Of a stretch of DNA of 64,000 bases, positions 1 to 64,000 are shown one piece after another. Position 1 is the first letter of the stretch. Every line of letters starts with the position of its first letter. Source of the DNA: Sphingomonas naphthae (GTDB lineage: Bacteria > Pseudomonadota > Alphaproteobacteria > Sphingomonadales > Sphingomonadaceae). The stretch is from assembly GCF_028607085.1 (NCBI RefSeq), contig NZ_CP117411.1:1364001-1428000 (forward strand), given 5' to 3'. The notes under the pieces are model-generated. The model was not told where the DNA came from. It was given only the letters and a program-made list of their open reading frames with translations, and made no database searches. The translations under genes were made by a program, and so were the position numbers.

Positions 1-2
1 CG

Positions 3-869
3 GCGGTCACCGCTTTCCCCCGCGATAGCCATCCGACGTCGATTTCGGCGCGCTTCGTCGATCGGCACCTGCTGAGGGCGGCCATTACGGGAAGTGCCGG
101 CAGACTGGTGCTGGATCGTCTCGATTGGTCCGTGGCCAGCACGATCATCGCGACGGGCGAATATGAGCGCCATCTCGGTCGGTTCATTCGGCACGTCGTG
201 AAGCCGGGCATGACTTGCGTGGATATCGGTGCGAACGTCGGATTCCACACCATGGTGATGTCGGGTCTGGTCGGCGACTCCGGGCGGGTCTACGCGATCG
301 AGCCGAATTCCGAAAACTGTCGCATGCTGATGCTGAGCATCGAAGAAAACGATAGTCCGAACATCACCGTCATTCCGGTAGCGCTTTCCAACGAGCTCGG
401 CGCCGTCGCGTTTTCGCCGGCGGTCGGCAGCAATGGCAGTTTCATGTATACGATGAGCAGCCCGCTCCATCATCCAAACTGCATCGTCGTGCCTACGGTT
501 CGCCTGGATACGATCCTGTCGCCTGACCGCCTCGACTTCATCAAGATCGATGTTGAAGGTGCCGAAGCGCTTGCCCTGAAGGGGGCGGAATCGCTGATCG
601 AGCGGCATCGCCCCATCATCACCAGCGAGTTTTCAGCAGCGATGCTCGAGGGGCTGTCGGGCGTTTCGGGCGAAGCGTATATCGGCGGCATGATGGCCCG
701 CGGCTACAGGGCATATACTCTGGGCGGGTCGGGCCCTTACATGGAAATCGGGGATCCCCAGACGTTCATGGCTAGCTGGCCGGATCGATACAGGATCGAA
801 GACCTCGCTTTCGTTCCCAACGAAAACCCGTTCGATTTCGAGGCTTTCGTTGGCGAGGCTCGGTCATAA
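3..869 (+). CDS. FkbM family methyltransferase, 5' end outside window
   Basis: SAM-dependent methyltransferase of the FkbM family, probably O-methylating a sugar of the neighbouring polysaccharide. The SAM-binding motif VDIGANVGFHT lies near codon 75, followed by the acidic AIEPN loop, and the family signature FIKIDVEGAE lies in the second half. A GTG at 108 could start a 253-residue protein, but the frame stays open without a stop back to base 3 and encodes a plausible N-terminus, so the gene most likely begins before the window. It converges on the next gene and ends in a strong terminator. The substrate is not deducible. Confidence 0.85.
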   Translation, partial: AVTAFPRDSHPTSISARFVDRHLLRAAITGSAGRLVLDRLDWSVASTIIATGEYERHLGRFIRHVVKPGMTCVDIGANVGFHTMVMSGLVGDSGRVYAIEPNSENCRMLMLSIEENDSPNITVIPVALSNELGAVAFSPAVGSNGSFMYTMSSPLHHPNCIVVPTVRLDTILSPDRLDFIKIDVEGAEALALKGAESLIERHRPIITSEFSAAMLEGLSGVSGEAYIGGMMARGYRAYTLGGSGPYMEIGDPQTFMASWPDRYRIEDLAFVPNENPFDFEAFVGEARS

Positions 870-893
870 GCATCCGAAGGCCGGATCGATCGA

Positions 894-930
894 CAGGCGG
901 CTGGAGCACCCGTCCAGCCGCCTGTTTTCT
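894..930 (+). terminator. Rho-independent terminator
   Basis: A perfect 12-bp stem (894-905 paired with 913-924) with a 7-base loop is followed by TTTTCT on the plus strand. It lies just after the FkbM gene. The minus side of the stem lacks a T tract, so it serves the plus-strand gene. Confidence 0.85.
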
Positions 931-937
931 TCGTTGC

Positions 938-2278
938 TCAGCTCAGCAGGGACAATTCCGCCGATTGTCGGGTGGTGCCATCTACGGGCTTGATCTTCCG
1001 CGCCGGAACGCCGGCGTATAGCCAGCCCGGCTCGACGTCGCCGATGACGACACTTCCAACGCCGATCACCGCGTTGGCGCCAATCCGCGCAGGCCCGATG
1101 ACGGTCGCTCCGCTGGATATCCACGCGCCATCCTCGATCACGATATCGCGCCCGTTCGTCGGAACCGCCAGCTGGCGATCGAGCCCATGGACCGACATGT
1201 CGTGCGTACCGGTCAATATCCGGACATCATGGCCGAAGAATGCATAAGCGCCGACCGAGACCGATCCCGACACCAGATTGAACAGCGTGTTCACCAGATT
1301 GCAGCCGGGACCGAGCGTCAACCGTGCTGGATCGCCGAAGATGCGGGGCGTGGTCAGCAGACGTTCGGTAATGATTGGCATCAATCGGTCGGCCAGTGCG
1401 GGAAGGGCGTCATCACCGATCGCAATCGATTTCGAGGCGTGCGGATGCTGTTGCTGCATCGCGACCTCGGCCCGTCGCGCCGGCCCGGCTTCCACCCGGA
1501 AGTCGCCCAGAAAGATATCGGGCCGTTGGGGATTGTTCGCCTTGTCGAGCGGCGTCGGGAAAATTTCGAGGCTTTCGATCAGATCGTATCGGCTGCGTGC
1601 TGCGAAGGTAACTTCGATCACGCCCGCGATAGGCACGCCCTCAACGATTCCCAGCGGGGCGAAATTGTTGGCGTGGATATGGACGACGCCGTGGCTCGCA
1701 GCCAGCGCCTCGAACACGCGCAAGGCGCGCTCCCGGAAATCGGCATGGATCAGATTATCGAGCCAGTGAAATTCGCATACGATCTGGCGGAAGCGTCCCA
1801 GGAAATGTTCCGGCAAACGATCGAGAATATTCCACTCCGCACCCTCAATATCGATCTTGAGAATGATCTCGGTGCTTTCGGCATGGCCATTATCGTGGAG
1901 GATTTCCTCAAGGCCTTTGAGGTCATCGGACCAATCCGGATCGTCGGAGATGCCAAATTTGTGAAAAGTGAAATTGGGGTGACTGAGGGGCGGCCCTGCA
2001 ACCGTATGATCGTACTGGAAAATCGACAGTCCGAGGTTGGCGAGATCCCAATCCCAAGACACATCGCCGCCGACGCCGATCGAGTAGCAGGGCATGTCGG
2101 GCCGAAAATCATCGATCATGACGTAGCCGCCATCATCCGATGCACCGACGCGTATCTTCTCGAAGCCACGCGCGCGCATCGGCTTCATCAACGCCAGCAA
2201 GCGAAGGACCTCGCGTTGGGCATCGCCCACGCCGGTATCAGCGGTAAGAGGCGCGTCCGGCGACCCATTTTCAGACAT
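938..2278 (-). CDS. Methyltransferase fused to a hexapeptide-repeat acetyltransferase
   Basis: 446-residue two-domain protein. Residues ~20-260 resemble the FkbM/Methyltransf_22 group: VGASDDGGYVM near the N-terminus, then IILKIDIEGAEWNIL near residue 140. Residues ~300-435 are a left-handed beta-helix acyltransferase of the maltose/chloramphenicol acetyltransferase type: GHDVRILTGTHD holds the likely catalytic His, then VIEDGAWISSGATVIGPARI and the family ending GVPARKIK. It probably both methylates and acetylates a glycan or a precursor. It lies on the minus strand, about 190 bp downstream of a glycosyltransferase on the same strand. Each half is recognised with confidence; joint action on one substrate is inference. 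Confidence 0.85.
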   Translation of the reverse strand: MSENGSPDAPLTADTGVGDAQREVLRLLALMKPMRARGFEKIRVGASDDGGYVMIDDFRPDMPCYSIGVGGDVSWDWDLANLGLSIFQYDHTVAGPPLSHPNFTFHKFGISDDPDWSDDLKGLEEILHDNGHAESTEIILKIDIEGAEWNILDRLPEHFLGRFRQIVCEFHWLDNLIHADFRERALRVFEALAASHGVVHIHANNFAPLGIVEGVPIAGVIEVTFAARSRYDLIESLEIFPTPLDKANNPQRPDIFLGDFRVEAGPARRAEVAMQQQHPHASKSIAIGDDALPALADRLMPIITERLLTTPRIFGDPARLTLGPGCNLVNTLFNLVSGSVSVGAYAFFGHDVRILTGTHDMSVHGLDRQLAVPTNGRDIVIEDGAWISSGATVIGPARIGANAVIGVGSVVIGDVEPGWLYAGVPARKIKPVDGTTRQSAELSLLS

Positions 2279-2471
2279 GGCATTCTCGGCTCATGGGGGC
2301 GACGTCGGAAACGTAGCGTCCCGGCAGATTTAGGTAACATGCGCAGACGAGTCGAGCCTCCCCGACACTGGACCGGCTCTTCGTCATCCGTCGCTACCCC
2401 GTGATCGCAATGAAGGATCAGGCGCTCATCGGAAAGGAGACACCCTGCGCCAAGGTTTGCTCGCGATGCGC

Positions 2472-4433
2472 TTATGCTTTCTGCCGATAGGCGTTGCGAT
2501 CCTCGAGGCTGCCGAGGGCCACGGCCTCGATCAGTTCGCGCCGATCTTGCGGCCTGGCGGCATCCAGCACCATGAAGCCCGCCACGCCGACTGCCAGCTT
2601 GCGATGATCGCCGTTCGGTGAAGCGGCGCGATCGGAACTGATGGTGATGTCGAGAAGCTCGGTATCAGCCGGAATCGGAACGAATATCCAGCGATCCACG
2701 AAGGCGCCGAGCTTGCAGCGCACCAGCAATTCCCCCTCGGCCGTCTCAACGCTGACCGTGGTTTCCTGATCGGATGGGCTCTTGATGGCCAGGGCAAGTT
2801 CCAGCGAGCGGGCGGGATCGACCCGCATCGCAAGACGGCCGCCGGCGGGCCTGGACCAGCAACCCCAAATTTCGGGCGGCCACCAGTTCAGGCTGCGGCG
2901 GAAACCTTCCGCCGTGCCCATGCCGGGCCAGTAGGTTTCGGTGAAACGGCGGGCCATCGGATAATATTCGCCGACGACGGCCTCCGGCGGGTTCCAGTCC
3001 GGCGCCGCGCCACGATCGCTCCAGGTTTGCACATGATCGCGGATTTCGTTCGCGATCGCCGTCCAGGTCCGGGGACGGAAATCCGCCACGATCTTGGCCT
3101 CGCGCGCGGCGACCTTGCTCCGGTCGAAGATCAGGCTCTTGAGCGAGGCGAGCAGATCCGAAGGCGATCCGTCGTTGAAGAAAAAGGCGAAATCGCCGCC
3201 GGCTTCCGGCAGCGAGGAATTGTTGGCCGTCAGCGGCACCTTGCCGTAGCAGAGCGCCTCGGTGACGGGCAGGCCCCAGCCTTCATACGAGCTGGGGTAC
3301 AGGACGAAGAGGCAGCCGTCGTAGAGGCTGGCGAGTTCCTCGTCGGAGAGTTGCTGGAGCAGGGTCACCCGCGTCGCGAGAGTTTCGTCGGAATGCGCCC
3401 GCTCGATGACTTCATTGCCCTTGTAGCCCTGTTTGCCGACCAGCACGAGCTGCGGCACCTTCTCGGTGCCATATTGGTTGATGAGCTGGCGCCACGCGTT
3501 CAGCGCCGCGATCTGGTTCTTGCGAACTTCCCAGGTGGACACGAGCAGCACATAGGGCCGGCCGATCGGTGCGAAGCTGGTCCGAACGCCGGAACCCGCC
3601 TTCCGGTCCTGACGATAATCGGCGTCGAGCTGCGCCACGCCAACCATGTTGTCGTCGATGGTTCGGCCGATCTCGCCCGCGAAATCGATCAGATCCTTCT
3701 TCGAGGCGTGGGAAATCGCCAGGAAATAATCGGCGTTGTCGATCACATCGACCAGCCAGGGAATGAATTCCGCGACCAGCTCCGTCGCGCAATATTGCGG
3801 CGCCCGTGCGGGAATGACGTCGTAGATCAGCGGAACGTAGCGAACGCCATGGGCCAGCTTCAGCTCGCGGATCTGGAGGAAATAATCCTTGATCCACCAG
3901 GAGGAGCCGAGATTGATCAGCACGCTGTTTGGCCCGAACTCCATCACCCCCGCGCTCTGGCCCGCGGAATCGATGCGACGATAGGTTTCGCGCCAGTCCG
4001 CGGCACCGGCATCGCCGCCCGCAAGGCTCGCGTCGCAGATGGCGAGGAACAGGCTCGCGGGCACCTCGACCCAATAGCCGCGCGCGTCCAGAAAGCGGCA
4101 GATGCGGATGTTCCCACCCTGCGGCTGTGCCAGCAGAGCCATGATGACTTCCATCTGGACACGTTGAATACCCGTCGGCGCGCGATTGTGCGGGAAATAG
4201 CCGAGCAGATCGGAGACGTCGAAGACCAGACGGAGACCGGTATCAGCCTCCGCGGCAGGCCCGGAGTCGCCACCGTCACGAAGATCGAGCAACGACTGGC
4301 GCAGTCGATCGATCGCCGACCGATCGATCACGCTCCCGTCGGGGCCAACCAGCGCCTCCACGCTGCGGATGGCCTCGGCCATGGCATCGTCGATGCCGGC
4401 GGAGGGGGTGTTCTGCTCGTGCTGTAGCTTCAT
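2472..4433 (-). CDS. GT4 family glycosyltransferase with extra C-terminal domain
   Basis: About 653 residues. The start chosen is ATG at 4433 (MKLQHEQ); a GTG at 4508 would add 25 Pro-rich residues without a ribosome binding site. An N-terminal GT4 donor-fold begins with VFDVSDLLGYF and PTGIQRVQMEV (residue ~87). The C-terminal Rossmann half carries STWEVRKNQ and the nucleotide-sugar motif EGWGLPVTEAL (residue ~383) followed by NSSLPEAGG. After the GT domain come ~180 residues predicted to be beta-rich, ending in a short helical tail, shared with the divergent gene at 4627. Probably adds a sugar to capsule or exopolysaccharide. Donor and linkage cannot be read. Confidence 0.85.
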   Translation of the reverse strand: MKLQHEQNTPSAGIDDAMAEAIRSVEALVGPDGSVIDRSAIDRLRQSLLDLRDGGDSGPAAEADTGLRLVFDVSDLLGYFPHNRAPTGIQRVQMEVIMALLAQPQGGNIRICRFLDARGYWVEVPASLFLAICDASLAGGDAGAADWRETYRRIDSAGQSAGVMEFGPNSVLINLGSSWWIKDYFLQIRELKLAHGVRYVPLIYDVIPARAPQYCATELVAEFIPWLVDVIDNADYFLAISHASKKDLIDFAGEIGRTIDDNMVGVAQLDADYRQDRKAGSGVRTSFAPIGRPYVLLVSTWEVRKNQIAALNAWRQLINQYGTEKVPQLVLVGKQGYKGNEVIERAHSDETLATRVTLLQQLSDEELASLYDGCLFVLYPSSYEGWGLPVTEALCYGKVPLTANNSSLPEAGGDFAFFFNDGSPSDLLASLKSLIFDRSKVAAREAKIVADFRPRTWTAIANEIRDHVQTWSDRGAAPDWNPPEAVVGEYYPMARRFTETYWPGMGTAEGFRRSLNWWPPEIWGCWSRPAGGRLAMRVDPARSLELALAIKSPSDQETTVSVETAEGELLVRCKLGAFVDRWIFVPIPADTELLDITISSDRAASPNGDHRKLAVGVAGFMVLDAARPQDRRELIEAVALGSLEDRNAYRQKA

Positions 4434-4626
4434 CGGTGTACCCTGTGAGACGGGTTTGGCGCTACCCTCCGGGCGGGGGGCGGGGCAGGTGATGAAGACG
4501 CCTGCCACGTTCCGGGCGGGCTAGACAAGATTCTTTTGGTGGTTGTCAGGCGCCTGCGATACCGGCTAGCGATCCGTTCGGGGACGGCCACTCCCAGGCG
4601 CCGGCCGGCGTTTCGGTAGGATTTTG

Positions 4627-7014
4627 ATGTTTCAGTTGAAAAGCAAGAAGTCGGCTGGCGTCAGGGTCACGCCGGCGGTCCACAGCCTGATCGAGCAGGG
4701 CAACGCCGCGCGCGGGATGAAGGATTGGCCTAACGCGGCGGTCGCCTATCGCGAGGCACTCGCCCAGGCCCCCGAGCTTCATCATATCTGGGTGCAGCTG
4801 GGCCATATGCTGGCCGAGCAGGACCAATGGGACGACAGCGAAGCGGCCTATCGCGAGGCGGCGGCGAAGGGCGCCCCCTCCAGCGAGGTCGATCTGCACA
4901 TCGGCCATCTGGCGAAGCGATCCGGCGCGGCATCGATGTCGGCCAAGGCCTATCTGCGCGCAGCGGCCGACGGCAGCGCGGAAGCCCTCACCGAATTGTC
5001 GACGCGGGTCGGCCGGCTGCTGCCGATCGGAAAGGACATCATCCTTCGCGCGCTGCGATCCGCCCCGCAGGAGGAGGCGCGCCGTGATCCCGTGGCGATC
5101 GCCGCAGCCCGGGAGTCTCTCGACGCCGTCATCGCGCGCTATGCCGACACGGATGTGCCGCTCGCGATCAGGCAACTCCGCTCCCGGCTCGACGGGATCG
5201 CCGATGTCACGCCGGCAGCCGATGCCGCGCGGATCATCTACGACATTTCCGATCTCGTGTCCCACTTCCGGCATCAGCGGCTGCCGACCGGAATTCAACG
5301 CGTCCAGGTCGAGGTCATAACGCGGGCACTGGAAGATCCCGGCTGTGCCACGCGCATCTGTTGTTATGTCGATGGCAACGAATGGCTGACGGAAGTGCCG
5401 GTCGCGATGTTCCGGGAACTCGCCAGCCTTTCCGGTGAGAGCACCGATAGTGACGACGAGGATTGGGTCGAGGCCGTCGCACGGCTGTTCATTCATCTCG
5501 CTGTCGCACCGCCGCTGGAATTTCAGGATGGCGAATGTCTGGTCAACCTCGGGACATCGTGGTGGATCTATAATTACAACCTGTTCCTGCGGAACGCCAA
5601 GGCGACCCACGGCGTAAAGGTGGTGGTGTTCGTCCATGACCTGATCCCCGTCTTCGCCGCCGAGCATGTCGTTCGGGGTGTGCAGGAGGATTATGTCGGC
5701 TGGCTGGTGGGCGCCTTCGACCATATCGATCATTTCATCGCCAATTCCGCCTCGACCGCGCGCGATCTCGTTCGCGCCGGGCAGCAACTGGGCCACGCCA
5801 TCCAGGAGGACGATATCACGATCGCCCGGCTGGACGCGGATTTCCGCCGCCCGTTCGACAAGCCGCTCGATCGGGCATCGCTCGCCCGGTGGGATCTGGC
5901 GGAGCGGCCCTATGCCCTGCTCGTTTCCACGATCGAGGCGCGCAAGAACCATATCCTCGCGCTGGATGCGTGGGCGAAGATGCTCGCCGCGGACGAAGAT
6001 CTCGATATTCCGCAGCTGGTGCTGGTCGGGCGCAAGGGGTGGCTGTTCGATCAGATCTATGCGCGGCTGGCGTCCAACGCGCGCCTCTCGCAGCATGTGA
6101 CGATGATCGAGCGGGTGTCGGACGAGGATCTGGCGCTCCTGTATCGGCAAAGCCTCTTCACGCTCTATCCCAGCCACTACGAGGGGTGGGGGCTGCCTGT
6201 CACGGAGGCGCTCAGTTACGGAAAACTTCCGGTCGTGGCGGACAATTCGTCGTTGCCGGAAGCGGGCGGCGAGTTCGCGCTGCTGTTTGAAAGCAATTCC
6301 GTGCCGGCCCTCGTCGCCGCGCTTCGCCAGGTCATCGGCGATCCGCAATGGCGCGCGGAACGCGAGGACGCGATCCGACTGCATTTCAGGCCGCGGCCGT
6401 GGGCGGTGATCGCCCGCCAGATCATCGATGCGGCAATCGACGTGGCCCGCTCGGCGGACGTTTCCTACGAGCCTCCGCACGTCGAGGCGGGGATATTCTA
6501 CCCCGTCAACCACTATAAGGGTGTGCGGATCTGGAAGGGGCTGGCGAGCGGCGAGATTTTCCGGCTCGGCGATGGTTGGCTCTGGCCGGACGAGAAGGGC
6601 GCGCGAACCGGCCAGAAGGGCGGGATGCTGCAATTCCGCCTTCCCGCCGGTGCCGGGCCGTGGCGCATGTATATCCGGATGATGGGCCTCGGTCAGGAGG
6701 CCTGCCCCTACGAGATCAGCATGGATGGCGATACGCTCGTGCAGGGATCGGTCGAGGCCGGCGCGGCACGCTGGACCAGCGGCTTCAACTTCGATGCGGA
6801 CGGTGGACAGATCGTGACGATGGTCCTCAAGGGCGCTGTTTCGGAAACGATCGACGTGATGCAGGGCGGCAGCCTGAAGCGGCGGGTCGCTTCGATCGGC
6901 GTTTCGGGCTTCTTCCTCTGCGAAGAGGCCGACGATGCCATGCGTGACCAGCTGGTCGCCGCAGCCGCCCTCAACCAGTGGGACGATATCGACGCCTACC
7001 GACGGTATCGCTGA
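4627..7014 (+). CDS. TPR-containing GT4 glycosyltransferase
   Basis: 795 residues from ATG 4627 (a TTG directly before it is less likely; TAGGAT precedes). Residues ~15-110 are TPR-like helices (AAVAYREALAQAPELHHIWV, then a DDSEAAYREAAAKG repeat). A GT4 core follows: IIYDISDLVSHFR and PTGIQRVQVEVI (~residue 220), STIEARKNHIL, and EGWGLPVTEALSYG (~residue 519). The last ~170 residues form the same extra domain as in the divergent neighbour. The two are paralogues separated by a 193-bp divergent promoter region. The TPR part may hold other assembly proteins; that is inference. Confidence 0.85.
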   Translation: MFQLKSKKSAGVRVTPAVHSLIEQGNAARGMKDWPNAAVAYREALAQAPELHHIWVQLGHMLAEQDQWDDSEAAYREAAAKGAPSSEVDLHIGHLAKRSGAASMSAKAYLRAAADGSAEALTELSTRVGRLLPIGKDIILRALRSAPQEEARRDPVAIAAARESLDAVIARYADTDVPLAIRQLRSRLDGIADVTPAADAARIIYDISDLVSHFRHQRLPTGIQRVQVEVITRALEDPGCATRICCYVDGNEWLTEVPVAMFRELASLSGESTDSDDEDWVEAVARLFIHLAVAPPLEFQDGECLVNLGTSWWIYNYNLFLRNAKATHGVKVVVFVHDLIPVFAAEHVVRGVQEDYVGWLVGAFDHIDHFIANSASTARDLVRAGQQLGHAIQEDDITIARLDADFRRPFDKPLDRASLARWDLAERPYALLVSTIEARKNHILALDAWAKMLAADEDLDIPQLVLVGRKGWLFDQIYARLASNARLSQHVTMIERVSDEDLALLYRQSLFTLYPSHYEGWGLPVTEALSYGKLPVVADNSSLPEAGGEFALLFESNSVPALVAALRQVIGDPQWRAEREDAIRLHFRPRPWAVIARQIIDAAIDVARSADVSYEPPHVEAGIFYPVNHYKGVRIWKGLASGEIFRLGDGWLWPDEKGARTGQKGGMLQFRLPAGAGPWRMYIRMMGLGQEACPYEISMDGDTLVQGSVEAGAARWTSGFNFDADGGQIVTMVLKGAVSETIDVMQGGSLKRRVASIGVSGFFLCEEADDAMRDQLVAAAALNQWDDIDAYRRYR

Positions 7015-7360
7015 GGCGGGCACGTTCGGTCCGCACGGGGCGGCAGACAAGCCCCGGTGGTCGATGGCGGATCGTATCGCTGTTCGATCCTGATCCACGC
7101 GACGGGTGGCCAGGACTGGCATGGCCGTATCGCGATGGTGGGCCGTCCACCATGCGTCGCGATCGACGACATCGCACAATGTGGCACCACACCATGCGGC
7201 ATCGCATCAACCAAGCGCCGACGGCGCCATCCTGCTGGCTACGATCGACACGTCCTGCGGCCGGTCATCGATCGCTCGCTGCAGCGGCCGATCGGGCCTA
7301 TCGTCGTCTGGCTGTCGCCAGGCTTGGAACGCGCTTTTCGGCCCGCATGGCGCCCAGCGG
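7015..7360. other. Intergenic stretch between convergent genes
   Basis: 346 bases between the TPR glycosyltransferase and kpsE, whose 3' ends face each other. I see no convincing gene: the short open frames lack family motifs and ribosome binding sites. No clear terminator hairpin with a T tract is visible. Confidence 0.6.
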
Positions 7361-8521
7361 TCAGGCGCTATGTTCCTTGACACCGGCAACGATCATCCAG
7401 CCGATCGCGAAGGCGATCAACAGGCCTACGAACACCGTTGCCGTGGTCCGGATGCGGTGCGGATAGGTCGATTTCACCGGCATGTTCGGCTCGACCACAC
7501 GGACCAGATAAAGCTGCTTGCGGAGAGCCTGCTGGCGCGCGTTCTGCAAGGCGACGCCGGCGGCCTCATATCGCTTTGCCGCGAACTGCTGCCGCAACTG
7601 CAGCTCATTGTAGTTCGCCACGCTGGATGCGATCGTGTCGCCCGAACCCGCAAGACGGCCGGATTGCTGCGCCACCTGCGCCGCCAGGGCATTCACCCGC
7701 GCCGCAAGCGCGCGATACTGAGGGCTGGAGGTCGACACCAATTGCCCCATGGAGGACAATTGGGCGCGCGCCTGCGCCAGTGTCTGCGTCAGGTTCGTGA
7801 CGAGGACGGTCTGCGCCCGACCGGTGCCTTCGGGGTCGATGTCGCGGGTGCGTTCGCGAAAGCCGCTCATGCGTGACTGGACGGCAGTAAGGGCCTGCTC
7901 CGCCTCGGCCAACTGGCGGCGCGAGTTGGCGATGGCATCGTCGTAGCTCTTGGTGTTGAGCGAATTGATCCGCCGGTCGCCAAGGCGCAGCAGCATGTTC
8001 GCGATGCGATAGGAATCTTCCGGCGTGAACGCGCGCACCACGATTGTCGTGATACCGGTCTCGCGATTGAGCTCGACCTTGACCTGCTTGTTATAGAATT
8101 TCAGCAGTTTCTCGGGCGTCGGATTGTCTGTTCCCAGACGGCTGAACACATCGGTGCCCGGTCGATTGAAGATGCGGACGAGATCCGCCTGCTGACGCAG
8201 CGCCGCCACGGCATCGTGCGAACTCATGTAATCGGCGACGCCGAGCGCTTCCGTCGTGGACGACGACGGCCCGCCGGCGAGGCCGAGCAGGCCGCTCAGG
8301 CTGCTCTGCTGATTGCTCGGCCCTTCGGCCGAGCGGACGACGATGTGCGTTTCGGCCTCATATTGATCGGATGCGATCAAGAAGAAATAGCAGGCGGCCA
8401 GCAATGTCGGGGCGATCACGATCAGCAGGAAAGGGCGATGCGCCCTGCACCACGCGATCAGTTTCCGCAGCGCGCTCTCGCGCTGGCGGGGTTCCGCCAC
8501 CGGGGCAATGATACCGTGCAT
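7361..8521 (-). CDS. kpsE: Capsule polysaccharide export inner-membrane protein, KpsE/BexC/CtrB family
   Basis: Periplasm-spanning polysaccharide co-polymerase/export adaptor that links the KpsMT ABC transporter to the outer-membrane channel. 386 residues: a cytoplasmic N-terminus, a TM segment at ~29-50 (FLLIVIAPTLLAACYFFLIA), a long periplasmic part with beta Wzz-like and coiled-coil regions (Gln/Ala-rich ~190-330), the PxxP-like region PNMPVKSTYPHR, and a second TM near 357-380. Length and topology match KpsE. It is the last gene of the minus-strand kpsT-kpsD-kpsM-kpsE set, 31 bp after kpsM. The family is seen clearly; partners follow from synteny. Confidence 0.9.
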   Translation of the reverse strand: MHGIIAPVAEPRQRESALRKLIAWCRAHRPFLLIVIAPTLLAACYFFLIASDQYEAETHIVVRSAEGPSNQQSSLSGLLGLAGGPSSSTTEALGVADYMSSHDAVAALRQQADLVRIFNRPGTDVFSRLGTDNPTPEKLLKFYNKQVKVELNRETGITTIVVRAFTPEDSYRIANMLLRLGDRRINSLNTKSYDDAIANSRRQLAEAEQALTAVQSRMSGFRERTRDIDPEGTGRAQTVLVTNLTQTLAQARAQLSSMGQLVSTSSPQYRALAARVNALAAQVAQQSGRLAGSGDTIASSVANYNELQLRQQFAAKRYEAAGVALQNARQQALRKQLYLVRVVEPNMPVKSTYPHRIRTTATVFVGLLIAFAIGWMIVAGVKEHSA

Positions 8522-8552
8522 CAGCGAACTGCCATCGTCAGAATATCCATCA

Positions 8553-9383
8553 TCACAGGCTCAACGATGCCCTGACCTTGTTGATCGCACGAAGCCCCCA
8601 GATCGTCAGCAGGGAGCAAGCCAATGCCACATAACCGAAGCTGAAGTAATCGTCCTTGGCAACCTCGAACAGGCCATAACGACCCATCTCCATGATGTGA
8701 ACCATCGGATTCCACCACAGGATGTCGCGGATGTCGCTCGGCATCCAGTCCTGCGCCAGGCCCATGCCGGAAATCGGCATCTGGAAATAGGAGAACGGGT
8801 GCACCATCCGGGCGAGGAGGTGGTTCTTGTGGGTATAGGCCGTCACCAGCATCGACGCGCCGGTCGACAGCCAGATCATGAAGCCAAGCGAGGCGAACAG
8901 ATACAGCGGGCGCTCGGGCAGCGTGCCGAGGCCGAGGGCGACGCAAATCGCGAGAAGCAGGAACATGGTGGCGCAGCAGCCCACGCCCTCGACCACCGAT
9001 TTCGCCCAGACGATGTCCAGGATCGTGATGTGGCGGTGATACAGCATCGTGGTGTTATGCTCGATCAGCCCTTCCGCGCGCCCGAATATCCCGCGGAAGA
9101 TGATGAAGGTGCAATAGCCGTGGATACCGAACATCACAGGGTTGATGCCTTGCGACATATGGCCACTTGCCATGGCGCCGTGGATGATGCCGATCACCGT
9201 TGCCAGCAGCAGCGGTTCGCCGATCATCCACAGGAAACCGATATTGTGGCGACCGAAACGCGAGTGAAGGTCGCGGATCGTCAATGCGCCGATCACGCGC
9301 ATCTGGACCGCGAGGCCATGCACGAACGATCCGCCAGGTCCGCCGGGCTCGGGATAGGTTGATGCCATGGCCCGATCTACCAT
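8553..9383 (-). CDS. kpsM: Capsule polysaccharide ABC transporter permease, KpsM/BexB/CtrC family
   Basis: Six-TM ABC-2 type permease moving lipid-linked capsule across the inner membrane. 276 residues. The family feature ALTIRDLHSRFGRHNIGFLW precedes TM1, and the end is WGLRAINKVR after the last TM. An alternative in-frame ATG at 9368 (residue 6) is possible; GAAAG sits very close to the first ATG. It lies between the BexD/CtrA-type lipoprotein gene and kpsE; its ATPase partner is the KpsT encoded at 10682-11344. Confidence 0.9.
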   Translation of the reverse strand: MVDRAMASTYPEPGGPGGSFVHGLAVQMRVIGALTIRDLHSRFGRHNIGFLWMIGEPLLLATVIGIIHGAMASGHMSQGINPVMFGIHGYCTFIIFRGIFGRAEGLIEHNTTMLYHRHITILDIVWAKSVVEGVGCCATMFLLLAICVALGLGTLPERPLYLFASLGFMIWLSTGASMLVTAYTHKNHLLARMVHPFSYFQMPISGMGLAQDWMPSDIRDILWWNPMVHIMEMGRYGLFEVAKDDYFSFGYVALACSLLTIWGLRAINKVRASLSL

Positions 9384-9423
9384 TCTTTCGGTAACGTGAA
9401 CAGGATGACCGAAATCCGCCGGC

Positions 9424-10644
9424 TCAATTGTTGGAGTTCAGCAGAACCCGCGCGGTCAGGAACGGCGAGAACAACTGGTTGAGGACATTGATGAATTTCG
9501 TCGGCAGGTTCGCCGGCGCATTGGCGATGTAGATCACGTCCTTGTCGTGCATCAGCAATTGCTGCGCCAGGAAGTAGTTGGTCGGATTCATCATGTTGAG
9601 ACGATAAATGACCGGATCCTGCATCTGTGACTGCGTGTAGCGGAACAGGAAGATGCCGCGCGGGTCGGCCTGCTGGTCGCTCGGCCCGCCGATCTCGGCC
9701 AGCGCCTCGGCGAGCGAGACACGATCGGACTTGAAGGCGACCTGCGACACCTTGTTGGTCGCGCCGAATACGCTGAAGCTCTTCGGCCGCAGGATCAGTT
9801 CGACCCGGTCTCCGGGCAGCAGGGCGAGATCGAGCGGCGAGCCCGTGCGGATCGCGCTCAGCCGCTCTTCGACGGTCTGGCCCTTCCGGGTGAAGCGGAC
9901 GACCATGCTGTCCGCGGCGCCGGAGGGGCCACCGGACACGGCCAGCGCGTCAAGCAGACGTTCGCGCGCGAGCGTCAGAGGGAAGCGGCCGGGCTTGTTG
10001 ACCGCACCCGATACGTAGACCGTGTTCACGACATTCTCGCGCACGGTGACGATCACCTGCGCATTCTGCGACTTGCCGCTGAACTTGGCCTCGATCGCTT
10101 TTTCGATCTGCGGCGGTGTGAGGCCGGCGACCTTGATGTCGCCGATATAGGGCAAACGGATCGTGCCATTTTCGTTTACGACCACCCCGCCCAGCGCGCG
10201 TCCGCGCGCCGTCGGGTTGAAGGTCTCTTCGCTGAACGAGCCTTCGCCGCCGAAATTGGCTTGGCCGCCGAACAGCGTGACGCCCACCTCAAATACGTTG
10301 ATGCCGAGCACGTCGCCCGGGCCGACCGCATCCACGGCACCGCGTCGATCGAGCGTCGCGAAGGGTGGCGTGGCGGGCTGTGCCGCCTCATCCGCCCGGC
10401 TGATCTCGGCGAGCCGCTGCGGATCAATATTGACGATCCGAAAATTGATCGTGTTCGCCGCGCCTTTTTCGGCGCTCTGCACCTGAGACGCCGTCGGGCC
10501 GTTGCTGGGCAGGGTAGCGCAACCGGATACCGCCAAAGGTAGGGCGGCCAGAATGAACCGGTGGCCGCGCCACCGCAATACCGATGTGAGCAATTTCAGG
10601 CCCTTAACCAGAAGCGTGCAAGAATTTCGCTCTGCGGCTAACAT
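9424..10644 (-). CDS. kpsD: Outer-membrane polysaccharide export lipoprotein, BexD/CtrA/Wza type
   Basis: OPX-family channel for capsule export, 406 residues. It has a signal peptide with lipobox AVSGC (Cys ~42), so it is probably lipidated. The Poly_export domain appears as VGPGDVLGINVFE, followed by the SLBB-type repeats VYVSGAVNKPGRFPL and FSVFGATNKVSQVAF, and a C-terminal segment with FLTARVLL. The length fits BexD/CtrA (about 390) rather than the longer E. coli KpsD, so the symbol is by role. ATG 10644 has no good ribosome site; a TTG at 10593 preceded by AAGGG is an alternative start that still keeps the lipobox. Confidence 0.88.
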   Translation of the reverse strand: MLAAERNSCTLLVKGLKLLTSVLRWRGHRFILAALPLAVSGCATLPSNGPTASQVQSAEKGAANTINFRIVNIDPQRLAEISRADEAAQPATPPFATLDRRGAVDAVGPGDVLGINVFEVGVTLFGGQANFGGEGSFSEETFNPTARGRALGGVVVNENGTIRLPYIGDIKVAGLTPPQIEKAIEAKFSGKSQNAQVIVTVRENVVNTVYVSGAVNKPGRFPLTLARERLLDALAVSGGPSGAADSMVVRFTRKGQTVEERLSAIRTGSPLDLALLPGDRVELILRPKSFSVFGATNKVSQVAFKSDRVSLAEALAEIGGPSDQQADPRGIFLFRYTQSQMQDPVIYRLNMMNPTNYFLAQQLLMHDKDVIYIANAPANLPTKFINVLNQLFSPFLTARVLLNSNN

Positions 10645-10681
10645 ATCGCCAAGCGGAAACCAATCGGTTCGTGACGCGGCG

Positions 10682-11344
10682 TCAGTTGCTCAATGCCTGC
10701 AATCCATGATGGATTTCGCAGGCTTCCTCGATGCTGTCGAAGAACGACAGCGTGCCCGCGTACAGGACCGCGCCCCGCTCGCAATATTGGCGCAGGGTTC
10801 CGGCATCGTGCGAGATCATGATGAGCGTACTCTCTTTCCGCCGCGCCATCAGGCCATCCTCGCTCTTTTTGCGAAAGCGCATGTCGCCCGCCGCAGTGAC
10901 CTCATCGACCAGATAGCATTCGAAGCGGATATTCAGCGATGCGCCGAACGCCAGTCGCGCCACCATGCCCGCCGAATAGGTGTTGATCGGCTGATGCATG
11001 TAAGCGCCAAGCTCGGCGAACTCCTCGACCTCGGCCAGAAGCGTCTCCTCCGGCCGATCATAGACGCGCGCGAGAAACCGAACATTGTCGGCGCCGGTCA
11101 TCGCGCCCACAAACGCGCTGCCATAGCCCATCGGCCAGGACGTCTTGAGACCGCGCGTCACCTTGCCGCTCGTCGGCGCTTCGATCCCGGCGAGCAGCCG
11201 CATCAACGTCGATTTGCCCGCGCCGTTGGCGCCGCAGATGCCGATGCTCTCGCCTCGATTGATCTGGAAGCTCAGATTGTTCAGGACCTGCTTTTGAAAC
11301 TTGTGGATCTCGTAGCTCTTGCTGACATTCTCGAACAGGATCAT
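10682..11344 (-). CDS. kpsT: Capsule polysaccharide ABC transporter ATP-binding protein, KpsT/BexA/CtrD
   Basis: ATPase of the capsule exporter, 220 residues from ATG 11344 (MILFENVSKSYE), preceded by AAGGG at a usable distance. Longer in-frame starts add only an Arg/Ala-rich extension unlike the family. Walker A is GANGAGKST, the signature is the KpsT-type YSAGM (in place of LSGGQ), and Walker B is CYLVDEV followed by the typical AAGD. First gene of the minus-strand export set, divergent by ~75 bp from a glycosyltransferase operon, so both promoters lie in 11345-11419. Confidence 0.92.
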   Translation of the reverse strand: MILFENVSKSYEIHKFQKQVLNNLSFQINRGESIGICGANGAGKSTLMRLLAGIEAPTSGKVTRGLKTSWPMGYGSAFVGAMTGADNVRFLARVYDRPEETLLAEVEEFAELGAYMHQPINTYSAGMVARLAFGASLNIRFECYLVDEVTAAGDMRFRKKSEDGLMARRKESTLIMISHDAGTLRQYCERGAVLYAGTLSFFDSIEEACEIHHGLQALSN

Positions 11345-11419
11345 CCAGCCGGCCCTTACCCTCTGCGGCGAAAACGCTGCCGCGGCGGAGCGGTGCGGTA
11401 GGGCGAGGCGGGAGGGTCG

Positions 11420-12589
11420 GTGACGCCGCCGGATTCGCACATGGCACCGATCTGCATCGATGGCCGGCTTCTTAGCGCAGCGGGGATGGGTTCGACAACC
11501 TATGCGCGCAACCTGCTGGCGGCGTTGCGGGAATCCGGCCGGGCGCCGCTCTTGCTGGAGGATCGCTTCGTCGGGGCGGGCGCAAAATCGCTCGCCGAGA
11601 ATGTCGTGCGCTGGTTGCGTGCCCGCGCCAGCGGCACGGTACGGCTGCGGCCGGCGGAGAGCGCTCTCGCCGCGCGCGACATCTTCCGGCTCGCGCAGGT
11701 GCGGTTCGATGCGTCGGGCGACCTGCTAAGCCTCGTTCCGCCCTTCGCCGGCGGGGTGATGCACTGGACCTATCCGGTGCCGATCCGAATGGAGGGTTGG
11801 GCCAACCTGTATACCGTCCACGATGCGATCCCGCTCGACCTGCCCGATCTCACCCCGATCGACGCCGGCCGCCACCGCCGGCTGCTGACGGCGATCGAGG
11901 CGCAGGCGGCGCGGCTCGTCACCGTCAGCGATCGGGCACGGCTCGACATCGCCGCCGCCATGGGCTTCGCGCCCGATCGGATCGTGAATTGCGGGCAGGG
12001 GGTGGAGATCGACGAGGCGCCGACCACATCGGCCCTGCTCGAAGGTATCTCACCGGGCCGTTACTTCCTCGTCTGCGGCACCGTCGAGCGGCGCAAGAAC
12101 ATCCCCCGGCTCGTCGAGGCGTGGCGGGCGGCGCGCACCGGCCTCCCGCTCCTCGTCGTCGGCCCGGACGGCTTCCACGCCGACGAAGCCGCCGCCGCGC
12201 TCGCGAACGAGGGGGTCGTCCGCATCCCGCACAGCCCGCGCGCCGATCTCCTCGCCCTGATGCGCGACGCCACCGCGCTCCTGTTCCCCACGCTCGCCGA
12301 GGGGTTCGGCCTGCCGATCGTCGAGGCGATGGCGCTGGGCACGCCGGTGATGACCACGCGCGGCGGCGCCACCGGAGAGGTGGCGGGCGATGCGGCGGCG
12401 CTGGTCGATCCCACGGACATCGCCGAAATGGCGCTCACCATCCGCCGCCTCGCCGCCGATCCGCTCTGGGCGGCCGATCTGGTCGAGCGTGGCCATCGCC
12501 GGGCGCCGGCCTTCTCGCGCGCGGCCTTCCTCGATCGGTTGCTGCCGGTCTATGACGCCGCGATTGCCGATCTGGCGCGCTTGCCCTAA
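11420..12589 (+). CDS. GT4 family glycosyltransferase
   Basis: 389 residues from GTG 11420, chosen because GGAGG lies 4 bases upstream; ATG 11441 lacks such a site. The N-terminal half has CIDGRLLSAAGMGSTTYARN and MHWTYPVPIRMEG; the C-terminal half has GTVERRKNIPRL, the EGFGLPIVEAMALGTPV motif typical of GT4, and a Gly-rich loop. It heads a plus-strand operon divergent from kpsT and shares its architecture with the next gene. Role: a sugar transfer step in capsule synthesis; donor unknown. Confidence 0.88.
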   Translation: MTPPDSHMAPICIDGRLLSAAGMGSTTYARNLLAALRESGRAPLLLEDRFVGAGAKSLAENVVRWLRARASGTVRLRPAESALAARDIFRLAQVRFDASGDLLSLVPPFAGGVMHWTYPVPIRMEGWANLYTVHDAIPLDLPDLTPIDAGRHRRLLTAIEAQAARLVTVSDRARLDIAAAMGFAPDRIVNCGQGVEIDEAPTTSALLEGISPGRYFLVCGTVERRKNIPRLVEAWRAARTGLPLLVVGPDGFHADEAAAALANEGVVRIPHSPRADLLALMRDATALLFPTLAEGFGLPIVEAMALGTPVMTTRGGATGEVAGDAAALVDPTDIAEMALTIRRLAADPLWAADLVERGHRRAPAFSRAAFLDRLLPVYDAAIADLARLP

Positions 12590-12618
12590 TCGGCGCGAGA
12601 CTGGCTGAAGGACGACAT

Positions 12619-13950
12619 TTGGAACCGCTCAGGATCGGCATCGACGGCTTCAACCTCGCGATGTCCAACGGCACCGGGGTCGCGACCTACGGATTGCAAC
12701 TCGTCCGCACCCTCAAGACGATGGGTCACCGTACCGAGGGTGTGTTCGGCGTGTCGGTCGGCAAGGATGCCGCCAACCGCGAGGTCAATTTCTTCGACAA
12801 TTGCCAGCGCCCGCCGGATCCGAAGAAACGCATCCCGAAATGGCAGCGCCGCGCCGAATTTCTGCGCTCGCTGGTCGATCAGACCGCCTATGAGGTACCG
12901 CTGACCGACAAGGTCGAGAAGGCCGGCTTCGCCGAGCGCCTGCCCGATTTCGATCGTCTGGTGAGTGCCGACGCGCTGTTCGACCGCGCCCATACCCATT
13001 TCAAGGTCCGCAACCGCTTCCTGCGGCTCAGGATGGATAATCCGCCGCCGATCATGCACTGGACCTATCCGGTGCCGATCGTGCTGGAAGGATCGCGCAA
13101 CATCTACACGCTGCACGATCTGGTGCCGCTGAAGCTCCCCTACGCCACGCTCGACGACAAGGATTTCTACCGCGGCATCGTCGCCGGCTGCGCGCGCGAG
13201 GCGGCGCATATCTGCACCGTGTCGGAGGCGAGCCGCGCCGATATCCACCATCTGCTCGATGTGCCGCTCGATCGGATCAGCAACACCTATCAGATCGGCG
13301 CATCGGGCCTCGCCGCCTCGCCCGCCGAGGATGACGCCCGCGCCGTCGAGGGCATCTTCGGCCTCAAGGCGGACGGCTATTTCCTGTTCTTCGGGGCGAT
13401 CGAGCCCAAGAAGAATATCGGCCGCATCATCGAAGCCTACCTCTCGATGCAGACCGCGACCCCGCTGGTGATCGTCGGCGCGCGATCGTGGCAGGCGGAC
13501 GAGGAACTCAAGCTGATGCCGGGCGGCGGCGCCGATGGCGGGGTCGGCACCTTCGTCGGCCATCGCGGCCAGACGATCATTCGCCTGTCCTACATGCCGC
13601 GCGATCTGCTCGCCAAGCTCATCCGGGGCGCGCGGGCGGTGCTGTTTCCCTCGCTCTACGAGGGCTTCGGCCTGCCGGTGCAGGAATCGATGCAGGTTGG
13701 CACGCCGGTCATCACCTCCAACGTCAGCTCGCTGCCCGAACTGGCGGGCGATGCCGCCATCACCGTCGATCCCTATGATGTGCCCGGTCTCGTCACGGCC
13801 ATGCGCCGGGTCGACGAGGACGAGGCGCTGCGCCGAGATCTGGGCGCGCGCGGCATGGTGCAGGCGGGCACCTTCTCGCAGGAAGCCTATCGCGGCCGGC
13901 TGGCGGCGATGTATGATGTCGTCATGACCCGCAAGGCCGCCGGCGCATGA
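12619..13950 (+). CDS. GT4 family glycosyltransferase
   Basis: 443 residues from a TTG start at 12619, supported by GAAGGA 7 bases upstream; the next ATG would lose the conserved LRIGIDGFNLAM strand. Motifs: GTGVATYGLQLV, MHWTYPVPIVLEG, GAIEPKKNIGRI, and YEGFGLPVQESMQVGTPVI then SSLPELAGDAA. Paralogue of the preceding gene, with an inserted region at ~55-110 (KDAANREVNFF onward) not seen there. 29 bp separates the two, and it overlaps the next gene by ATGA, so the three are likely cotranscribed. Confidence 0.88.
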   Translation: MEPLRIGIDGFNLAMSNGTGVATYGLQLVRTLKTMGHRTEGVFGVSVGKDAANREVNFFDNCQRPPDPKKRIPKWQRRAEFLRSLVDQTAYEVPLTDKVEKAGFAERLPDFDRLVSADALFDRAHTHFKVRNRFLRLRMDNPPPIMHWTYPVPIVLEGSRNIYTLHDLVPLKLPYATLDDKDFYRGIVAGCAREAAHICTVSEASRADIHHLLDVPLDRISNTYQIGASGLAASPAEDDARAVEGIFGLKADGYFLFFGAIEPKKNIGRIIEAYLSMQTATPLVIVGARSWQADEELKLMPGGGADGGVGTFVGHRGQTIIRLSYMPRDLLAKLIRGARAVLFPSLYEGFGLPVQESMQVGTPVITSNVSSLPELAGDAAITVDPYDVPGLVTAMRRVDEDEALRRDLGARGMVQAGTFSQEAYRGRLAAMYDVVMTRKAAGA

Positions 13951-15116
13951 TCGAGGAAAAGACGCTCCAGCAGGAGGGCGACCAGGTTCCGGCGCCGCCC
14001 TTCGCCTTCTGGCCCGAATTCCGCAGCCGTATCGTCGGCCTCGGCGGGCATGAGGACGCCCTCGATCCCGATTACGCCTTCCACTCCACCTATGTGCGCA
14101 GCGGCGATGGCGAGGTCGCGTTCGAGGGGCGCTTCACCGGCCTCGCCGGCACCGGCGGCACGATGATCGTCCGCATCAACGAATTTCCCCTCTACCCCAA
14201 CGGCAAGGCGCGGCAGGTCGCGGTCAAGCAGTTCCAGGTCCGCGATCTCGCGATCGAAGGCGGCCGGTTCGAGATCGATGCCGAGGCGCGGCAGGGCTTC
14301 GCCTATGCCGTCTGGTGCAACCTCTATGGCGAGGCCAACGTCCGCGCCGACGGGCTGGACATCGTCGCCGAACTGCGCCCGGCCAACCCCGATCGCTGGC
14401 GCCAGCCGATCTCGGCGGGCCACGATCGCATCCGCTCGGCCGCGATGCTGGTCGCGCGGGTCGAGCCGAGCTTCGCCGCGCCGGCGTCGCAGCCGCTGAC
14501 CCCCGCGCAGTTCACCGAGCCCGCCTTCGCCGCGCTCGAAGAGCCGCTCGCCCTGCACGAGACGGCCGATCCGGTCGCCCGCTGGTCGCGCGCCTATGTC
14601 GCGCAGGTCTGGCAGCATTATGGGCTGCTCAAGGATGCCGCCAGCGTCGCCGGCCTCGATACCGAGGATGCGGCGCTGACCCGCTTCATCGAGAATAATG
14701 GCGTCCGCATGTTCCCGGTGATCGCCAGCAGCACCGATCCCGAAAGCCTCGGCGACAGCAGCCAGCCCAGCGGGCACGAGGCCGGCGCCAACGATATCGC
14801 GTATTCCTTCATCCCGGCCGCCACCGCGCGGCTGTGGTCGCTCACCCTGCGCTACATGGATCATGCGCTGATGCGGTTGAAGCCGGGTGGCTGGGGCGTG
14901 TTCGTCCTGCCCTTCGTCGCCGGGGATGATCCCGACGACGGCACGGGCCGCGACCGGCCGGGCCTGCTCACCCGCCACGATATCGAGCGGATCGCGCTGG
15001 TGATGATCTCACGCGGCCATCAGGTGGCGCAGATGCGCGTCGGCAAGACCTTTCAGGGGCCGATGGACAATGCGCCGAGCGCCTTCGGCATGACGGTCCG
15101 CAAGCGCAGCGACTGA
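13947..15116 (+). CDS. Unrecognised capsule-locus protein
   Basis: 389 residues, not confidently assigned. The start overlaps the stop of the glycosyltransferase (ATGA), implying translational coupling. Residues ~30-160 look beta-rich (GEVAFEGRFTGLAGTGG, MIVRINEFPLYPNGKA), possibly a carbohydrate-binding-like fold. The C-terminal part contains HALMRLKPGGWGVFVLPFV, resembling the late strand and helix of class I methyltransferases, but I see no convincing SAM-binding GxGxG motif. No signal peptide, so probably cytoplasmic. The position in a glycosyltransferase operon suggests a role in glycan modification. That is inference only. Confidence 0.75.
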   Translation: MIEEKTLQQEGDQVPAPPFAFWPEFRSRIVGLGGHEDALDPDYAFHSTYVRSGDGEVAFEGRFTGLAGTGGTMIVRINEFPLYPNGKARQVAVKQFQVRDLAIEGGRFEIDAEARQGFAYAVWCNLYGEANVRADGLDIVAELRPANPDRWRQPISAGHDRIRSAAMLVARVEPSFAAPASQPLTPAQFTEPAFAALEEPLALHETADPVARWSRAYVAQVWQHYGLLKDAASVAGLDTEDAALTRFIENNGVRMFPVIASSTDPESLGDSSQPSGHEAGANDIAYSFIPAATARLWSLTLRYMDHALMRLKPGGWGVFVLPFVAGDDPDDGTGRDRPGLLTRHDIERIALVMISRGHQVAQMRVGKTFQGPMDNAPSAFGMTVRKRSD

Positions 15117-15125
15117 GGCGGGCTC

Positions 15126-15956
15126 TCAGCTCCGCGCCGCTTCGTGGATCGCCAGCAACGTCCGCACGAGCTTCTCGAGCTGATCCAGCGGCCACGCATT
15201 CGGCCCGTCCGACAGCGCATGGGCGGGATCGGGATGCGTCTCCATGAACAGGCCGCTGATCCCCACCGCCACCGCCGCGCGGGCAAGGGCGGGGACGAAC
15301 TCGCGCTGGCCGCCGCTGGTGGTGCCGTTGCCGCCGGGCAGTTGCACCGAATGGGTCGCGTCGAACACCACCGGGCAGCCGGTTTCGCGCATGATGACCA
15401 GCCCGCGCATGTCGGACACGAGATTGTTGTAGCCGAAGCTCGTGCCGCGATCGGCGACCATGAAGGTGGGGTCGGTGATGCCCGCCTCGGCCGCCGCGTC
15501 GCGGGCCTTGGCGATCACGTGCGTCATGTCGCCCGGCGCCATAAACTGCGCCTTCTTGATGTTGGCGGGTTTGCCCGACGCGGCGACGGCGGCGATGAAA
15601 TCGGTCTGGCGCGCCAGGAAGGCGGGGGTCTGGAGGACGTCGGCCACCTCGGCGACGGGCTTCACCTGATCCTCGGTATGCACGTCGGTCAGGATCGGCA
15701 GGCCGGTTTCGGCGCGCACTTTCTGGAGAATCCGTAATCCTTCGTCAAGGCCGGGGCCACGAAAGGATTTGCCCGAGCTGCGGTTCGCCTTGTCGAAGCT
15801 GCTCTTGTAGATGAGCAGGATGCCCAGCCGGTCCGCGATCCCCGCCAGCGTCTCGGCGGTCGAGAGCGCCAGCGCCTCGCTCTCGATCACGCAGGGGCCG
15901 GCGATGAGGAAAAGCGGCTGATCGAGCCCGATCGGGCGGCCGCACAGGCTGGTCAT
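15126..15956 (-). CDS. kdsA: 3-deoxy-8-phosphooctulonate synthase (Kdo-8-P synthase)
   Basis: Condenses arabinose 5-phosphate and phosphoenolpyruvate to Kdo 8-phosphate in the cytoplasm. 276 residues from ATG 15956; GGAG sits six bases before it but directly against an ATG at 15962, so the inner start is preferred. TIM-barrel motifs: [58 protein letters not shown] and FMETHPDP. Transcribed against its neighbours, 9 bp from the convergent unknown gene and next to kpsC. Kdo is the linker sugar used by KpsC and KpsS, so its location here fits capsule synthesis. Confidence 0.95.
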
Positions 15957-16060
15957 GGACATCTCCGGTTGAACCGGCCCCGCTTAGCCGTTCGAGGCTC
16001 GCGGTGCCAAGGCCATGACAGCGCCGCGATCCTCGCCTAGAGCGATCGGGCGTATCACCT

Positions 16061-16128
16061 CGTCATCGCGAGCGAAGCGCGGCGATCCAGCGTCGCGGCT
16101 GGATTGCTTCGCTGCGCTCGCAATGACG
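16061..16128. repeat. Palindromic dispersed repeat, family B copy 1
   Basis: Two ~30-base arms (16061-16090 and 16099-16128) form an imperfect inverted repeat around an 8-base spacer; the right arm ends CTGCGCTCGCAATGACG. A second copy with the same arms is at 30780-30848. It lies between divergent kdsA and kpsC, so it is intergenic and probably folds as a cruciform or RNA hairpin. Confidence 0.85.
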
Positions 16129-16148
16129 GATGGGGGAATAGGGTTCGT

Positions 16149-17774
16149 TTGCCGGGGTTAGCCTTTACCAAGAAGCGTGTCTGGACGCCGATCCTGCGGT
16201 CGCCGCTGTTTCCCGGCATCGCGATCGGCGTGGCCGATGTCGCGCGCAGGGGGCCGGCGGTGGCGTTCGATGCGACGCGTGTCGCCGAGGTTGCCGCCGC
16301 CATCGCCCGTGAGCGGGTCGGTGGGCGCTTCTGGGGGCGGCCGATCGTCGGCGCGCGCCACCTGATCGTTGCCAGCGACATCGCGCATCTCGATGCGGCC
16401 GAGGGCGAAGGCACGATCGTCTGGCCGGTCGGCACCGCCATCGCCGACGCGGCGCGCAAGAGGGGGCTGGCCGTCGCGCCGGCGGATGCCGATCCCTGGT
16501 CGCTGATCGATGCCGCCGAGGTCGTCAGCGGCGATCCCGCCCATGAAGTGGCGCTGCTCGCCGCCTGCGCGGGCAAACTCCCGCTCGATCCCAGCGCGCT
16601 CCACAGCCATCTGATCGACACGGTCGCCTATCGCGATCCCTTCACCGGCGCCTCCAGCGATCCGCTCGCCGCGATCGACCTGCTCGGTTTCTGGCGCCGC
16701 TGGATCGACGCGAATCGCGGGATCGCCGCCGCCGCCGGCATGGCGTGGTGGAAGCGGGCGGAGATCGCGCGTTTCCTGTGGGCGGGGCAGGGCACCATAC
16801 CCTTCCTCCGCCCCGCCGCCGCGATCGCCGTCGCCGCGCCTGCGGACGGGGTGATCGCGACCTGGCCGTCGCGTGTGCCCGCCGACTTCGCCGATCAGGC
16901 CACCGCCGCCGGCGCCCGCGTCCATCTCGTCGAAGACGGCTTCCTCCGCTCGCCCGGCCTCGGCGCCGATCTCCATCCGCCGCTCTCGGTGGTGGTGGAC
17001 GGCCAGGGCATCTATTACGATCCGTCGCGCCCCTGCGATCTCGAGACGATCCTCGCCACCCACGAATTTCCGCCCGCGATCAAGGCGCGCGCCGATCGGC
17101 TCCGTCAGCGGATCGTGACGAGGGGGATCGGCAAATATGGCGTCAGCACGCCGGCGGCGGTGCTGGATCTGCCCGCAGGGCGGCGCATCGTCCTCGTCGC
17201 GGGGCAGGTGGAGGACGACATGTCGGTGCTGGCCGGTGGGGCGGGCGTGGCGGGCAACCGCGACTTGCTCGAACGCGCCCGCGCCGCCGAGCCCGATGCC
17301 TACCTCCTCTTCCGCCCCCATCCCGATGTGGAGGCCGGCCATCGCAAGGGCGCGGTGCCCGATGCCGAGGCGCTGCGCTTCGCCGACGTCATCTCGCGCG
17401 GCGGCTCGCTCGCGGCGCTGCTGGAACAAGTTGATTCGGTTCATGTTCTATCGTCTCTCACCGGTTTCGAAGCGTTGCTGCGGAACCGGGACGTGGTAAT
17501 TCATGGCCAGCCCTTCTTTGCCGGATGGGGGCTGACTCGCGATCTCGCTCCGGCTATGTTGCGGCGCAACAAGAAACTGGAGCTGGACGAGTTGATAGCG
17601 GGCGCCCTGATTCTCTATCCGCGCTACCTCGATCCGCGGACCGGTTTGCCCTGTCCGCCCGAAACCTTCCTCGACGCGATCGTGCCCGCCCGGTCACTCA
17701 GCCCGCTGATCCGTTTGCGGCAGTTGCAAGGACGGTTGCGAAAGTGGTTCCAGCGGCGTTATGTCGCGGCATGA
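16149..17774 (+). CDS. kpsC: Capsule beta-Kdo transferase KpsC, shortened first module
   Basis: About 541 residues from TTG 16149 (AGGG a few bases upstream); an earlier TTG at 16104 lies inside a dispersed repeat. KpsC adds beta-Kdo residues to the lipid-linked linker of ABC-exported capsules. The second half is a full KpsC module: VEDGFLRSPGLGADL, QGIYYDPSRPCDLE, LVAGQVEDDMSVL, LLFRPHPDVEAGHR, SSLTGFEALLRNRDV and PFFAGWGLT. Only ~190 residues precede the inter-module region (RDPFTGASSDPLAAIDLLGF), and the EDGFLRS/QVEDD/HPDV motif set occurs once, whereas two-module KpsC proteins (about 675 residues) carry it twice. Overlaps kpsS by ATGA. Confidence 0.88.
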   Translation: MPGLAFTKKRVWTPILRSPLFPGIAIGVADVARRGPAVAFDATRVAEVAAAIARERVGGRFWGRPIVGARHLIVASDIAHLDAAEGEGTIVWPVGTAIADAARKRGLAVAPADADPWSLIDAAEVVSGDPAHEVALLAACAGKLPLDPSALHSHLIDTVAYRDPFTGASSDPLAAIDLLGFWRRWIDANRGIAAAAGMAWWKRAEIARFLWAGQGTIPFLRPAAAIAVAAPADGVIATWPSRVPADFADQATAAGARVHLVEDGFLRSPGLGADLHPPLSVVVDGQGIYYDPSRPCDLETILATHEFPPAIKARADRLRQRIVTRGIGKYGVSTPAAVLDLPAGRRIVLVAGQVEDDMSVLAGGAGVAGNRDLLERARAAEPDAYLLFRPHPDVEAGHRKGAVPDAEALRFADVISRGGSLAALLEQVDSVHVLSSLTGFEALLRNRDVVIHGQPFFAGWGLTRDLAPAMLRRNKKLELDELIAGALILYPRYLDPRTGLPCPPETFLDAIVPARSLSPLIRLRQLQGRLRKWFQRRYVAA

Positions 17775-19024
17775 AGCCGTGGCCGTCATCCCGCAGGAAT
17801 TTCCTTTTCCTGCAAGGCCCTCATGGCCCGTTCTTCTTCCGGCTGGGGGAGGCGCTCGCCCAGATCGGCCATGGCATCCACCGCATCAACCTGAACGGTG
17901 GCGACCAGAAGGATTGGCCCGGCCCCGCGACGAACTTCGGCGGCAAGGCCGAGGCCTGGCCGTTGTTCTTCGACAAATATGTCACCGATCACGACATCAC
18001 CGATGTCGTCTTCTTCGGCGATTGCCGCCCGCTGCACACGGCGGCGCACGGTATGGCCCGCCTGCGCCAGCTGCGCATCCACGTGTTCGAGGAAGGCTAT
18101 ATCCGGCCCGACTATGTGACGCTGGAACTGGACGGGGTGAACGGAAACAGCAGCCTGTCGCGCGATCCGCAATGGTATCTCGATCAGGCGGCCGGGCTGC
18201 CGCCGGTGCCGGTTCACCCGCCGGTCGCCTCCAGCTTCGGCCGCCGCGCGCGCGAGGCGATGGCCTATAATACGGCGACCGTGCTGGCGAAGCTCACCTT
18301 CCCGCATTACCGCAACCATCGCCCGCTCTCGTCCTGGGGGGAGGGCATCTTCTGGCTGCGCCGTCTCCAGCGCCGCAAGCGCGAGCGCGAGCGCTCGTCC
18401 GCGATCCTCGCCGCCATCGCCGGCCAGCCCTATTTCTGCTTCCCGCTCCAGCTCGATTCGGATCACCAGATCCGCACCCATTCGCCGTTCGGCAACATGT
18501 CGGTCGCGATCCGCTATGTGATCGAGAGCTTCGCCCGCGCCGCGCCGCGCGATCATCTGCTCGTCATCAAGCAGCATCCGCTGGATGCCGGCATGATCAA
18601 CTGGCGCCGCTTCATCGCCGACGAATCGGCCAAGAACGGCATCGCCGAGCGGGTCCATTTCGTCGAGGACGCCGATATCGCGCCGATGGTGGCGCAGGCG
18701 CGCGGCGTGGTGACGGTCAACAGCACCACCGGCACCCTGGCGCTGCGCGAGAATGTGCCGACGGCGGTGCTGGGCCATGCCGTCTATCACATCCCGCGCA
18801 TCACCCATCAGGGCACGCTCGACGATTTCTGGCGCAACCCGGTCGCGCCCGAGGAAGCGGTGTACGACGCGTTCTGCCGCGTGCTGGTCAACCGCTGCCT
18901 CATTCATGGCGGATTCCTGAGCGATGTGGGTCTCGGCTATCTAGTGCGCGGCGCGGTCGCGCGGCTGACGGCCGACGACAGCGGCGAGACGGTCTCGCTG
19001 GAGGAAAAGCTCAGCCTGCTATGA
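17771..19024 (+). CDS. kpsS: Capsule Kdo transferase KpsS
   Basis: 417 residues from ATG 17771, overlapping the kpsC stop; a longer frame upstream only runs through kpsC. KpsS starts the poly-Kdo linker on the phospholipid acceptor. Motifs: FLFLQGPHGPFFFRLGEAL, INLNGGDQKDWPG, VVFFGDCRPLH, FEEGYIRPDYVTLE, FCFPLQLDSDHQIR, VIKQHPLD and VTVNSTTGTLAL. The length is close to the E. coli protein. Directly followed, 13 bp on, by a glycosyltransferase, so kpsC-kpsS-GT form one transcription unit. Confidence 0.93.
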   Translation: MKPWPSSRRNFLFLQGPHGPFFFRLGEALAQIGHGIHRINLNGGDQKDWPGPATNFGGKAEAWPLFFDKYVTDHDITDVVFFGDCRPLHTAAHGMARLRQLRIHVFEEGYIRPDYVTLELDGVNGNSSLSRDPQWYLDQAAGLPPVPVHPPVASSFGRRAREAMAYNTATVLAKLTFPHYRNHRPLSSWGEGIFWLRRLQRRKRERERSSAILAAIAGQPYFCFPLQLDSDHQIRTHSPFGNMSVAIRYVIESFARAAPRDHLLVIKQHPLDAGMINWRRFIADESAKNGIAERVHFVEDADIAPMVAQARGVVTVNSTTGTLALRENVPTAVLGHAVYHIPRITHQGTLDDFWRNPVAPEEAVYDAFCRVLVNRCLIHGGFLSDVGLGYLVRGAVARLTADDSGETVSLEEKLSLL

Positions 19025-19037
19025 TGGTTGGTGGGTA

Positions 19038-20291
19038 ATGCTGGAGATCCGGCCCCGCGGGTCGATCGATGGAGCGGAAGTCGTTCTCGACATTTCGCGC
19101 CTGTTGTCGCGCGCGCTGCACGCCATGCCCACCGGCGTCGATCGCTGCGAGATGGCCTATGCGACCGACCTGATCGAGCGCATCCCCGATCGGCTGAGCT
19201 TCTCCGCGCTCCATCCGGCCGGCGCCTATGGTCGGCTGTCGTGGCCGGCGGTGCGGCAATTCCTGTCCTCCACCGGCGCGCGCTGGCGCCATGGCGGCAA
19301 GATCGATCCGCTGACCCTGAAGGTTTCGGCGCTGCGCCACTGGACGGCGCTCTGGCCGAAGCCGGTGCCGGCGGCGAGGCGCCCGCGCGTCTATCTTCAG
19401 GCGTCACCGCATCATCTGGAACGCGGCGACAAGGTGCGGGCGATCCTGCGGCGCGAGAATGCCGCCTTCGTCTGCCTCGTCCACGATGTGATCCCAATCG
19501 TCCATCCCGAATATGCGCGCGAGGATGGCGCGATGAAGCATCTCGCCCGCATCCGCAGCGTGGCCGATCATGCCGCCGGCATCGTCAGCAATTCGGCCGC
19601 CACGGAAGAGGCGCTGATCCCTTTCCTCCAGGCGGTCGGCCACCGCCCGGAACTGCGCATCGCCCATCTCGGCGTCGACGTGCCGGACATGATCGACGCG
19701 CGGAAGGGCGGCGACGCGCCGGGCATCGACGGGCCGTATTTCGTGTGCGTCGCCACGATCGAGCCGCGCAAGAATCACCTGCTGCTCCTCAACATCTGGC
19801 GCCGCCTGATCGAACGCCATGGCCATGCCGCGCCCAAGCTGGTGCTGATCGGTCGGCGCGGGTGGGAGAATGAGCAGATCGTCGACATGCTCGATCGCTG
19901 CGCCACGCTGAAGGGACATGTGATCGAATATGGTGGCCTGCCCGATCGCCAGATGCGGTCGTTGATGGCGGGCGCCCGCGCCCTGCTGCTGCCCAGCTTC
20001 GCCGAGGGCTTCGGCATGCCCGTCACCGAGGCGCTGATCGCGCGCGTGCCGGTGATCGCCTCGGATCTGGGGGCGTTGATGGAGGCGGGCGGGGCCGCCG
20101 CCGATTATCTCGATCCGCTCGACGGCTTCGGCTGGATGGACGCCATCCTCGATTATGCCAAACCCGATTCCGCCCGTCGTGCCGCGCAGTTGGAGCGCAT
20201 CCGCGACTGGCGCCCGCCCAGCTGGCGCGCGCACCTCGATACGGTGATGGAACTGGTCGACGCCGTCGCCGAACGCCCGGCGATGGCCTGA
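19038..20291 (+). CDS. GT4 family glycosyltransferase
   Basis: 417 residues. N-terminal half: VVLDISRLLSRALHAMPTGV, with the TGVDR motif resembling the TGIQR motif of the large glycosyltransferases at 2472 and 4627. C-terminal half: ATIEPRKNHLLLLN, GRRGWENEQ and EGFGMPVTEALIARVPVIAS. No membrane segment. Last gene of the kpsC-kpsS unit and probably contributes a capsule sugar; donor unknown. The 3' end faces the dnaJ-side gene across 22 bp. Confidence 0.87.
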   Translation: MLEIRPRGSIDGAEVVLDISRLLSRALHAMPTGVDRCEMAYATDLIERIPDRLSFSALHPAGAYGRLSWPAVRQFLSSTGARWRHGGKIDPLTLKVSALRHWTALWPKPVPAARRPRVYLQASPHHLERGDKVRAILRRENAAFVCLVHDVIPIVHPEYAREDGAMKHLARIRSVADHAAGIVSNSAATEEALIPFLQAVGHRPELRIAHLGVDVPDMIDARKGGDAPGIDGPYFVCVATIEPRKNHLLLLNIWRRLIERHGHAAPKLVLIGRRGWENEQIVDMLDRCATLKGHVIEYGGLPDRQMRSLMAGARALLLPSFAEGFGMPVTEALIARVPVIASDLGALMEAGGAAADYLDPLDGFGWMDAILDYAKPDSARRAAQLERIRDWRPPSWRAHLDTVMELVDAVAERPAMA

Positions 20292-20313
20292 TTTCAACGC
20301 GGTCGGTGGCGAG

Positions 20314-20757
20314 CTACGCCTGCTCGAACGGCAGCGCCGCCGCCAGCCGGCCCTGCCCGGCCCGCCGCGCCACCCAGGCATCGGCCACCACCTCCGCCTG
20401 CTGCTCGATTCCGTAAAGATCGAACGCCTTGCCCGGCCGATAGCGATAGCGGCAGAATGGATGGCGCATCAGCGGCAGCCACCAGCGGCCCGATCGCTGC
20501 GCCTGCCACACATGCGTCATTTCGTGGATGAACAGCCGTTGCAGGGAAAACGGCGCGGCGGCGAAATCGGCGCGCCACAGGCCGGCCGGGCACCAGATCG
20601 CCCCATCCGGCGCCATCACCACATTGCCCGGTTGCAGCGGCCACCAGCGCCCGAGGTGGACCCACACCGCGCCATAATCGATCGCCTTCCCGAACACCTC
20701 GCGCGCCATCGCGATCTCGCCGCCGGTGAGCGGGCGGGAGTGGCGCGCGCGGGCCAT
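20314..20757 (-). CDS. Small HExxH metalloprotease-like protein
   Basis: 147 residues with a zincin-type motif FIHEMTHVWQAQ (residue ~77) and a plausible third ligand in EQQAEVVADAW about 45 residues later, the arrangement of DUF4157-like ("Vgr-related") proteins. The N-terminal half has GAIWCPAGLWRADF. No signal peptide. It lies 22 bp downstream of dnaJ on the same strand, so it may be cotranscribed with the chaperones. The zinc site is seen in sequence; protease activity and any stress role are inference. Confidence 0.72.
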   Translation of the reverse strand: MARARHSRPLTGGEIAMAREVFGKAIDYGAVWVHLGRWWPLQPGNVVMAPDGAIWCPAGLWRADFAAAPFSLQRLFIHEMTHVWQAQRSGRWWLPLMRHPFCRYRYRPGKAFDLYGIEQQAEVVADAWVARRAGQGRLAAALPFEQA

Positions 20758-20779
20758 CAGGGGTGGGCGCCGGGGCGGA

Positions 20780-21913
20780 TCACTCCGCCCCGAACATGCC
20801 CTTCAGCTTGCCGAAGAAGCCCTGGCTCGCGGGGCATTCGTCGCCCGTCTCGGTCGCGCGAAACTCTTCCAGCAATTCCTTCTGGCGGGCGGACAGCTTG
20901 GTCGGCGTCTCCACCTCGATCTGCACGATCATGTCGCCGGTGCCGCGCCCGTTCAGCACGGGCATGCCCGCGCCGCGCTGGCGCAATTGCTTGCCCGACT
21001 GGATGCCCGCCGGGATGCGGATGCTGTGCACCTGCTGGTCGAGGCCGGGCACTTCGATCGCGCCGCCCAGCGCCGCCGTGGTGAAGCTGATCGGCACCTT
21101 GGCGAACAGGGTCGTGCCCTCGCGCTCGAACACGCTGTGCCGCTTCACATGGATGAAGATGTAGAGGTCGCCCGCCGGCGCACCCCGCGCCCCGGCCTCG
21201 CCCTCGCCGGTCAGGCGGATGCGCGTGCCCTCGTCGACGCCGACGGGAATCCGCACGTCGAGCGTCTTTTGTGCCTCGACCCGGCCCTCGCCACGACAGG
21301 CGGGGCAGGGGTCGGCGATCACCTGACCGCGCCCGTGGCACGACGGGCACATCCGCTCGACCACGAAGAAGCCCTGCTGCGCGCGGACCTTGCCATGGCC
21401 GGCGCAGGTCGTGCAGGTCTTGGCGCCCTTGCCGCCGGCCTTCGCGCCGGAGCCGTGGCAGGTGTCGCAAGCCTGCGCGACATCGACCCGCACGCTCTCC
21501 TGCTTGCCGTGGAAGGCATCTTCCAGCGAGATTTCGAGATCGTAGCGCAGGTCCGCGCCGCGCTGGGCGCCCCCCTGCTGGCGGCCGCGACCGCCGCCCA
21601 TGAACTCGCCGAACACGCTTTCGAAGATGTCGGAAAAGCCCTCGAAGCCCTGTCCGCCGCCGCCGAAGCCGCCGCCCGGCCCGCCCTGCTGGAAGGCGGC
21701 CTTGCCATAGCGATCATAGGCCGCGCGCTTCTGCGGGTCCTTCAGGCACTCATAGGCCTCGTTGATCGCCTTGAACTTCGCTTCGCTATCGGCGCAACCG
21801 GGGTTCTTGTCCGGGTGGCATTGCATCGCAATTCGCCGGAACGACGATTTGATCGTCTTGTCGTCGGCGGTGCGCTCGATCTCGAGCAGCTCGTAATAAT
21901 CGGTGTCAGCCAT
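20780..21913 (-). CDS. dnaJ: Chaperone DnaJ
   Basis: Hsp40 cochaperone that stimulates DnaK ATPase. 377 residues from ATG 21913 (preceded by an in-frame TTG). J domain 1-70 with the HPD motif in QCHPDKNPG, then a Gly/Phe-rich linker ([17 protein letters not shown]), four zinc-binding CxxCxGxG repeats ([32 protein letters not shown]), then the C-terminal substrate domains. Downstream of dnaK on the same strand, separated by a ~140-bp palindrome-rich spacer. Confidence 0.97.
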
Positions 21914-21934
21914 CAAGCCCCCCGGCCTGTATCT

Positions 21935-22044
21935 CCCTCTCCCGCATTGCGGGAGAGGGTCGGGGAGAGGGCCTGTCCGTCAATCAGCACGTCGCTCAAG
22001 AAGAAGACCCTCTCCCAACCCTCTCCCGCGAAAGCGGGAGAGGG
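21935..22044. repeat. Palindromic repeats between dnaK and dnaJ (family D)
   Basis: Two hairpins, 21935-21959 and 22019-22044, both of the form CCCTCTCCCGC-N-GCGGGAGAGGG, flank a ~60-base core whose edges (GGGGAGAGGG and CCCTCTCCC) also pair, so the whole unit can fold into a larger structure. REP/BIME-like. Lying inside a probable operon, it could attenuate or stabilise the dnaK-dnaJ message. Confidence 0.85.
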
Positions 22045-22055
22045 CTTCGTTGCAC

Positions 22056-23954
<1,899 letters not shown>

Positions 23955-24044
23955 AATCTCTCTTCCAGTCCCTCGTTAGGTGCCGCCGGCCGCCCCCCAG
24001 ATAACGAGGCGAGACGGCCGTCATGCGGCGAATTGACCGGCGCG

Positions 24045-24072
24045 ATATAGGGTGTGGTTCCTGCCCCGCAAG
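24045..24072 (-). promoter_or_regulatory. Candidate sigma-32 (RpoH) promoter of dnaK
   Basis: On the minus strand CTTG (24072-24069) is followed after 17 bases by CCTATAT (24051-24045), matching the alphaproteobacterial heat-shock consensus CTTG-N17/18-CYTATNT. It points at dnaK, with a predicted leader of about 80 bases. The match is direct; use by RpoH is inference. Confidence 0.6.
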
Positions 24073-24102
24073 AACCCGTGACGAATCCCCGGAAAGCCGA
24101 TT

Positions 24103-24570
24103 ATGAGCGGCCATATGAAGAGCTTCGCCACCGCCGCCCTGATCGCCCTCGCCACCTTGTCCGCCTGCCACGGCAAGGCGCCCGACAATCGCGGCGTCAC
24201 CCGCGCCTGGGCACGCCTGCCGGTGGTGCCGGGCCGGCCGGGCGCGGTCTATTTCACCCTCGTCGGCACCGGAAAGGCCGATCGCCTCGTCGGCATCGAC
24301 AGCGCCGTCGTCGGGCGGATCGAGCTGCACGAAAGCGGCATGCACGGCCGCATGATGACGATGCGCCCGCTGGCCGGCGCCGACGTGCCGGCGGTGGGCA
24401 AGGTCGTGTTCGGCCCCAGCGGTAACCACGGCATGCTGTTCGATATCGACAAGGCGATTACCCCCGGCACCGCCATCCCCATGCGCTTCGTCTTCGCCAG
24501 CGGCCGCGCGGTGGAGGTGGAGACCAAGACGGTGGAGCAGGGCGGCGAGGCGCCGTTTCCGGCGGAGTGA
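24103..24570 (+). CDS. Copper chaperone PCu(A)C family lipoprotein
   Basis: 155 residues from ATG 24103 (ATG 24115 also possible). Signal peptide with lipobox-like TLSAC, so a periplasmic, perhaps lipidated, protein. Conserved copper ligands of the DUF461/PCu(A)C fold: ELHESGMHGRMMTMRPL, later NHGMLFDI, giving the H-x(n)-M and HxM pattern. Members deliver Cu(I) to cytochrome oxidase CuA. No oxidase assembly gene is adjacent here, so the target is unknown. Divergent from dnaK. Confidence 0.85.
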   Translation: MSGHMKSFATAALIALATLSACHGKAPDNRGVTRAWARLPVVPGRPGAVYFTLVGTGKADRLVGIDSAVVGRIELHESGMHGRMMTMRPLAGADVPAVGKVVFGPSGNHGMLFDIDKAITPGTAIPMRFVFASGRAVEVETKTVEQGGEAPFPAE

Positions 24571-24584
24571 TGATAAAACCGGAC

Positions 24585-24672
24585 CGTCACCCCAGCGAAA
24601 GCTGGGGTCTTGCGGGGCTTGGGACGATGTCTATGGCAGCCGCCTGAGACCCCGGCCTTCGCCGGGGTGACG
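24585..24672. repeat. Palindromic REP-like repeat (family C)
   Basis: Arms 24585-24610 and 24647-24672 are inverted copies of each other (left starts CGTCACCCCAGC, right ends GCCGGGGTGACG), and each arm is itself a small hairpin. Located after the copper-chaperone gene in a convergent intergenic region, where it may also act in transcription termination. Confidence 0.8.
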
Positions 24673-24685
24673 ATCCCACCCCACA

Positions 24686-24768
24686 CCGTTCGTCCTGAGC
24701 GTAGTCGAACGAAGTGCCCCGAACGCTGCGCTTGCCTCCTGTGCTTCGACTACGCTCAGCACGAACGG
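24686..24768. repeat. Palindromic dispersed repeat, family A copy 1
   Basis: Inverted arms 24686-24709 and 24745-24768; the left begins CCGTTCGTCCTGAGCGTAGT. Same family as 32530-32613, 56459-56540, 61003-61088 and the single arm at 52173. Intergenic, between convergent genes. Confidence 0.88.
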
Positions 24769-24782
24769 GTGAAATCAGTCGC

Positions 24783-25160
24783 TCAGCCCGCCGGCCGATC
24801 CGGCTCCGCCCGCAGCAACGGCGCCAGCATTGCCAGCCCCGGCCCGGCCGCCGCCGCGATCTCGGCCTCCATCGCGCGATAGCCCGCCAGTACCGCGCGC
24901 CCGCAGTCCGTCAGCCGCGCGCCGCCGCCCTTGCCGCCGCCCGCGCTCGTCTCGACCAGCCGCTCGACCCAGCAGCGGTTCATGCTGTCCACCAGCAGCC
25001 ACGTCTTGCGATAGCTCATCCCCAGCGCGCGGCCCGCGCCGGAGATCGATCCCTCCGCCACGATCGCCTCCAGCAGATCGGCCTTGCCCGGCCCGATCGC
25101 CGGCTCGTCGCCGCAGAACACCTGCGCCTTGAGCTTCAGGGGGCCGTGGCGGGGCACCAC
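24783..25160 (-). CDS. ModE-type winged-helix regulator (DNA-binding domain only)
   Basis: About 125 residues from GTG 25160 or 25157, a few bases after the stop of the M28 peptidase gene, so probably coupled to it. The LysR/ModE-like winged helix reads LLEAIVAEGSISGAGRALGM SYRKTW in two adjoining segments, followed by GGGKGGGARLTDCGRAVLAGY, the typical ModE N-domain wing. The molybdate-binding TOBE domains of full ModE are absent. It may sense nothing directly or be a stand-alone repressor. Targets unknown. Confidence 0.82.
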   Translation of the reverse strand: MVPRHGPLKLKAQVFCGDEPAIGPGKADLLEAIVAEGSISGAGRALGMSYRKTWLLVDSMNRCWVERLVETSAGGGKGGGARLTDCGRAVLAGYRAMEAEIAAAAGPGLAMLAPLLRAEPDRPAG

Positions 25161-25165
25161 CGGCG

Positions 25166-26551
25166 TTACTGCGGCTTCGCGGCGGCGCCGGGCGCCAGCG
25201 GCGTCTCGGTATTGGCGACCACGCCCAGCATCGCCGTCCACGCCGCCACCGCCTGTTGCATCTGCGGCTTCTCGATCTTGTCGAACGTGTCGTCGGCGGT
25301 GTGGTGCAGGTCGAAATAGCGCGTGCCGTCCTGCCCGAGATCGACGATCGCGGTCCCCTGCGCATTGGCGGTCGGCTCCACATCGGTGCCGCCATGCGCC
25401 GCGCCGCGACCGGGTGTCACGCCCAGCGGCGCGAGCAATTCCATCAGCTGATCGCTCGTCGCCTTGGCGGCCGGCGCCAGCGTCGCCTGCATCCGCCACA
25501 CCCGGTCGCCGCCGAAATCGGCCTCGGCGACCAGTTCGTGCTTCTCGTTCGCGTGCGCCTTGGCATAGGCCTCCCCGCCGAAGCCGCCCACTTCCTCCGC
25601 CCCGAACCACACCAGCCGGATCGTCCTGAGCGGCTTGGCACCCGTCGCCAGAAAGCGCCGCGCCGCCGCCGTGGTGATGGCGAGGCCGGCGGCATCGTCG
25701 ATCGCGCCCGTGCCGAGATCCCAGCTGTCGAGATGCCCGCCGATCAGGATGATCGGTGCCCTGGGGTCGCGCCCCGGCACTTCGGCGATCACGTTGCCCG
25801 ACTGGTGGATGCCGGTATCGCGGGGCGTGAGCGTCAGATGGATCGTCACCTTCTGCCCGCGCGACAGGATGCGCGACAGCTGCTCGGCATCGGGCACCGA
25901 AAGGGCGGCGGCCGGGATCGGCTTCACCCCGTCGGTCCAGTTCTGCACGCCGGTGTGCGGCACGCGATGATGATCGGTGCCGATCGACTTGATGAGGATC
26001 GCCGCCGCGCCCTTGGCCGACGCCACCGACGGCCCGTTGCGGCGGACCGCGCCGAAATAGCCGTAGCCCGATCCGTCCTGATTGGCCTTCATGTCGTGCG
26101 TGACGAACACGATCTTGTTGGCGACCTGGGCGGCGGGGGCCGCGCGCAGCTCGTCGAGGCTGGCGAAGCCGATCACCTCGGCGTCGATCCCGGCGGCCGG
26201 CGTCGCGCCGCTGTTGCCGAGCGCGGTCAGCACCAATTTCTGCGCGAAGGGCGCCGTCACCTCGGCGGTCTCGGCGCCCCGCACCCACACCGGCATGTCG
26301 AACGTCTCGGTGCGCACGTTGGCGAAGCCGAGCGACTTCAGCGTCCTGGCCGCCCACACCCGCGCCCGCGCCTCCGCCTCGGTGCCGGCAAGGCGCTGGC
26401 CCACCTCGGTCGTCAGCCCCTCGGTGATGTCATAGGCGATATCGTCCTTCAGCGCCGCGTCGCGCATCGTGGCGACCTTGTCGGGCTGGACGGCAGCTGT
26501 CGCGGTGGTGGCGAGGAGCAGGGCGGACAGGGCGGGGAGGATCGTGCGCAT
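25166..26551 (-). CDS. Secreted M28 family metallopeptidase
   Basis: 461 residues from ATG 26551, chosen because the signal peptide MRTILPALSALLLATTATA begins there; longer in-frame starts add an unrelated stretch. Zn aminopeptidase/carboxypeptidase Q-like: a PA-type insert in the middle (IVFVTHDMKANQ), then metal ligands in GGHLDSWDLGTGAIDDAAG and the catalytic pair in WFGAEEVGGFGG. Periplasmic peptide degradation is the likely role. Followed within a few bases by the ModE-type regulator gene. Confidence 0.9.
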   Translation of the reverse strand: MRTILPALSALLLATTATAAVQPDKVATMRDAALKDDIAYDITEGLTTEVGQRLAGTEAEARARVWAARTLKSLGFANVRTETFDMPVWVRGAETAEVTAPFAQKLVLTALGNSGATPAAGIDAEVIGFASLDELRAAPAAQVANKIVFVTHDMKANQDGSGYGYFGAVRRNGPSVASAKGAAAILIKSIGTDHHRVPHTGVQNWTDGVKPIPAAALSVPDAEQLSRILSRGQKVTIHLTLTPRDTGIHQSGNVIAEVPGRDPRAPIILIGGHLDSWDLGTGAIDDAAGLAITTAAARRFLATGAKPLRTIRLVWFGAEEVGGFGGEAYAKAHANEKHELVAEADFGGDRVWRMQATLAPAAKATSDQLMELLAPLGVTPGRGAAHGGTDVEPTANAQGTAIVDLGQDGTRYFDLHHTADDTFDKIEKPQMQQAVAAWTAMLGVVANTETPLAPGAAAKPQ

Positions 26552-26677
26552 GGCGCAGGCGTAGGCCGCGCGCGCCATGTTTGCCAAGAGGGGGCGTGCG
26601 GTTTGCCAAGCGGGGCTCGGCTGCGCTAGGGCAGCGCGCAAATCCCGACCACCGCCCTAACCGGAGTCCATGCACCC

Positions 26678-28357
26678 ATGGCCGCCCAGTACGCCTTCGT
26701 GATGAAGGACATGACCAAGACCTTCCCCGGCGCCCCCAAGCCGGTGCTCCACAACATCAACCTGCAATTCTACCAGGGCGCCAAGATCGGCATCGTCGGC
26801 CCGAACGGCGCCGGCAAGTCGACCTTGATGAAGATCATGGCCGGCGTGGACAAGGATTTCACCGGCGAGGCCTGGCCCGGCGAATATATCACCGTCGGCT
26901 ATCTGGAGCAGGAGCCCCAGCTCGATCCGACCAAGACGGTGCTGGAAAACGTCAAGGAAGGCGCGCGCGGCGTCGCCGATCTGGTCGATCGCTTCAACGC
27001 GATCTCGGCCGAGATGGGCGATCCCAAGGACGACACCGATTTCGACGCGCTCATGGAGGAGATGGGCGAGCTTCAGGGCAAGATCGACGCGGTCGACGGC
27101 TGGACGCTCGACAACCAGCTCGAAGTGGCGATGGAGGCCCTGCGCTGCCCGCCCGGCGACTGGCCGGTCGCCAACCTGTCGGGCGGTGAGAAGCGCCGCA
27201 TCGCGCTCACCCGCCTGCTGATCCAGAAGCCGTCGATCCTGCTGCTCGACGAGCCGACCAACCATCTCGACGCCGAAAGCGTGAAGTGGCTGGAGAGCCA
27301 CCTCAAGGAATATGCCGGCGCGGTGCTGATGATCACCCACGACCGCTACTTCCTCGACAATGTCGTCGGCTGGATTCTCGAAATCGATCGGGGGAAGTAT
27401 TTCCCCTACGAGGGCAATTACTCGACCTATCTCGAAAAGAAGGCCAAGCGGCTCGAGCAGGAAGAGCGCGAGGAGAGCGGCCGCCAGACCGCGATCCGCA
27501 ACGAACTGGAATGGATTCGGCAGGGCGCCAAGGCCCGCCAGACCAAGTCCAAGGCGCGTATCGCCAAGTTCGACCAGCTGGTCGAACAGCAGAACAACCG
27601 CACCCCCGGCAAGGCCCAGATCGTCATCCAGGTGCCCGAGCGCCTCGGCGGCAAGGTGATCGAGGTCGAGAATGTCTCCAAGGCCTATGGCGACAAACTG
27701 CTGTTCGACAATCTCTCGTTCACCCTGCCGGCCGGCGGCATCGTCGGCGTGATCGGCCCGAACGGCGCCGGCAAGTCGACCCTGTTCAAGCTCATCACCG
27801 GCCAGGAAACGCCGGACGAGGGCAAGATCGACATGGGCTCGACGGTGCGCCTTGGTTACGTCGATCAGAGCCGCGACCATCTCGACGACAAGAAGAACGT
27901 CTGGGAGGAAATCTCCGACGGGCTCGATTACATGAAGGTCAACGGCCACGACCAGTCGACCCGCGCCTATGTCGGCGCGTTCAACTTCAAGGGCGCCGAC
28001 CAGCAGAAGAATGTCGGCAAGCTCTCGGGCGGCGAACGCAACCGGGTGAACATCGCCAAGATGCTGAAGAAGGGCGGCAACGTCCTCCTGCTCGACGAGC
28101 CGACCAACGATCTCGATGTCGAGACGCTGGGCGCGCTGGAGGAAGCGATCGAGAATTTCGCAGGGTGCGCCGTGGTCATCAGCCACGACCGCTTCTTCCT
28201 CGATCGCCTCGCCACGCACATCCTCGCGTTCGAAGGCAACAGCCACGTCGAATGGTTCGAAGGCAATTTCGAAGCCTATGAGGAAGACAAGCGCCGCCGC
28301 CTCGGCGACGCCGCCGACCGCCCGACCGCGCTGGCCTACAAGAAGCTGACGCGGTGA
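26678..28357 (+). CDS. ettA: Energy-dependent translational throttle protein EttA
   Basis: ABC-F ATPase that binds the ribosomal E site and gates the first elongation step according to ATP/ADP ratio. 559 residues, as usual for the family. Two ABC domains: Walker A GPNGAGKSTLMKI and GPNGAGKSTLFKL, signatures NLSGGEKRRIALTRLL and KLSGGERNRVNIAKML, Walker B LLLDEPTNHLDA and LLLDEPTNDLDV. The EttA arm and P-site tRNA-interaction linker lie between them. The stop overlaps the next start (GTGA). Confidence 0.95.
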   Translation: MAAQYAFVMKDMTKTFPGAPKPVLHNINLQFYQGAKIGIVGPNGAGKSTLMKIMAGVDKDFTGEAWPGEYITVGYLEQEPQLDPTKTVLENVKEGARGVADLVDRFNAISAEMGDPKDDTDFDALMEEMGELQGKIDAVDGWTLDNQLEVAMEALRCPPGDWPVANLSGGEKRRIALTRLLIQKPSILLLDEPTNHLDAESVKWLESHLKEYAGAVLMITHDRYFLDNVVGWILEIDRGKYFPYEGNYSTYLEKKAKRLEQEEREESGRQTAIRNELEWIRQGAKARQTKSKARIAKFDQLVEQQNNRTPGKAQIVIQVPERLGGKVIEVENVSKAYGDKLLFDNLSFTLPAGGIVGVIGPNGAGKSTLFKLITGQETPDEGKIDMGSTVRLGYVDQSRDHLDDKKNVWEEISDGLDYMKVNGHDQSTRAYVGAFNFKGADQQKNVGKLSGGERNRVNIAKMLKKGGNVLLLDEPTNDLDVETLGALEEAIENFAGCAVVISHDRFFLDRLATHILAFEGNSHVEWFEGNFEAYEEDKRRRLGDAADRPTALAYKKLTR

Positions 28358-28836
28358 CAGAAGGGCTGGACGCTAAAGAGTTAAACGCGCTTTCGATCAT
28401 TGCTGCTTGTAATGACGCCGATAAGGTTCGCCGAATGATGTTGAACGCATCTGGCAAGTCGATCGTGGTCGAACAGGCGGCGTTCAACCGGATTATCGAG
28501 ATCGAAGCGCGATCTACCGTGCCGGGAGTTGAACAAGCATGCTGGTCAATGATCCATGCGGTAGAGGAAATTAGACGCCAGCGAACCGGTAAGCGAAAGC
28601 CGATGAACCGCCTGCGACCAAAGATCGAGCGTGATGGTGTCGTCGCTTCTTTGGAATACCTCGCGTTAAACCGTAGTGAAGGATTCCAAGAGGTCTTGGA
28701 TTACAAAAGGCCTGATTTAACCGCTGAGGCAATAGTGCTCGCACATGCTCAGCATTTTTCCGACAAGGCACTGACAGCGGCGGCTGATCGGCTAATTGAG
28801 GCCGGGATTGATCCGCAGGTGTTCAGAACTGTCTAG
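28354..28836 (+). CDS. Low-G+C hypothetical protein
   Basis: 160 residues, GTG start overlapping the ettA stop by four bases and its own stop overlapping the next GTG by one, so translation of the three genes looks coupled. Mostly helical and charged; no motif, signal peptide or membrane segment recognised. G+C is visibly lower than either neighbour: 28 of 60 in 28381-28440 and 33 of 60 in 28441-28500, with many A/T-ending codons. This suggests recent acquisition. The function is unknown. Confidence 0.75.
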   Translation: MTEGLDAKELNALSIIAACNDADKVRRMMLNASGKSIVVEQAAFNRIIEIEARSTVPGVEQACWSMIHAVEEIRRQRTGKRKPMNRLRPKIERDGVVASLEYLALNRSEGFQEVLDYKRPDLTAEAIVLAHAQHFSDKALTAAADRLIEAGIDPQVFRTV

Positions 28837-29300
28837 TGGGTTCCGGTTTTGAAGATGACGGCGCCATCCGCCCCGATCTGGTCGATCGCTGCTACGAACT
28901 GGCGGCGATCGGCTATGGCGAGGGCGGGTGCCCGATCGGGTCCTTGCTGGTGCGGGGCGGCGCGATCATCGGCGAGGGGTGGAACCGGCGGGTCCAGCAG
29001 GGCGATCCGATCGCGCATGGCGAGATGGATGCGCTGCGCAACGCCGGCCGCCAGCCCACCTATCGCGACACGATCCTCTACACCTCGCTCAGCCCCTGCA
29101 TGATGTGCGCGGGCACGATCGTGCAGTTCAAGATCCCGCATGTCGTGGTGCTGGAGAACACCACCTTCGGCGGCAACGAAGGCTTCCTGCGCGAGCACGG
29201 CGTGACGGTCGACGTGCTCGACGATCCGCGCGCCATCGCCCTGATGCGCCGTTTTATCGCCGAGCAACCGGCGCTGTGGAACGAGGATATCGCGGAGTAG
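28836..29300 (+). CDS. Cytosine deaminase, yeast Fcy1-like
   Basis: 154-residue Zn-dependent deaminase of the CDA fold, predicted to convert cytosine to uracil for pyrimidine salvage. The metal site is HGEMDAL (His and catalytic Glu) and SPCMMCAGTI (two Cys). The C-terminal segment FIAEQPALWNEDIAE closely resembles the end of yeast Fcy1, and GGNEGFLREHGVTVDVLDD precedes it, which points to cytosine deaminase rather than TadA or guanine deaminase. GTG start at 28836. Substrate assignment is by resemblance. Confidence 0.82.
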   Translation: MGSGFEDDGAIRPDLVDRCYELAAIGYGEGGCPIGSLLVRGGAIIGEGWNRRVQQGDPIAHGEMDALRNAGRQPTYRDTILYTSLSPCMMCAGTIVQFKIPHVVVLENTTFGGNEGFLREHGVTVDVLDDPRAIALMRRFIAEQPALWNEDIAE

Positions 29301-29310
29301 GGCGAGCGCG

Positions 29311-29880
29311 TCAGTTCAGACCGGTCTCGATCGACAGGCCGGGGATGGTGGCCGCCGCGATCGTCTCGCCGAGCGGCACGATGCACGTCTTGAGATAGGC
29401 ACCGTCCACCGGCGCCCAATGCTGGTGGATTGTCCGGGCGGGCAGGTCCACCACCCAGAACTCCGGCACGCCACCCGCCGCATAGATCGTCGCCTTGCGG
29501 CCGAGATCGAACGCCACGGTCGTGTCGGCGATCTCCACCAGCAGCGCGACCGAGGCGCCGGGCACCGGGCCGTCGCCGATCGGTTCGGATGTCAGGATGA
29601 TATCGGGTTCGGGCAGATCATGGTCGGACAGCGATACGCTGCCCTCCATGCCGACATAGAGGCTGCTGCCGATGGCTTGAAGCGCCAGTCGCAGGCGGAA
29701 GGCGAACTCGCCCTTGGCATACATGTGCGGCCGGTGCTGCGCGTTCATCGTCAGCACCTCGCCATCGATCAATTCGGTCTTGCGGTAACCGGCAAAGGCC
29801 CCCGCCTCGTCGAGCAAGGCGAAGTCGGCGACCCGCAGGCGCATCCGCTTCGGCACGTTGAGGGCAACGACCTCGTTCAT
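29311..29880 (-). CDS. Uma2 family (DUF820) nuclease-fold protein
   Basis: 189 residues with the PD-(D/E)xK-like core of Uma2 proteins: ELIDGEVLTMN, PEPDIILTSEP, LLVEIADTTVAFDLGRKATI YAAGGVPEFWVVD in adjoining segments. The acidic residues and Lys of the nuclease motif are present. Family members are abundant in cyanobacteria and scattered in proteobacteria; the biological role is not established. Single gene, converging on the deaminase. Confidence 0.88.
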   Translation of the reverse strand: MNEVVALNVPKRMRLRVADFALLDEAGAFAGYRKTELIDGEVLTMNAQHRPHMYAKGEFAFRLRLALQAIGSSLYVGMEGSVSLSDHDLPEPDIILTSEPIGDGPVPGASVALLVEIADTTVAFDLGRKATIYAAGGVPEFWVVDLPARTIHQHWAPVDGAYLKTCIVPLGETIAAATIPGLSIETGLN

Positions 29881-29940
29881 GGCGCTCAGCCTATCACAGC
29901 CGGCCGGGCCACGAAAACCCGGCCGGCCGCCGATCGTTCA

Positions 29941-30393
29941 TCAGTAGAACTGCTCGGGCGTCGGGGTCGGGGCCTTGCAGGCGCGCTGGTTGCCGCGCTT
30001 GCAGGCGGCGTCCTGCATCCGCCACGCGACCATCGCGTCGGCATAGGCATTCTGCTGGCGGGCATAGCGTTCGTCCGTCCGAAGCACCGACCGGTCATGC
30101 GCCATCAGCGCGCGCCAATAGGCTTCGCGATCGGCCTCGTACACGGCCTTGGCGTCGATATCGGCGCTGGCGGTCGCCGTCGCGGCGGCGCCGGCCTGGG
30201 CGTTGAGCGTATCGGTGACCGGGCCTTCCTGCGCGTTGATCGCGTCGGTGCGCGGCGAGGGCTTGTCGTAGCCGCGGTCGTAGGGAAGCTCGCGGGTCGG
30301 GCTCGCCGGCGCCGTCGGCAGCGTCTGGGCCGAAGCGGGCAGGGCAGTCGCGCTCGCCAGCAGGGCGGCGATCATCATCGGGGCACGCATCAT
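29941..30393 (-). CDS. Secreted hypothetical protein
   Basis: 150 residues from ATG 30393, supported by GAGGAGAG just upstream. Signal peptide MMRAPMMIAALLASATALPASAQ, cleavage probably after ASA. The mature part is Ala/Arg-rich with YDRGYDKPSPRTDAINAQ and two cysteines (DAACKRGNQRACKAP) that could form a disulfide, ending PTPEQFY. Probably periplasmic. No family recognised. Confidence 0.75.
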   Translation of the reverse strand: MMRAPMMIAALLASATALPASAQTLPTAPASPTRELPYDRGYDKPSPRTDAINAQEGPVTDTLNAQAGAAATATASADIDAKAVYEADREAYWRALMAHDRSVLRTDERYARQQNAYADAMVAWRMQDAACKRGNQRACKAPTPTPEQFY

Positions 30394-30516
30394 CTCTCTC
30401 CTCGGGAAAGCGGATATGGCGGCCCAAACGTGGCGACGCCCCCTCGCGTTCCCGCAACCGACCCGGCAACCGCTGCGCCCGCGGGACGTTGCAGCCCCAT
30501 AACGACGGAGGATGCG

Positions 30517-30771
30517 ATGGACATTTCCAAGGGCGACGTGGTCGAACGGATCGCGCGCGTGCTCGCCGCCCAGCGGCTGAGCGTCAACGCCGGCGGCGAC
30601 ACCCGCTCCGCCGCCAGCGAGGTGGACGGCAGCTGGAGCGCGCACATCCCCGACGCACTGGCGGTGCTGCGAACGCTGCGCGAGCCCGACGAGCGGATGG
30701 CGGCGGCGGGCGATCCGGCGGTGTGGGAACGGATGGTGCTGGCCGCGCTGGCGCAGGAGCCGGTCGTCTAA
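30517..30771 (+). CDS. Small hypothetical protein
   Basis: 84 residues from ATG 30517, with GGAGG five bases upstream. Soluble and helical: SKGDVVERIARVLAAQRLS, then GSWSAHIPDALAVLRTLREP. Upstream is the divergent secreted protein; downstream is a dispersed repeat. The good ribosome site and codon pattern support a real gene. Function unknown. Confidence 0.7.
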   Translation: MDISKGDVVERIARVLAAQRLSVNAGGDTRSAASEVDGSWSAHIPDALAVLRTLREPDERMAAAGDPAVWERMVLAALAQEPVV

Positions 30772-30779
30772 ACCTCGAT

Positions 30780-30848
30780 CGTCATTGCGAGCGCAGCGAA
30801 GCAATCCAGGTTCCGCCGCTGGATTGCTTTGCTGCGCTCGCAAGGACG
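30780..30848. repeat. Palindromic dispersed repeat, family B copy 2
   Basis: Arms 30780-30809 and 30819-30848 repeat those at 16061-16128 with a few differences. Lies between the convergent 84-residue gene and carbonic anhydrase. Confidence 0.85.
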
Positions 30849-30850
30849 GA

Positions 30851-31483
30851 TCAAACCGGCGCGAAAGCCCCGCTTTCCTCGTCCAAAATATGCAGCACGC
30901 CATCGGTTATCGCGAAATAGGCGCCACGCAGGCGCAGCGTCCCCGCCGCCTCGCGTTCCGGGACGATGGGGAAGGAGCGGAGGTTGGCGAGGCTCACCTT
31001 CACGGCCTCCATCTCCATCAGCCGCACCGCGTCCGGCCCGGTGCCGTGCGCCGCCACGATCCGGTCGCGCGCCTCGTCGAGCAGGTCGACCCAATGGGCG
31101 ATGAAGCCGCCCTCCCCGGGTTTCGCGCCCTTGAAGCGCTGGCTCAGCGCCGCCGCCACGCCGCCGCAGGCGCCATGGCCCAGCACGACCACCTCGGGCA
31201 CCTGCAACTGGTTGAGCGCGAATTCCAGCGCGGCGGACACGCCGTGGCGGCTGCCGTCCAGCTCGAACGGCGGCACCAGATTGGCGACGTTGCGTACCAC
31301 GAACATCTCGCCCGGCGCGGTATCGAAGATGATCGAGGGTTCGACCCGGCTGTCCGAGCAGGCGATCACCATTACCTTGGGGCTCTGCCCCTCGGCCAGT
31401 TCCTGCCAGCGCGCGCGTTCCTCGGCCCAGTCGCCCGCGCGGAAGCGGCGATAGCCATCGATCATGCCTGAAAAGTCCGTCAT
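30851..31483 (-). CDS. Beta-carbonic anhydrase
   Basis: 210 residues from ATG 31483. Reversible CO2 hydration. Zinc ligands of the beta class: Cys in [14 protein letters not shown] (with the Asp-Arg dyad), His and Cys in [12 protein letters not shown]. The rest of the domain is typical ([31 protein letters not shown]). Cytoplasmic. Divergent from lipA with ~70 bp between starts. Confidence 0.95.
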
Positions 31484-31550
31484 GGGGAGAAGCCTAAACC
31501 CTGTCGCCGGGGGGTGGCAAGCGGGCGCGGGGATCGCTATCTCCACCGCC

Positions 31551-32504
31551 ATGACCGAACCCGTCGCTCCGCTCCCGACTCCGACCCCGCGCGAACCGCG
31601 CATCCGCAAGCCGGACTGGATTCGCGTGAAAGCCCCCGGCGGCACCGCCTTCGCCGAGACGAAATCGCTGATGCGCAGCCTGAATCTGGCTACCGTGTGC
31701 GAGGAGGCGGCCTGCCCTAATATCGGCGAATGCTGGAGCAAGAAGCACGCCACGGTGATGATCCTGGGCGACACCTGCACCCGCGCCTGCGCCTTCTGCA
31801 ACGTGAAGACCGGCATGCCGCGCGCGGTGGACCTGAAGGAGCCGCAGCATGTGGCCGATGCGGCCGCCGCGATGGGGCTCCAGCATATCGTGGTCACATC
31901 GGTCGATCGCGACGATCTGAAGGACGGCGGCGCCAGCCAGTTCGTCAAGGTGATCGATGCGCTGCGCCGCACGACGCCCAACACCACGATCGAGATCCTG
32001 ACCCCCGATTTCCGCAATAAGGCCGATGCCGCCGTCGAGGCGATCGTCGCCGCCCGGCCGGACGTCTACAATCACAATCTGGAAACCGTCCCGAGGCTCT
32101 ATTCCACCATCCGGCCGGGCGCGCGTTATTATGCGTCGCTGCGCCTGCTGGAGACGGTGAAGCGCCTCGATCCGTCGATCTTCACCAAGTCCGGCGTGAT
32201 GGTCGGCCTGGGCGAGGAGCGGCTGGAGGTGCATCAGGTGATGGACGACATGCGCTCGGCCGGCATCGATTTCCTGACAGTCGGCCAATATCTCCAGCCG
32301 ACGCCGAAGCACGCCAAGGTGATGGATTTCGTGACGCCGCAGGCATTCGACGCCTACGCCTCGATCGCGCGCGCCAAGGGCTTCCTGCTGGTCGCGTCGA
32401 GCCCGCTGACCCGTTCCAGCTACCACGCCGATTCGGACTTCGCGAAGCTGCGTGTCGCGCGCGAGAAGCAACTCGGCCGGGTGACGGCGGTGGCGGCGGA
32501 GTAG
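31551..32504 (+). CDS. lipA: Lipoyl synthase
   Basis: Radical SAM enzyme inserting two sulfurs into octanoyl-lipoyl domains. 317 residues from ATG 31551; an upstream in-frame start at 31464 lies in the carbonic anhydrase region and is unlikely. The auxiliary cluster motif [12 protein letters not shown] and the radical SAM cluster motif [10 protein letters not shown] are both intact, and the C-terminal [10 protein letters not shown] holds the conserved RSSY serine ligand. Followed by a palindromic repeat and then the Coq10-like gene. Confidence 0.97.
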
Positions 32505-32529
32505 GGGGTTGGGACTGCCCATTTCCCAT

Positions 32530-32613
32530 CCGTTCGTCCCGAGCGAAGTCGAGGGACGGGAGGCTGGACGCGGCGCGCGGGGCACATCCCTCGACTTCGC
32601 TCGGGACGAACGG
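32530..32613. repeat. Palindromic dispersed repeat, family A copy 2
   Basis: Perfect inverted arms of 27 bases, 32530-32556 and 32587-32613 (left starts CCGTTCGTCCCGAGCG), between lipA and the Coq10-like gene on the same strand. Confidence 0.9.
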
Positions 32614-32635
32614 TGTGTGGGGGGAGAGGTGTAAC

Positions 32636-33112
32636 ATGCCCCGCCACAGCGAAATCCGCCATCTGCCCTACACCCCCGAACAGATGTACGATCTGGTCGC
32701 GGATGTCGCCAGCTACGCCAAATTCCTGCCCTGGGTCGCCGCCGTCCGCGTGCGATCGGATAGCGAGACCGAGATGGTCGCCGATCTCGTCGTCGGCTTT
32801 TCCGCCCTGCGCGAGAAATTCACCTCGAAGATCGAGAAGCACCGGCCGGACAGCGTCCATGTCGAATATGTCGATGGCCCGCTGAAATTCCTGCACAACG
32901 ACTGGAAGTTCCGGCCCGACGAGGCGGGCGGCTGCTTCGTCGACTTCCTCGTCGATTTCCAGTTCAAGTCGCGCATCTTCGAGGCGCTGGCCGGCCAGAT
33001 GTTCGACAAGGCGCTGCGCAAGATGATCGGCGCGTTCGAGACGCGCGCCGCCGCGCTTTACGGCAGCGGCGCGCCCGGCATCAGCAGTTCCAGCGCCACC
33101 AGCGCCGCCTGA
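32636..33112 (+). CDS. Coq10/RatA-like START-domain protein
   Basis: 158 residues from ATG 32636 with GGGGAGAGG upstream. SRPBCC/START fold: IRHLPYTPEQMYDLVADVAS YAKFLPWV in adjoining segments, then FSALREKFTSKIE and WKFRPDEAGGCFVDFLVDFQF. In proteobacteria such proteins are annotated as ubiquinone-binding Coq10 homologues or RatA; a respiratory-chain helper is the more likely role. The last 55 bases overlap the 3' end of the convergent pncC gene. Confidence 0.88.
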   Translation: MPRHSEIRHLPYTPEQMYDLVADVASYAKFLPWVAAVRVRSDSETEMVADLVVGFSALREKFTSKIEKHRPDSVHVEYVDGPLKFLHNDWKFRPDEAGGCFVDFLVDFQFKSRIFEALAGQMFDKALRKMIGAFETRAAALYGSGAPGISSSSATSAA

Positions 33113-33570
33113 AGCCGGATCCCGCTGCGGCCCAGATCGCCGAACTGCTTGCGATCGGCATGGATGTCGTCCTCGTGCATCCCGCGCGTCGCGCAGGCGA
33201 ACACCACCGTGCCGACCGGCTTCTTCGCCGTGCCGCCGCCCGGTCCCGCGATGCCGGTGATCGACACCGCCACATCGGCATCGCTCTTGTCGATCGCCCC
33301 GCGCGCCATCGCCCAGGCGGTCGCTTCGGAAACCGATCCGAACGTCTCGATCACGTCGCTGGCGATGCCGAGCAGCTTAACCTTGGCTTCGTTGGAATAG
33401 GTCACGAAGCCCGCGTCCATCACATCGGACGATCCCGCCACCTCGGTCAGCGCGGCGGTGACGAGGCCGCCGGTGCAGCTTTCGGCGACCGCGATCTTGC
33501 GCTTGGCGGCGCGATTGGCATCGATCACGCGGGTCGCGGCGGCGACAAGTTCGTCCGGCAGCAGGGTCAC
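33058..33570 (-). CDS. pncC: CinA C-terminal family nicotinamide-nucleotide amidohydrolase
   Basis: 170 residues from GTG 33570, which overlaps the preceding stop (GTGA) and is preferred over an upstream GTG/ATG frame. Hydrolyses NMN to nicotinate mononucleotide in the pyridine nucleotide cycle. Motifs: IAVAESCTGGLV near the N-terminus, GSSDVMDAGFVTYSNEAK and VSITGIAGPGGGTAKKPVGT. It is the stand-alone C-terminal domain, without the CinA N-domain. Coupled with the secreted protein and ispDF upstream. Confidence 0.9.
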   Translation of the reverse strand: MTLLPDELVAAATRVIDANRAAKRKIAVAESCTGGLVTAALTEVAGSSDVMDAGFVTYSNEAKVKLLGIASDVIETFGSVSEATAWAMARGAIDKSDADVAVSITGIAGPGGGTAKKPVGTVVFACATRGMHEDDIHADRKQFGDLGRSGIRLQAALVALELLMPGAPLP

Positions 33571-34115
33571 GGGCGCTCCTCCGGGCGGCACACTTTCAGG
33601 ACGCCGGCGATGCCGTTGCCCTTGCGGTCGGCGATGGCGACGCCCAGCGCGGCGAGCCGGCCGATGTCGCGCCCCGGCACGGTCGACAGCGATTCGATCA
33701 CCTCGTTGGCCTCGAAACAGGCGTTGGGCTTGATCTTCTCTGCCAGCAGCGAGGCGAGCATCGGCTCGACCAGGAAGCGCAGCGCGTCGCTGTTCATCTC
33801 CGGCGGCATCAGCTGACCCAGCACCTGGCTAAACACCCGCCCGATCACCTTGCGCGCCGTCGGCCAGGCCGCCGCCGCGTCGGGGCGGTAGCGATCGGCC
33901 AGTTGCGGCGCATAGCTCGTCAGATAGGCCGCGCGGGGCAGCACCGGCCCGCACCGCTCGGCCAGCTTCGTCACCACCGAGGGCAAAGCGAAGGTGACCA
34001 GCGCGGCCGCCTCCTGCCGCTCGATACAGCCGAGCTTCAGATTCTGGAGCGCCTGCGCCGAGGCGACGGTGGGCATCGCGACGAGCGCGGCGGCCAGCAG
34101 GGCGCGCCGGATCAT
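33567..34115 (-). CDS. Secreted hypothetical protein
   Basis: 182 residues from ATG 34115, overlapping the ispDF stop (ATGA). Signal peptide [20 protein letters not shown]. The mature part has four cysteines ([30 protein letters not shown]) that may form two disulfides. Mostly helical. Probably periplasmic and cotranscribed with ispDF and pncC. No family recognised. Confidence 0.82.
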
Positions 34116-35254
34116 GCCGGCACCCGCACGGTCGCCATCGCCTGGGCGGCGATGCCCTCGCGGCGGCCGGTGAAGCCCAGCCCTTCGGTGGTGGTTGCCT
34201 TGATGCTCACCTGATCCTCCTCGAGCCCGAGCAATGTGCCGATCCGGGAACGGATGGCGGCGCGATGCGGTCCCACCTTGGGCGCTTCGCAGATGATCGT
34301 GACATCGACATGATCGATCACGCCGCCCTTCGCCACGATCAGGTCGCGGGCGTGGGTGAGGAAGCGGTGCGAGGCCGCGCCCTTCCACTGCGGGTCGCTC
34401 GGCGGGAAATGGCTGCCGATATCGCCGTCGCCGATCGTGCCGAGCAGCGCGTCGGTCAGGGCGTGGAGCGCCACGTCGGCATCCGAATGGCCGGCGAGCG
34501 CGGCGCTGTGGGCGATGCGCACACCGCCCAGCCACACATGGTCGCCGGGCGCGAAGGCGTGGACGTCATAGCCCATCGCCGTGCGCGAGCGCATCGCGGC
34601 CGCAAGGCGCGCTTCGGCGGCGGCGAAATCGGCGGTGTGGGTCAGCTTGTCGAGCATCGTGTCTCCCTCGACGGTGGCGACGGCGAGCCCGGCGGCGCGG
34701 GCGACCTGCGCGTCATCGGTGGCGGGGCCGCCGGCCCACGCCCGATGCGCCGCGAGGATCGCGTCGCGGTCGAACCCCTGCGGGGTCTGCACCCGCACCA
34801 GCCCGTCACGCGGCCGCACGTCGCCCAGCAGGCCATCGGCGGCCGCGATCGTATCGACCACCGGCAGCACCGGCACCGCGCCATCATGCGTATCGAGCGC
34901 CGCCAGCAGCCGGTCGATCACGGCCACGGAGAGGAACGGGCGGGCGGCATCGTGGATCAGCACGCGCCCGGCGGGCACAGCCTCCAGTCCGGCGATCACC
35001 GAATCGCGCCGCTCGGCCCCGCCGATCACGGGGGTGGGCATGGTGCGGTCGCCCAGCGCCTCGGCCAGCAGCCCCGACTGCCCCGCGCCGATCACGATCT
35101 GGATGCGGTCGATCGCGGGGTGGGCGGCCAATGCATCGACGGCATGAGCGATCATCGCCTTGCCCGCGATGGTCGCATATTGCTTGGGGGTGCCGAGGCC
35201 GGCGCGCTCGCCGCGACCGGCGGCGACGATCAGCGCGGTGGTGGTCGATGCCAT
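34112..35254 (-). CDS. ispDF: Bifunctional IspD/IspF of the MEP isoprenoid pathway
   Basis: 380 residues combining 2-C-methyl-D-erythritol 4-phosphate cytidylyltransferase (residues ~1-220: [33 protein letters not shown]) and 2-C-methyl-D-erythritol 2,4-cyclodiphosphate synthase (~225-380: [39 protein letters not shown]). The fusion is common in alphaproteobacteria. Divergent from dusB. Confidence 0.96.
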
Positions 35255-35346
35255 ATCGGCGCCTTAGCCGCCCGCGCGGGTGCCGTCCATGTTGCGCCGC
35301 TCGCCCAAAAACGGTAGGGGCGTGCCTGTTTTTTAGGCAGAGACTC

Positions 35347-36345
35347 TTGGCACGGCTTTCCCCCATCTCGATCGGCCCCGTCACGGTGCAGACCCCGGTG
35401 ATCCTCGCCCCCATGACCGGGGTGAGCGATCTGCCGTTCCGTCGCGCCGTGCGCCGCTTCGGCTCCGGCCTGAACGTCACCGAGATGATCGCCAGCCAGG
35501 CCGCCATCCGCGAGACGCGCCAATCGGTGCAGAAGGCGATGTGGGATCCCATCGAGGAGCCCGTATCGATGCAGCTCGTCGGCTGCTCGCCGGTGGACAT
35601 GGGCGAGGCGGCGAAGCTGTGCGCCGATCGTGGCGCCGCCATCATCGACATCAACATGGGCTGCCCGGTCCGCAAGGTCGTCAACGGCGACGCGGGTTCG
35701 GCGCTGATGCGCGATCTGCCGCTCGCCACCGCGCTCGTCGCCGCGACGGTGAAGGCGGTGGACGTGCCCGTCACGCTCAAGATGCGGATGGGCTGGTGCC
35801 ACGACAGCCTCAACGCGCCCGAACTGGCGAAGGCGGCCGAGGATATCGGCGTGAAGATGATCACCGTCCACGGCCGCACCCGCAACCAGATGTACAAGGG
35901 CTCGGCCGACTGGGCGTTCGTGCGGCGGGTGAAGGATGCCGTGTCGATCCCGGTGATCGTCAACGGCGATATCTGTTCGATCGAGGATGCCGATACAGCG
36001 CTGGAACAGTCCGGCGCGGACGGGCTGATGATCGGGCGCGGCGCTTATGGCCGGCCGTGGCTGCTCCATCAGGTGATGCGCTGGCTGGAGACCGGCGAGC
36101 GCCGGCCCGATCCCACCCTCGACCAGCAATATGCCGTGATCGTAGCGCATTATCACGAGATGCTCGAAATCTATGGCAGCGAAGTGGGCGTCAACATGGC
36201 GCGCAAGCATCTCGGCTGGTACACCAAGGGCCTGCCCGGATCGGCCGAGTTCCGCCACAAGGTGAACCAGATTCCCGATCACAAGGTCGTCCTCGCCAAC
36301 CTCGCCGAATTCTATCGTCCATGGCTCTCGCGGGCAGCGGCCTGA
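35347..36345 (+). CDS. dusB: tRNA-dihydrouridine synthase, DusB/NifR3 type
   Basis: FMN enzyme reducing uridines in the tRNA D-loop. 332 residues from TTG 35347, preceded by AGGCAGAG; it starts [20 protein letters not shown]. Motifs: [43 protein letters not shown] and [15 protein letters not shown]. Historically named nifR3 because it precedes ntrB, as here; the ntrB start lies inside its last codons. Confidence 0.93.
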
Positions 36346-37442
36346 CCCGCTTCATCCGGCGCGACCTTCGCGAAGAGGGGCGCCTGGGCCTGCCCGAAAT
36401 TTTCGCCGCCCTGCCGACCCCGGTGCTTGCGCTCGATGCGGGCGGGGTGGTGGTGGAGGCCAATCCGGCGGCCGAAACCTATATCAACCTCGCCCGCTCG
36501 GCGATCGTCGGCCAGAATATCGCCGAGCTGATCGGCCACCCGCTCACCTCGGTGTCGAGCGACGCCCGCTTCGTGGCCTATGATCTCGATCTGACCCTGC
36601 CGGGCGACAAGCTCCAGTCGGCCGACCTTTCGGTGGCGCCGCTGCCCGACCGGCCCGGCTGGCGGATGCTCACCATCCATCCCCATCCGCAGGTCACCGT
36701 CCGCACCCGCCGCACCGGCCGCGAGGGCGGCACGCTGGCGGCGGTGGGCGCGGCGGCGCTGCTCGCGCATGAGATCAAGAATCCTTTATCGGGTATCAGG
36801 GGTGCGGCTCAACTCCTTGAAAGTGCGGCAGACGAAGGCTCGCGCGACCTCACCCGGCTGATCCGCGACGAAGTGGATCGGGTGGCCGCGCTGATCGACC
36901 GGATGGAGGGTTTTACCGACAGCCGCGCCATAGCCGTCGAACCGTTCAACATCCACACCGCGCTCTACCATGCCCGCGACGTCGCGATTAAGGGCTTCGC
37001 GCGCGATTTCAGCATTCGTGAACTCTACGATCCATCCCTGCCCCACGTCCTGGGCCATCGCGATTCGCTGGTTCAGGTCGTTATCAACCTGCTCAAGAAC
37101 GCGGTCGAGGCGATGAAGGGCGCGGGGATGGAGACGGGGACTATCACCCTCACCACCGCCTATCGCCACGGCGTGCGCCTGTTGACCGACCAGGGCGATG
37201 GCCGCCGCTCGCTGCCGATCGAACTGTCGGTGTCGGACGAGGGACCGGGCGCCCCGGACTCGATCCGCGACCATCTGTTCGATCCGTTCGTCTCGTCGAA
37301 GCGGTCGTCGGGCGGTCTGGGGCTGGCGCTGGTCGAGAAGCTGATCGCCGATCAGGGCGGCATGGTCGAATATGTCCGCGAGGGGCAGCCGCCACGCACG
37401 ATCTTCCGTGTGCTGCTGCCGCGCGCGGTGCGGGGAGAATGA
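36321..37442 (+). CDS. ntrB: Nitrogen regulation sensor kinase NtrB
   Basis: 373 residues from ATG 36321, inside the 3' end of dusB. An N-terminal PAS domain (residues ~20-130), then the His phosphorylation motif [21 protein letters not shown] box [14 protein letters not shown], and G boxes with VSDEGPGAP and [17 protein letters not shown]. No membrane segment. Phosphorylates or dephosphorylates NtrC under PII control in the known system. Overlaps ntrC by ATGA. Confidence 0.94.
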
Positions 37443-38890
37443 CGATGAGCGCGGCGCGGATCCTGGTGGTGGACGACGATGCGGCGATCCGCACCGTCAT
37501 TCGCGAGGCGCTGCGCCGCGACGGCCATCGCGTCGAGACCGCCGCCTCGGTTGCCGATCAGTTCCGATTGATCGATAGCTTCATGCCACATGTCCTTGTC
37601 ACTGATGTAATATTACCTGACGGCAATGGGCTGGACGTGATGCCCGAGGTGATGGCGCGGGCGCCGAAGATGCCGATCATCGTTCTCTCCGCGCAGAACA
37701 CCTTCACCACCGCGATGCGCGCCACAGAGCAGGGCGCGTTCGATTACCTGCCCAAGCCGTTCGATCTGGCCGAATTGTCCAAGGCGGTGAACGACGCGGT
37801 CGCCACCCATGCCGCGACGCTCGACGCCGATGGCGGCACGCCCGCCGAAGATCTCCCCCTCATCGGCCGCTCGCCGCCGATGCAGGAGGTGTATCGCACC
37901 ATCGCCCGCGTCGTTTCCAACGATCTGACGGTGCTGGTTCTGGGAGAATCCGGTACGGGCAAGGAACTTGTGGCACGTGCTATCCATGATTTCGGAGCAA
38001 GGGCGGCCAAGCCCTTCGTCGCGATCAACATGGCCGCCATCCCGCGCGAGCTGATCGAAAGCGAATTGTTCGGCCATGAGCGCGGCGCCTTCACCGGCGC
38101 GGCCCAGCGCACCGCCGGCCGTTTCGAGCAGGCGCAGGGGGGCACGCTCTTCCTCGACGAGATCGGCGACATGCCGATGGAGGCACAGACCCGGCTGCTG
38201 CGCGTCCTCCAGTCGGGCGAGTTTTCGACGGTGGGCGGCGCCCGCGCGATCCGCGCCGACGTGCGGATCATCGCCGCCACCCACAAGGATCTGCCGCGCC
38301 TGATCGGCGAGGGCGGCTTCCGCGAGGATCTCTATTACCGCCTCGCCGTCGTGCCGATCCGCCTGCCGTCGCTGCGTCAGCGGGTCGAGGATCTCGCCGA
38401 ACTCTCGCGCCACTTCCTTGATCGCGCCGTGGCGGACGGCCTGCCCCGCAAGCAACTCGATCCCGCCGCGATCGATCGGCTCACCCGCCACAGCTGGCCG
38501 GGCAATGTGCGCGAGCTGGAAAACCTCATGCGTCGCCTGGCCGCGCTGGTGCGCGAGGACGTCATCTCGGTCACCGCGCTCGAACAGCATCTGGCCGGTC
38601 ACGGTGGGGAGGCAGCGCCTGCGCCGATCTCGGTCGGCTCCGGCCTCGCCGACGCGATCGAGCATCATCTGGCCAGTCACTTCGCCGATTACGGCCGCCA
38701 GCTGCCCCCGGACGGCCTCTACGATCGCCTGCTGGCCGAGGTGGAGAAGCCGCTGCTGCGCATGTCGCTGGCGGCGGTGCGGGGCAATCAGTTGAAGGCC
38801 GCCAAGCTGCTCGGCATCAATCGCAACACGCTCCGCAAGAAATTGTCCGAGCATGGGCTCGACCCGCAATCGGCCAAGCGTGGCGGATAA
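37439..38890 (+). CDS. ntrC: Nitrogen regulation response regulator NtrC
   Basis: 483 residues. Receiver domain 1-120 (ILVVDDDAAIRTV, phospho-Asp in LVTDVILPDGNG, Lys in YLPKPFDL). Sigma-54 AAA+ domain with Walker A LGESGTGKELVARAI, intact GAFTGA in FGHERGAFTGAAQRT, and Walker B GGTLFLDEIGDMP. C-terminal Fis-type HTH KAAKLLGINRNTLRKKL. Should activate sigma-54 promoters for nitrogen assimilation. Cotranscribed with ntrB. Confidence 0.96.
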   Translation: MTMSAARILVVDDDAAIRTVIREALRRDGHRVETAASVADQFRLIDSFMPHVLVTDVILPDGNGLDVMPEVMARAPKMPIIVLSAQNTFTTAMRATEQGAFDYLPKPFDLAELSKAVNDAVATHAATLDADGGTPAEDLPLIGRSPPMQEVYRTIARVVSNDLTVLVLGESGTGKELVARAIHDFGARAAKPFVAINMAAIPRELIESELFGHERGAFTGAAQRTAGRFEQAQGGTLFLDEIGDMPMEAQTRLLRVLQSGEFSTVGGARAIRADVRIIAATHKDLPRLIGEGGFREDLYYRLAVVPIRLPSLRQRVEDLAELSRHFLDRAVADGLPRKQLDPAAIDRLTRHSWPGNVRELENLMRRLAALVREDVISVTALEQHLAGHGGEAAPAPISVGSGLADAIEHHLASHFADYGRQLPPDGLYDRLLAEVEKPLLRMSLAAVRGNQLKAAKLLGINRNTLRKKLSEHGLDPQSAKRGG

Positions 38891-38962
38891 GCGACGGGCG
38901 TCTGCCGAAAATCCCATTTCGATGTGTTTTGTGTGCAACGCTCTTGTGGTAACAAGGTCACG

Positions 38963-41260
38963 ATGACGCTTGCCACAGTCCGCCCCGCCGCGCGCCCGCC
39001 CCGTTGGCGGCGTCGGCTCGCGCTGGGGATGCGGGGCATAGGCCGCTTCATGCGCCGCGCCCGCGTCATGCCCGCCGTGGAGATCGCGACCGTCATCGTC
39101 ATGGCGGCGATGATGGTCCTCGCCTGGCGCGCCACCGCCGGGGCCGGCGCGCCGCAGCGTCCGCTCTCGCCGCCGATGGTGGCGCTGCTGCTCGTCGCCA
39201 ATCTGGTGCCGGCGATGGCGCTGATCGTGCTGGCCGCGCGTCGACTGGCCCAGCGCCGCACCCGCCATTCCACGGTTGGCGGGCGCGGGCGGCTTCACGT
39301 TCGGCTCGTGGCGATGTTCTCGGTCGTCGCCGCCGTGCCGACCCTGCTGGTGGTGATCTTCGCGTCCTTGCTGTTCCAATATGGCGTGGAATTCTGGTTC
39401 TCGGATCGCGCCCGCGTCGTCCTCGAAAGCGCCGACAGGGTCGCCCAGACCTATGTCAACGAAAGCCAGCAGCGGATCATCGACGATGCCACCGCGATGA
39501 ACAACGATGTCGCCCGGGTGCTGAGCCAGCTGCCGATCGACGATCCGCGCGTCCGCTCCTTCTTCGCCGAGCAACTCGTCAACCGCGTGCTCGACGAGGC
39601 GGCGATCATCAGCTTCCCGCCCGGCGGCGCGCCCGCGCTGCTCGGCGGCGCCAATCTCGACAAGCGCCCGCTGGAACAGCGGCTGCCGCCGCGCGTGCTG
39701 CCGCTGCTCGCCAACGGACAGCCGCGCGCCACCTTCGCCTCGGGCGACCGGGTCGAGGCGGTCGTGCTGCTCGACGCCAAGTCGCACACCTATTTCTATG
39801 CCTCGCGCTATGTCGATCCCACGGTGCTGAAGCAGGCGCAGCGCTCCGCCTCGGCGCTGGGCGCCTATCAGCAGCTCACCACCCGCGCGCGTTCGCTCCA
39901 GCTGCGCTTCAACATCACGCTCTTTCTGGTCTCGCTGCTGATCGTGGCGCTGGCGGTGTGGATCGCGCTGGAGGTGGCCGATCGCATGGTCCGCCCGGTC
40001 GGCGCGCTGGTGTCCGCCGCTCGCCGGGTCGCGGCGGGCGATTTCACCGCGCGCGCCGCCACCGCCATCACCCCCGATGAACTCGGCACGCTCGCCGGCG
40101 CGTTCAACCGTATGACCCGCCGAATCGAGGAGCAGACCGGCGCGCTGGTCTCCGCCAACGGCCAGCTCGAAAACCGCCGCGCCCTGATCGAGGCGGTGCT
40201 GTCGGGCGTGTCGGCGGGCGTCGTCTCGATCGATGGCGAGCGGCGCATCACCCTCGTCAACCGCTCCGCCGCGATGATCCTCGATGTCGGCGACGATCTC
40301 GTCGGCCGCACCCTGGCCGATGTCGCCCCCGCGCTCGATGGCGTGATCGACGCGGCGGATCGCGACAGCGTCATCCAGTTCGCCACCGGCGGCGATCCGC
40401 GCACACTGGCGGTCCGGCTGGTCCGGGTCGAGGCCGGCCACGTCCTCACCTTCGACGATATCACCGAGCAGCTCGCCGACCAGCGCCGCGCCGCCTGGGC
40501 CGACGTCGCCCGCCGTATCGCCCACGAGATCAAGAACCCGCTGACCCCGATCCAGCTTGCCGCCGAACGGCTCCAGCGCCGCTATGGCCGCGAGATCCAG
40601 TCCGATCCCGCCACCTTCGAGCGGCTGACGCAGACGATCGTGCGGCAGGTGGGTGATCTGCGCTCGATGGTGAACGAATTCTCCGCCTTCGCGCGGATGC
40701 CCAAGCCTGAGTTCAAGCCCGAGCCGATCGCCGACATCGCCCGGCAGGCGCTGTTCCTCCACGAAGTTGCCCATCCCGCGATCAGCTTCCGCATGATGGC
40801 GCCCGAGCCGTCGCCGATCCTGATCTGCGATCGTCGCCAGCTGGGGCAGGCGCTCACCAACATCGTCAAGAATGCGGTCGAGGCGATCGAGGGCCGCGCG
40901 GGCGAGGGCGGGGCAGGGGCCGTCGTGCTGGGCCTCAGCGCGGAGGACGAACGCCTGACCATCGAACTGGCCGACGACGGCATCGGCCTGCCCGCCGAGC
41001 GCGAGCGGCTCACCGAACCCTATATGACGACCCGCGCGCGCGGCACCGGCCTGGGCCTCGCGATCGTGAAGAAGATCGTCGAGGAACATCAGGGCACGAT
41101 CCAGTTCGGCGACAATCCGGGCGGCGGCGCGATCGTGCGCCTCTGCTTCGACATGGCCGCGCTGGCGCCGCTGGCCGGCACCGCGCCTGCCGTGGCCGAC
41201 CCGCAAGATCAGGACGATGGGCGCCGCCTGCCCGAGTTAACGCGTATGAGGATTGGCTGA
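38963..41260 (+). CDS. ntrY: Membrane sensor histidine kinase NtrY
   Basis: 765 residues from ATG 38963, with AAGGTCACG upstream; an earlier frame start is unsupported. Several TM segments in the first ~330 residues (e.g. VEIATVIVMAAMMVLAW, MVALLLVANLVPAMALIVLA), a periplasmic segment, HAMP-like region after the last TM, a PAS domain, then the H box [21 protein letters not shown] box ALTNIVKNAVEAI and G box GTGLGLAIVKKIVEEHQG. Partner of NtrX, whose start overlaps its stop. Confidence 0.93.
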   Translation: MTLATVRPAARPPRWRRRLALGMRGIGRFMRRARVMPAVEIATVIVMAAMMVLAWRATAGAGAPQRPLSPPMVALLLVANLVPAMALIVLAARRLAQRRTRHSTVGGRGRLHVRLVAMFSVVAAVPTLLVVIFASLLFQYGVEFWFSDRARVVLESADRVAQTYVNESQQRIIDDATAMNNDVARVLSQLPIDDPRVRSFFAEQLVNRVLDEAAIISFPPGGAPALLGGANLDKRPLEQRLPPRVLPLLANGQPRATFASGDRVEAVVLLDAKSHTYFYASRYVDPTVLKQAQRSASALGAYQQLTTRARSLQLRFNITLFLVSLLIVALAVWIALEVADRMVRPVGALVSAARRVAAGDFTARAATAITPDELGTLAGAFNRMTRRIEEQTGALVSANGQLENRRALIEAVLSGVSAGVVSIDGERRITLVNRSAAMILDVGDDLVGRTLADVAPALDGVIDAADRDSVIQFATGGDPRTLAVRLVRVEAGHVLTFDDITEQLADQRRAAWADVARRIAHEIKNPLTPIQLAAERLQRRYGREIQSDPATFERLTQTIVRQVGDLRSMVNEFSAFARMPKPEFKPEPIADIARQALFLHEVAHPAISFRMMAPEPSPILICDRRQLGQALTNIVKNAVEAIEGRAGEGGAGAVVLGLSAEDERLTIELADDGIGLPAERERLTEPYMTTRARGTGLGLAIVKKIVEEHQGTIQFGDNPGGGAIVRLCFDMAALAPLAGTAPAVADPQDQDDGRRLPELTRMRIG

Positions 41261-42651
41261 TGGCACTCGACATTTTGGTCGTCGACGACGAGCGCGACAT
41301 CCGCGAGCTGGTCGCGGGGGTGCTGGAGGACGAGGGCTATTCCGCCCGCGCCGCCGCCGACAGCGACCAGGTCTTCGCCGAAATCGCGGCGCGGCGCCCC
41401 TCGCTAGTGCTGCTCGACGTCTGGCTGGCGGGTTCGAAACTCGACGGGCTGGAAATCCTCGACGAGATCAAGCTGCGCGATCCGACCCTGCCGGTGATCG
41501 TGTTTTCGGGCCATGGCAATATCGACACCGCCGTGTCCGCCGTGCGGCGCGGCGCGGTCGATTTCATCGAGAAGCCGTTCGAGAGCGAGCGCCTGCTGCT
41601 GATGGTCGCCCGCGCGACCGAGACCGAGCGCCTGCGCCGCGAGAATGCGGTACTGCGCGCCCAGGTCGGCCAGGATGACGAACTCACCGGCACCTCGGCG
41701 ATCATCAACGGCGTGCGCGCCACCCTGAAGCGCGTCGCCCCCACCGGCAGCCGCGTGCTGCTGTCCGGCCCGGCCGGCGTCGGCAAGGAAGTCGCGGCCC
41801 GTCTGCTCCACCAGTGGAGCCCGCGCGCCAACGCCCCGTTCACCGTCGTCGCGGCCGCGCGGATGACGCCCGACCGGGTGGAGGAGGAATTGTTCGGCGT
41901 GGAGGACGGCGCCTCGGTCGTCCGCCCCGGCCTGCTCGAACAGGCGCATGGCGGCACGCTCTTCCTCGACGAGATCGCCGACATGCCGATGACGACGCAG
42001 GCCAAGATCCTGCGCGTGCTGACCGACCAGAGCTTCGCCCGCGTCGGCGGCAGCCGGATGGTGAAGGTGGACGTGCGCGTCGTTTCGGCCACTTCGCGCG
42101 ATCTCTCCGCCGAAATCGCCGCCGGCCGCTTCCGCGAGGATCTTTATTACCGGCTGAACGTGGTGCCCGTGCCGATCCCGGCGCTGTCCGAACGGCGCGA
42201 GGACATTCCCGTCCTCGTCGAGCATTTCGTCGCCCGATACGCCGCCGATCGCCGCGTCCGCACGCCCGAAATCTCGCCCGACGCGATGGCCGCGCTGCAA
42301 TCCTACGACTGGCCCGGCAATGTCCGCCAGATCCGCAACATGGTCGAGCGCACCATCATCCTCGCCCCCGGCGACCGCATCGCCCGGATCGACGTGGACA
42401 TGCTGCCCGCCGAAGTCCTGTCCGATCAGGCGCAGTTCACGCCCGACAACAGCGCCACCAAGTCGATCATGGGCACACCCTTGCGAGAGGCGCGCGAGAC
42501 GTTCGAGCGCGAATATCTCCGCGTCCAGATCCGCCGCTTCTCCGGCAACATCAGCCGTACCGCGACCTTCATCGGCATGGAGCGGTCGGCATTGCACCGG
42601 AAGCTCAAGACGCTCGGTCTCGTTGATCCGCGGGCTGAAGGCGAGGAATAA
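41260..42651 (+). CDS. ntrX: Response regulator NtrX, GAFTGA loop absent
   Basis: 463 residues. Receiver 1-120 (LDILVVDDERDIREL, LVLLDVWLAGSKLDG, FIEKPFESE). AAA+ domain with Walker A SGPAGVGKEVAARLL and Walker B GGTLFLDEIADMP. Where NtrC has GAFTGA, this protein reads EELFGVEDGASVVRPGLL, so the sigma-54 contact loop is missing. C-terminal Fis HTH (RTATFIGMERSALHRKLKTL). It therefore probably binds DNA without activating sigma-54. Confidence 0.93.
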   Translation: MALDILVVDDERDIRELVAGVLEDEGYSARAAADSDQVFAEIAARRPSLVLLDVWLAGSKLDGLEILDEIKLRDPTLPVIVFSGHGNIDTAVSAVRRGAVDFIEKPFESERLLLMVARATETERLRRENAVLRAQVGQDDELTGTSAIINGVRATLKRVAPTGSRVLLSGPAGVGKEVAARLLHQWSPRANAPFTVVAAARMTPDRVEEELFGVEDGASVVRPGLLEQAHGGTLFLDEIADMPMTTQAKILRVLTDQSFARVGGSRMVKVDVRVVSATSRDLSAEIAAGRFREDLYYRLNVVPVPIPALSERREDIPVLVEHFVARYAADRRVRTPEISPDAMAALQSYDWPGNVRQIRNMVERTIILAPGDRIARIDVDMLPAEVLSDQAQFTPDNSATKSIMGTPLREARETFEREYLRVQIRRFSGNISRTATFIGMERSALHRKLKTLGLVDPRAEGEE

Positions 42652-42687
42652 GGCTGGCGGCGGCGCGGAAGGAAGCGATCTTGAAGC

Positions 42688-43200
42688 TCAAGGATAGCGG
42701 ATCGCCACCACTTCCCATTCCTTCGCGCCCGCCGGTAGCACCACCGTCCGCAGATCGCCCACCGTCGATCCGCACAGCGCGCGGGCGAGCGGCGAGCGCC
42801 AGCTGATCCGGCCGGCGCTGGCGTCCGCCTCGTCTTCGCCCACCAAAGTGAGGATGCGCTGATTGTCGTCCTCGTCGGCGATCGTCACGGTCGCGCCGAA
42901 CCACGCCCTCGCGCGATCGGCCTGGGCGGCGGGATCCACCACTTTGGCGCGCTTCATCCGGCGTGAAAGGTGGCCCAGCTCACGATCGATCTCGCGCAGG
43001 CGCTTGCGGCCGTAGATGTAATCGCCATTCTCGGATCGGTCGCCGTTGCCCGCCGCCCAGCTGATCGTCTCGACCAGCCTGGGGCGCTCCACGCCGAACA
43101 GGTCGTCGTAGCGCGCCCGCATCGCGGCATAGCCAGCGGGCGTGATGAAATTGGGTGGCGGGCCGCTATCCTCGTCGTCGCCGAAGAGCGCGCGGCTCAC
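42688..43200 (-). CDS. greB: Transcription elongation factor GreB
   Basis: 170 residues; stimulates RNA cleavage by backtracked RNA polymerase. The coiled-coil tip bears the acidic residues in NGDRSENGDYIYGRKRLREI, with GreB-like spacing, and a C-terminal FKBP-like domain (VTIADEDDNQRILTLVGEDE, ISWRSPLARALCG). An N-terminal ~15-residue extension precedes the coiled coil. Its start overlaps the slt stop, so the two are likely coupled. Confidence 0.9.
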   Translation of the reverse strand: MSRALFGDDEDSGPPPNFITPAGYAAMRARYDDLFGVERPRLVETISWAAGNGDRSENGDYIYGRKRLREIDRELGHLSRRMKRAKVVDPAAQADRARAWFGATVTIADEDDNQRILTLVGEDEADASAGRISWRSPLARALCGSTVGDLRTVVLPAGAKEWEVVAIRYP

Positions 43201-45272
43201 CCCGGAGTCTTCTTGCCGAGATAGTGCGACAGGCGATCGGTCGAGGGCGTGCGGGCGCGCTGCGGGTTCATCAGATCGTAGACCACCGCATTTTCCAGCA
43301 CGCGCTGCACATAACCGCGCGTCTCGGTAAAGGGGATCGCCTCGATCCAGTCGACCACGTCCACCCCCGGCATCCGGGGATCGCCATTGGCGCGGATGAA
43401 CTTGTTCACATTGCCCGGCCCGGCATTGTAGCTCGCCACCGCCAGCACATAACTGCCGTTATAATAATTGAGCATCCGATCGAAGAAGGCCGAGCCCAGC
43501 ATCACATTGTAGCTCGGCTCGGTCAGGCGCGACGGATCGTGGGCGAGGCCCAGCTTGCCGGCCTGTTCGGCGGCGGTGGCGGGCATCAGCTGCATCATGC
43601 CCTTGGCGCCGGTGCGGCTGGTGGCCTGCCGGTCGAACTGGCTTTCCTGCCGGGTGATGGCGTGGACGATCGTCCAGTGATCGGCCATCGTCGGCGGCAC
43701 GGCGATCGTGGGGAAACCGATACGGATCGGATCGCGGGTGCCCGAATTGCGCGCGTTGCGGCTGACCATCACGCCGAGGTCAGGCCGGGCGATGGCCTGC
43801 GCCAGCTCGCCCGCCAGCACATGATCGGCATCGGTCTTGGCATTGGCGGCGATGGTGCGGACGAACATCGTCTGGTCGGCCCAGCGCCCGTCCTGCCCGA
43901 GCAGCCGCGCGGCGCGCACCACTTCGCTTTCGAAGAAGGCCTGGCGCTGCGCCGGCGACACCACCAGCGCGGGCGGATCGGCCGGCAGCGCCAGGATGCG
44001 GCCCAGCCGCTCGGTGGCGAGCTGGCCGTAATATTGATCGATATTGGCGGCGGCCTGCCCGTAATAGGTCTGCGCCGTCGCGCGGTCGCCCAGCCGTTCG
44101 GCCGAGCGGCCCGCCCAATAATAGCCCTTGGTCTGGCTCTGCGGCGTCTGCGATCCGCGCGCATAGGCCAGGAACAGGGGAATGGCGTCGGCCGGACGGT
44201 TGAGCTTCTGGAGCGCCTGCACCCCGCCGAGCCACACGAGGCTGGTATAGACGTCGCGCTCGCCGAAGCTGCGCTGGCGTATATCGGTGCCGGCAGGGAA
44301 GGCGGCGTCGGCGGCGCGGGCGATGCTCCACGCGGTGGACGCCTGCCCGTCGGCGCCGGCGCCATTGGCGGCGGTCAGCAACGTCTGGAGATATTTCTGC
44401 GGCACCAGCGCCGGCGCGTCGAGCTGGCGCGCCTCGCCCAGCCACAGGCGCGAGACCGCGCTCTGGCTGGAATCCCGCAGCCAGTTGGCGCGATCGATCA
44501 CGAAGCCCGGATCGCGCGTGCCGCCGGGGCCGACCAGCGCGGCCTTGTCCGCCGCGTCCGCCGCACGGGTCTGCATGGCGAGGCGGGCCTGATAGATCGG
44601 CTGGCGTGCGGGCGAGACGAGCGCGATCTGGCGCTGCGCGGCGGCGGTCGATCCGTCCCACAGCAATTTCTCCATCCGGCTATCCTGATCGGACTGGCCG
44701 AAGGCGCCGGGGAATCGCTGGAGCAGGCGCTGCTCCTCGTCGGGCGGCAGCGCGCCGCCTGTCCAGGCGGCGATGGCGGCGGCGCGGGCCTGCGGGGCCT
44801 GCCCGGTCGATTGCAGTGCCTCGGCATAGCGCAGGCGGCCGGTGCTGGTCTGCGGCGGCAGCTTGGCGAAGAAGGCGACGATTGCCGAGGGCGGTGTGAC
44901 GTCGCGCTGAATCTGGCGCTCGGCCGCGCGGCGCATCGCCGCTTCGCCCGGCCAGCCGGGATGCTGCTCCAGGAAGGTCGCGTAATCGAGGAAGGGCAGG
45001 CTGTCGGTCTGCTGGAGGCGATACCATGTCGCCACGGTCGTTCGCAGCGGATCGGTCGCGGGGATCGGCGCGAGCGGGGTGACCGCCGCCGCCGTCGCCT
45101 CGCCGGTGATGCCGGGGCGCAGCAGCAGGCCGATCGCGCTGGTCGTCGCCAGCGCCACGGCGATCGTCAGCGGCAGGGCGCGGCGATGCCGGGCCTTGCG
45201 CGTATCAGGAGTGCTGGACAGGCGAGGGGGGCGAACCCTATCTGGCGCGGACGCTTTGCGTTTGGGACTCAT
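43197..45272 (-). CDS. slt: Soluble lytic murein transglycosylase
   Basis: 691 residues from ATG 45272 (MSPKRKASAP); a longer frame overlaps the divergent dapA and is not credible. N-terminal signal anchor ALPLTIAVALATTSAIGLLL, then a long superhelical TPR-like domain, then the GH23 catalytic domain with the acid Glu in TRQESQFDRQA (near residue 542), the GAKGMMQLMPATA motif and VASYNAGPGNV. Cleaves peptidoglycan to 1,6-anhydro-muropeptides. Divergent from dapA; downstream greB. Confidence 0.93.
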   Translation of the reverse strand: MSPKRKASAPDRVRPPRLSSTPDTRKARHRRALPLTIAVALATTSAIGLLLRPGITGEATAAAVTPLAPIPATDPLRTTVATWYRLQQTDSLPFLDYATFLEQHPGWPGEAAMRRAAERQIQRDVTPPSAIVAFFAKLPPQTSTGRLRYAEALQSTGQAPQARAAAIAAWTGGALPPDEEQRLLQRFPGAFGQSDQDSRMEKLLWDGSTAAAQRQIALVSPARQPIYQARLAMQTRAADAADKAALVGPGGTRDPGFVIDRANWLRDSSQSAVSRLWLGEARQLDAPALVPQKYLQTLLTAANGAGADGQASTAWSIARAADAAFPAGTDIRQRSFGERDVYTSLVWLGGVQALQKLNRPADAIPLFLAYARGSQTPQSQTKGYYWAGRSAERLGDRATAQTYYGQAAANIDQYYGQLATERLGRILALPADPPALVVSPAQRQAFFESEVVRAARLLGQDGRWADQTMFVRTIAANAKTDADHVLAGELAQAIARPDLGVMVSRNARNSGTRDPIRIGFPTIAVPPTMADHWTIVHAITRQESQFDRQATSRTGAKGMMQLMPATAAEQAGKLGLAHDPSRLTEPSYNVMLGSAFFDRMLNYYNGSYVLAVASYNAGPGNVNKFIRANGDPRMPGVDVVDWIEAIPFTETRGYVQRVLENAVVYDLMNPQRARTPSTDRLSHYLGKKTPG

Positions 45273-45318
45273 GGGACCACATATGGCCCGGCCCGGCCGC
45301 GAATTGAAGGAGATAAGG

Positions 45319-46194
45319 ATGTTCTCGGGTTCGATCCCGGCGCTGGTGACGCCTTTTCGCGATGGATCGTTCGACGAGGCCGCCTTCCGCAAACTCGTCG
45401 ACGCGCAGATCGCGGGCGGTTCCTCGGCGCTGGTGCCCTGCGGCACGACCGGCGAAAGCGCCACGATGCTCATCGCCGAGCATAATCATGTGATCGACGT
45501 GTGCATCGATCAGGCCGCCGGCCGCGTGCCGGTGATCGCGGGCTGCGGATCGAACGACACGAGCGTCGCGCTCGATCACATGCGCCACGCGCAAAAGGCG
45601 GGCGCCGCCGCCGCGCTGGTGGTGCTGCCTTATTACAACCGCCCCAATCAGGACGGCTTGCTGGCGCACTACCGCCATCTCGCCTCGAACTGCGATCTGC
45701 CGATCGTCGTCTACAACGTGCCCGCGCGCACCGTGACTGACATCGCCGTCGAGACGCTGGCGGAACTGGCCAAGCTCCCCACGATCGTCGGCATCAAGGA
45801 TGCCAGCGGCAAGGTGGAGCGGGTCGCCGCCCAGCGCCTCGCCTGCGGTCCCGATTTCTGCCAGCTTTCCGGCAATGACGACATGGCGCTGGGCTTCATG
45901 GCGATGGGCGGGGTGGGCTGCATCTCCGTCACCGCCAATGTCGCCCCCGGCCCGTGCGCCGAATTCCAGAAGGCGTGTGCCGAGGGCCGCTGGGCCGATG
46001 CGCTGGCGTGGCAGGACAGGCTCTTCCCGCTCCACGCCGCGCTCTTCACCGATGCCTCGCCCGGCCCGGTGAAGTACGCGCTGTCGCGGCTCGACCCCGG
46101 TTTCCCGACCGACATCCGCCTACCGATGACCTGGCCGAGCGCCGCCAGCCGCGCGGCGGTGGACGCAGCGCTCGTTCATGCCGGGCTGCTATAA
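45319..46194 (+). CDS. dapA: 4-hydroxy-tetrahydrodipicolinate synthase
   Basis: 291 residues from ATG 45319 with a strong GAAGGAGATAAGG site. Condenses pyruvate with aspartate semialdehyde in lysine/diaminopimelate synthesis. The TIM-barrel residues include [11 protein letters not shown] near the N-terminus, [24 protein letters not shown] and the Schiff-base Lys in VGIKDASGK. Followed 8 bp later by smpB. Confidence 0.97.
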
Positions 46195-46202
46195 GGCCCG
46201 TC

Positions 46203-46688
46203 ATGGCACGCCCCCGCCCCGCAGAATTCGTCAAAGTGAAGACCGTCGCCGAGAACCGGCGCGCCCGCTTCGAATATTTCCTCGAGGATTTCTTCGAGGC
46301 CGGCATCGCCCTGACCGGCACCGAAGTGAAATCGCTCCGCTTCGGCGAAGGATCGATCGCGGAAAGCTATGCCGAGGTGGACAAGGACGGGCAGGTCTGG
46401 CTGGTGAACGCCAACGTGCCCGAATTCAGCCACGGCAACCGCTTCAACCATGTGCCCAAGCGGCCCCGCAAGCTGCTGCTGCACCACCGCCAGATCGAGA
46501 AAATGAAGACCGCCGTCAGCCGCGAGGGCATGACGCTCATCCCGCTCTCGATCTATTTCAACGGCAACGGCAAGGCCAAGGTCGAGCTGGCGCTGGCCAA
46601 GGGCAAGAAGCTGCACGACAAGCGCGAGACCGCCAAGGACCGCGACTGGAAGCGCGACCAGGCCCGCATCATGCGGGAGCGCGGCTGA
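46203..46688 (+). CDS. smpB: SsrA-binding protein SmpB
   Basis: 161 residues; binds tmRNA for trans-translation rescue of stalled ribosomes. Motifs: [50 protein letters not shown], and the basic tail [18 protein letters not shown] that becomes helical on the ribosome. No ssrA gene is visible nearby. Its stop overlaps the next start (TGATG). Confidence 0.97.
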
Positions 46689-47230
46689 TGTTCGATCGGA
46701 TGCGCGCCTGGTCGCAGCGCAACATGCCGACCCGCGACACGTTCGAGAACAGCCGCTGGCTGCGGCCGATCGCGCATCGCGTGCTGGAGCCGTCGCTGTG
46801 GCGCTTCCATCGCCGCTCGGTCGCGCGCGGGGTGGCGCTGGGCGTGCTGGTCGGCGTGCTGATCCCGATCGCGCAGACGGTGTTCGCGGCCCTGCTGGCG
46901 CTGCCCGCGCGCGCCAACGTGCCGGTCGCGGCGCTCACCACCTTCATCACCAACCCCTTCACCACCCCGCCGATCTGGCTGGGCGCCTATTGGATCGGCA
47001 GCCGGATATTGGGGGCCGAGGGCGCGCAGGTCACGCCCGGCGGGCATGAGGCCGAGATCGGCTGGGTCGAATGGACCTTGACCCAGGCGGGCCCCGCGAC
47101 CCTGCTCGGCCTCGTCATCATCGCCGTCGTCGGCGCTGCGGTGGGCTATCTGATCGCCTCCTTCGGCTGGCGCGGCTGGGTCGCGCACAAATGGGCCGAG
47201 CGCAGCCGCGCCCGCGCGCTGCGCCCCTGA
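46688..47230 (+). CDS. DUF2062 membrane protein
   Basis: 180 residues. The DUF2062 signature includes RRSVARGVALGVLVGVLIPI and TFITNPFTTPPIWLGAYWIG, with about three TM segments (two around 55-105, one near 140-165). Function of the family is not known. Coupled to smpB and 2 bp before the kinase gene, so probably in one operon. Confidence 0.9.
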   Translation: MFDRMRAWSQRNMPTRDTFENSRWLRPIAHRVLEPSLWRFHRRSVARGVALGVLVGVLIPIAQTVFAALLALPARANVPVAALTTFITNPFTTPPIWLGAYWIGSRILGAEGAQVTPGGHEAEIGWVEWTLTQAGPATLLGLVIIAVVGAAVGYLIASFGWRGWVAHKWAERSRARALRP

Positions 47231-47232
47231 AC

Positions 47233-49629
47233 ATGGCGTCGAGCGCCCTCCCGTCGCAGCCGACCCGCCCGCGCGAATGGTGGAAGGTCGCGGTGGTCGT
47301 GAAGGCCGCGATCCTGTCGGTCGGGCTGATCTGGGCGTCGCTCGCCAATCTGCCGATCGAGGGCATATTGGGTGGCGCGGCGATCGGCGTGGCGCTGATC
47401 CTGGTGACCCCCCGCCTGCTGCGCGGGCGTCAGGTGGTGGCGGCGCCGACCAACGTGGTCGATTGGCCGCTCGTCGCGGCGGCGCTCGACGACAATGACA
47501 GCGCCGTCGCGATCACCGACCGGCGCGGGCTGCTGGTGTGCGCCAACCGCACCTACGAACATATCTTCGAGGGCCTCGACGGCCCGCTGTCGCTCGGCGC
47601 CGACGCGGGCGAGAGCGAGCGCCTCTCCGCCATCGCCCACGCCGCCTGGCGCGAGGGCGAGGCGCGTGGCGAGGGGATCGGCGTCGCCGGTGGTGGGGCG
47701 ACGACCCGCGTCCATGTCCGCCGCGGCGGCATCGGCGAGGATTATCTTATCTGGCGCTTCGGCCGCACCCGCGCCCGCAATGCCACCGCCGACGCGGTCG
47801 CGCTGGTCGATTCGGCGGCCGGCGGCTGGCTCGGCCATGCCGGGGTGATGGCCGTCGTGGTCGATCGCCTGGGGATGCTGCTGGCGGCCAATGCCGTCTA
47901 CCGCGTCCGCGCGTTCGGGGATGCAGCGGCCGATCCCGCCGGCCAGCCCTTCGCCGACGCGCTCACCAACGAGAGCGGGCAGTTGCGCTTCGTGATCGAC
48001 GGCGAGGACGATGATGCCGTCCGCATCATCCACGTCCCCCTCGACGAAGCCGATCCCGAGGGCGACGCGATCCTGCTGCTGATCGACGAGGAGGAAGGCG
48101 CGGGCGAACCGCGCCAGTCCGCCACCGCCAGCGTCTACGGCCTGCTCGCCACCCTGCCGCTGGGCCTTGCCCTCACCGAGCGCGACGGGCGCTTCCTGTT
48201 CATGAACGCCGCCTTCGGGCAGGCGGCGGGGGTCGGCGGGGCGGATGGCGTGCTGTTCCCCAGCGACCTCGTCGTCGATGAGGACAAGGCGACCGTGTCC
48301 GAGGCGGTTCGCCGCTTCTCCGCCGGGCGCGCTCTGCCGGGCGACCTCGCGGTGCGCTTCAAGGCGCGGCCCGAGGAGCCCGTGGCGCTCACCATCGCCG
48401 GCGCGCGCGGACTGGGCGAGGCCTCGGTGCTGCTCAGCCTGAAGGACAATAGCGAGGAATCGAAGCTCAAGCGGCAGGTGGCGCAGGCCACCAAGATGCA
48501 GGCGGTGGGCCAGCTCGCCGGCGGTGTCGCCCATGATTTCAACAACATATTGACCGCGATCATCGGCCATTGCGATCTGATGCTGATGCGCCATTCGCCC
48601 GGCGACATCGATTATGACGACATCCAGCAGGTGAAGCACAACAGCAACCGCGCCGCCTCGCTGACCCGCCAGTTGCTCGCTTTCTCGCGCCAGCAGACCC
48701 TGCGGCCGCAGGTGCTGCAGCTGCCCGACGTGATCTCCGAAATCTCCCACCTGCTCAAACGCCTGCTGGGCGAGACGGTGACCCTGACGGTCAAGCATGG
48801 CCGCAACCTCGGCTATGTCCGCGCCGATCCGGGCCAGCTGGAACAGGTGATCGTCAACCTCGCGGTCAACGCGCGCGATGCCATGCCCGATGGCGGCACG
48901 CTGTCGGTGCAGACCTATATGATGAGCGCGGCCGACGTGCGGCGGATGGACAGCGATATCGTGCCCGTCGCCGATTATGTCGCGCTGTCGGTGTCGGACA
49001 CGGGCACCGGCATCCCGATCGAGATTCAGGGCAAGATCTTCGAGCCCTTCTTCACCACCAAGGAAGTCGGCAAGGGCACCGGGCTCGGCCTCTCGACCGT
49101 CTACGGCATCGTCAAGCAGACCGGCGGCTTCATCTTCGCCGAAAGCGCGCCGGGGCAGGGGACGACCTTCGTCATCTATCTGCCGGTCCATCAGGCGGCC
49201 GACCAGCCGCTCGTCCAGCCACTCGCGCCCAAGATCGAGCCCGCGAGCGACCTGTGGGGCACCGGCACGATCCTGCTGGTCGAGGATGACGCGATGGTCC
49301 GCGCCGTCGCCGAACGCTCGCTCTCAAGGCAGGGCTATCGCATCCTGACGGCCACCAATGGCGAGGAGGCGCTGGAACTGATCGGGCAGGGCGAGGAGAT
49401 CGACCTGCTCATCTCCGACGTGGTGATGCCCACGATGGACGGCCCCACCCTCGTCCGCCACGCCCGCGCCCGCCACCCCGACATCCCCGTGCTGTTCATG
49501 TCGGGCTATGCCGAGGAGCAGCTCCGCCGATCGATCGACATCGACCGGGTGAATTTCCTGCCCAAGCCTTTTTCGGTGCAGCAATTGGCCACGGCGGCGA
49601 AGGATACGCTGGCGGCGAGCAAGGGGTAG
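47233..49629 (+). CDS. cckA: CckA-type hybrid histidine kinase
   Basis: 798 residues. Two N-terminal TM segments (~17-37 and 42-60), PAS-like domains (~80-400), then the His box GQLAGGVAHDFNNILTAIIG (His ~433), N box VNLAVNARDAMPDGG, G box GKGTGLGLSTVYGIVKQTGG, and a C-terminal receiver with phospho-Asp in LISDVVMPTMDGPTL (~730) and the Lys in FLPKPFSV. This layout matches CckA, which controls the CtrA phosphorelay in alphaproteobacteria; ChpT and CtrA are not in the window. Confidence 0.9.
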   Translation: MASSALPSQPTRPREWWKVAVVVKAAILSVGLIWASLANLPIEGILGGAAIGVALILVTPRLLRGRQVVAAPTNVVDWPLVAAALDDNDSAVAITDRRGLLVCANRTYEHIFEGLDGPLSLGADAGESERLSAIAHAAWREGEARGEGIGVAGGGATTRVHVRRGGIGEDYLIWRFGRTRARNATADAVALVDSAAGGWLGHAGVMAVVVDRLGMLLAANAVYRVRAFGDAAADPAGQPFADALTNESGQLRFVIDGEDDDAVRIIHVPLDEADPEGDAILLLIDEEEGAGEPRQSATASVYGLLATLPLGLALTERDGRFLFMNAAFGQAAGVGGADGVLFPSDLVVDEDKATVSEAVRRFSAGRALPGDLAVRFKARPEEPVALTIAGARGLGEASVLLSLKDNSEESKLKRQVAQATKMQAVGQLAGGVAHDFNNILTAIIGHCDLMLMRHSPGDIDYDDIQQVKHNSNRAASLTRQLLAFSRQQTLRPQVLQLPDVISEISHLLKRLLGETVTLTVKHGRNLGYVRADPGQLEQVIVNLAVNARDAMPDGGTLSVQTYMMSAADVRRMDSDIVPVADYVALSVSDTGTGIPIEIQGKIFEPFFTTKEVGKGTGLGLSTVYGIVKQTGGFIFAESAPGQGTTFVIYLPVHQAADQPLVQPLAPKIEPASDLWGTGTILLVEDDAMVRAVAERSLSRQGYRILTATNGEEALELIGQGEEIDLLISDVVMPTMDGPTLVRHARARHPDIPVLFMSGYAEEQLRRSIDIDRVNFLPKPFSVQQLATAAKDTLAASKG

Positions 49630-49722
49630 GGCGGGGGACAGGCGCGCCGAGCCCAGCCCTTCCCGCATCGTCTCCCCAGCGAAAACTGAGGCTTCCCGAC
49701 GTCATTCGCACCCGCCCACCGT

Positions 49723-49742
49723 GCTCCGGCGAAAGCCGGAGC
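49723..49742. repeat. Short REP-like hairpin (family G)
   Basis: Perfect hairpin GCTCCGGC-GAAA-GCCGGAGC between cckA and the small hypothetical gene. It is of the same REP-like style as the other palindromes of the window. Confidence 0.65.
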
Positions 49743-49842
49743 CCAGGGTGTCGCGCGCCACGGCGATCGTAACGCCCCGCTATCCGCTGCCGATTGGCCG
49801 ATCGCGGCAATGAGGGGGAGTGGTGGTTAGCTGGCTCTTGCC

Positions 49843-50139
49843 GTGGGGCGGAACAAAGGTCAAAAATGGGATGTGGCATCGACGCAGCAGACCTTCGTCA
49901 ACGGAAGAGACGGCCCGATCTATGTGTCGGTGGAGCCTTGGCCAGAGAGCTTCGAATTAGAGCCAGGTGATAAGCTGACGCTCGTTTGGGATGCGCCAAC
50001 CACTGGCGATGCCATGCAGATCGAGTTTATCAACGAACGTGAGCTTGTCGTCTGGCCCGATGGGGCCATCGATGACATCCGTTACCTCTTCAACGGCGAA
50101 CCGGGCAAGGATCGAAGTTGGATGTTCAAGCACCGGTGA
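49843..50139 (+). CDS. Small hypothetical protein
   Basis: 98 residues from GTG 49843. Beta-rich: GPIYVSVEPWPESFELEPGD, KLTLVWDAPTTGD, IEFINERELVVWPDGAI, ending RSWMFKHR. No signal or membrane segment. G+C is lower than in neighbours (34 and 32 of 60 in the first two lines). No clear ribosome site. Such a coherent beta pattern argues for a real protein, but the family is not recognised. Confidence 0.6.
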   Translation: MGRNKGQKWDVASTQQTFVNGRDGPIYVSVEPWPESFELEPGDKLTLVWDAPTTGDAMQIEFINERELVVWPDGAIDDIRYLFNGEPGKDRSWMFKHR

Positions 50140-50170
50140 TGTCCGCAAGTGTGCGACAGCCGTCATTCAC

Positions 50171-50200
50171 CGTCATGCCGGCCTTGTTCCGGCATCCGCA
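50171..50200. repeat. Short REP-like hairpin (family H)
   Basis: CATGCCGG and CCGGCATC arms around GCCTTGTT form a hairpin in the 208-bp space between the small hypothetical gene and the response regulator. The rest of that space shows no gene. Confidence 0.6.
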
Positions 50201-50347
50201 GAGCCGCCAACGCACCGTTGGCTGCTCGCGCTTTCGTCGGCGCCTGCTACGATGGCCCTAACCCACATCAGCCCCACCACCTCTCCTCCGCGCTCTACCC
50301 AAAAAACCCCTAGCGCCGGGCCGTTCGCGCCCTTATCCCTCCGCGCC

Positions 50348-50707
50348 ATGACAACGCCGCTCTCCGTGCTGATCGTCGAGGACGAGCCGCTGATCGTGAT
50401 GATGCTCGAGGATTTCGTCGATGCGCTCGACCATGTCGTCGCCGGCACCGCGAGCAGCTGCGCCGATGCGCTGGTCGCGGTCGAGAAGGGCGGGTTCGAC
50501 GTCGCCATCCTCGATCTGCGGCTGACCGACGGCCCCTCCTGGCCGGTGGCCGATGCGCTGGCCGACCGGGGCATTCCCTATCTGCTGGCCAGCGGCGGCC
50601 ATGTCGATCCACCGCCCGCGCGCCATGCCGGGGCGGTGATGCTGGCCAAGCCCTTCACGATGGACGGCGTGGAGGACGCGCTGAAGCGGGTCGTTTCGCC
50701 GAAATAA
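50348..50707 (+). CDS. Single-domain response regulator
   Basis: 119 residues, a bare receiver domain: acidic pocket LIVEDEPLIV, phospho-Asp in VAILDLRLTDG, conserved Lys in VMLAKPFTMDG. No output domain, so it acts as a phosphate relay or by protein contact. The cognate kinase is not identifiable; cckA lies ~700 bp upstream with its own receiver, and recA follows. Confidence 0.88.
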   Translation: MTTPLSVLIVEDEPLIVMMLEDFVDALDHVVAGTASSCADALVAVEKGGFDVAILDLRLTDGPSWPVADALADRGIPYLLASGGHVDPPPARHAGAVMLAKPFTMDGVEDALKRVVSPK

Positions 50708-50730
50708 CACCGCCGATGCGGAAAAGCGAT

Positions 50731-50745
50731 GTTCCCCCCTTGTTC
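50731..50745 (+). promoter_or_regulatory. LexA-binding SOS box upstream of recA
   Basis: GTTC (50731-50734), seven bases, GTTC (50742-50745): the direct-repeat LexA operator known from alphaproteobacteria. About 90 bp upstream of the recA ATG. The second half overlaps a palindrome GTTC-N5-GAAC (50742-50754). Confidence 0.8.
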
Positions 50746-50832
50746 TGTTGGAACATTTGCGATACGAAAGCTTTCTGAGGCACGGGGCCATTGACGGAAA
50801 TGGCCGCTGTCCGCACACGGGAGGCGAGCGCG

Positions 50833-51897
50833 ATGTCGGCATCACTCAAGATCGTTGCTGGTAAGGATACGGGCACAGTGGAACGGCAGAAGGCCCTCGA
50901 AGCGGCTCTCGCACAGATCGATCGCGCGTTCGGCAAGGGCTCGGCCATGCGGCTGGGCGCCAAGGAGACGATGCAGGTCGAGGTGATCTCGACCGGGTCG
51001 CTCGGCCTCGATATCGCGCTCGGCGTCGGCGGCCTGCCGCGCGGCCGCGTGATCGAGGTCTATGGCCCGGAAAGCTCGGGCAAGACCACGCTCGCCCTCC
51101 ATGTCATCGCCGAGGCGCAGAAGAATGGCGGCACGGCGGCCTTCGTCGATGCCGAACATGCGCTCGATCCCGTCTATGCCAAGAAACTGGGCGTCAATAT
51201 CGACGAGCTGATCGTCTCGCAGCCCGACACCGGCGAGCAGGCGCTCGAGATCGTCGATACGCTGGTGCGCTCCAACGCGATCGACGTGCTGGTGGTCGAT
51301 TCGGTCGCGGCGCTGGTGCCCCGGGCCGAGATCGAGGGCGAGATGGGCGACAGCCATGTCGGCCTCCAGGCGCGGCTGATGTCGCAGTCGCTGCGCAAGC
51401 TGACCGGCTCGATCAGCCGCTCGCGCTGCATGGTGATCTTCATCAACCAGCTGCGCATGAAGATCGGCGTGATGTACGGCAATCCGGAGACAACGACCGG
51501 CGGCAACGCGCTCAAATTCTACGCCTCGGTCCGCCTCGACATCCGCCGCACCGGCCAGATCAAGGATCGCGACGATATCGTCGGCAACGCCACCCGCGTG
51601 AAGGTCGTCAAGAACAAGGTCGCCCCGCCGTTCAAGCAGGTCGAGTTCGACATCATGTATGGCGAGGGCATCTCCAAAGTTGGCGAGATTCTCGACCTCG
51701 GCGTGAAGGCTGGGCTCGTCGAGAAATCGGGCGCCTGGTTCTCCTACGACAGCGTCCGAATCGGCCAGGGCCGCGAGAATTCGAAAACCTTCCTGCGCGA
51801 AAATCCCGAGATGATGGCCAAGCTGGAAAAGGCCATCCGCACCAAGACCGACGCGGTCGCCGAAGCGCTGATGGTGGGGCCGGGCGAGGACGATTGA
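50833..51897 (+). CDS. recA: Recombinase RecA
   Basis: 354 residues from ATG 50833; an upstream start at 50791 adds a non-conserved extension. Walker [12 protein letters not shown] (~78-88), the MAW-like region [14 protein letters not shown], Walker [16 protein letters not shown] loops L1 ([18 protein letters not shown]) and L2 ([19 protein letters not shown]). C-terminal acidic tail PGEDD. Homologous recombination and LexA cleavage. Preceded by an SOS box. Confidence 0.98.
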
Positions 51898-52380
51898 GGG
51901 TGAGGGCGGGGCGGTTGGCCTGGTGCCGCCGCCCCGCACACCGATTGGTGAAGATCCGGACGGAGCATGATCGCGAACGACGCGACAGGAGGCACACTTC
52001 GTGACCTTCGAGAACTTGAACGATCGCCACTACCGTCGTTCCGGCGCAGGCCGGGGCCCATGCCGCTCGCCAGAACAATTGCCATTTCCTCTCGCTTCCC
52101 ATTGTCCCGGCCCGCTCCGGAACCGTCATTTAGGCGGCTGATCGAGGATTAACGATCCGGGTTCATTTCACGCCGTTCGCCCCGAGCGAAGTCGATTGCC
52201 ATGCCCCGCGCACGGGGGAGGCGTCGGGCTGCTCATCGTTCGATGCGCCGGCCTTCGCGGCATGCCCGCGCGCAGGTGGGGGGCGAGGCAGTGGAACTCC
52301 GGATCATGTCCGCGGCGACGAAGCGGCGTTGGCTATCATGTCATCGGCATCTGGTCTCGTAGCATCGACGTAGGGCATCC
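51898..52380. other. Intergenic stretch with repeat fragments
   Basis: 483 bases between recA and the DUF4350-like gene. A G+C-rich inverted pair just after recA (GCGGGGCGG and CCGCCCCGC, 51905-51943 region) lacks a T tract. A REP-like fragment lies near 52035-52060, and a single family A arm at 52173-52195. I see no convincing gene. Confidence 0.6.
52173..52195. repeat. Family A repeat, single arm
   Basis: CCGTTCGCCCCGAGCGAAGT plus CGA matches the left arm of the family A palindromes; no right arm follows, so this is a decayed or half copy. Confidence 0.7.
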
Positions 52381-53301
52381 ATGACCGGAACCGTAGCGCC
52401 GACCCGCCGTTCCCGCGCCATGCGACTGCCCCTCCTCGCGAGCCTCTTCCTCGCCACCGCAGCCCCCGGCCAGCAGCCGACCCAGCAACAGGCCGCCGAT
52501 CCGCAGGCCGACACCAGCGTCGCCCACCCGGCCTATCCCGCCGCGCAGGGCCCGCTCGTCGCGATCGATCAGGGGCATGGCGAGTTCCACACGCTCGCCG
52601 GCCGCTACGCCCCCTTCGCCGCCGTCCTGCGCGCCGACGGCTACCGCCTCGCTGCGATCGAGACGCCGCTCTCCGCCGAGACGCTCACGGGCGTGTCGGT
52701 CCTCGTCATCGCCAACGCCACCGCGCGCGGGTCGTGGCAGCCGGCCGAGATCGATGCGGTGCATCGCTGGGTCGAGGGCGGCGGATCGCTGCTGCTGATC
52801 GCCGATCACATGCCCTTCGGCGCCGCGACCAATCCGCTGGCCGAGCGGTTCGGGATCCATTTCGACAATGGCTTCGCCTTCCAGAAGAATCGCGGCCCGG
52901 AATCCTTCACCCGCCGCAACGGCCTGCTGCTCGACGGCCCGCTCACCGCCGCGCACGGGCACCAGAAGGCGATCGACGAAGTCTATGCCTTCACCGGCAC
53001 CGCCTTCACCGCGCCGCCGTCGGCCACCATCGTCATGCGGCTCGGGCCGGGCTGGTCGATCCTGTCGCCCGCCATTCCCTGGCAATTCGACGGCGCCCCC
53101 TCGCGCCCCTCGACCGAGGCGGACCTGCGCGGTGCCATCCTCGATATCGGCAAGGGCCGGCTCGCGGTGTTCGGCGAGGCGGCGATGTTCACCGCCCAGC
53201 GCAGCGTGCGCGGTGGCACGATGGGCTTCAACTACCCGAAGGCGACGAAGAACAAGGCCTTTCTGCTCAATACGCTCCACTGGCTGAGCCGGACGGGGTG
53301 A
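52381..53301 (+). CDS. Secreted DUF4350-like protein
   Basis: 306 residues (an ATG at 52420 would give a 293-residue form starting MRLPLLASLFLATAAPG, the better signal peptide). The mature part resembles the glutamine-amidotransferase-like DUF4350 fold: LVAIDQGHGEFHTLAGRYAP, VSVLVIANATARGSW, VEGGGSLLLIADHMPFG, then RLAVFGEAAMFTAQ. No catalytic Cys in the expected place, so it is likely non-enzymatic or acts differently. Periplasmic. Isolated gene. Confidence 0.75.
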   Translation: MTGTVAPTRRSRAMRLPLLASLFLATAAPGQQPTQQQAADPQADTSVAHPAYPAAQGPLVAIDQGHGEFHTLAGRYAPFAAVLRADGYRLAAIETPLSAETLTGVSVLVIANATARGSWQPAEIDAVHRWVEGGGSLLLIADHMPFGAATNPLAERFGIHFDNGFAFQKNRGPESFTRRNGLLLDGPLTAAHGHQKAIDEVYAFTGTAFTAPPSATIVMRLGPGWSILSPAIPWQFDGAPSRPSTEADLRGAILDIGKGRLAVFGEAAMFTAQRSVRGGTMGFNYPKATKNKAFLLNTLHWLSRTG

Positions 53302-53363
53302 GGCGGGGCCAGCCATCGCCGGCGGCTTCTTACAGGTTGGTTGGAGGCTCACTCGCGACCGCA

Positions 53364-53430
53364 TTCCTGCGGAGGCAGGAGCCCAAGGCCCCGGACGATG
53401 CGCTTTGTAACCCTGGGCTCCTGCCTCCGC
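53364..53430. repeat. Palindromic repeat (family E)
   Basis: Arms GCGGAGGCAGGAGCCCA (within 53364-53385) and TGGGCTCCTGCCTCCGC (53414-53430) are exact inverted copies over 17 bases. The right-arm sequence recurs in expanded form at 53606-53660. Confidence 0.85.
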
Positions 53431-53608
53431 GAGACCGTTGCGCAAGCGGTGTCCGGATAGATTTGCGACCGGGCCGGTGGCGGGATCAGTCCGTTACGCT
53501 TGGTGTTGGGTTGGCGCGAGATCTTGGGGTGAAGTTGGGGCTCACCGGGCCACGGCGCGGGCGATGGTCGATGCGGTGAGGGTCAGTAGGGTGGCTCGAG
53601 ACCCCGGG

Positions 53609-53650
53609 CTCCTGCCTCCTGCCTCCTGCCTCCTGCCTCCTGCCTCCTGC
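53609..53650. repeat. Tandem heptamer array, CTCCTGC x6
   Basis: Six exact head-to-tail copies of CTCCTGC, then a seventh partial copy (CTCCGCA). The flanks GGG before and GCAGGAG after match the family E palindrome arm, so the array looks like an expansion of that arm. Confidence 0.95.
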
Positions 53651-53674
53651 CTCCGCAGGAGCACGACGACAGCA

Positions 53675-54181
53675 TCAGATCCGCGCGTCGGCCTCGGCCA
53701 GCATCCGCTTGGCGCGCAGGTACATTTCCAGCCGGGTCAGGCTGAACAGGCCGAGCGCGAAGGCGATCAGCGGGTCGGTCAGGCTGGCGGCGCTGACGTG
53801 GATCATCCCGCGCTGGATCGCGATCGTCGTGGCGAAGCGGATCGCGATCAGCACGACGATGACGATGACGGCCATCGCCGATCCGCGCTGGTTGAGCCGG
53901 TGGGTGTTGGGATCGATCGTGATCGCCATATGCGTGCCGCGCCACCAGCCGACCGCGCAGCCAGCCGCCAGCGCCACGGCGCACCATGCCCAGCCGAGGC
54001 CCTGCGGCGGGAATTTGTAGAACATCAGCGCCGCGACCGCCGCGTAGAGCGTCGGCACGATCCACAATTGCTCCAGCTTGAGCGGCCGTTCGCGCCGCAG
54101 CGAGCGGGTGCGCAGGACGAGCACCAGCACGAACACCAGCGCCATGAAGCCGTAACGATACAGGTCCGCCTGTTGCGGCAT
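53675..54181 (-). CDS. CcdC-like/DUF1453 membrane protein
   Basis: 168 residues from ATG 54181. Four or five TM segments: YGFMALVFVLVLVLRTRSL, LWIVPTLYAAVAALMFY, AWCAVALAAGCAVGWWRG, SAMAVIVIVVLIAIRFATTI and a C-terminal one. The pattern RTRSLRRERPLKLEQLWIVP and GWWRGTHMAITIDPNTH fits DUF1453/CcdC-type proteins, whose function is unsettled. Divergent from the M20 peptidase gene. Confidence 0.8.
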   Translation of the reverse strand: MPQQADLYRYGFMALVFVLVLVLRTRSLRRERPLKLEQLWIVPTLYAAVAALMFYKFPPQGLGWAWCAVALAAGCAVGWWRGTHMAITIDPNTHRLNQRGSAMAVIVIVVLIAIRFATTIAIQRGMIHVSAASLTDPLIAFALGLFSLTRLEMYLRAKRMLAEADARI

Positions 54182-54305
54182 GATCTTTTCCCCCCGGAAT
54201 GGCCGTGACTTACTGTGGCCGGGGCCGCCGCACAATCGCGATCCGCTTTGACCGCGCCGCCGGGCCGTGCTGGGATGCGGGCAGGGCATATCGAGGGGGA
54301 TGCGA

Positions 54306-55718
54306 ATGAAGCGCGCGATTCTGGGCTTTGTGGCGGCCGGGCTGATGACGGGGACGGCGCTGGCCGCGCCCGAACCCAAGGCGGCGCTGCGGCCTGACCA
54401 GCAGGCGTTCTTCGCGCTCTACAAGGAATTGGTCGAGACCAACACGACCCTGTCCGAAGGGAGCTGCACGCTCGCGGCCGAGAAGATGGCGGCGCGGCTG
54501 AAGGCGGCGGGCTTCCCGGACGATGCGATCACCCTGTTCGCCACGCCCGAGCATCCCAAGGACGGCGGGCTGGTCGCGGTGCTGCCGGGCAGCGACAAGG
54601 CGGCCAAACCGATCCTGCTGCTGGCTCATATCGACGTGGTCGAGGCCAAGCGCGCCGACTGGGTGCGCGATCCCTTCACGCTGATCGAGGAGGACGGCTT
54701 CTACTATGCGCGCGGCGCCTCCGACGACAAGGCGATGGCGGCCACCTTCACCGACGCCATGATCCGCTTCCGCCAGCAGGGCTTCAAGCCGAAGCGCACC
54801 GTGAAGCTCGCGCTCACCTGCGGTGAGGAGACGACTTACGCCTTCAACGGCGCCGACTGGCTGGCGAAGAACAAGCCCGATCTGATCGCGGCCGAATTCG
54901 CGCTCAACGAGGGCGGGGGCGGGCGGATGGACGCCAGCGGCAAGGTCATCAGCCAGTCGGTCCAGGTCGGCGAGAAAGCCGTGCAGAATTACCGGATCGA
55001 GACGCGCAATCCGGGCGGGCACAGTTCGGTGCCGGTGCGCGACAATGCGATCTACCAGCTGGCCGACGCGCTGGTGAAGGTGCGCGAGCATGAGTTTCCG
55101 GTCCATCTGAACCCGACGACGCAGAATTATTTCGCCAGCCTCGGCAAGAAGATGGGCGGCGAGATGGGCGGGGCGATGGTGAAGATCGCGGCGGACCCGA
55201 CCGACAAGGCGGCCGACGCGATCGTCTCGCGCGACCGGGGCTATCATTCGATGCTGCGGACGACATGCGTGGCGACCCTGCTGGATGGCGGCCATGCCAA
55301 CAATGCGCTGCCGCAGCGGGCCGGCGCCAACATCAACTGCCGCATCGCGCCGGGCGAGACGGTGGAGCAGACCGCCGAGGCGCTGAAGACGGCGATCGCC
55401 GATCCGGGCGTGGCGCTGAGCGTCACCGCGCCGATCCGCCCGCCGGCCAAGACCCCGCCGCTCGACCCCAGGGTGCTGGGGCCGATGCAGACGCTGGCCA
55501 AGACCTATTTCCCCGGCATCACCATCGTGCCGACCATGTCGACCGGCGGCACCGACGCCATCTTCCTCGCGGCGATCGGCATCCCGGTCTATGGCGTGCC
55601 GGGCTTCGCGGGCAGCGGCAGCGACGGGGCGCACGGGCTGAACGAGCGTATCCAGATCAAGGCGCTGTATCGGGGGCGGGATTATATGTTCGATCTCATC
55701 AAGGCCTATGCCGGCTGA
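54306..55718 (+). CDS. Secreted M20 family metallopeptidase
   Basis: 470 residues from ATG 54306, where GAGGGGGA precedes and a signal peptide begins (MKRAILGFVAAGLMTGTALA). Di-zinc peptidase: LLLAHIDVVEAKRADWVRDP, YYARGASDDKAMAATF with the bridging Asp, LTCGEETTYAFNGADWL with the catalytic Glu, a dimerisation lid in the middle, and MSTGGTDAIFL with GAHGLNERI near the C-terminus. Periplasmic dipeptide or carboxypeptide hydrolysis is likely; specificity unknown. Confidence 0.92.
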   Translation: MKRAILGFVAAGLMTGTALAAPEPKAALRPDQQAFFALYKELVETNTTLSEGSCTLAAEKMAARLKAAGFPDDAITLFATPEHPKDGGLVAVLPGSDKAAKPILLLAHIDVVEAKRADWVRDPFTLIEEDGFYYARGASDDKAMAATFTDAMIRFRQQGFKPKRTVKLALTCGEETTYAFNGADWLAKNKPDLIAAEFALNEGGGGRMDASGKVISQSVQVGEKAVQNYRIETRNPGGHSSVPVRDNAIYQLADALVKVREHEFPVHLNPTTQNYFASLGKKMGGEMGGAMVKIAADPTDKAADAIVSRDRGYHSMLRTTCVATLLDGGHANNALPQRAGANINCRIAPGETVEQTAEALKTAIADPGVALSVTAPIRPPAKTPPLDPRVLGPMQTLAKTYFPGITIVPTMSTGGTDAIFLAAIGIPVYGVPGFAGSGSDGAHGLNERIQIKALYRGRDYMFDLIKAYAG

Positions 55719-55787
55719 GGCTTCGCGCGGCGGATTTGCGCGGCTATAGCGCGTCGAATCCGGCATCTTGCCGTCGTGGGGGCCCAT

Positions 55788-56441
55788 ATGAAGTTCTTCG
55801 TCGATACCGCCGACACCAAGGAAATCGCCGATCTGGCCGAAACCGGCCTGCTCGACGGCGTCACCACCAACCCCAGCCTGATCCACAAGGCGGGCCGCGA
55901 TTTCGTGGAGGTGGTGAAGGAAATCTGCGGGATCGTGCCCGGCCCGGTCTCGGCCGAGGTGGTCGCGCTCGACCATAAGGAAATGATGCGCGAGGCCGAG
56001 ATCCTGCGGAAGGTGGCGGACAATGTCTGCATCAAGGTGCCGCTGACGATCGACGGCCTGAAGACCTGCAAGGCGCTGAGCAGCGAAGGCACGATGGTCA
56101 ACGTGACCTTGTGCTTCTCGGCCAATCAGGCGCTGCTGGCGGCCAAGGCGGGCGCGAGCTTCATCTCGCCGTTCGTCGGCCGGCACGACGATATCGGCTT
56201 CGACGGCATGGCATTGATCGCCGATATCCGCCTGATCTACGACAATTATGATTTCGGAACCGAGATCCTCGTGGCGAGCGTGCGCCACCCGATCCACATC
56301 CTGGAGGCCGCCAAGATCGGCGCCGACGTGATGACCGCGCCGCCCTCCGTCATCAAGATGCTGTTCAACCATCCGCTGACCGACAAGGGCATCCAGGGCT
56401 TTCTGGCGGATTGGGCGAAGAGCGGGCAGACGATCGGCTGA
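55788..56441 (+). CDS. Transaldolase / fructose-6-phosphate aldolase, TalC family
   Basis: 217 residues from ATG 55788 (a frame start at 55776 gives four extra residues). The short TalC/MipB type: [36 protein letters not shown], Schiff-base Lys in [13 protein letters not shown], then [20 protein letters not shown] and [11 protein letters not shown]. Pentose phosphate pathway transaldolase in most bacteria with this type. Family A repeat follows, then xerC. Confidence 0.92.
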
Positions 56442-56458
56442 GATCCGTCCCATGATCT

Positions 56459-56540
56459 CCGTTCGTGTCGAGCGAAGTCGAGACACGGAGGCGAGCGCCG
56501 TGCTTGTAGCATGTCCCTCGACTTCGCTCGGGACGAACGG
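56459..56540. repeat. Palindromic dispersed repeat, family A copy 3
   Basis: Arms 56459-56485 and 56514-56540 (right arm ends GGGACGAACGG) with a few mismatches, between the transaldolase and xerC genes. Confidence 0.88.
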
Positions 56541-56558
56541 TGAGCTAGGCTGCCCGGT

Positions 56559-57467
56559 ATGACAGGCACCGCGCTCGACGACCATCCCGCCCGCCTGGTC
56601 GCGGCCGATTGGGCGGCGCATCTGGCGCGGGATCGGCGGCGGTCGGTGCATACGGTGCGGGCCTATGTCGCGGCGGCGCATCGGTTGATCGGATTTCTCG
56701 GGCGGCATCGTGCCGGCGCGATCGGCAAGGCGGGGCTGGCCGATGTCGCGCAGGCGGAGTTGCGCGCCTATCTGGCCGAGCGGCGGCAGGACGGGTTGGC
56801 CAATGCGTCGGCCGCGCGGGAATTGTCGGCGTTGCGCGGATTTCTCGCCTTCGCGGGCGATGGCGCGCCGCGCATGGCGGGGCCGAGGGTGAAGAAAGGC
56901 ATCCCCCGGCCGATCGCCCCGGATGATGCGATCGGCTTGGCTGAGGATCTCGACGAGACCGCTTCGCTGCCGTGGATCGGCGCGCGGGATTTCGCGGTGC
57001 TGCTGCTGCTCTACGGGGCCGGCCTGCGCATCGGCGAGGCGCTGGGGCTGACCGCAGCCGCGCTGCCTTTGGGCGAGACGCTCGTCGTCACCGGCAAGCG
57101 CGCCAAGACGCGGGTGGTGCCGCTGATCGCGCCGGTGCGGGACGCGGTTCAGGCCTATGTCGATCTCTGCCCTTACCCGCTGTCACGCGATCTGCCGCTG
57201 TTCCGGGGGGCGCGGGGCGGGGGCTTGTCGGCGGACGTGATCCGCCGGTCGGTGCGCGGGGCGCGGGTACGGTTGGGCCTGAACGATCGCACCACGCCGC
57301 ACGCGCTGCGCCACAGTTTCGCGACGCATCTGCTGGGGCGGGGCGCGGATTTGCGCTCGTTGCAGGAGCTGCTCGGCCATGCCAGCCTGTCCTCGACGCA
57401 GGTCTATACCGGTGTCGATGCGGCGCATCTGCTAGATATCTACAGGAATGCGCACCCCCGCGCCTGA
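56559..57467 (+). CDS. xerC: Tyrosine recombinase XerC
   Basis: 302 residues; with XerD resolves chromosome dimers at dif. N-terminal SAM-like DNA-binding domain (RSVHTVRAYVAAAHRLIGFL), catalytic domain with Arg in GAGLRIGEALGL, Lys in TGKRAKTRVVPL, HxxR in HALRHSFATHLLGRG, His in LLGHASLSSTQ and the nucleophile Tyr in QVYTGVD (~283). Full-length with no integron-type features. 40 bp before dnaE. Confidence 0.94.
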   Translation: MTGTALDDHPARLVAADWAAHLARDRRRSVHTVRAYVAAAHRLIGFLGRHRAGAIGKAGLADVAQAELRAYLAERRQDGLANASAARELSALRGFLAFAGDGAPRMAGPRVKKGIPRPIAPDDAIGLAEDLDETASLPWIGARDFAVLLLLYGAGLRIGEALGLTAAALPLGETLVVTGKRAKTRVVPLIAPVRDAVQAYVDLCPYPLSRDLPLFRGARGGGLSADVIRRSVRGARVRLGLNDRTTPHALRHSFATHLLGRGADLRSLQELLGHASLSSTQVYTGVDAAHLLDIYRNAHPRA

Positions 57468-57507
57468 CGGGGTTTTCCGAATCGGCCGCCGTCCCCATAG
57501 TCCGGCA

Positions 57508-60500
57508 ATGACGGCGTTCGTGCCCCTCCGCATCTTTTCGGCCTACACCATGCTCGAAGGGTCGATCGACCCCAAGGAGATTGCGTCGGCCTCGCGCAAG
57601 CTGGGCTTCCCGGCGGCGGCGATCACCGATCGTAACGGCCTGTATGGCGCGATGGCCTATTCGGACGCGGCGGCGAAATCGGGCGTGCAGCCCGTCATAG
57701 GCGCGATGCTGGCGGTGGCGCGACCCGGCACGCCCGAGGGCAAGCCGGCGCTGCTCGACTGGCTGGCGCTCTACGCGCAGGACAAGGCCGGTTACGACAA
57801 TCTGTGCGCGCTCGTCAGCCAGGCGCACCTCGCCCGGCCGCCGCACGAGCCGGCGCATGTCGCGATGGGCGATCTCGAGGGCCGCACCGATGGCCTGATC
57901 GCGCTGACGGCGGGCGGGGAGGGCGGCATCGCCCGGCTCTTCGCCGAGGATCAGCCTGCTGGCGCGCGAGCCTATTGCACCCGGCTGGAAGGGTTGTTCC
58001 CCCAGCGGCTCTACATCGAACTCGCCCGGCGCGGTGATCGGGTGGAGGAGCGCGCCGAGGACGAACTGGTCGCGCTCGCCTATGATCATGATCTGCCCTT
58101 GGTCGCGACCAACCCGGCCTTTTTTGCCGAGCCCGGCTTCCACGCCGCGCACGATGCCATGCTGTGCATCGCGGGATCGGCCTATGTGGATCAGGACGAG
58201 CGGGCGCGGTCGTCGCCCGATACCTGGCTGAAGCCCGCCGACGAGATGGCGCGGCTGTTCGCCGATCTGCCCGAGGCGATCGCCAATACGCTGGTCGTGG
58301 CCGAACGCTGCGCGGTGGCGGCGCCCAAGCGCAAGCCGATCCTGCCGAGCCTCGCCGGCGATCGCGAGGCGGAATCCGAACAATTGCGGGTGGATTCGCG
58401 CGCCGGCCTCGCCCTGCGGCTCGCCGGGCGGACCTTGAGCGACATGGAGCGCGCGGCCTATTTCGAACGGCTCGATTTCGAGCTGGACGTGATCGTCGGC
58501 ATGGGCTTTCCGGGTTACTTCCTGATCGTCGCCGACTTCATCAAATGGGCGAAGGAACAGGATATTCCGGTAGGGCCGGGGCGCGGATCGGGCGCCGGCT
58601 CGGTCGTCGCCTGGGCGCTCACCATCACCGATCTCGATCCGCTGCGGCTGGGCCTGCTGTTCGAACGCTTCCTCAATCCCGAGCGCGTGTCGATGCCCGA
58701 CTTCGACATCGATTTCTGCGAAACGCGGCGTGGCGAGGTCATCAGCTACGTCCAGAAGAAATATGGCGCCGATCATGTGGCGCAGATCATCACCTTCGGG
58801 CGGCTGAAGGCGCGCGCGGTGCTGAAGGATACCGGCCGCGTGCTCCAGATGAGCTACGGCCAGGTCGATCGCCTCGCCAAGCTGGTGCCCAACCACCCGA
58901 CCGACCCGTGGACGCTCGGCCGCGCCCTCAACGGCGTGTCGGAACTGGCGCAGGAATATAAGAACGACAAGGATGTACGGCGGCTATTTGATCTGGCGGG
59001 TAAGCTGGAAGGGCTGCCGCGCCACAGCTCGACCCATGCCGCCGGCGTGGTGATCGGCGATCGGCCGCTCGATCAACTCGTCCCGCTCTACCGCGATCCG
59101 CGCTCCGATTTCCCGGTCACCCAGTTCGACATGAAATATGTCGAAGGCGCGGGGTTGGTGAAGTTCGACTTCCTCGGCCTCAAGACGCTATCGGTGTTGC
59201 AGAAGGCGGTCGAGATGCTCGCAAAGCGCGGCGTGACGGTCGATCTGCCCGCGCTCGAATGGGACGATCCGGCGGTCTATGCCCTGCTCCAGAAGGGCGA
59301 CACGGTCGGGGTGTTCCAGCTGGAATCGGAAGGGATGCGGCGGACGCTGGCGGCCGTCCGCCCGACCAATTTCGAGGATATCATCGCGCTGGTGTCGCTC
59401 TACCGGCCCGGCCCGATGGACAATATCCCGATGTTCGGCGCCCGCAAGAACGGCCGGGAAGAGATTGAATATCCCCACATCCTGCTCGAACCGATCCTGA
59501 AGGAGACCTACGGGATCTTCGTCTATCAGGAACAGGTGATGCAGGCCGCGCAGATCCTGGCGGGCTATTCGCTGGGCGGCGCCGACATGCTCCGCCGCGC
59601 GATGGGCAAGAAGGTGCAGGCGGAGATGGATGCCCAGCGGAGCATCTTCGTCGAGGGCTGCGCCTCGGTGAACGCCATCCCGGCGGCCAAGGCCAACGAG
59701 CTGTTCGACCTGATCGACAAATTCGCGGGCTACGGCTTCAACAAGAGCCACGCGGCCGCCTATGCGCTGGTCGCCTATCATACGGCGTGGATGAAGGCGC
59801 ACCACAAGCCGGAATTCTATGCCGCTTCCATGTGTTACGACATGGCCTTGACGGACAAGCTCACCATCTTCGTCGACGATATGCGGCGGTTGGGGGTGGA
59901 ATGCCTCGGCCCGGACGTGAACCATAGCGAGGCGGAATATACGGTCGAGGCGGGGAAGGTCCGCTACGCCTTGGGCGCGCTCAAGAATGTCGGCGAGAAG
60001 GCGATGGAACAGCTGGTCGCCGAGCGGTCGGCCAACGGGCGCTTCACCTCGCTCGACGACTTCGCCAACCGGGTCGATCCCAAGCTGCTCAACCGCCGCC
60101 AGATCGAAAGCCTCGCCGCGGGGGGGGCATTCGATTCGATCGATCCCGATCGCGCGCAGGTGCATGGCGGGGCCGAGACGATCCTCGCTCATGCCGCCTC
60201 GGCGCATGGCGAGCGCGAGAGCGGGCAGGGCGGGCTGTTCGGCGACGCCGGCACCGGCACGAGCGCGATCCGCTTGCCCAAGGTGGCGCATTGGAGCCTC
60301 GCCGAGCGGATGTCGGCGGAGAAGGACGCTTTCGGCTTCTACTTCTCGGCGCACCCGACCGATCGCTATCGCCATCTGTCCGACGCTTATGGGGTCAAGA
60401 GCTTCGCCGATCTGGGATCGGTGCCGAGCTTCGAGGTGACCTATGACGATCGCGGCAAGCGCAGCGAGGCGCCGACCTGGAAGATGGCCGCGCTGGTCGA

Positions 60501-60993
60501 GGATGCGCGCTGGCGCACCTCCGCCAAGGGGCGGCGCTACATGATGGCGACCTGCTCGGACGCCTCGGGCCAGTTCATCGCGACCTGCTTCGACGATCTC
60601 GTCTCGGCCGATCTGGAGCAGGCGGCCAAGGCGGGCGGCTGCGGGCTGCTGACGGTCGAGGTGGATCGCCGCCCCGGCGAGGAAACGCCGAGGGTGACGA
60701 TCCGGGGGGTCCAGCCGTTCGAGGGCATGGCGACGACCGTGCGCCTGCGCCTGACGATCGAGACCGACGACCCACGGGCGCTGCCGGCGCTGGCGCAACT
60801 GGTGGCCGGCGCGCGCGGCGGGCGGGGCGAAATCCGGCTGATCGCGCACCTGCCCGATGGGGGCATCCTGCCGATGGCGCTGGGTGGGGATTTCCAGTTG
60901 GATGCCGAACTGGCCGCGCGGATCGAGCGGTTGCCGAGGGTTACGACGACCCTGGCGACAGTGCCGGTGCCGTCGCTACGGATGGTTTCCTGA
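57508..60993 (+). CDS. dnaE: DNA polymerase III alpha subunit
   Basis: 1161 residues from ATG 57508 (a frame start at 57448 overlaps xerC). Replicative polymerase. N-terminal PHP domain whose usual first metal-site His is replaced (LRIFSAYT rather than LRVHSxYS), so no PHP exonuclease is expected, as in E. coli. Catalytic Asp residues in MPDFDIDFCETRRGEV (~396-411) and KFDFLGLKTL (~551), GPGRGSGAGSVVAW, FNKSHAAAYALVAYHTAWMK, then HhH and an OB fold near the end. Confidence 0.96.
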   Translation: MTAFVPLRIFSAYTMLEGSIDPKEIASASRKLGFPAAAITDRNGLYGAMAYSDAAAKSGVQPVIGAMLAVARPGTPEGKPALLDWLALYAQDKAGYDNLCALVSQAHLARPPHEPAHVAMGDLEGRTDGLIALTAGGEGGIARLFAEDQPAGARAYCTRLEGLFPQRLYIELARRGDRVEERAEDELVALAYDHDLPLVATNPAFFAEPGFHAAHDAMLCIAGSAYVDQDERARSSPDTWLKPADEMARLFADLPEAIANTLVVAERCAVAAPKRKPILPSLAGDREAESEQLRVDSRAGLALRLAGRTLSDMERAAYFERLDFELDVIVGMGFPGYFLIVADFIKWAKEQDIPVGPGRGSGAGSVVAWALTITDLDPLRLGLLFERFLNPERVSMPDFDIDFCETRRGEVISYVQKKYGADHVAQIITFGRLKARAVLKDTGRVLQMSYGQVDRLAKLVPNHPTDPWTLGRALNGVSELAQEYKNDKDVRRLFDLAGKLEGLPRHSSTHAAGVVIGDRPLDQLVPLYRDPRSDFPVTQFDMKYVEGAGLVKFDFLGLKTLSVLQKAVEMLAKRGVTVDLPALEWDDPAVYALLQKGDTVGVFQLESEGMRRTLAAVRPTNFEDIIALVSLYRPGPMDNIPMFGARKNGREEIEYPHILLEPILKETYGIFVYQEQVMQAAQILAGYSLGGADMLRRAMGKKVQAEMDAQRSIFVEGCASVNAIPAAKANELFDLIDKFAGYGFNKSHAAAYALVAYHTAWMKAHHKPEFYAASMCYDMALTDKLTIFVDDMRRLGVECLGPDVNHSEAEYTVEAGKVRYALGALKNVGEKAMEQLVAERSANGRFTSLDDFANRVDPKLLNRRQIESLAAGGAFDSIDPDRAQVHGGAETILAHAASAHGERESGQGGLFGDAGTGTSAIRLPKVAHWSLAERMSAEKDAFGFYFSAHPTDRYRHLSDAYGVKSFADLGSVPSFEVTYDDRGKRSEAPTWKMAALVEDARWRTSAKGRRYMMATCSDASGQFIATCFDDLVSADLEQAAKAGGCGLLTVEVDRRPGEETPRVTIRGVQPFEGMATTVRLRLTIETDDPRALPALAQLVAGARGGRGEIRLIAHLPDGGILPMALGGDFQLDAELAARIERLPRVTTTLATVPVPSLRMVS

Positions 60994-61002
60994 CCCCTAC
61001 AC

Positions 61003-61088
61003 CCGTTCGTCCCGAGCGCAGTCGAGGGACGTGGCCCCAAATGGTGTCGCCCAGTCGCCCGTCCTTCGACTTCGCTCAGGCCGAACGG
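61003..61088. repeat. Palindromic dispersed repeat, family A copy 4
   Basis: Arms 61003-61031 and 61062-61088 with several mismatches, between the convergent dnaE and radical SAM genes. Confidence 0.85.
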
Positions 61089-61105
61089 GGGATATCTGGC
61101 GCCCT

Positions 61106-62179
61106 TCAAAACAGGTTCAGTTGCGGCCCCTGTGGCGGCACGAACAGGTCCGTCCTGATCCTGAACCGCTCCCGATTGAGGCCATGGCGTTTGCAGGCGA
61201 TCTGGAAGCGGCCGCGCATCAGATCGGCCCAGGGGCCGGTGCCGCGCATCCGGGTGAAGAAATTGGGGTCGTTCTCCCGCCCGTCGCGGATCGAGGTGAT
61301 GATCGACATGACCTTGCCGGCGCGATCGGGGTGGTGCGCCTCCAGCCACGCCCGGAACAGCGGCGCCACCTCGTGCGGCAGGCGGACGGGCAGGAAGAAA
61401 GCGGAACGGGCGCCGTGGGCGGCGGCGGCCTCGATGATATGCTCCATCTCGTGATCGGTGATCGCGGGGATGACGGGGGCGAGCGACACGAAGGTCGGCA
61501 CGCCCGCATCCGACAGTGCCTTGACCGCCGCCAGCCGGCGGGCGGGGTGCGGCGCGCGCGGTTCCAGCGTGCGCGCGGTCGCCGGATCGATCGTCGGGAT
61601 CGACATCGCCACCGCGACCAGCCCGCGCGCGGCCATCGGCGCCAGGATATCGAGATCGCGCACCACCCGGTTGGATTTGGTGGTGATGGTGCAGCCGTGG
61701 CCATGTTCGGCGAGGATTTCCAGCAGTTGGCGGGTCAGGTGATAGCGGCCCTCGATCGGCTGATAGGGATCGGTGTTGGTGCCCATCGCGATCGGCTTCG
61801 GCTCATAGCCGCGCTTCCCCAATTCGGCGCGGAGGAGGGCGGGGGCATCGGGCTTGGCGAACAGCTTCGTCTCGAAATCGAGGCCGGGCGACAGATCGTG
61901 GAAGGCGTGGGTCGGCCGGGCGAAGCAATAGATGCAGCCATGCTCGCATCCGCGATAGGCGTTGATCGAGCGATCGAAGCCTATGTCGGGGGAGTTGTTC
62001 TTGGTGATGATCGTGCGCGGCGTCTCGTGCGCCACGGTAGTCCGCAGCGGGGGCAGATCGCCGTCGATCGCGCCGCGATCGTCGAGCCAGTCGCCATCCT
62101 CCTCCCGCGCCTTCAGGTTGAAGCGGGTGGAAACTTCGTTGACCGTGGCGCCACGGCCGCCTGTCGCGATCGAAGGCAT
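61106..62179 (-). CDS. PA0069/COG1533 family radical SAM protein
   Basis: 357 residues from ATG 62179 (MPSIATGGRG). Radical SAM cluster motif CEHGCIYCF in GCEHGCIYCFARPTHAFHDL; GTNTDPYQPIEGRYHLTRQL and TTKSNRVVRDLDIL follow. COG1533 includes the spore photoproduct lyase SplB and uncharacterised relatives. No clear ribosome site, but a -10-like TATACC ends six bases before the ATG, which would allow a leaderless message. A LexA-type box (62195-62209) lies 15 bases before the ATG. Substrate unknown. Confidence 0.9.
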   Translation of the reverse strand: MPSIATGGRGATVNEVSTRFNLKAREEDGDWLDDRGAIDGDLPPLRTTVAHETPRTIITKNNSPDIGFDRSINAYRGCEHGCIYCFARPTHAFHDLSPGLDFETKLFAKPDAPALLRAELGKRGYEPKPIAMGTNTDPYQPIEGRYHLTRQLLEILAEHGHGCTITTKSNRVVRDLDILAPMAARGLVAVAMSIPTIDPATARTLEPRAPHPARRLAAVKALSDAGVPTFVSLAPVIPAITDHEMEHIIEAAAAHGARSAFFLPVRLPHEVAPLFRAWLEAHHPDRAGKVMSIITSIRDGRENDPNFFTRMRGTGPWADLMRGRFQIACKRHGLNRERFRIRTDLFVPPQGPQLNLF

Positions 62180-62194
62180 GGCATCGGTATAACG

Positions 62195-62209
62195 GAACAA
62201 AAGAAGAAC
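62195..62209 (-). promoter_or_regulatory. Candidate LexA box before the radical SAM gene
   Basis: On the minus strand GTTC, seven bases, GTTC (plus strand GAAC 62195-62198 and 62206-62209), the same operator form as at recA. It lies between a possible -35 TTGCGT (62213-62208) and -10 TATACC (62191-62186), so LexA would block RNA polymerase. The divergent adh gene starts 85 bp away. Confidence 0.6.
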
Positions 62210-62293
62210 GCAATCGTTTCCGCGATCGGCGGGTTGGTTTTGTCGGCCTGCCCCGGCTAAAGCCCCGGCGACACATCTGCGGAGACAAGCCCC

Positions 62294-63406
62294 ATGAAGA
62301 CCCGTGCCGCCGTCGCGTTCGAGGCGAAGCAGCCGCTGGAGATCGTCGAGGTCGATCTGGAGGGGCCGAAGGCCGGCGAGGTGCTGGTCGAGATCATGGC
62401 GACCGGCATCTGCCACACCGATTCCTACACGCTCGACGGGCTCGACAGCGAAGGGATCTTCCCCAGCATCCTCGGCCACGAGGGCGCGGGCATCGTGCGC
62501 GAGGTGGGGCCGGGCGTGACCAGCGTGGTGCCGGGCGACCATGTCATCCCGCTCTACACGCCCGAATGCCGCCAGTGTAAATCGTGCCTCAGCGGCAAGA
62601 CCAACCTGTGTACCGCGATCCGCGCGACGCAGGGCAAGGGGCTGATGCCCGACGGCACCACCCGCTTCAGCTACAAGGGCCAGCCGATCTTCCACTACAT
62701 GGGCTGCTCGACCTTCTCGAACTTCACCGTCCTGCCCGAGATTGCGGTCGCCAAGATTCGCACCGACGCGCCGTTCCAGACGAGCTGCTACATCGGCTGC
62801 GGCGTCACGACCGGGGTTGGCGCGGTGGTCAATACCGCCAAGGTGCAGGTCGGCGAGACGGTCGTGGTGTTCGGGCTCGGCGGTATCGGCCTGAACGTGA
62901 TCCAGGGCGCGCGGATGGTGGGGGCGGACGTGATCGTCGGCGTCGATCTCAACCCCGATCGCGAGGCATGGGGCCGCCAGTTCGGCATGACCCATTTCAT
63001 CAACGGCACGGGCAAGAGCCGCGATCAGGTGATCGCCGAGGTGCTGGCGCTGACCGACGGCGGCGCCGACTACAGCTTCGACGCGACCGGCAATACCGAG
63101 GTGATGCGGACGGCGCTGGAATGCTGCCATCGCGGCTGGGGCGAGAGCATCATCATCGGCGTGGCGGAGGCCGGGAAGGAGATCGCGACCCGGCCATTCC
63201 AGCTCGTCACGGGCCGGGTGTGGAAGGGCACGGCCTTCGGCGGCGCCAAGGGCCGGACCGACGTGCCCAAGATCGTCGACTGGTACATGAACGGCAAGAT
63301 CGATATCGACCCGATGATAACCCACGTCCTCACGCTGGACGAAATCAACAAAGGGTTCGATCTGATGCACGCGGGTGAAAGCATCCGCTCCGTCGTGGTC
63401 TACTAG
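62294..63406 (+). CDS. frmA: S-(hydroxymethyl)glutathione dehydrogenase, class III alcohol dehydrogenase
   Basis: 370 residues. Oxidises S-hydroxymethylglutathione formed from formaldehyde, using NAD. Catalytic Zn site: [14 protein letters not shown] and [12 protein letters not shown]; structural Zn cysteines in [19 protein letters not shown]; third Zn ligand in [15 protein letters not shown]; Rossmann motif [15 protein letters not shown]. Head of a plus-strand operon with a VOC protein and S-formylglutathione hydrolase. Confidence 0.95.
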
Positions 63407-63420
63407 GGGAGACAGAAACG

Positions 63421-63804
63421 ATGTTCAGTCATGTGATGTTGGGCGCCGCCGATATCGAGGCGTCCAAGACCTTCTACGATGCGGTGCTGGGCGCGCTCGG
63501 CATCAAACCGGGGATGAGCGATCCCAAGGGACGCGTCGCCTATCTGCATCCGGGCGGCACCTTCCTGCTGACCCTGCCGATCAACGGCGAGCCGGCGTCC
63601 TGCGCCAACGGCGGCACGATCGGCTTCGCGGCGTCGTCACCGGAGGCGGCCGATGCGTGGCACGCGGCGGGCGTGGCGAACGGCGGCACCCCGTGCGAGG
63701 ACCCGCCCGGCGTACGCGAATCGCCGTTCGGCAAGCTCTACCTCGCCTATCTGCGCGATCCGGCGGGCAACAAGATCTGCGCCATGCACCCCGTGGCGGC
63801 CTGA
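63421..63804 (+). CDS. VOC family protein (glyoxalase-like)
   Basis: 127 residues. Vicinal-oxygen-chelate fold: FSHVMLGAADIEASKTFYDA at the start, GTIGFAASSPEAADAWHAAG, and YLAYLRDPAGNKICAMHP at the end. The metal-site positions include the N-terminal His and the C-terminal region residues. Between frmA and S-formylglutathione hydrolase, overlapping the latter (TGATG), so it probably works in the same glutathione-dependent detoxification. Reaction unknown. Confidence 0.88.
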   Translation: MFSHVMLGAADIEASKTFYDAVLGALGIKPGMSDPKGRVAYLHPGGTFLLTLPINGEPASCANGGTIGFAASSPEAADAWHAAGVANGGTPCEDPPGVRESPFGKLYLAYLRDPAGNKICAMHPVAA

Positions 63805-64000
63805 TGGAGACCGTCTCGGTCACGAAGGCGTTCGGGGGCACGCAGGGCGTCTACCGCCATGCCTCCACCGCGACGGGCACGGACATGACCTTCTCGGTCT
63901 ATGTCCCGCCCCATGCGGAGGGGATGAAGCTGCCGGTGGTGTGGTATCTGTCGGGCCTCACCTGCACCCACGCCAACGTGACCGAGAAGGGCGAGTTTCG
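63804..64000 (+). CDS. S-formylglutathione hydrolase, N-terminal part
   Basis: The gene starts at ATG 63804, overlapping the VOC stop, and runs off the window after ~65 codons. The N-terminus reads GVYRHASTATGTDMTFSVYV PPHAEG in adjoining segments, then LPVVWYLSGLTCTHANVTEK, the oxyanion-hole SGLTC motif of FGH/esterase D. Hydrolyses S-formylglutathione to formate and glutathione, the step after FrmA. The catalytic Ser lies beyond the window. Confidence 0.9.
   Translation, partial: METVSVTKAFGGTQGVYRHASTATGTDMTFSVYVPPHAEGMKLPVVWYLSGLTCTHANVTEKGEF

Follow-up and report, generated by a model that had tools for sequence, protein, structure and literature searches.

The window, i.e. the whole stretch of DNA that was analyzed (64 kb), harbors a gene for a radical SAM protein of the PA0069 family with a LexA-type box of the form GTTC-N7-GTTC in its promoter (Table 1). 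On the minus strand this region reads TTGCGT TCTTCTTTTGTTCCGT TATACC GATGCC ATG, in which the box GTTCTTCTTTTGTTC runs from 62209 to 62195 and the ATG at 62179 begins 15 nt after it. An earlier reading of the sequence alone had placed the box between TTGCGT and TATACC with the ATG about six bases after the -10 element, and the exact coordinates agree. The neighboring genes are the divergent frmA and the convergent dnaE1. The convergent arrangement of dnaE1 and the PA0069-family gene spans 57448-62179 of the window, and dnaE1 was also located near the gene in about 22 sphingomonad loci. This was the only result obtained from clustering of recurrent neighbors, which was dominated by shadow frames.

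Table 1. Genes and regulatory features at the locus, in window coordinates.
Feature	Position	Strand	Remarks
LexA box GTTCTTCTTTTGTTC	62195..62209	-	alphaproteobacterial GTTC-N7-GTTC; conserved in 189/205 alphaproteobacterial orthologues
-35-like hexamer TTGCGT	62208..62213	-	overlaps box by 2 nt; orthologues keep TTG at -35..-33 relative to ATG
-10-like hexamer TATACC	62186..62191	-	16-nt spacer; 6 nt before ATG (62179-62177)
Predicted transcription start (A of ATG)	62179	-	predicted from promoter-to-ATG spacing, C at -1 and no Shine-Dalgarno sequence
PA0069-family radical SAM gene	61106..62179	-	357 aa (P0001); CxxxCxxC at residues 78-85; NF033668, Pfam PF04055
frmA/adhC, S-(hydroxymethyl)glutathione dehydrogenase	62294..63406	+	divergent; TIGR02818; probably outside control unit
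dnaE1, replicative Pol III alpha	57448..60993	+	convergent; NF004226
recA LexA box GTTCCCCCCTTGTTC	50731..50745	+	positive control

The sequence-only reading had described the box as identical in form to the one at recA and had estimated about one chance match per window. Both points were borne out: the radical SAM box and the recA box are exact GTTC-N7-GTTC matches, no third one occurs in the 64-kb window, and the computed expectation for both strands is 1.16. Taken alone, the match at the radical SAM gene is not significant compared to the chance expectation of the window. A coincidental match, as would arise about once per 64 kb, is in line with this expectation and with the occurrence of at least two matches in 34 of 100 shuffles. 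However, among the 78 matches in the host genome the window copy ranked third by its spacer, as scored with a matrix trained on the orthologues without the window's own site, and a score this high is reached by a random spacer with p = 2.8e-4.

The chance explanation was refuted by the conservation of the box. The orthologue set consisted of 80 named loci, plus those retrieved from 192 alphaproteobacterial genomes and from 299 genomes across the phylum, and fetched upstream stretches were searched from -300 to +30 of the conserved start. Of 208 alphaproteobacterial orthologues, 192 have GTTC-N7-GTTC upstream in gene orientation and two in reversed orientation, whereas shuffling predicts about one, an expectation that takes species as unrelated, although spacers and flanks vary freely. 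After removal of near-duplicates the box precedes 189 of 205 alphaproteobacterial orthologues, 55 of 57 in sphingomonads, and it almost always has the orientation of the gene and a position close to the start codon. Conservation in sphingomonads, the check suggested along with the sequence-only reading, was thereby found. About half of the 16 alphaproteobacterial orthologues lacking an exact box have a version with one mismatch, and the consensus of the spacer across the orthologues is T-T-G-(A/T/C)-T-(T/A)-T. Because it is conserved before orthologues, the box is decisively non-random, and coincidence retains hardly any probability. With an operator in its promoter that is kept before its orthologues, the gene is predicted to fall into the alphaproteobacterial LexA (SOS) regulon, and the distribution of these predicted operators shows it to be a near-universal part of that regulon.

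The box also lies in the intergenic region shared with frmA, 84 nt from the frmA ATG, and might therefore serve this divergent formaldehyde-detoxification gene, alone or jointly with the radical SAM gene. However, tblastn searches of the neighbors revealed no further locus in which frmA adjoins the radical SAM gene, which assigns the box to the radical SAM gene, the gene that it tracks in other genomes. In addition, the box is centered in the core promoter of the radical SAM gene. A role for the operator in frmA expression is thus very improbable.

Outside the alphaproteobacteria the same gene is preceded by a different LexA motif. The E. coli-type box CTGT-N8-ACAG was observed before 33 of 52 non-alphaproteobacterial orthologues, among them that of Caballeronia terrestris, where 0.4 are expected; its distance to the conserved start is 35-115 nt in most cases. 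None of these 52 orthologues harbors the alphaproteobacterial box GTTC-N7-GTTC. This indicates that control by LexA was maintained through a change of its motif, and such retention argues strongly for a functional control. PA0069 itself we take to be a member of the SOS regulon of P. aeruginosa. Judged from all these upstream regions, the radical SAM gene is almost certainly under LexA control.

The host genome provides the corresponding regulator. It contains a lexA gene with the same box just upstream, and boxes are also located at recA, uvrA, imuA, radA and a UDG-linked radical SAM gene. As lexA and recA are both present and carry boxes themselves, the host appears to possess a working SOS regulon. 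Several of the genomic boxes were inspected individually. At the second radical SAM gene (TIGR03916, rSAM_link_UDG; locus L300) the box GTTCGATATATGTTC ends about 2 nt before the ATG, with box and gene on opposite strands (G000:C1:2453876-2453890). The LexA-type box GTTCCCTTTTCGTTC directly precedes the gene of the DNA repair protein RadA (G000:C1:2177040-2177054, locus L301). An unexpected SOS candidate is a LigT/2H-phosphoesterase gene with the LexA-type box GTTCATCATATGTTC 35 nt upstream (G000:C1:3492284-3492298, locus L297). Finally, GTTCCTGTTACGTTC (G000:C1:2188803-2188817, locus L296) precedes an open reading frame starting MNMMTQERTALQALIDAHREDY, which by eye resembles an S24/LexA-like peptidase; family models gave no match to its first 110 amino acids.

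The position of the box relative to promoter and start codon was compared among the orthologues. In the 113 orthologues with 22-27 nt between the end of the box and the start codon (class A), the TTG inside the box occupies the -35 position. In 68 of them a TAnnnT element is separated from the ATG by exactly 6 nt and in 10 by 7 nt, with no more than five at any other distance. A Shine-Dalgarno-like run is present in 2/113, and the base before the ATG is a C in 61%. The 38 orthologues with a box nearer to the ATG are likewise enriched in TTG at -35 to -33 and TA at -12/-11 relative to the ATG, and 74% of them have a C before it. Since both groups share these TTG and TA positions, the promoter appears to be fixed to the start codon, with the box sliding over it. 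The window gene, with 15 nt between box and ATG, belongs to the orthologues with a nearer box: it keeps the 6-nt gap and has its box between the -35 and -10 elements, unlike the commonest arrangement, in which the -35 TTG is part of the box.

The usual distance from a -10 element to the start of transcription is 6-7 nt, and the start of the window gene is therefore predicted at the A of the ATG. A -10 element about 6-7 nt before the ATG (78/113 in class A), together with the lack of a Shine-Dalgarno sequence, is the pattern of a leaderless SOS gene. The possibility of leaderless transcription had been raised before, and the -10 element at a fixed 6 nt from the ATG and the absent Shine-Dalgarno sequence support it. 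Alternatively, the mRNA might carry a leader, with transcription starting further upstream or translation starting from the in-frame TTG inside the box, so that the spacing of -10 and ATG would be incidental. The reading frame indeed extends without a stop codon well beyond the ATG in the upstream direction, and rhizobial relatives seem to possess leaders. However, this alternative is unlikely given the sharp peak of TAnnnT at 6 nt (other distances 0-10/113), the lack of a Shine-Dalgarno sequence and the N-termini of the orthologues, which start about eight residues before the conserved RGA motif. A leaderless transcript of the window gene is thus the probable arrangement, as far as promoter sequences tell. 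Leaderlessness is not universal among the orthologues. Those with a longer distance between box and ATG (class C, n = 40, rhizobia among them) carry a Shine-Dalgarno-like sequence in 22/40 and hence have apparently changed to a leadered mRNA. In the rhizobial loci L074-L101 the box is located about 165-255 nt before the conserved region, and an N-terminal extension of the protein and an mRNA leader, often with a Shine-Dalgarno-like sequence, seem to be present.

The family assignment of the product is clear. The PA0069-family model NF033668 matched with E = 1e-137 and 458.8 bits, above its cut-off of 360, and Pfam PF04055 matched as well, whereas the second-best family model, Rv2578c (E = 1e-64, 218 bits), remained under its cut-off of 430. 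The sequence-only reading had linked the enzyme to spore photoproduct lyase (SPL), and this holds for the fold. In a Foldseek comparison of the AlphaFold model (pLDDT 85) with the PDB, ranks 1-6 were all SPL entries, with E about 1e-8, TM scores of 0.48-0.55 and 17-19% identity, which represents a moderate fold match (TM 0.55). However, no SPL family model matched among the NCBIfam models up to E = 10, a search of PDB sequences with the product gave no clear homologue, and the best profile matches by sequence were SkfB and NifB. In SPL a fourth cysteine, C141 in B. subtilis, returns a hydrogen atom (PMC3742179). Across 62 orthologues cysteine is invariant at three positions only, C78, C82 and C85, all within the cluster motif. 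No fourth conserved cysteine was found in them; the next most frequent cysteine column is position 329 with 26/62, and at position 127 a cysteine is present in 19/62. The tyrosine before the last cluster cysteine (Y84) is invariant, and the residue after this cysteine is mainly phenylalanine. Lacking a match to an SPL model and a conserved counterpart of the fourth cysteine, the product is not established as an SPL, and a photoreactivation label is unwarranted.

The product, a member of the COG1533 group, is a [4Fe-4S]/SAM enzyme, and its regulation and fold suggest that its most likely task is the repair or processing of a DNA lesion; direct repair of the lesion appears only slightly favored on the same grounds. 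The enzyme might instead modify RNA, a peptide or a small molecule within the damage response, a less probable though serious option in keeping with the missing counterpart of the hydrogen-donor cysteine of SPL and with SkfB and NifB as best sequence profiles. It is opposed by the rank of SPL as nearest fold, ahead of every other radical SAM entry, by an SOS control that outlasts a switch of the LexA motif, and by reports of LexA-controlled COG1533/SplB or unspecified radical SAM proteins in several phyla, namely in Bacteroidetes, Gram-positives and Balneolaeota (PMC8565304, PMC7739468).

Within the preferred explanation, its regulatory part, a LexA operator repressing the PA0069-family gene, is very likely. 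LexA bound to the operator would cover the core promoter and repress the gene, between the -35 and -10 elements here and over the -35 element in most relatives. DNA damage would activate RecA and lead to self-cleavage of LexA, which would free the promoter for RNA polymerase. The polymerase would then start at or beside the A of the ATG and produce a leaderless mRNA. The product would most likely act on a DNA lesion by radical chemistry, with a hydrogen-return step different from that of SPL.

The PA0069 family might thus represent a DNA-lesion-reversal family apart from SPL, acting on another lesion without a fourth-cysteine donor, and expressed in alphaproteobacteria from a fused operator/-35/-10/start-codon leaderless module that is kept class-wide while the LexA motif differs between classes. 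This combined view is tentative and falls somewhat short of an even chance. The usual label 'spore photoproduct lyase' misfits the active site of PA0069-family enzymes, and the gene is a good target in the search for a new radical-SAM DNA-damage reaction. Given the fixed geometry of LexA box, -35, -10 and ATG, leaderless expression of an SOS gene can be tested directly. SOS control of the gene is largely published already; to this the analysis adds a large-scale extension to sphingomonads and to lineages outside the alphaproteobacteria, the geometry of an apparently leaderless gene, and a comparison of the active site with SPL that turned out negative. Among the papers searched, none describes the tight, apparently leaderless promoter of the gene or the missing SPL cysteine.

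SPL of Bacillus and Geobacillus (PDB 4FHC, 4FHD) shares with the PA0069-family enzyme the CxxxCxxC motif, the nearest fold in the PDB and the tyrosine before the last cluster cysteine. It differs in the tyrosine following this cysteine, where the PA0069 family has mainly phenylalanine, and in the fourth cysteine, which has no conserved counterpart in the PA0069 family. The rSAM_link_UDG gene (TIGR03916), the second radical SAM gene of the host described above, likewise has a LexA-type box beside its start, but it represents a separate family whose name refers to the link with a uracil-DNA glycosylase gene. In Streptomyces venezuelae the radical SAM gene vnz_31145 is bound by LexA and part of the LexA damage regulon (PMC9380542). 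For the Rv2578c family and this actinobacterial LexA-controlled gene the LexA motif differs from that of the window gene. A close precedent is the 'splB' gene of Sanchez-Alberola et al. (2012), for which LexA control was predicted in alpha- and betaproteobacteria (PMC3323433). It resembles the window gene in being controlled in the same way in two groups whose LexA motifs differ, and in its COG1533-type product. That study dealt with multi-chromosome genomes, reported that the trait was not observed in its gammaproteobacteria, and called the product an SPL homologue and photoreactivation enzyme; the geometry of promoter and ATG is not described in the available text. The sequences GTTCTTGCTTTGTTC and GTTCTCTAAATGTTC lie upstream of the orthologues of S. 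meliloti and P. denitrificans, two species that appear in its table, and the S. meliloti orthologue is annotated as PA0069-family in its record. Since both species have the box before the orthologue, this 'splB' very probably corresponds to the PA0069 family. The switch of the LexA motif under a maintained control agrees with the argument of Sanchez-Alberola et al.
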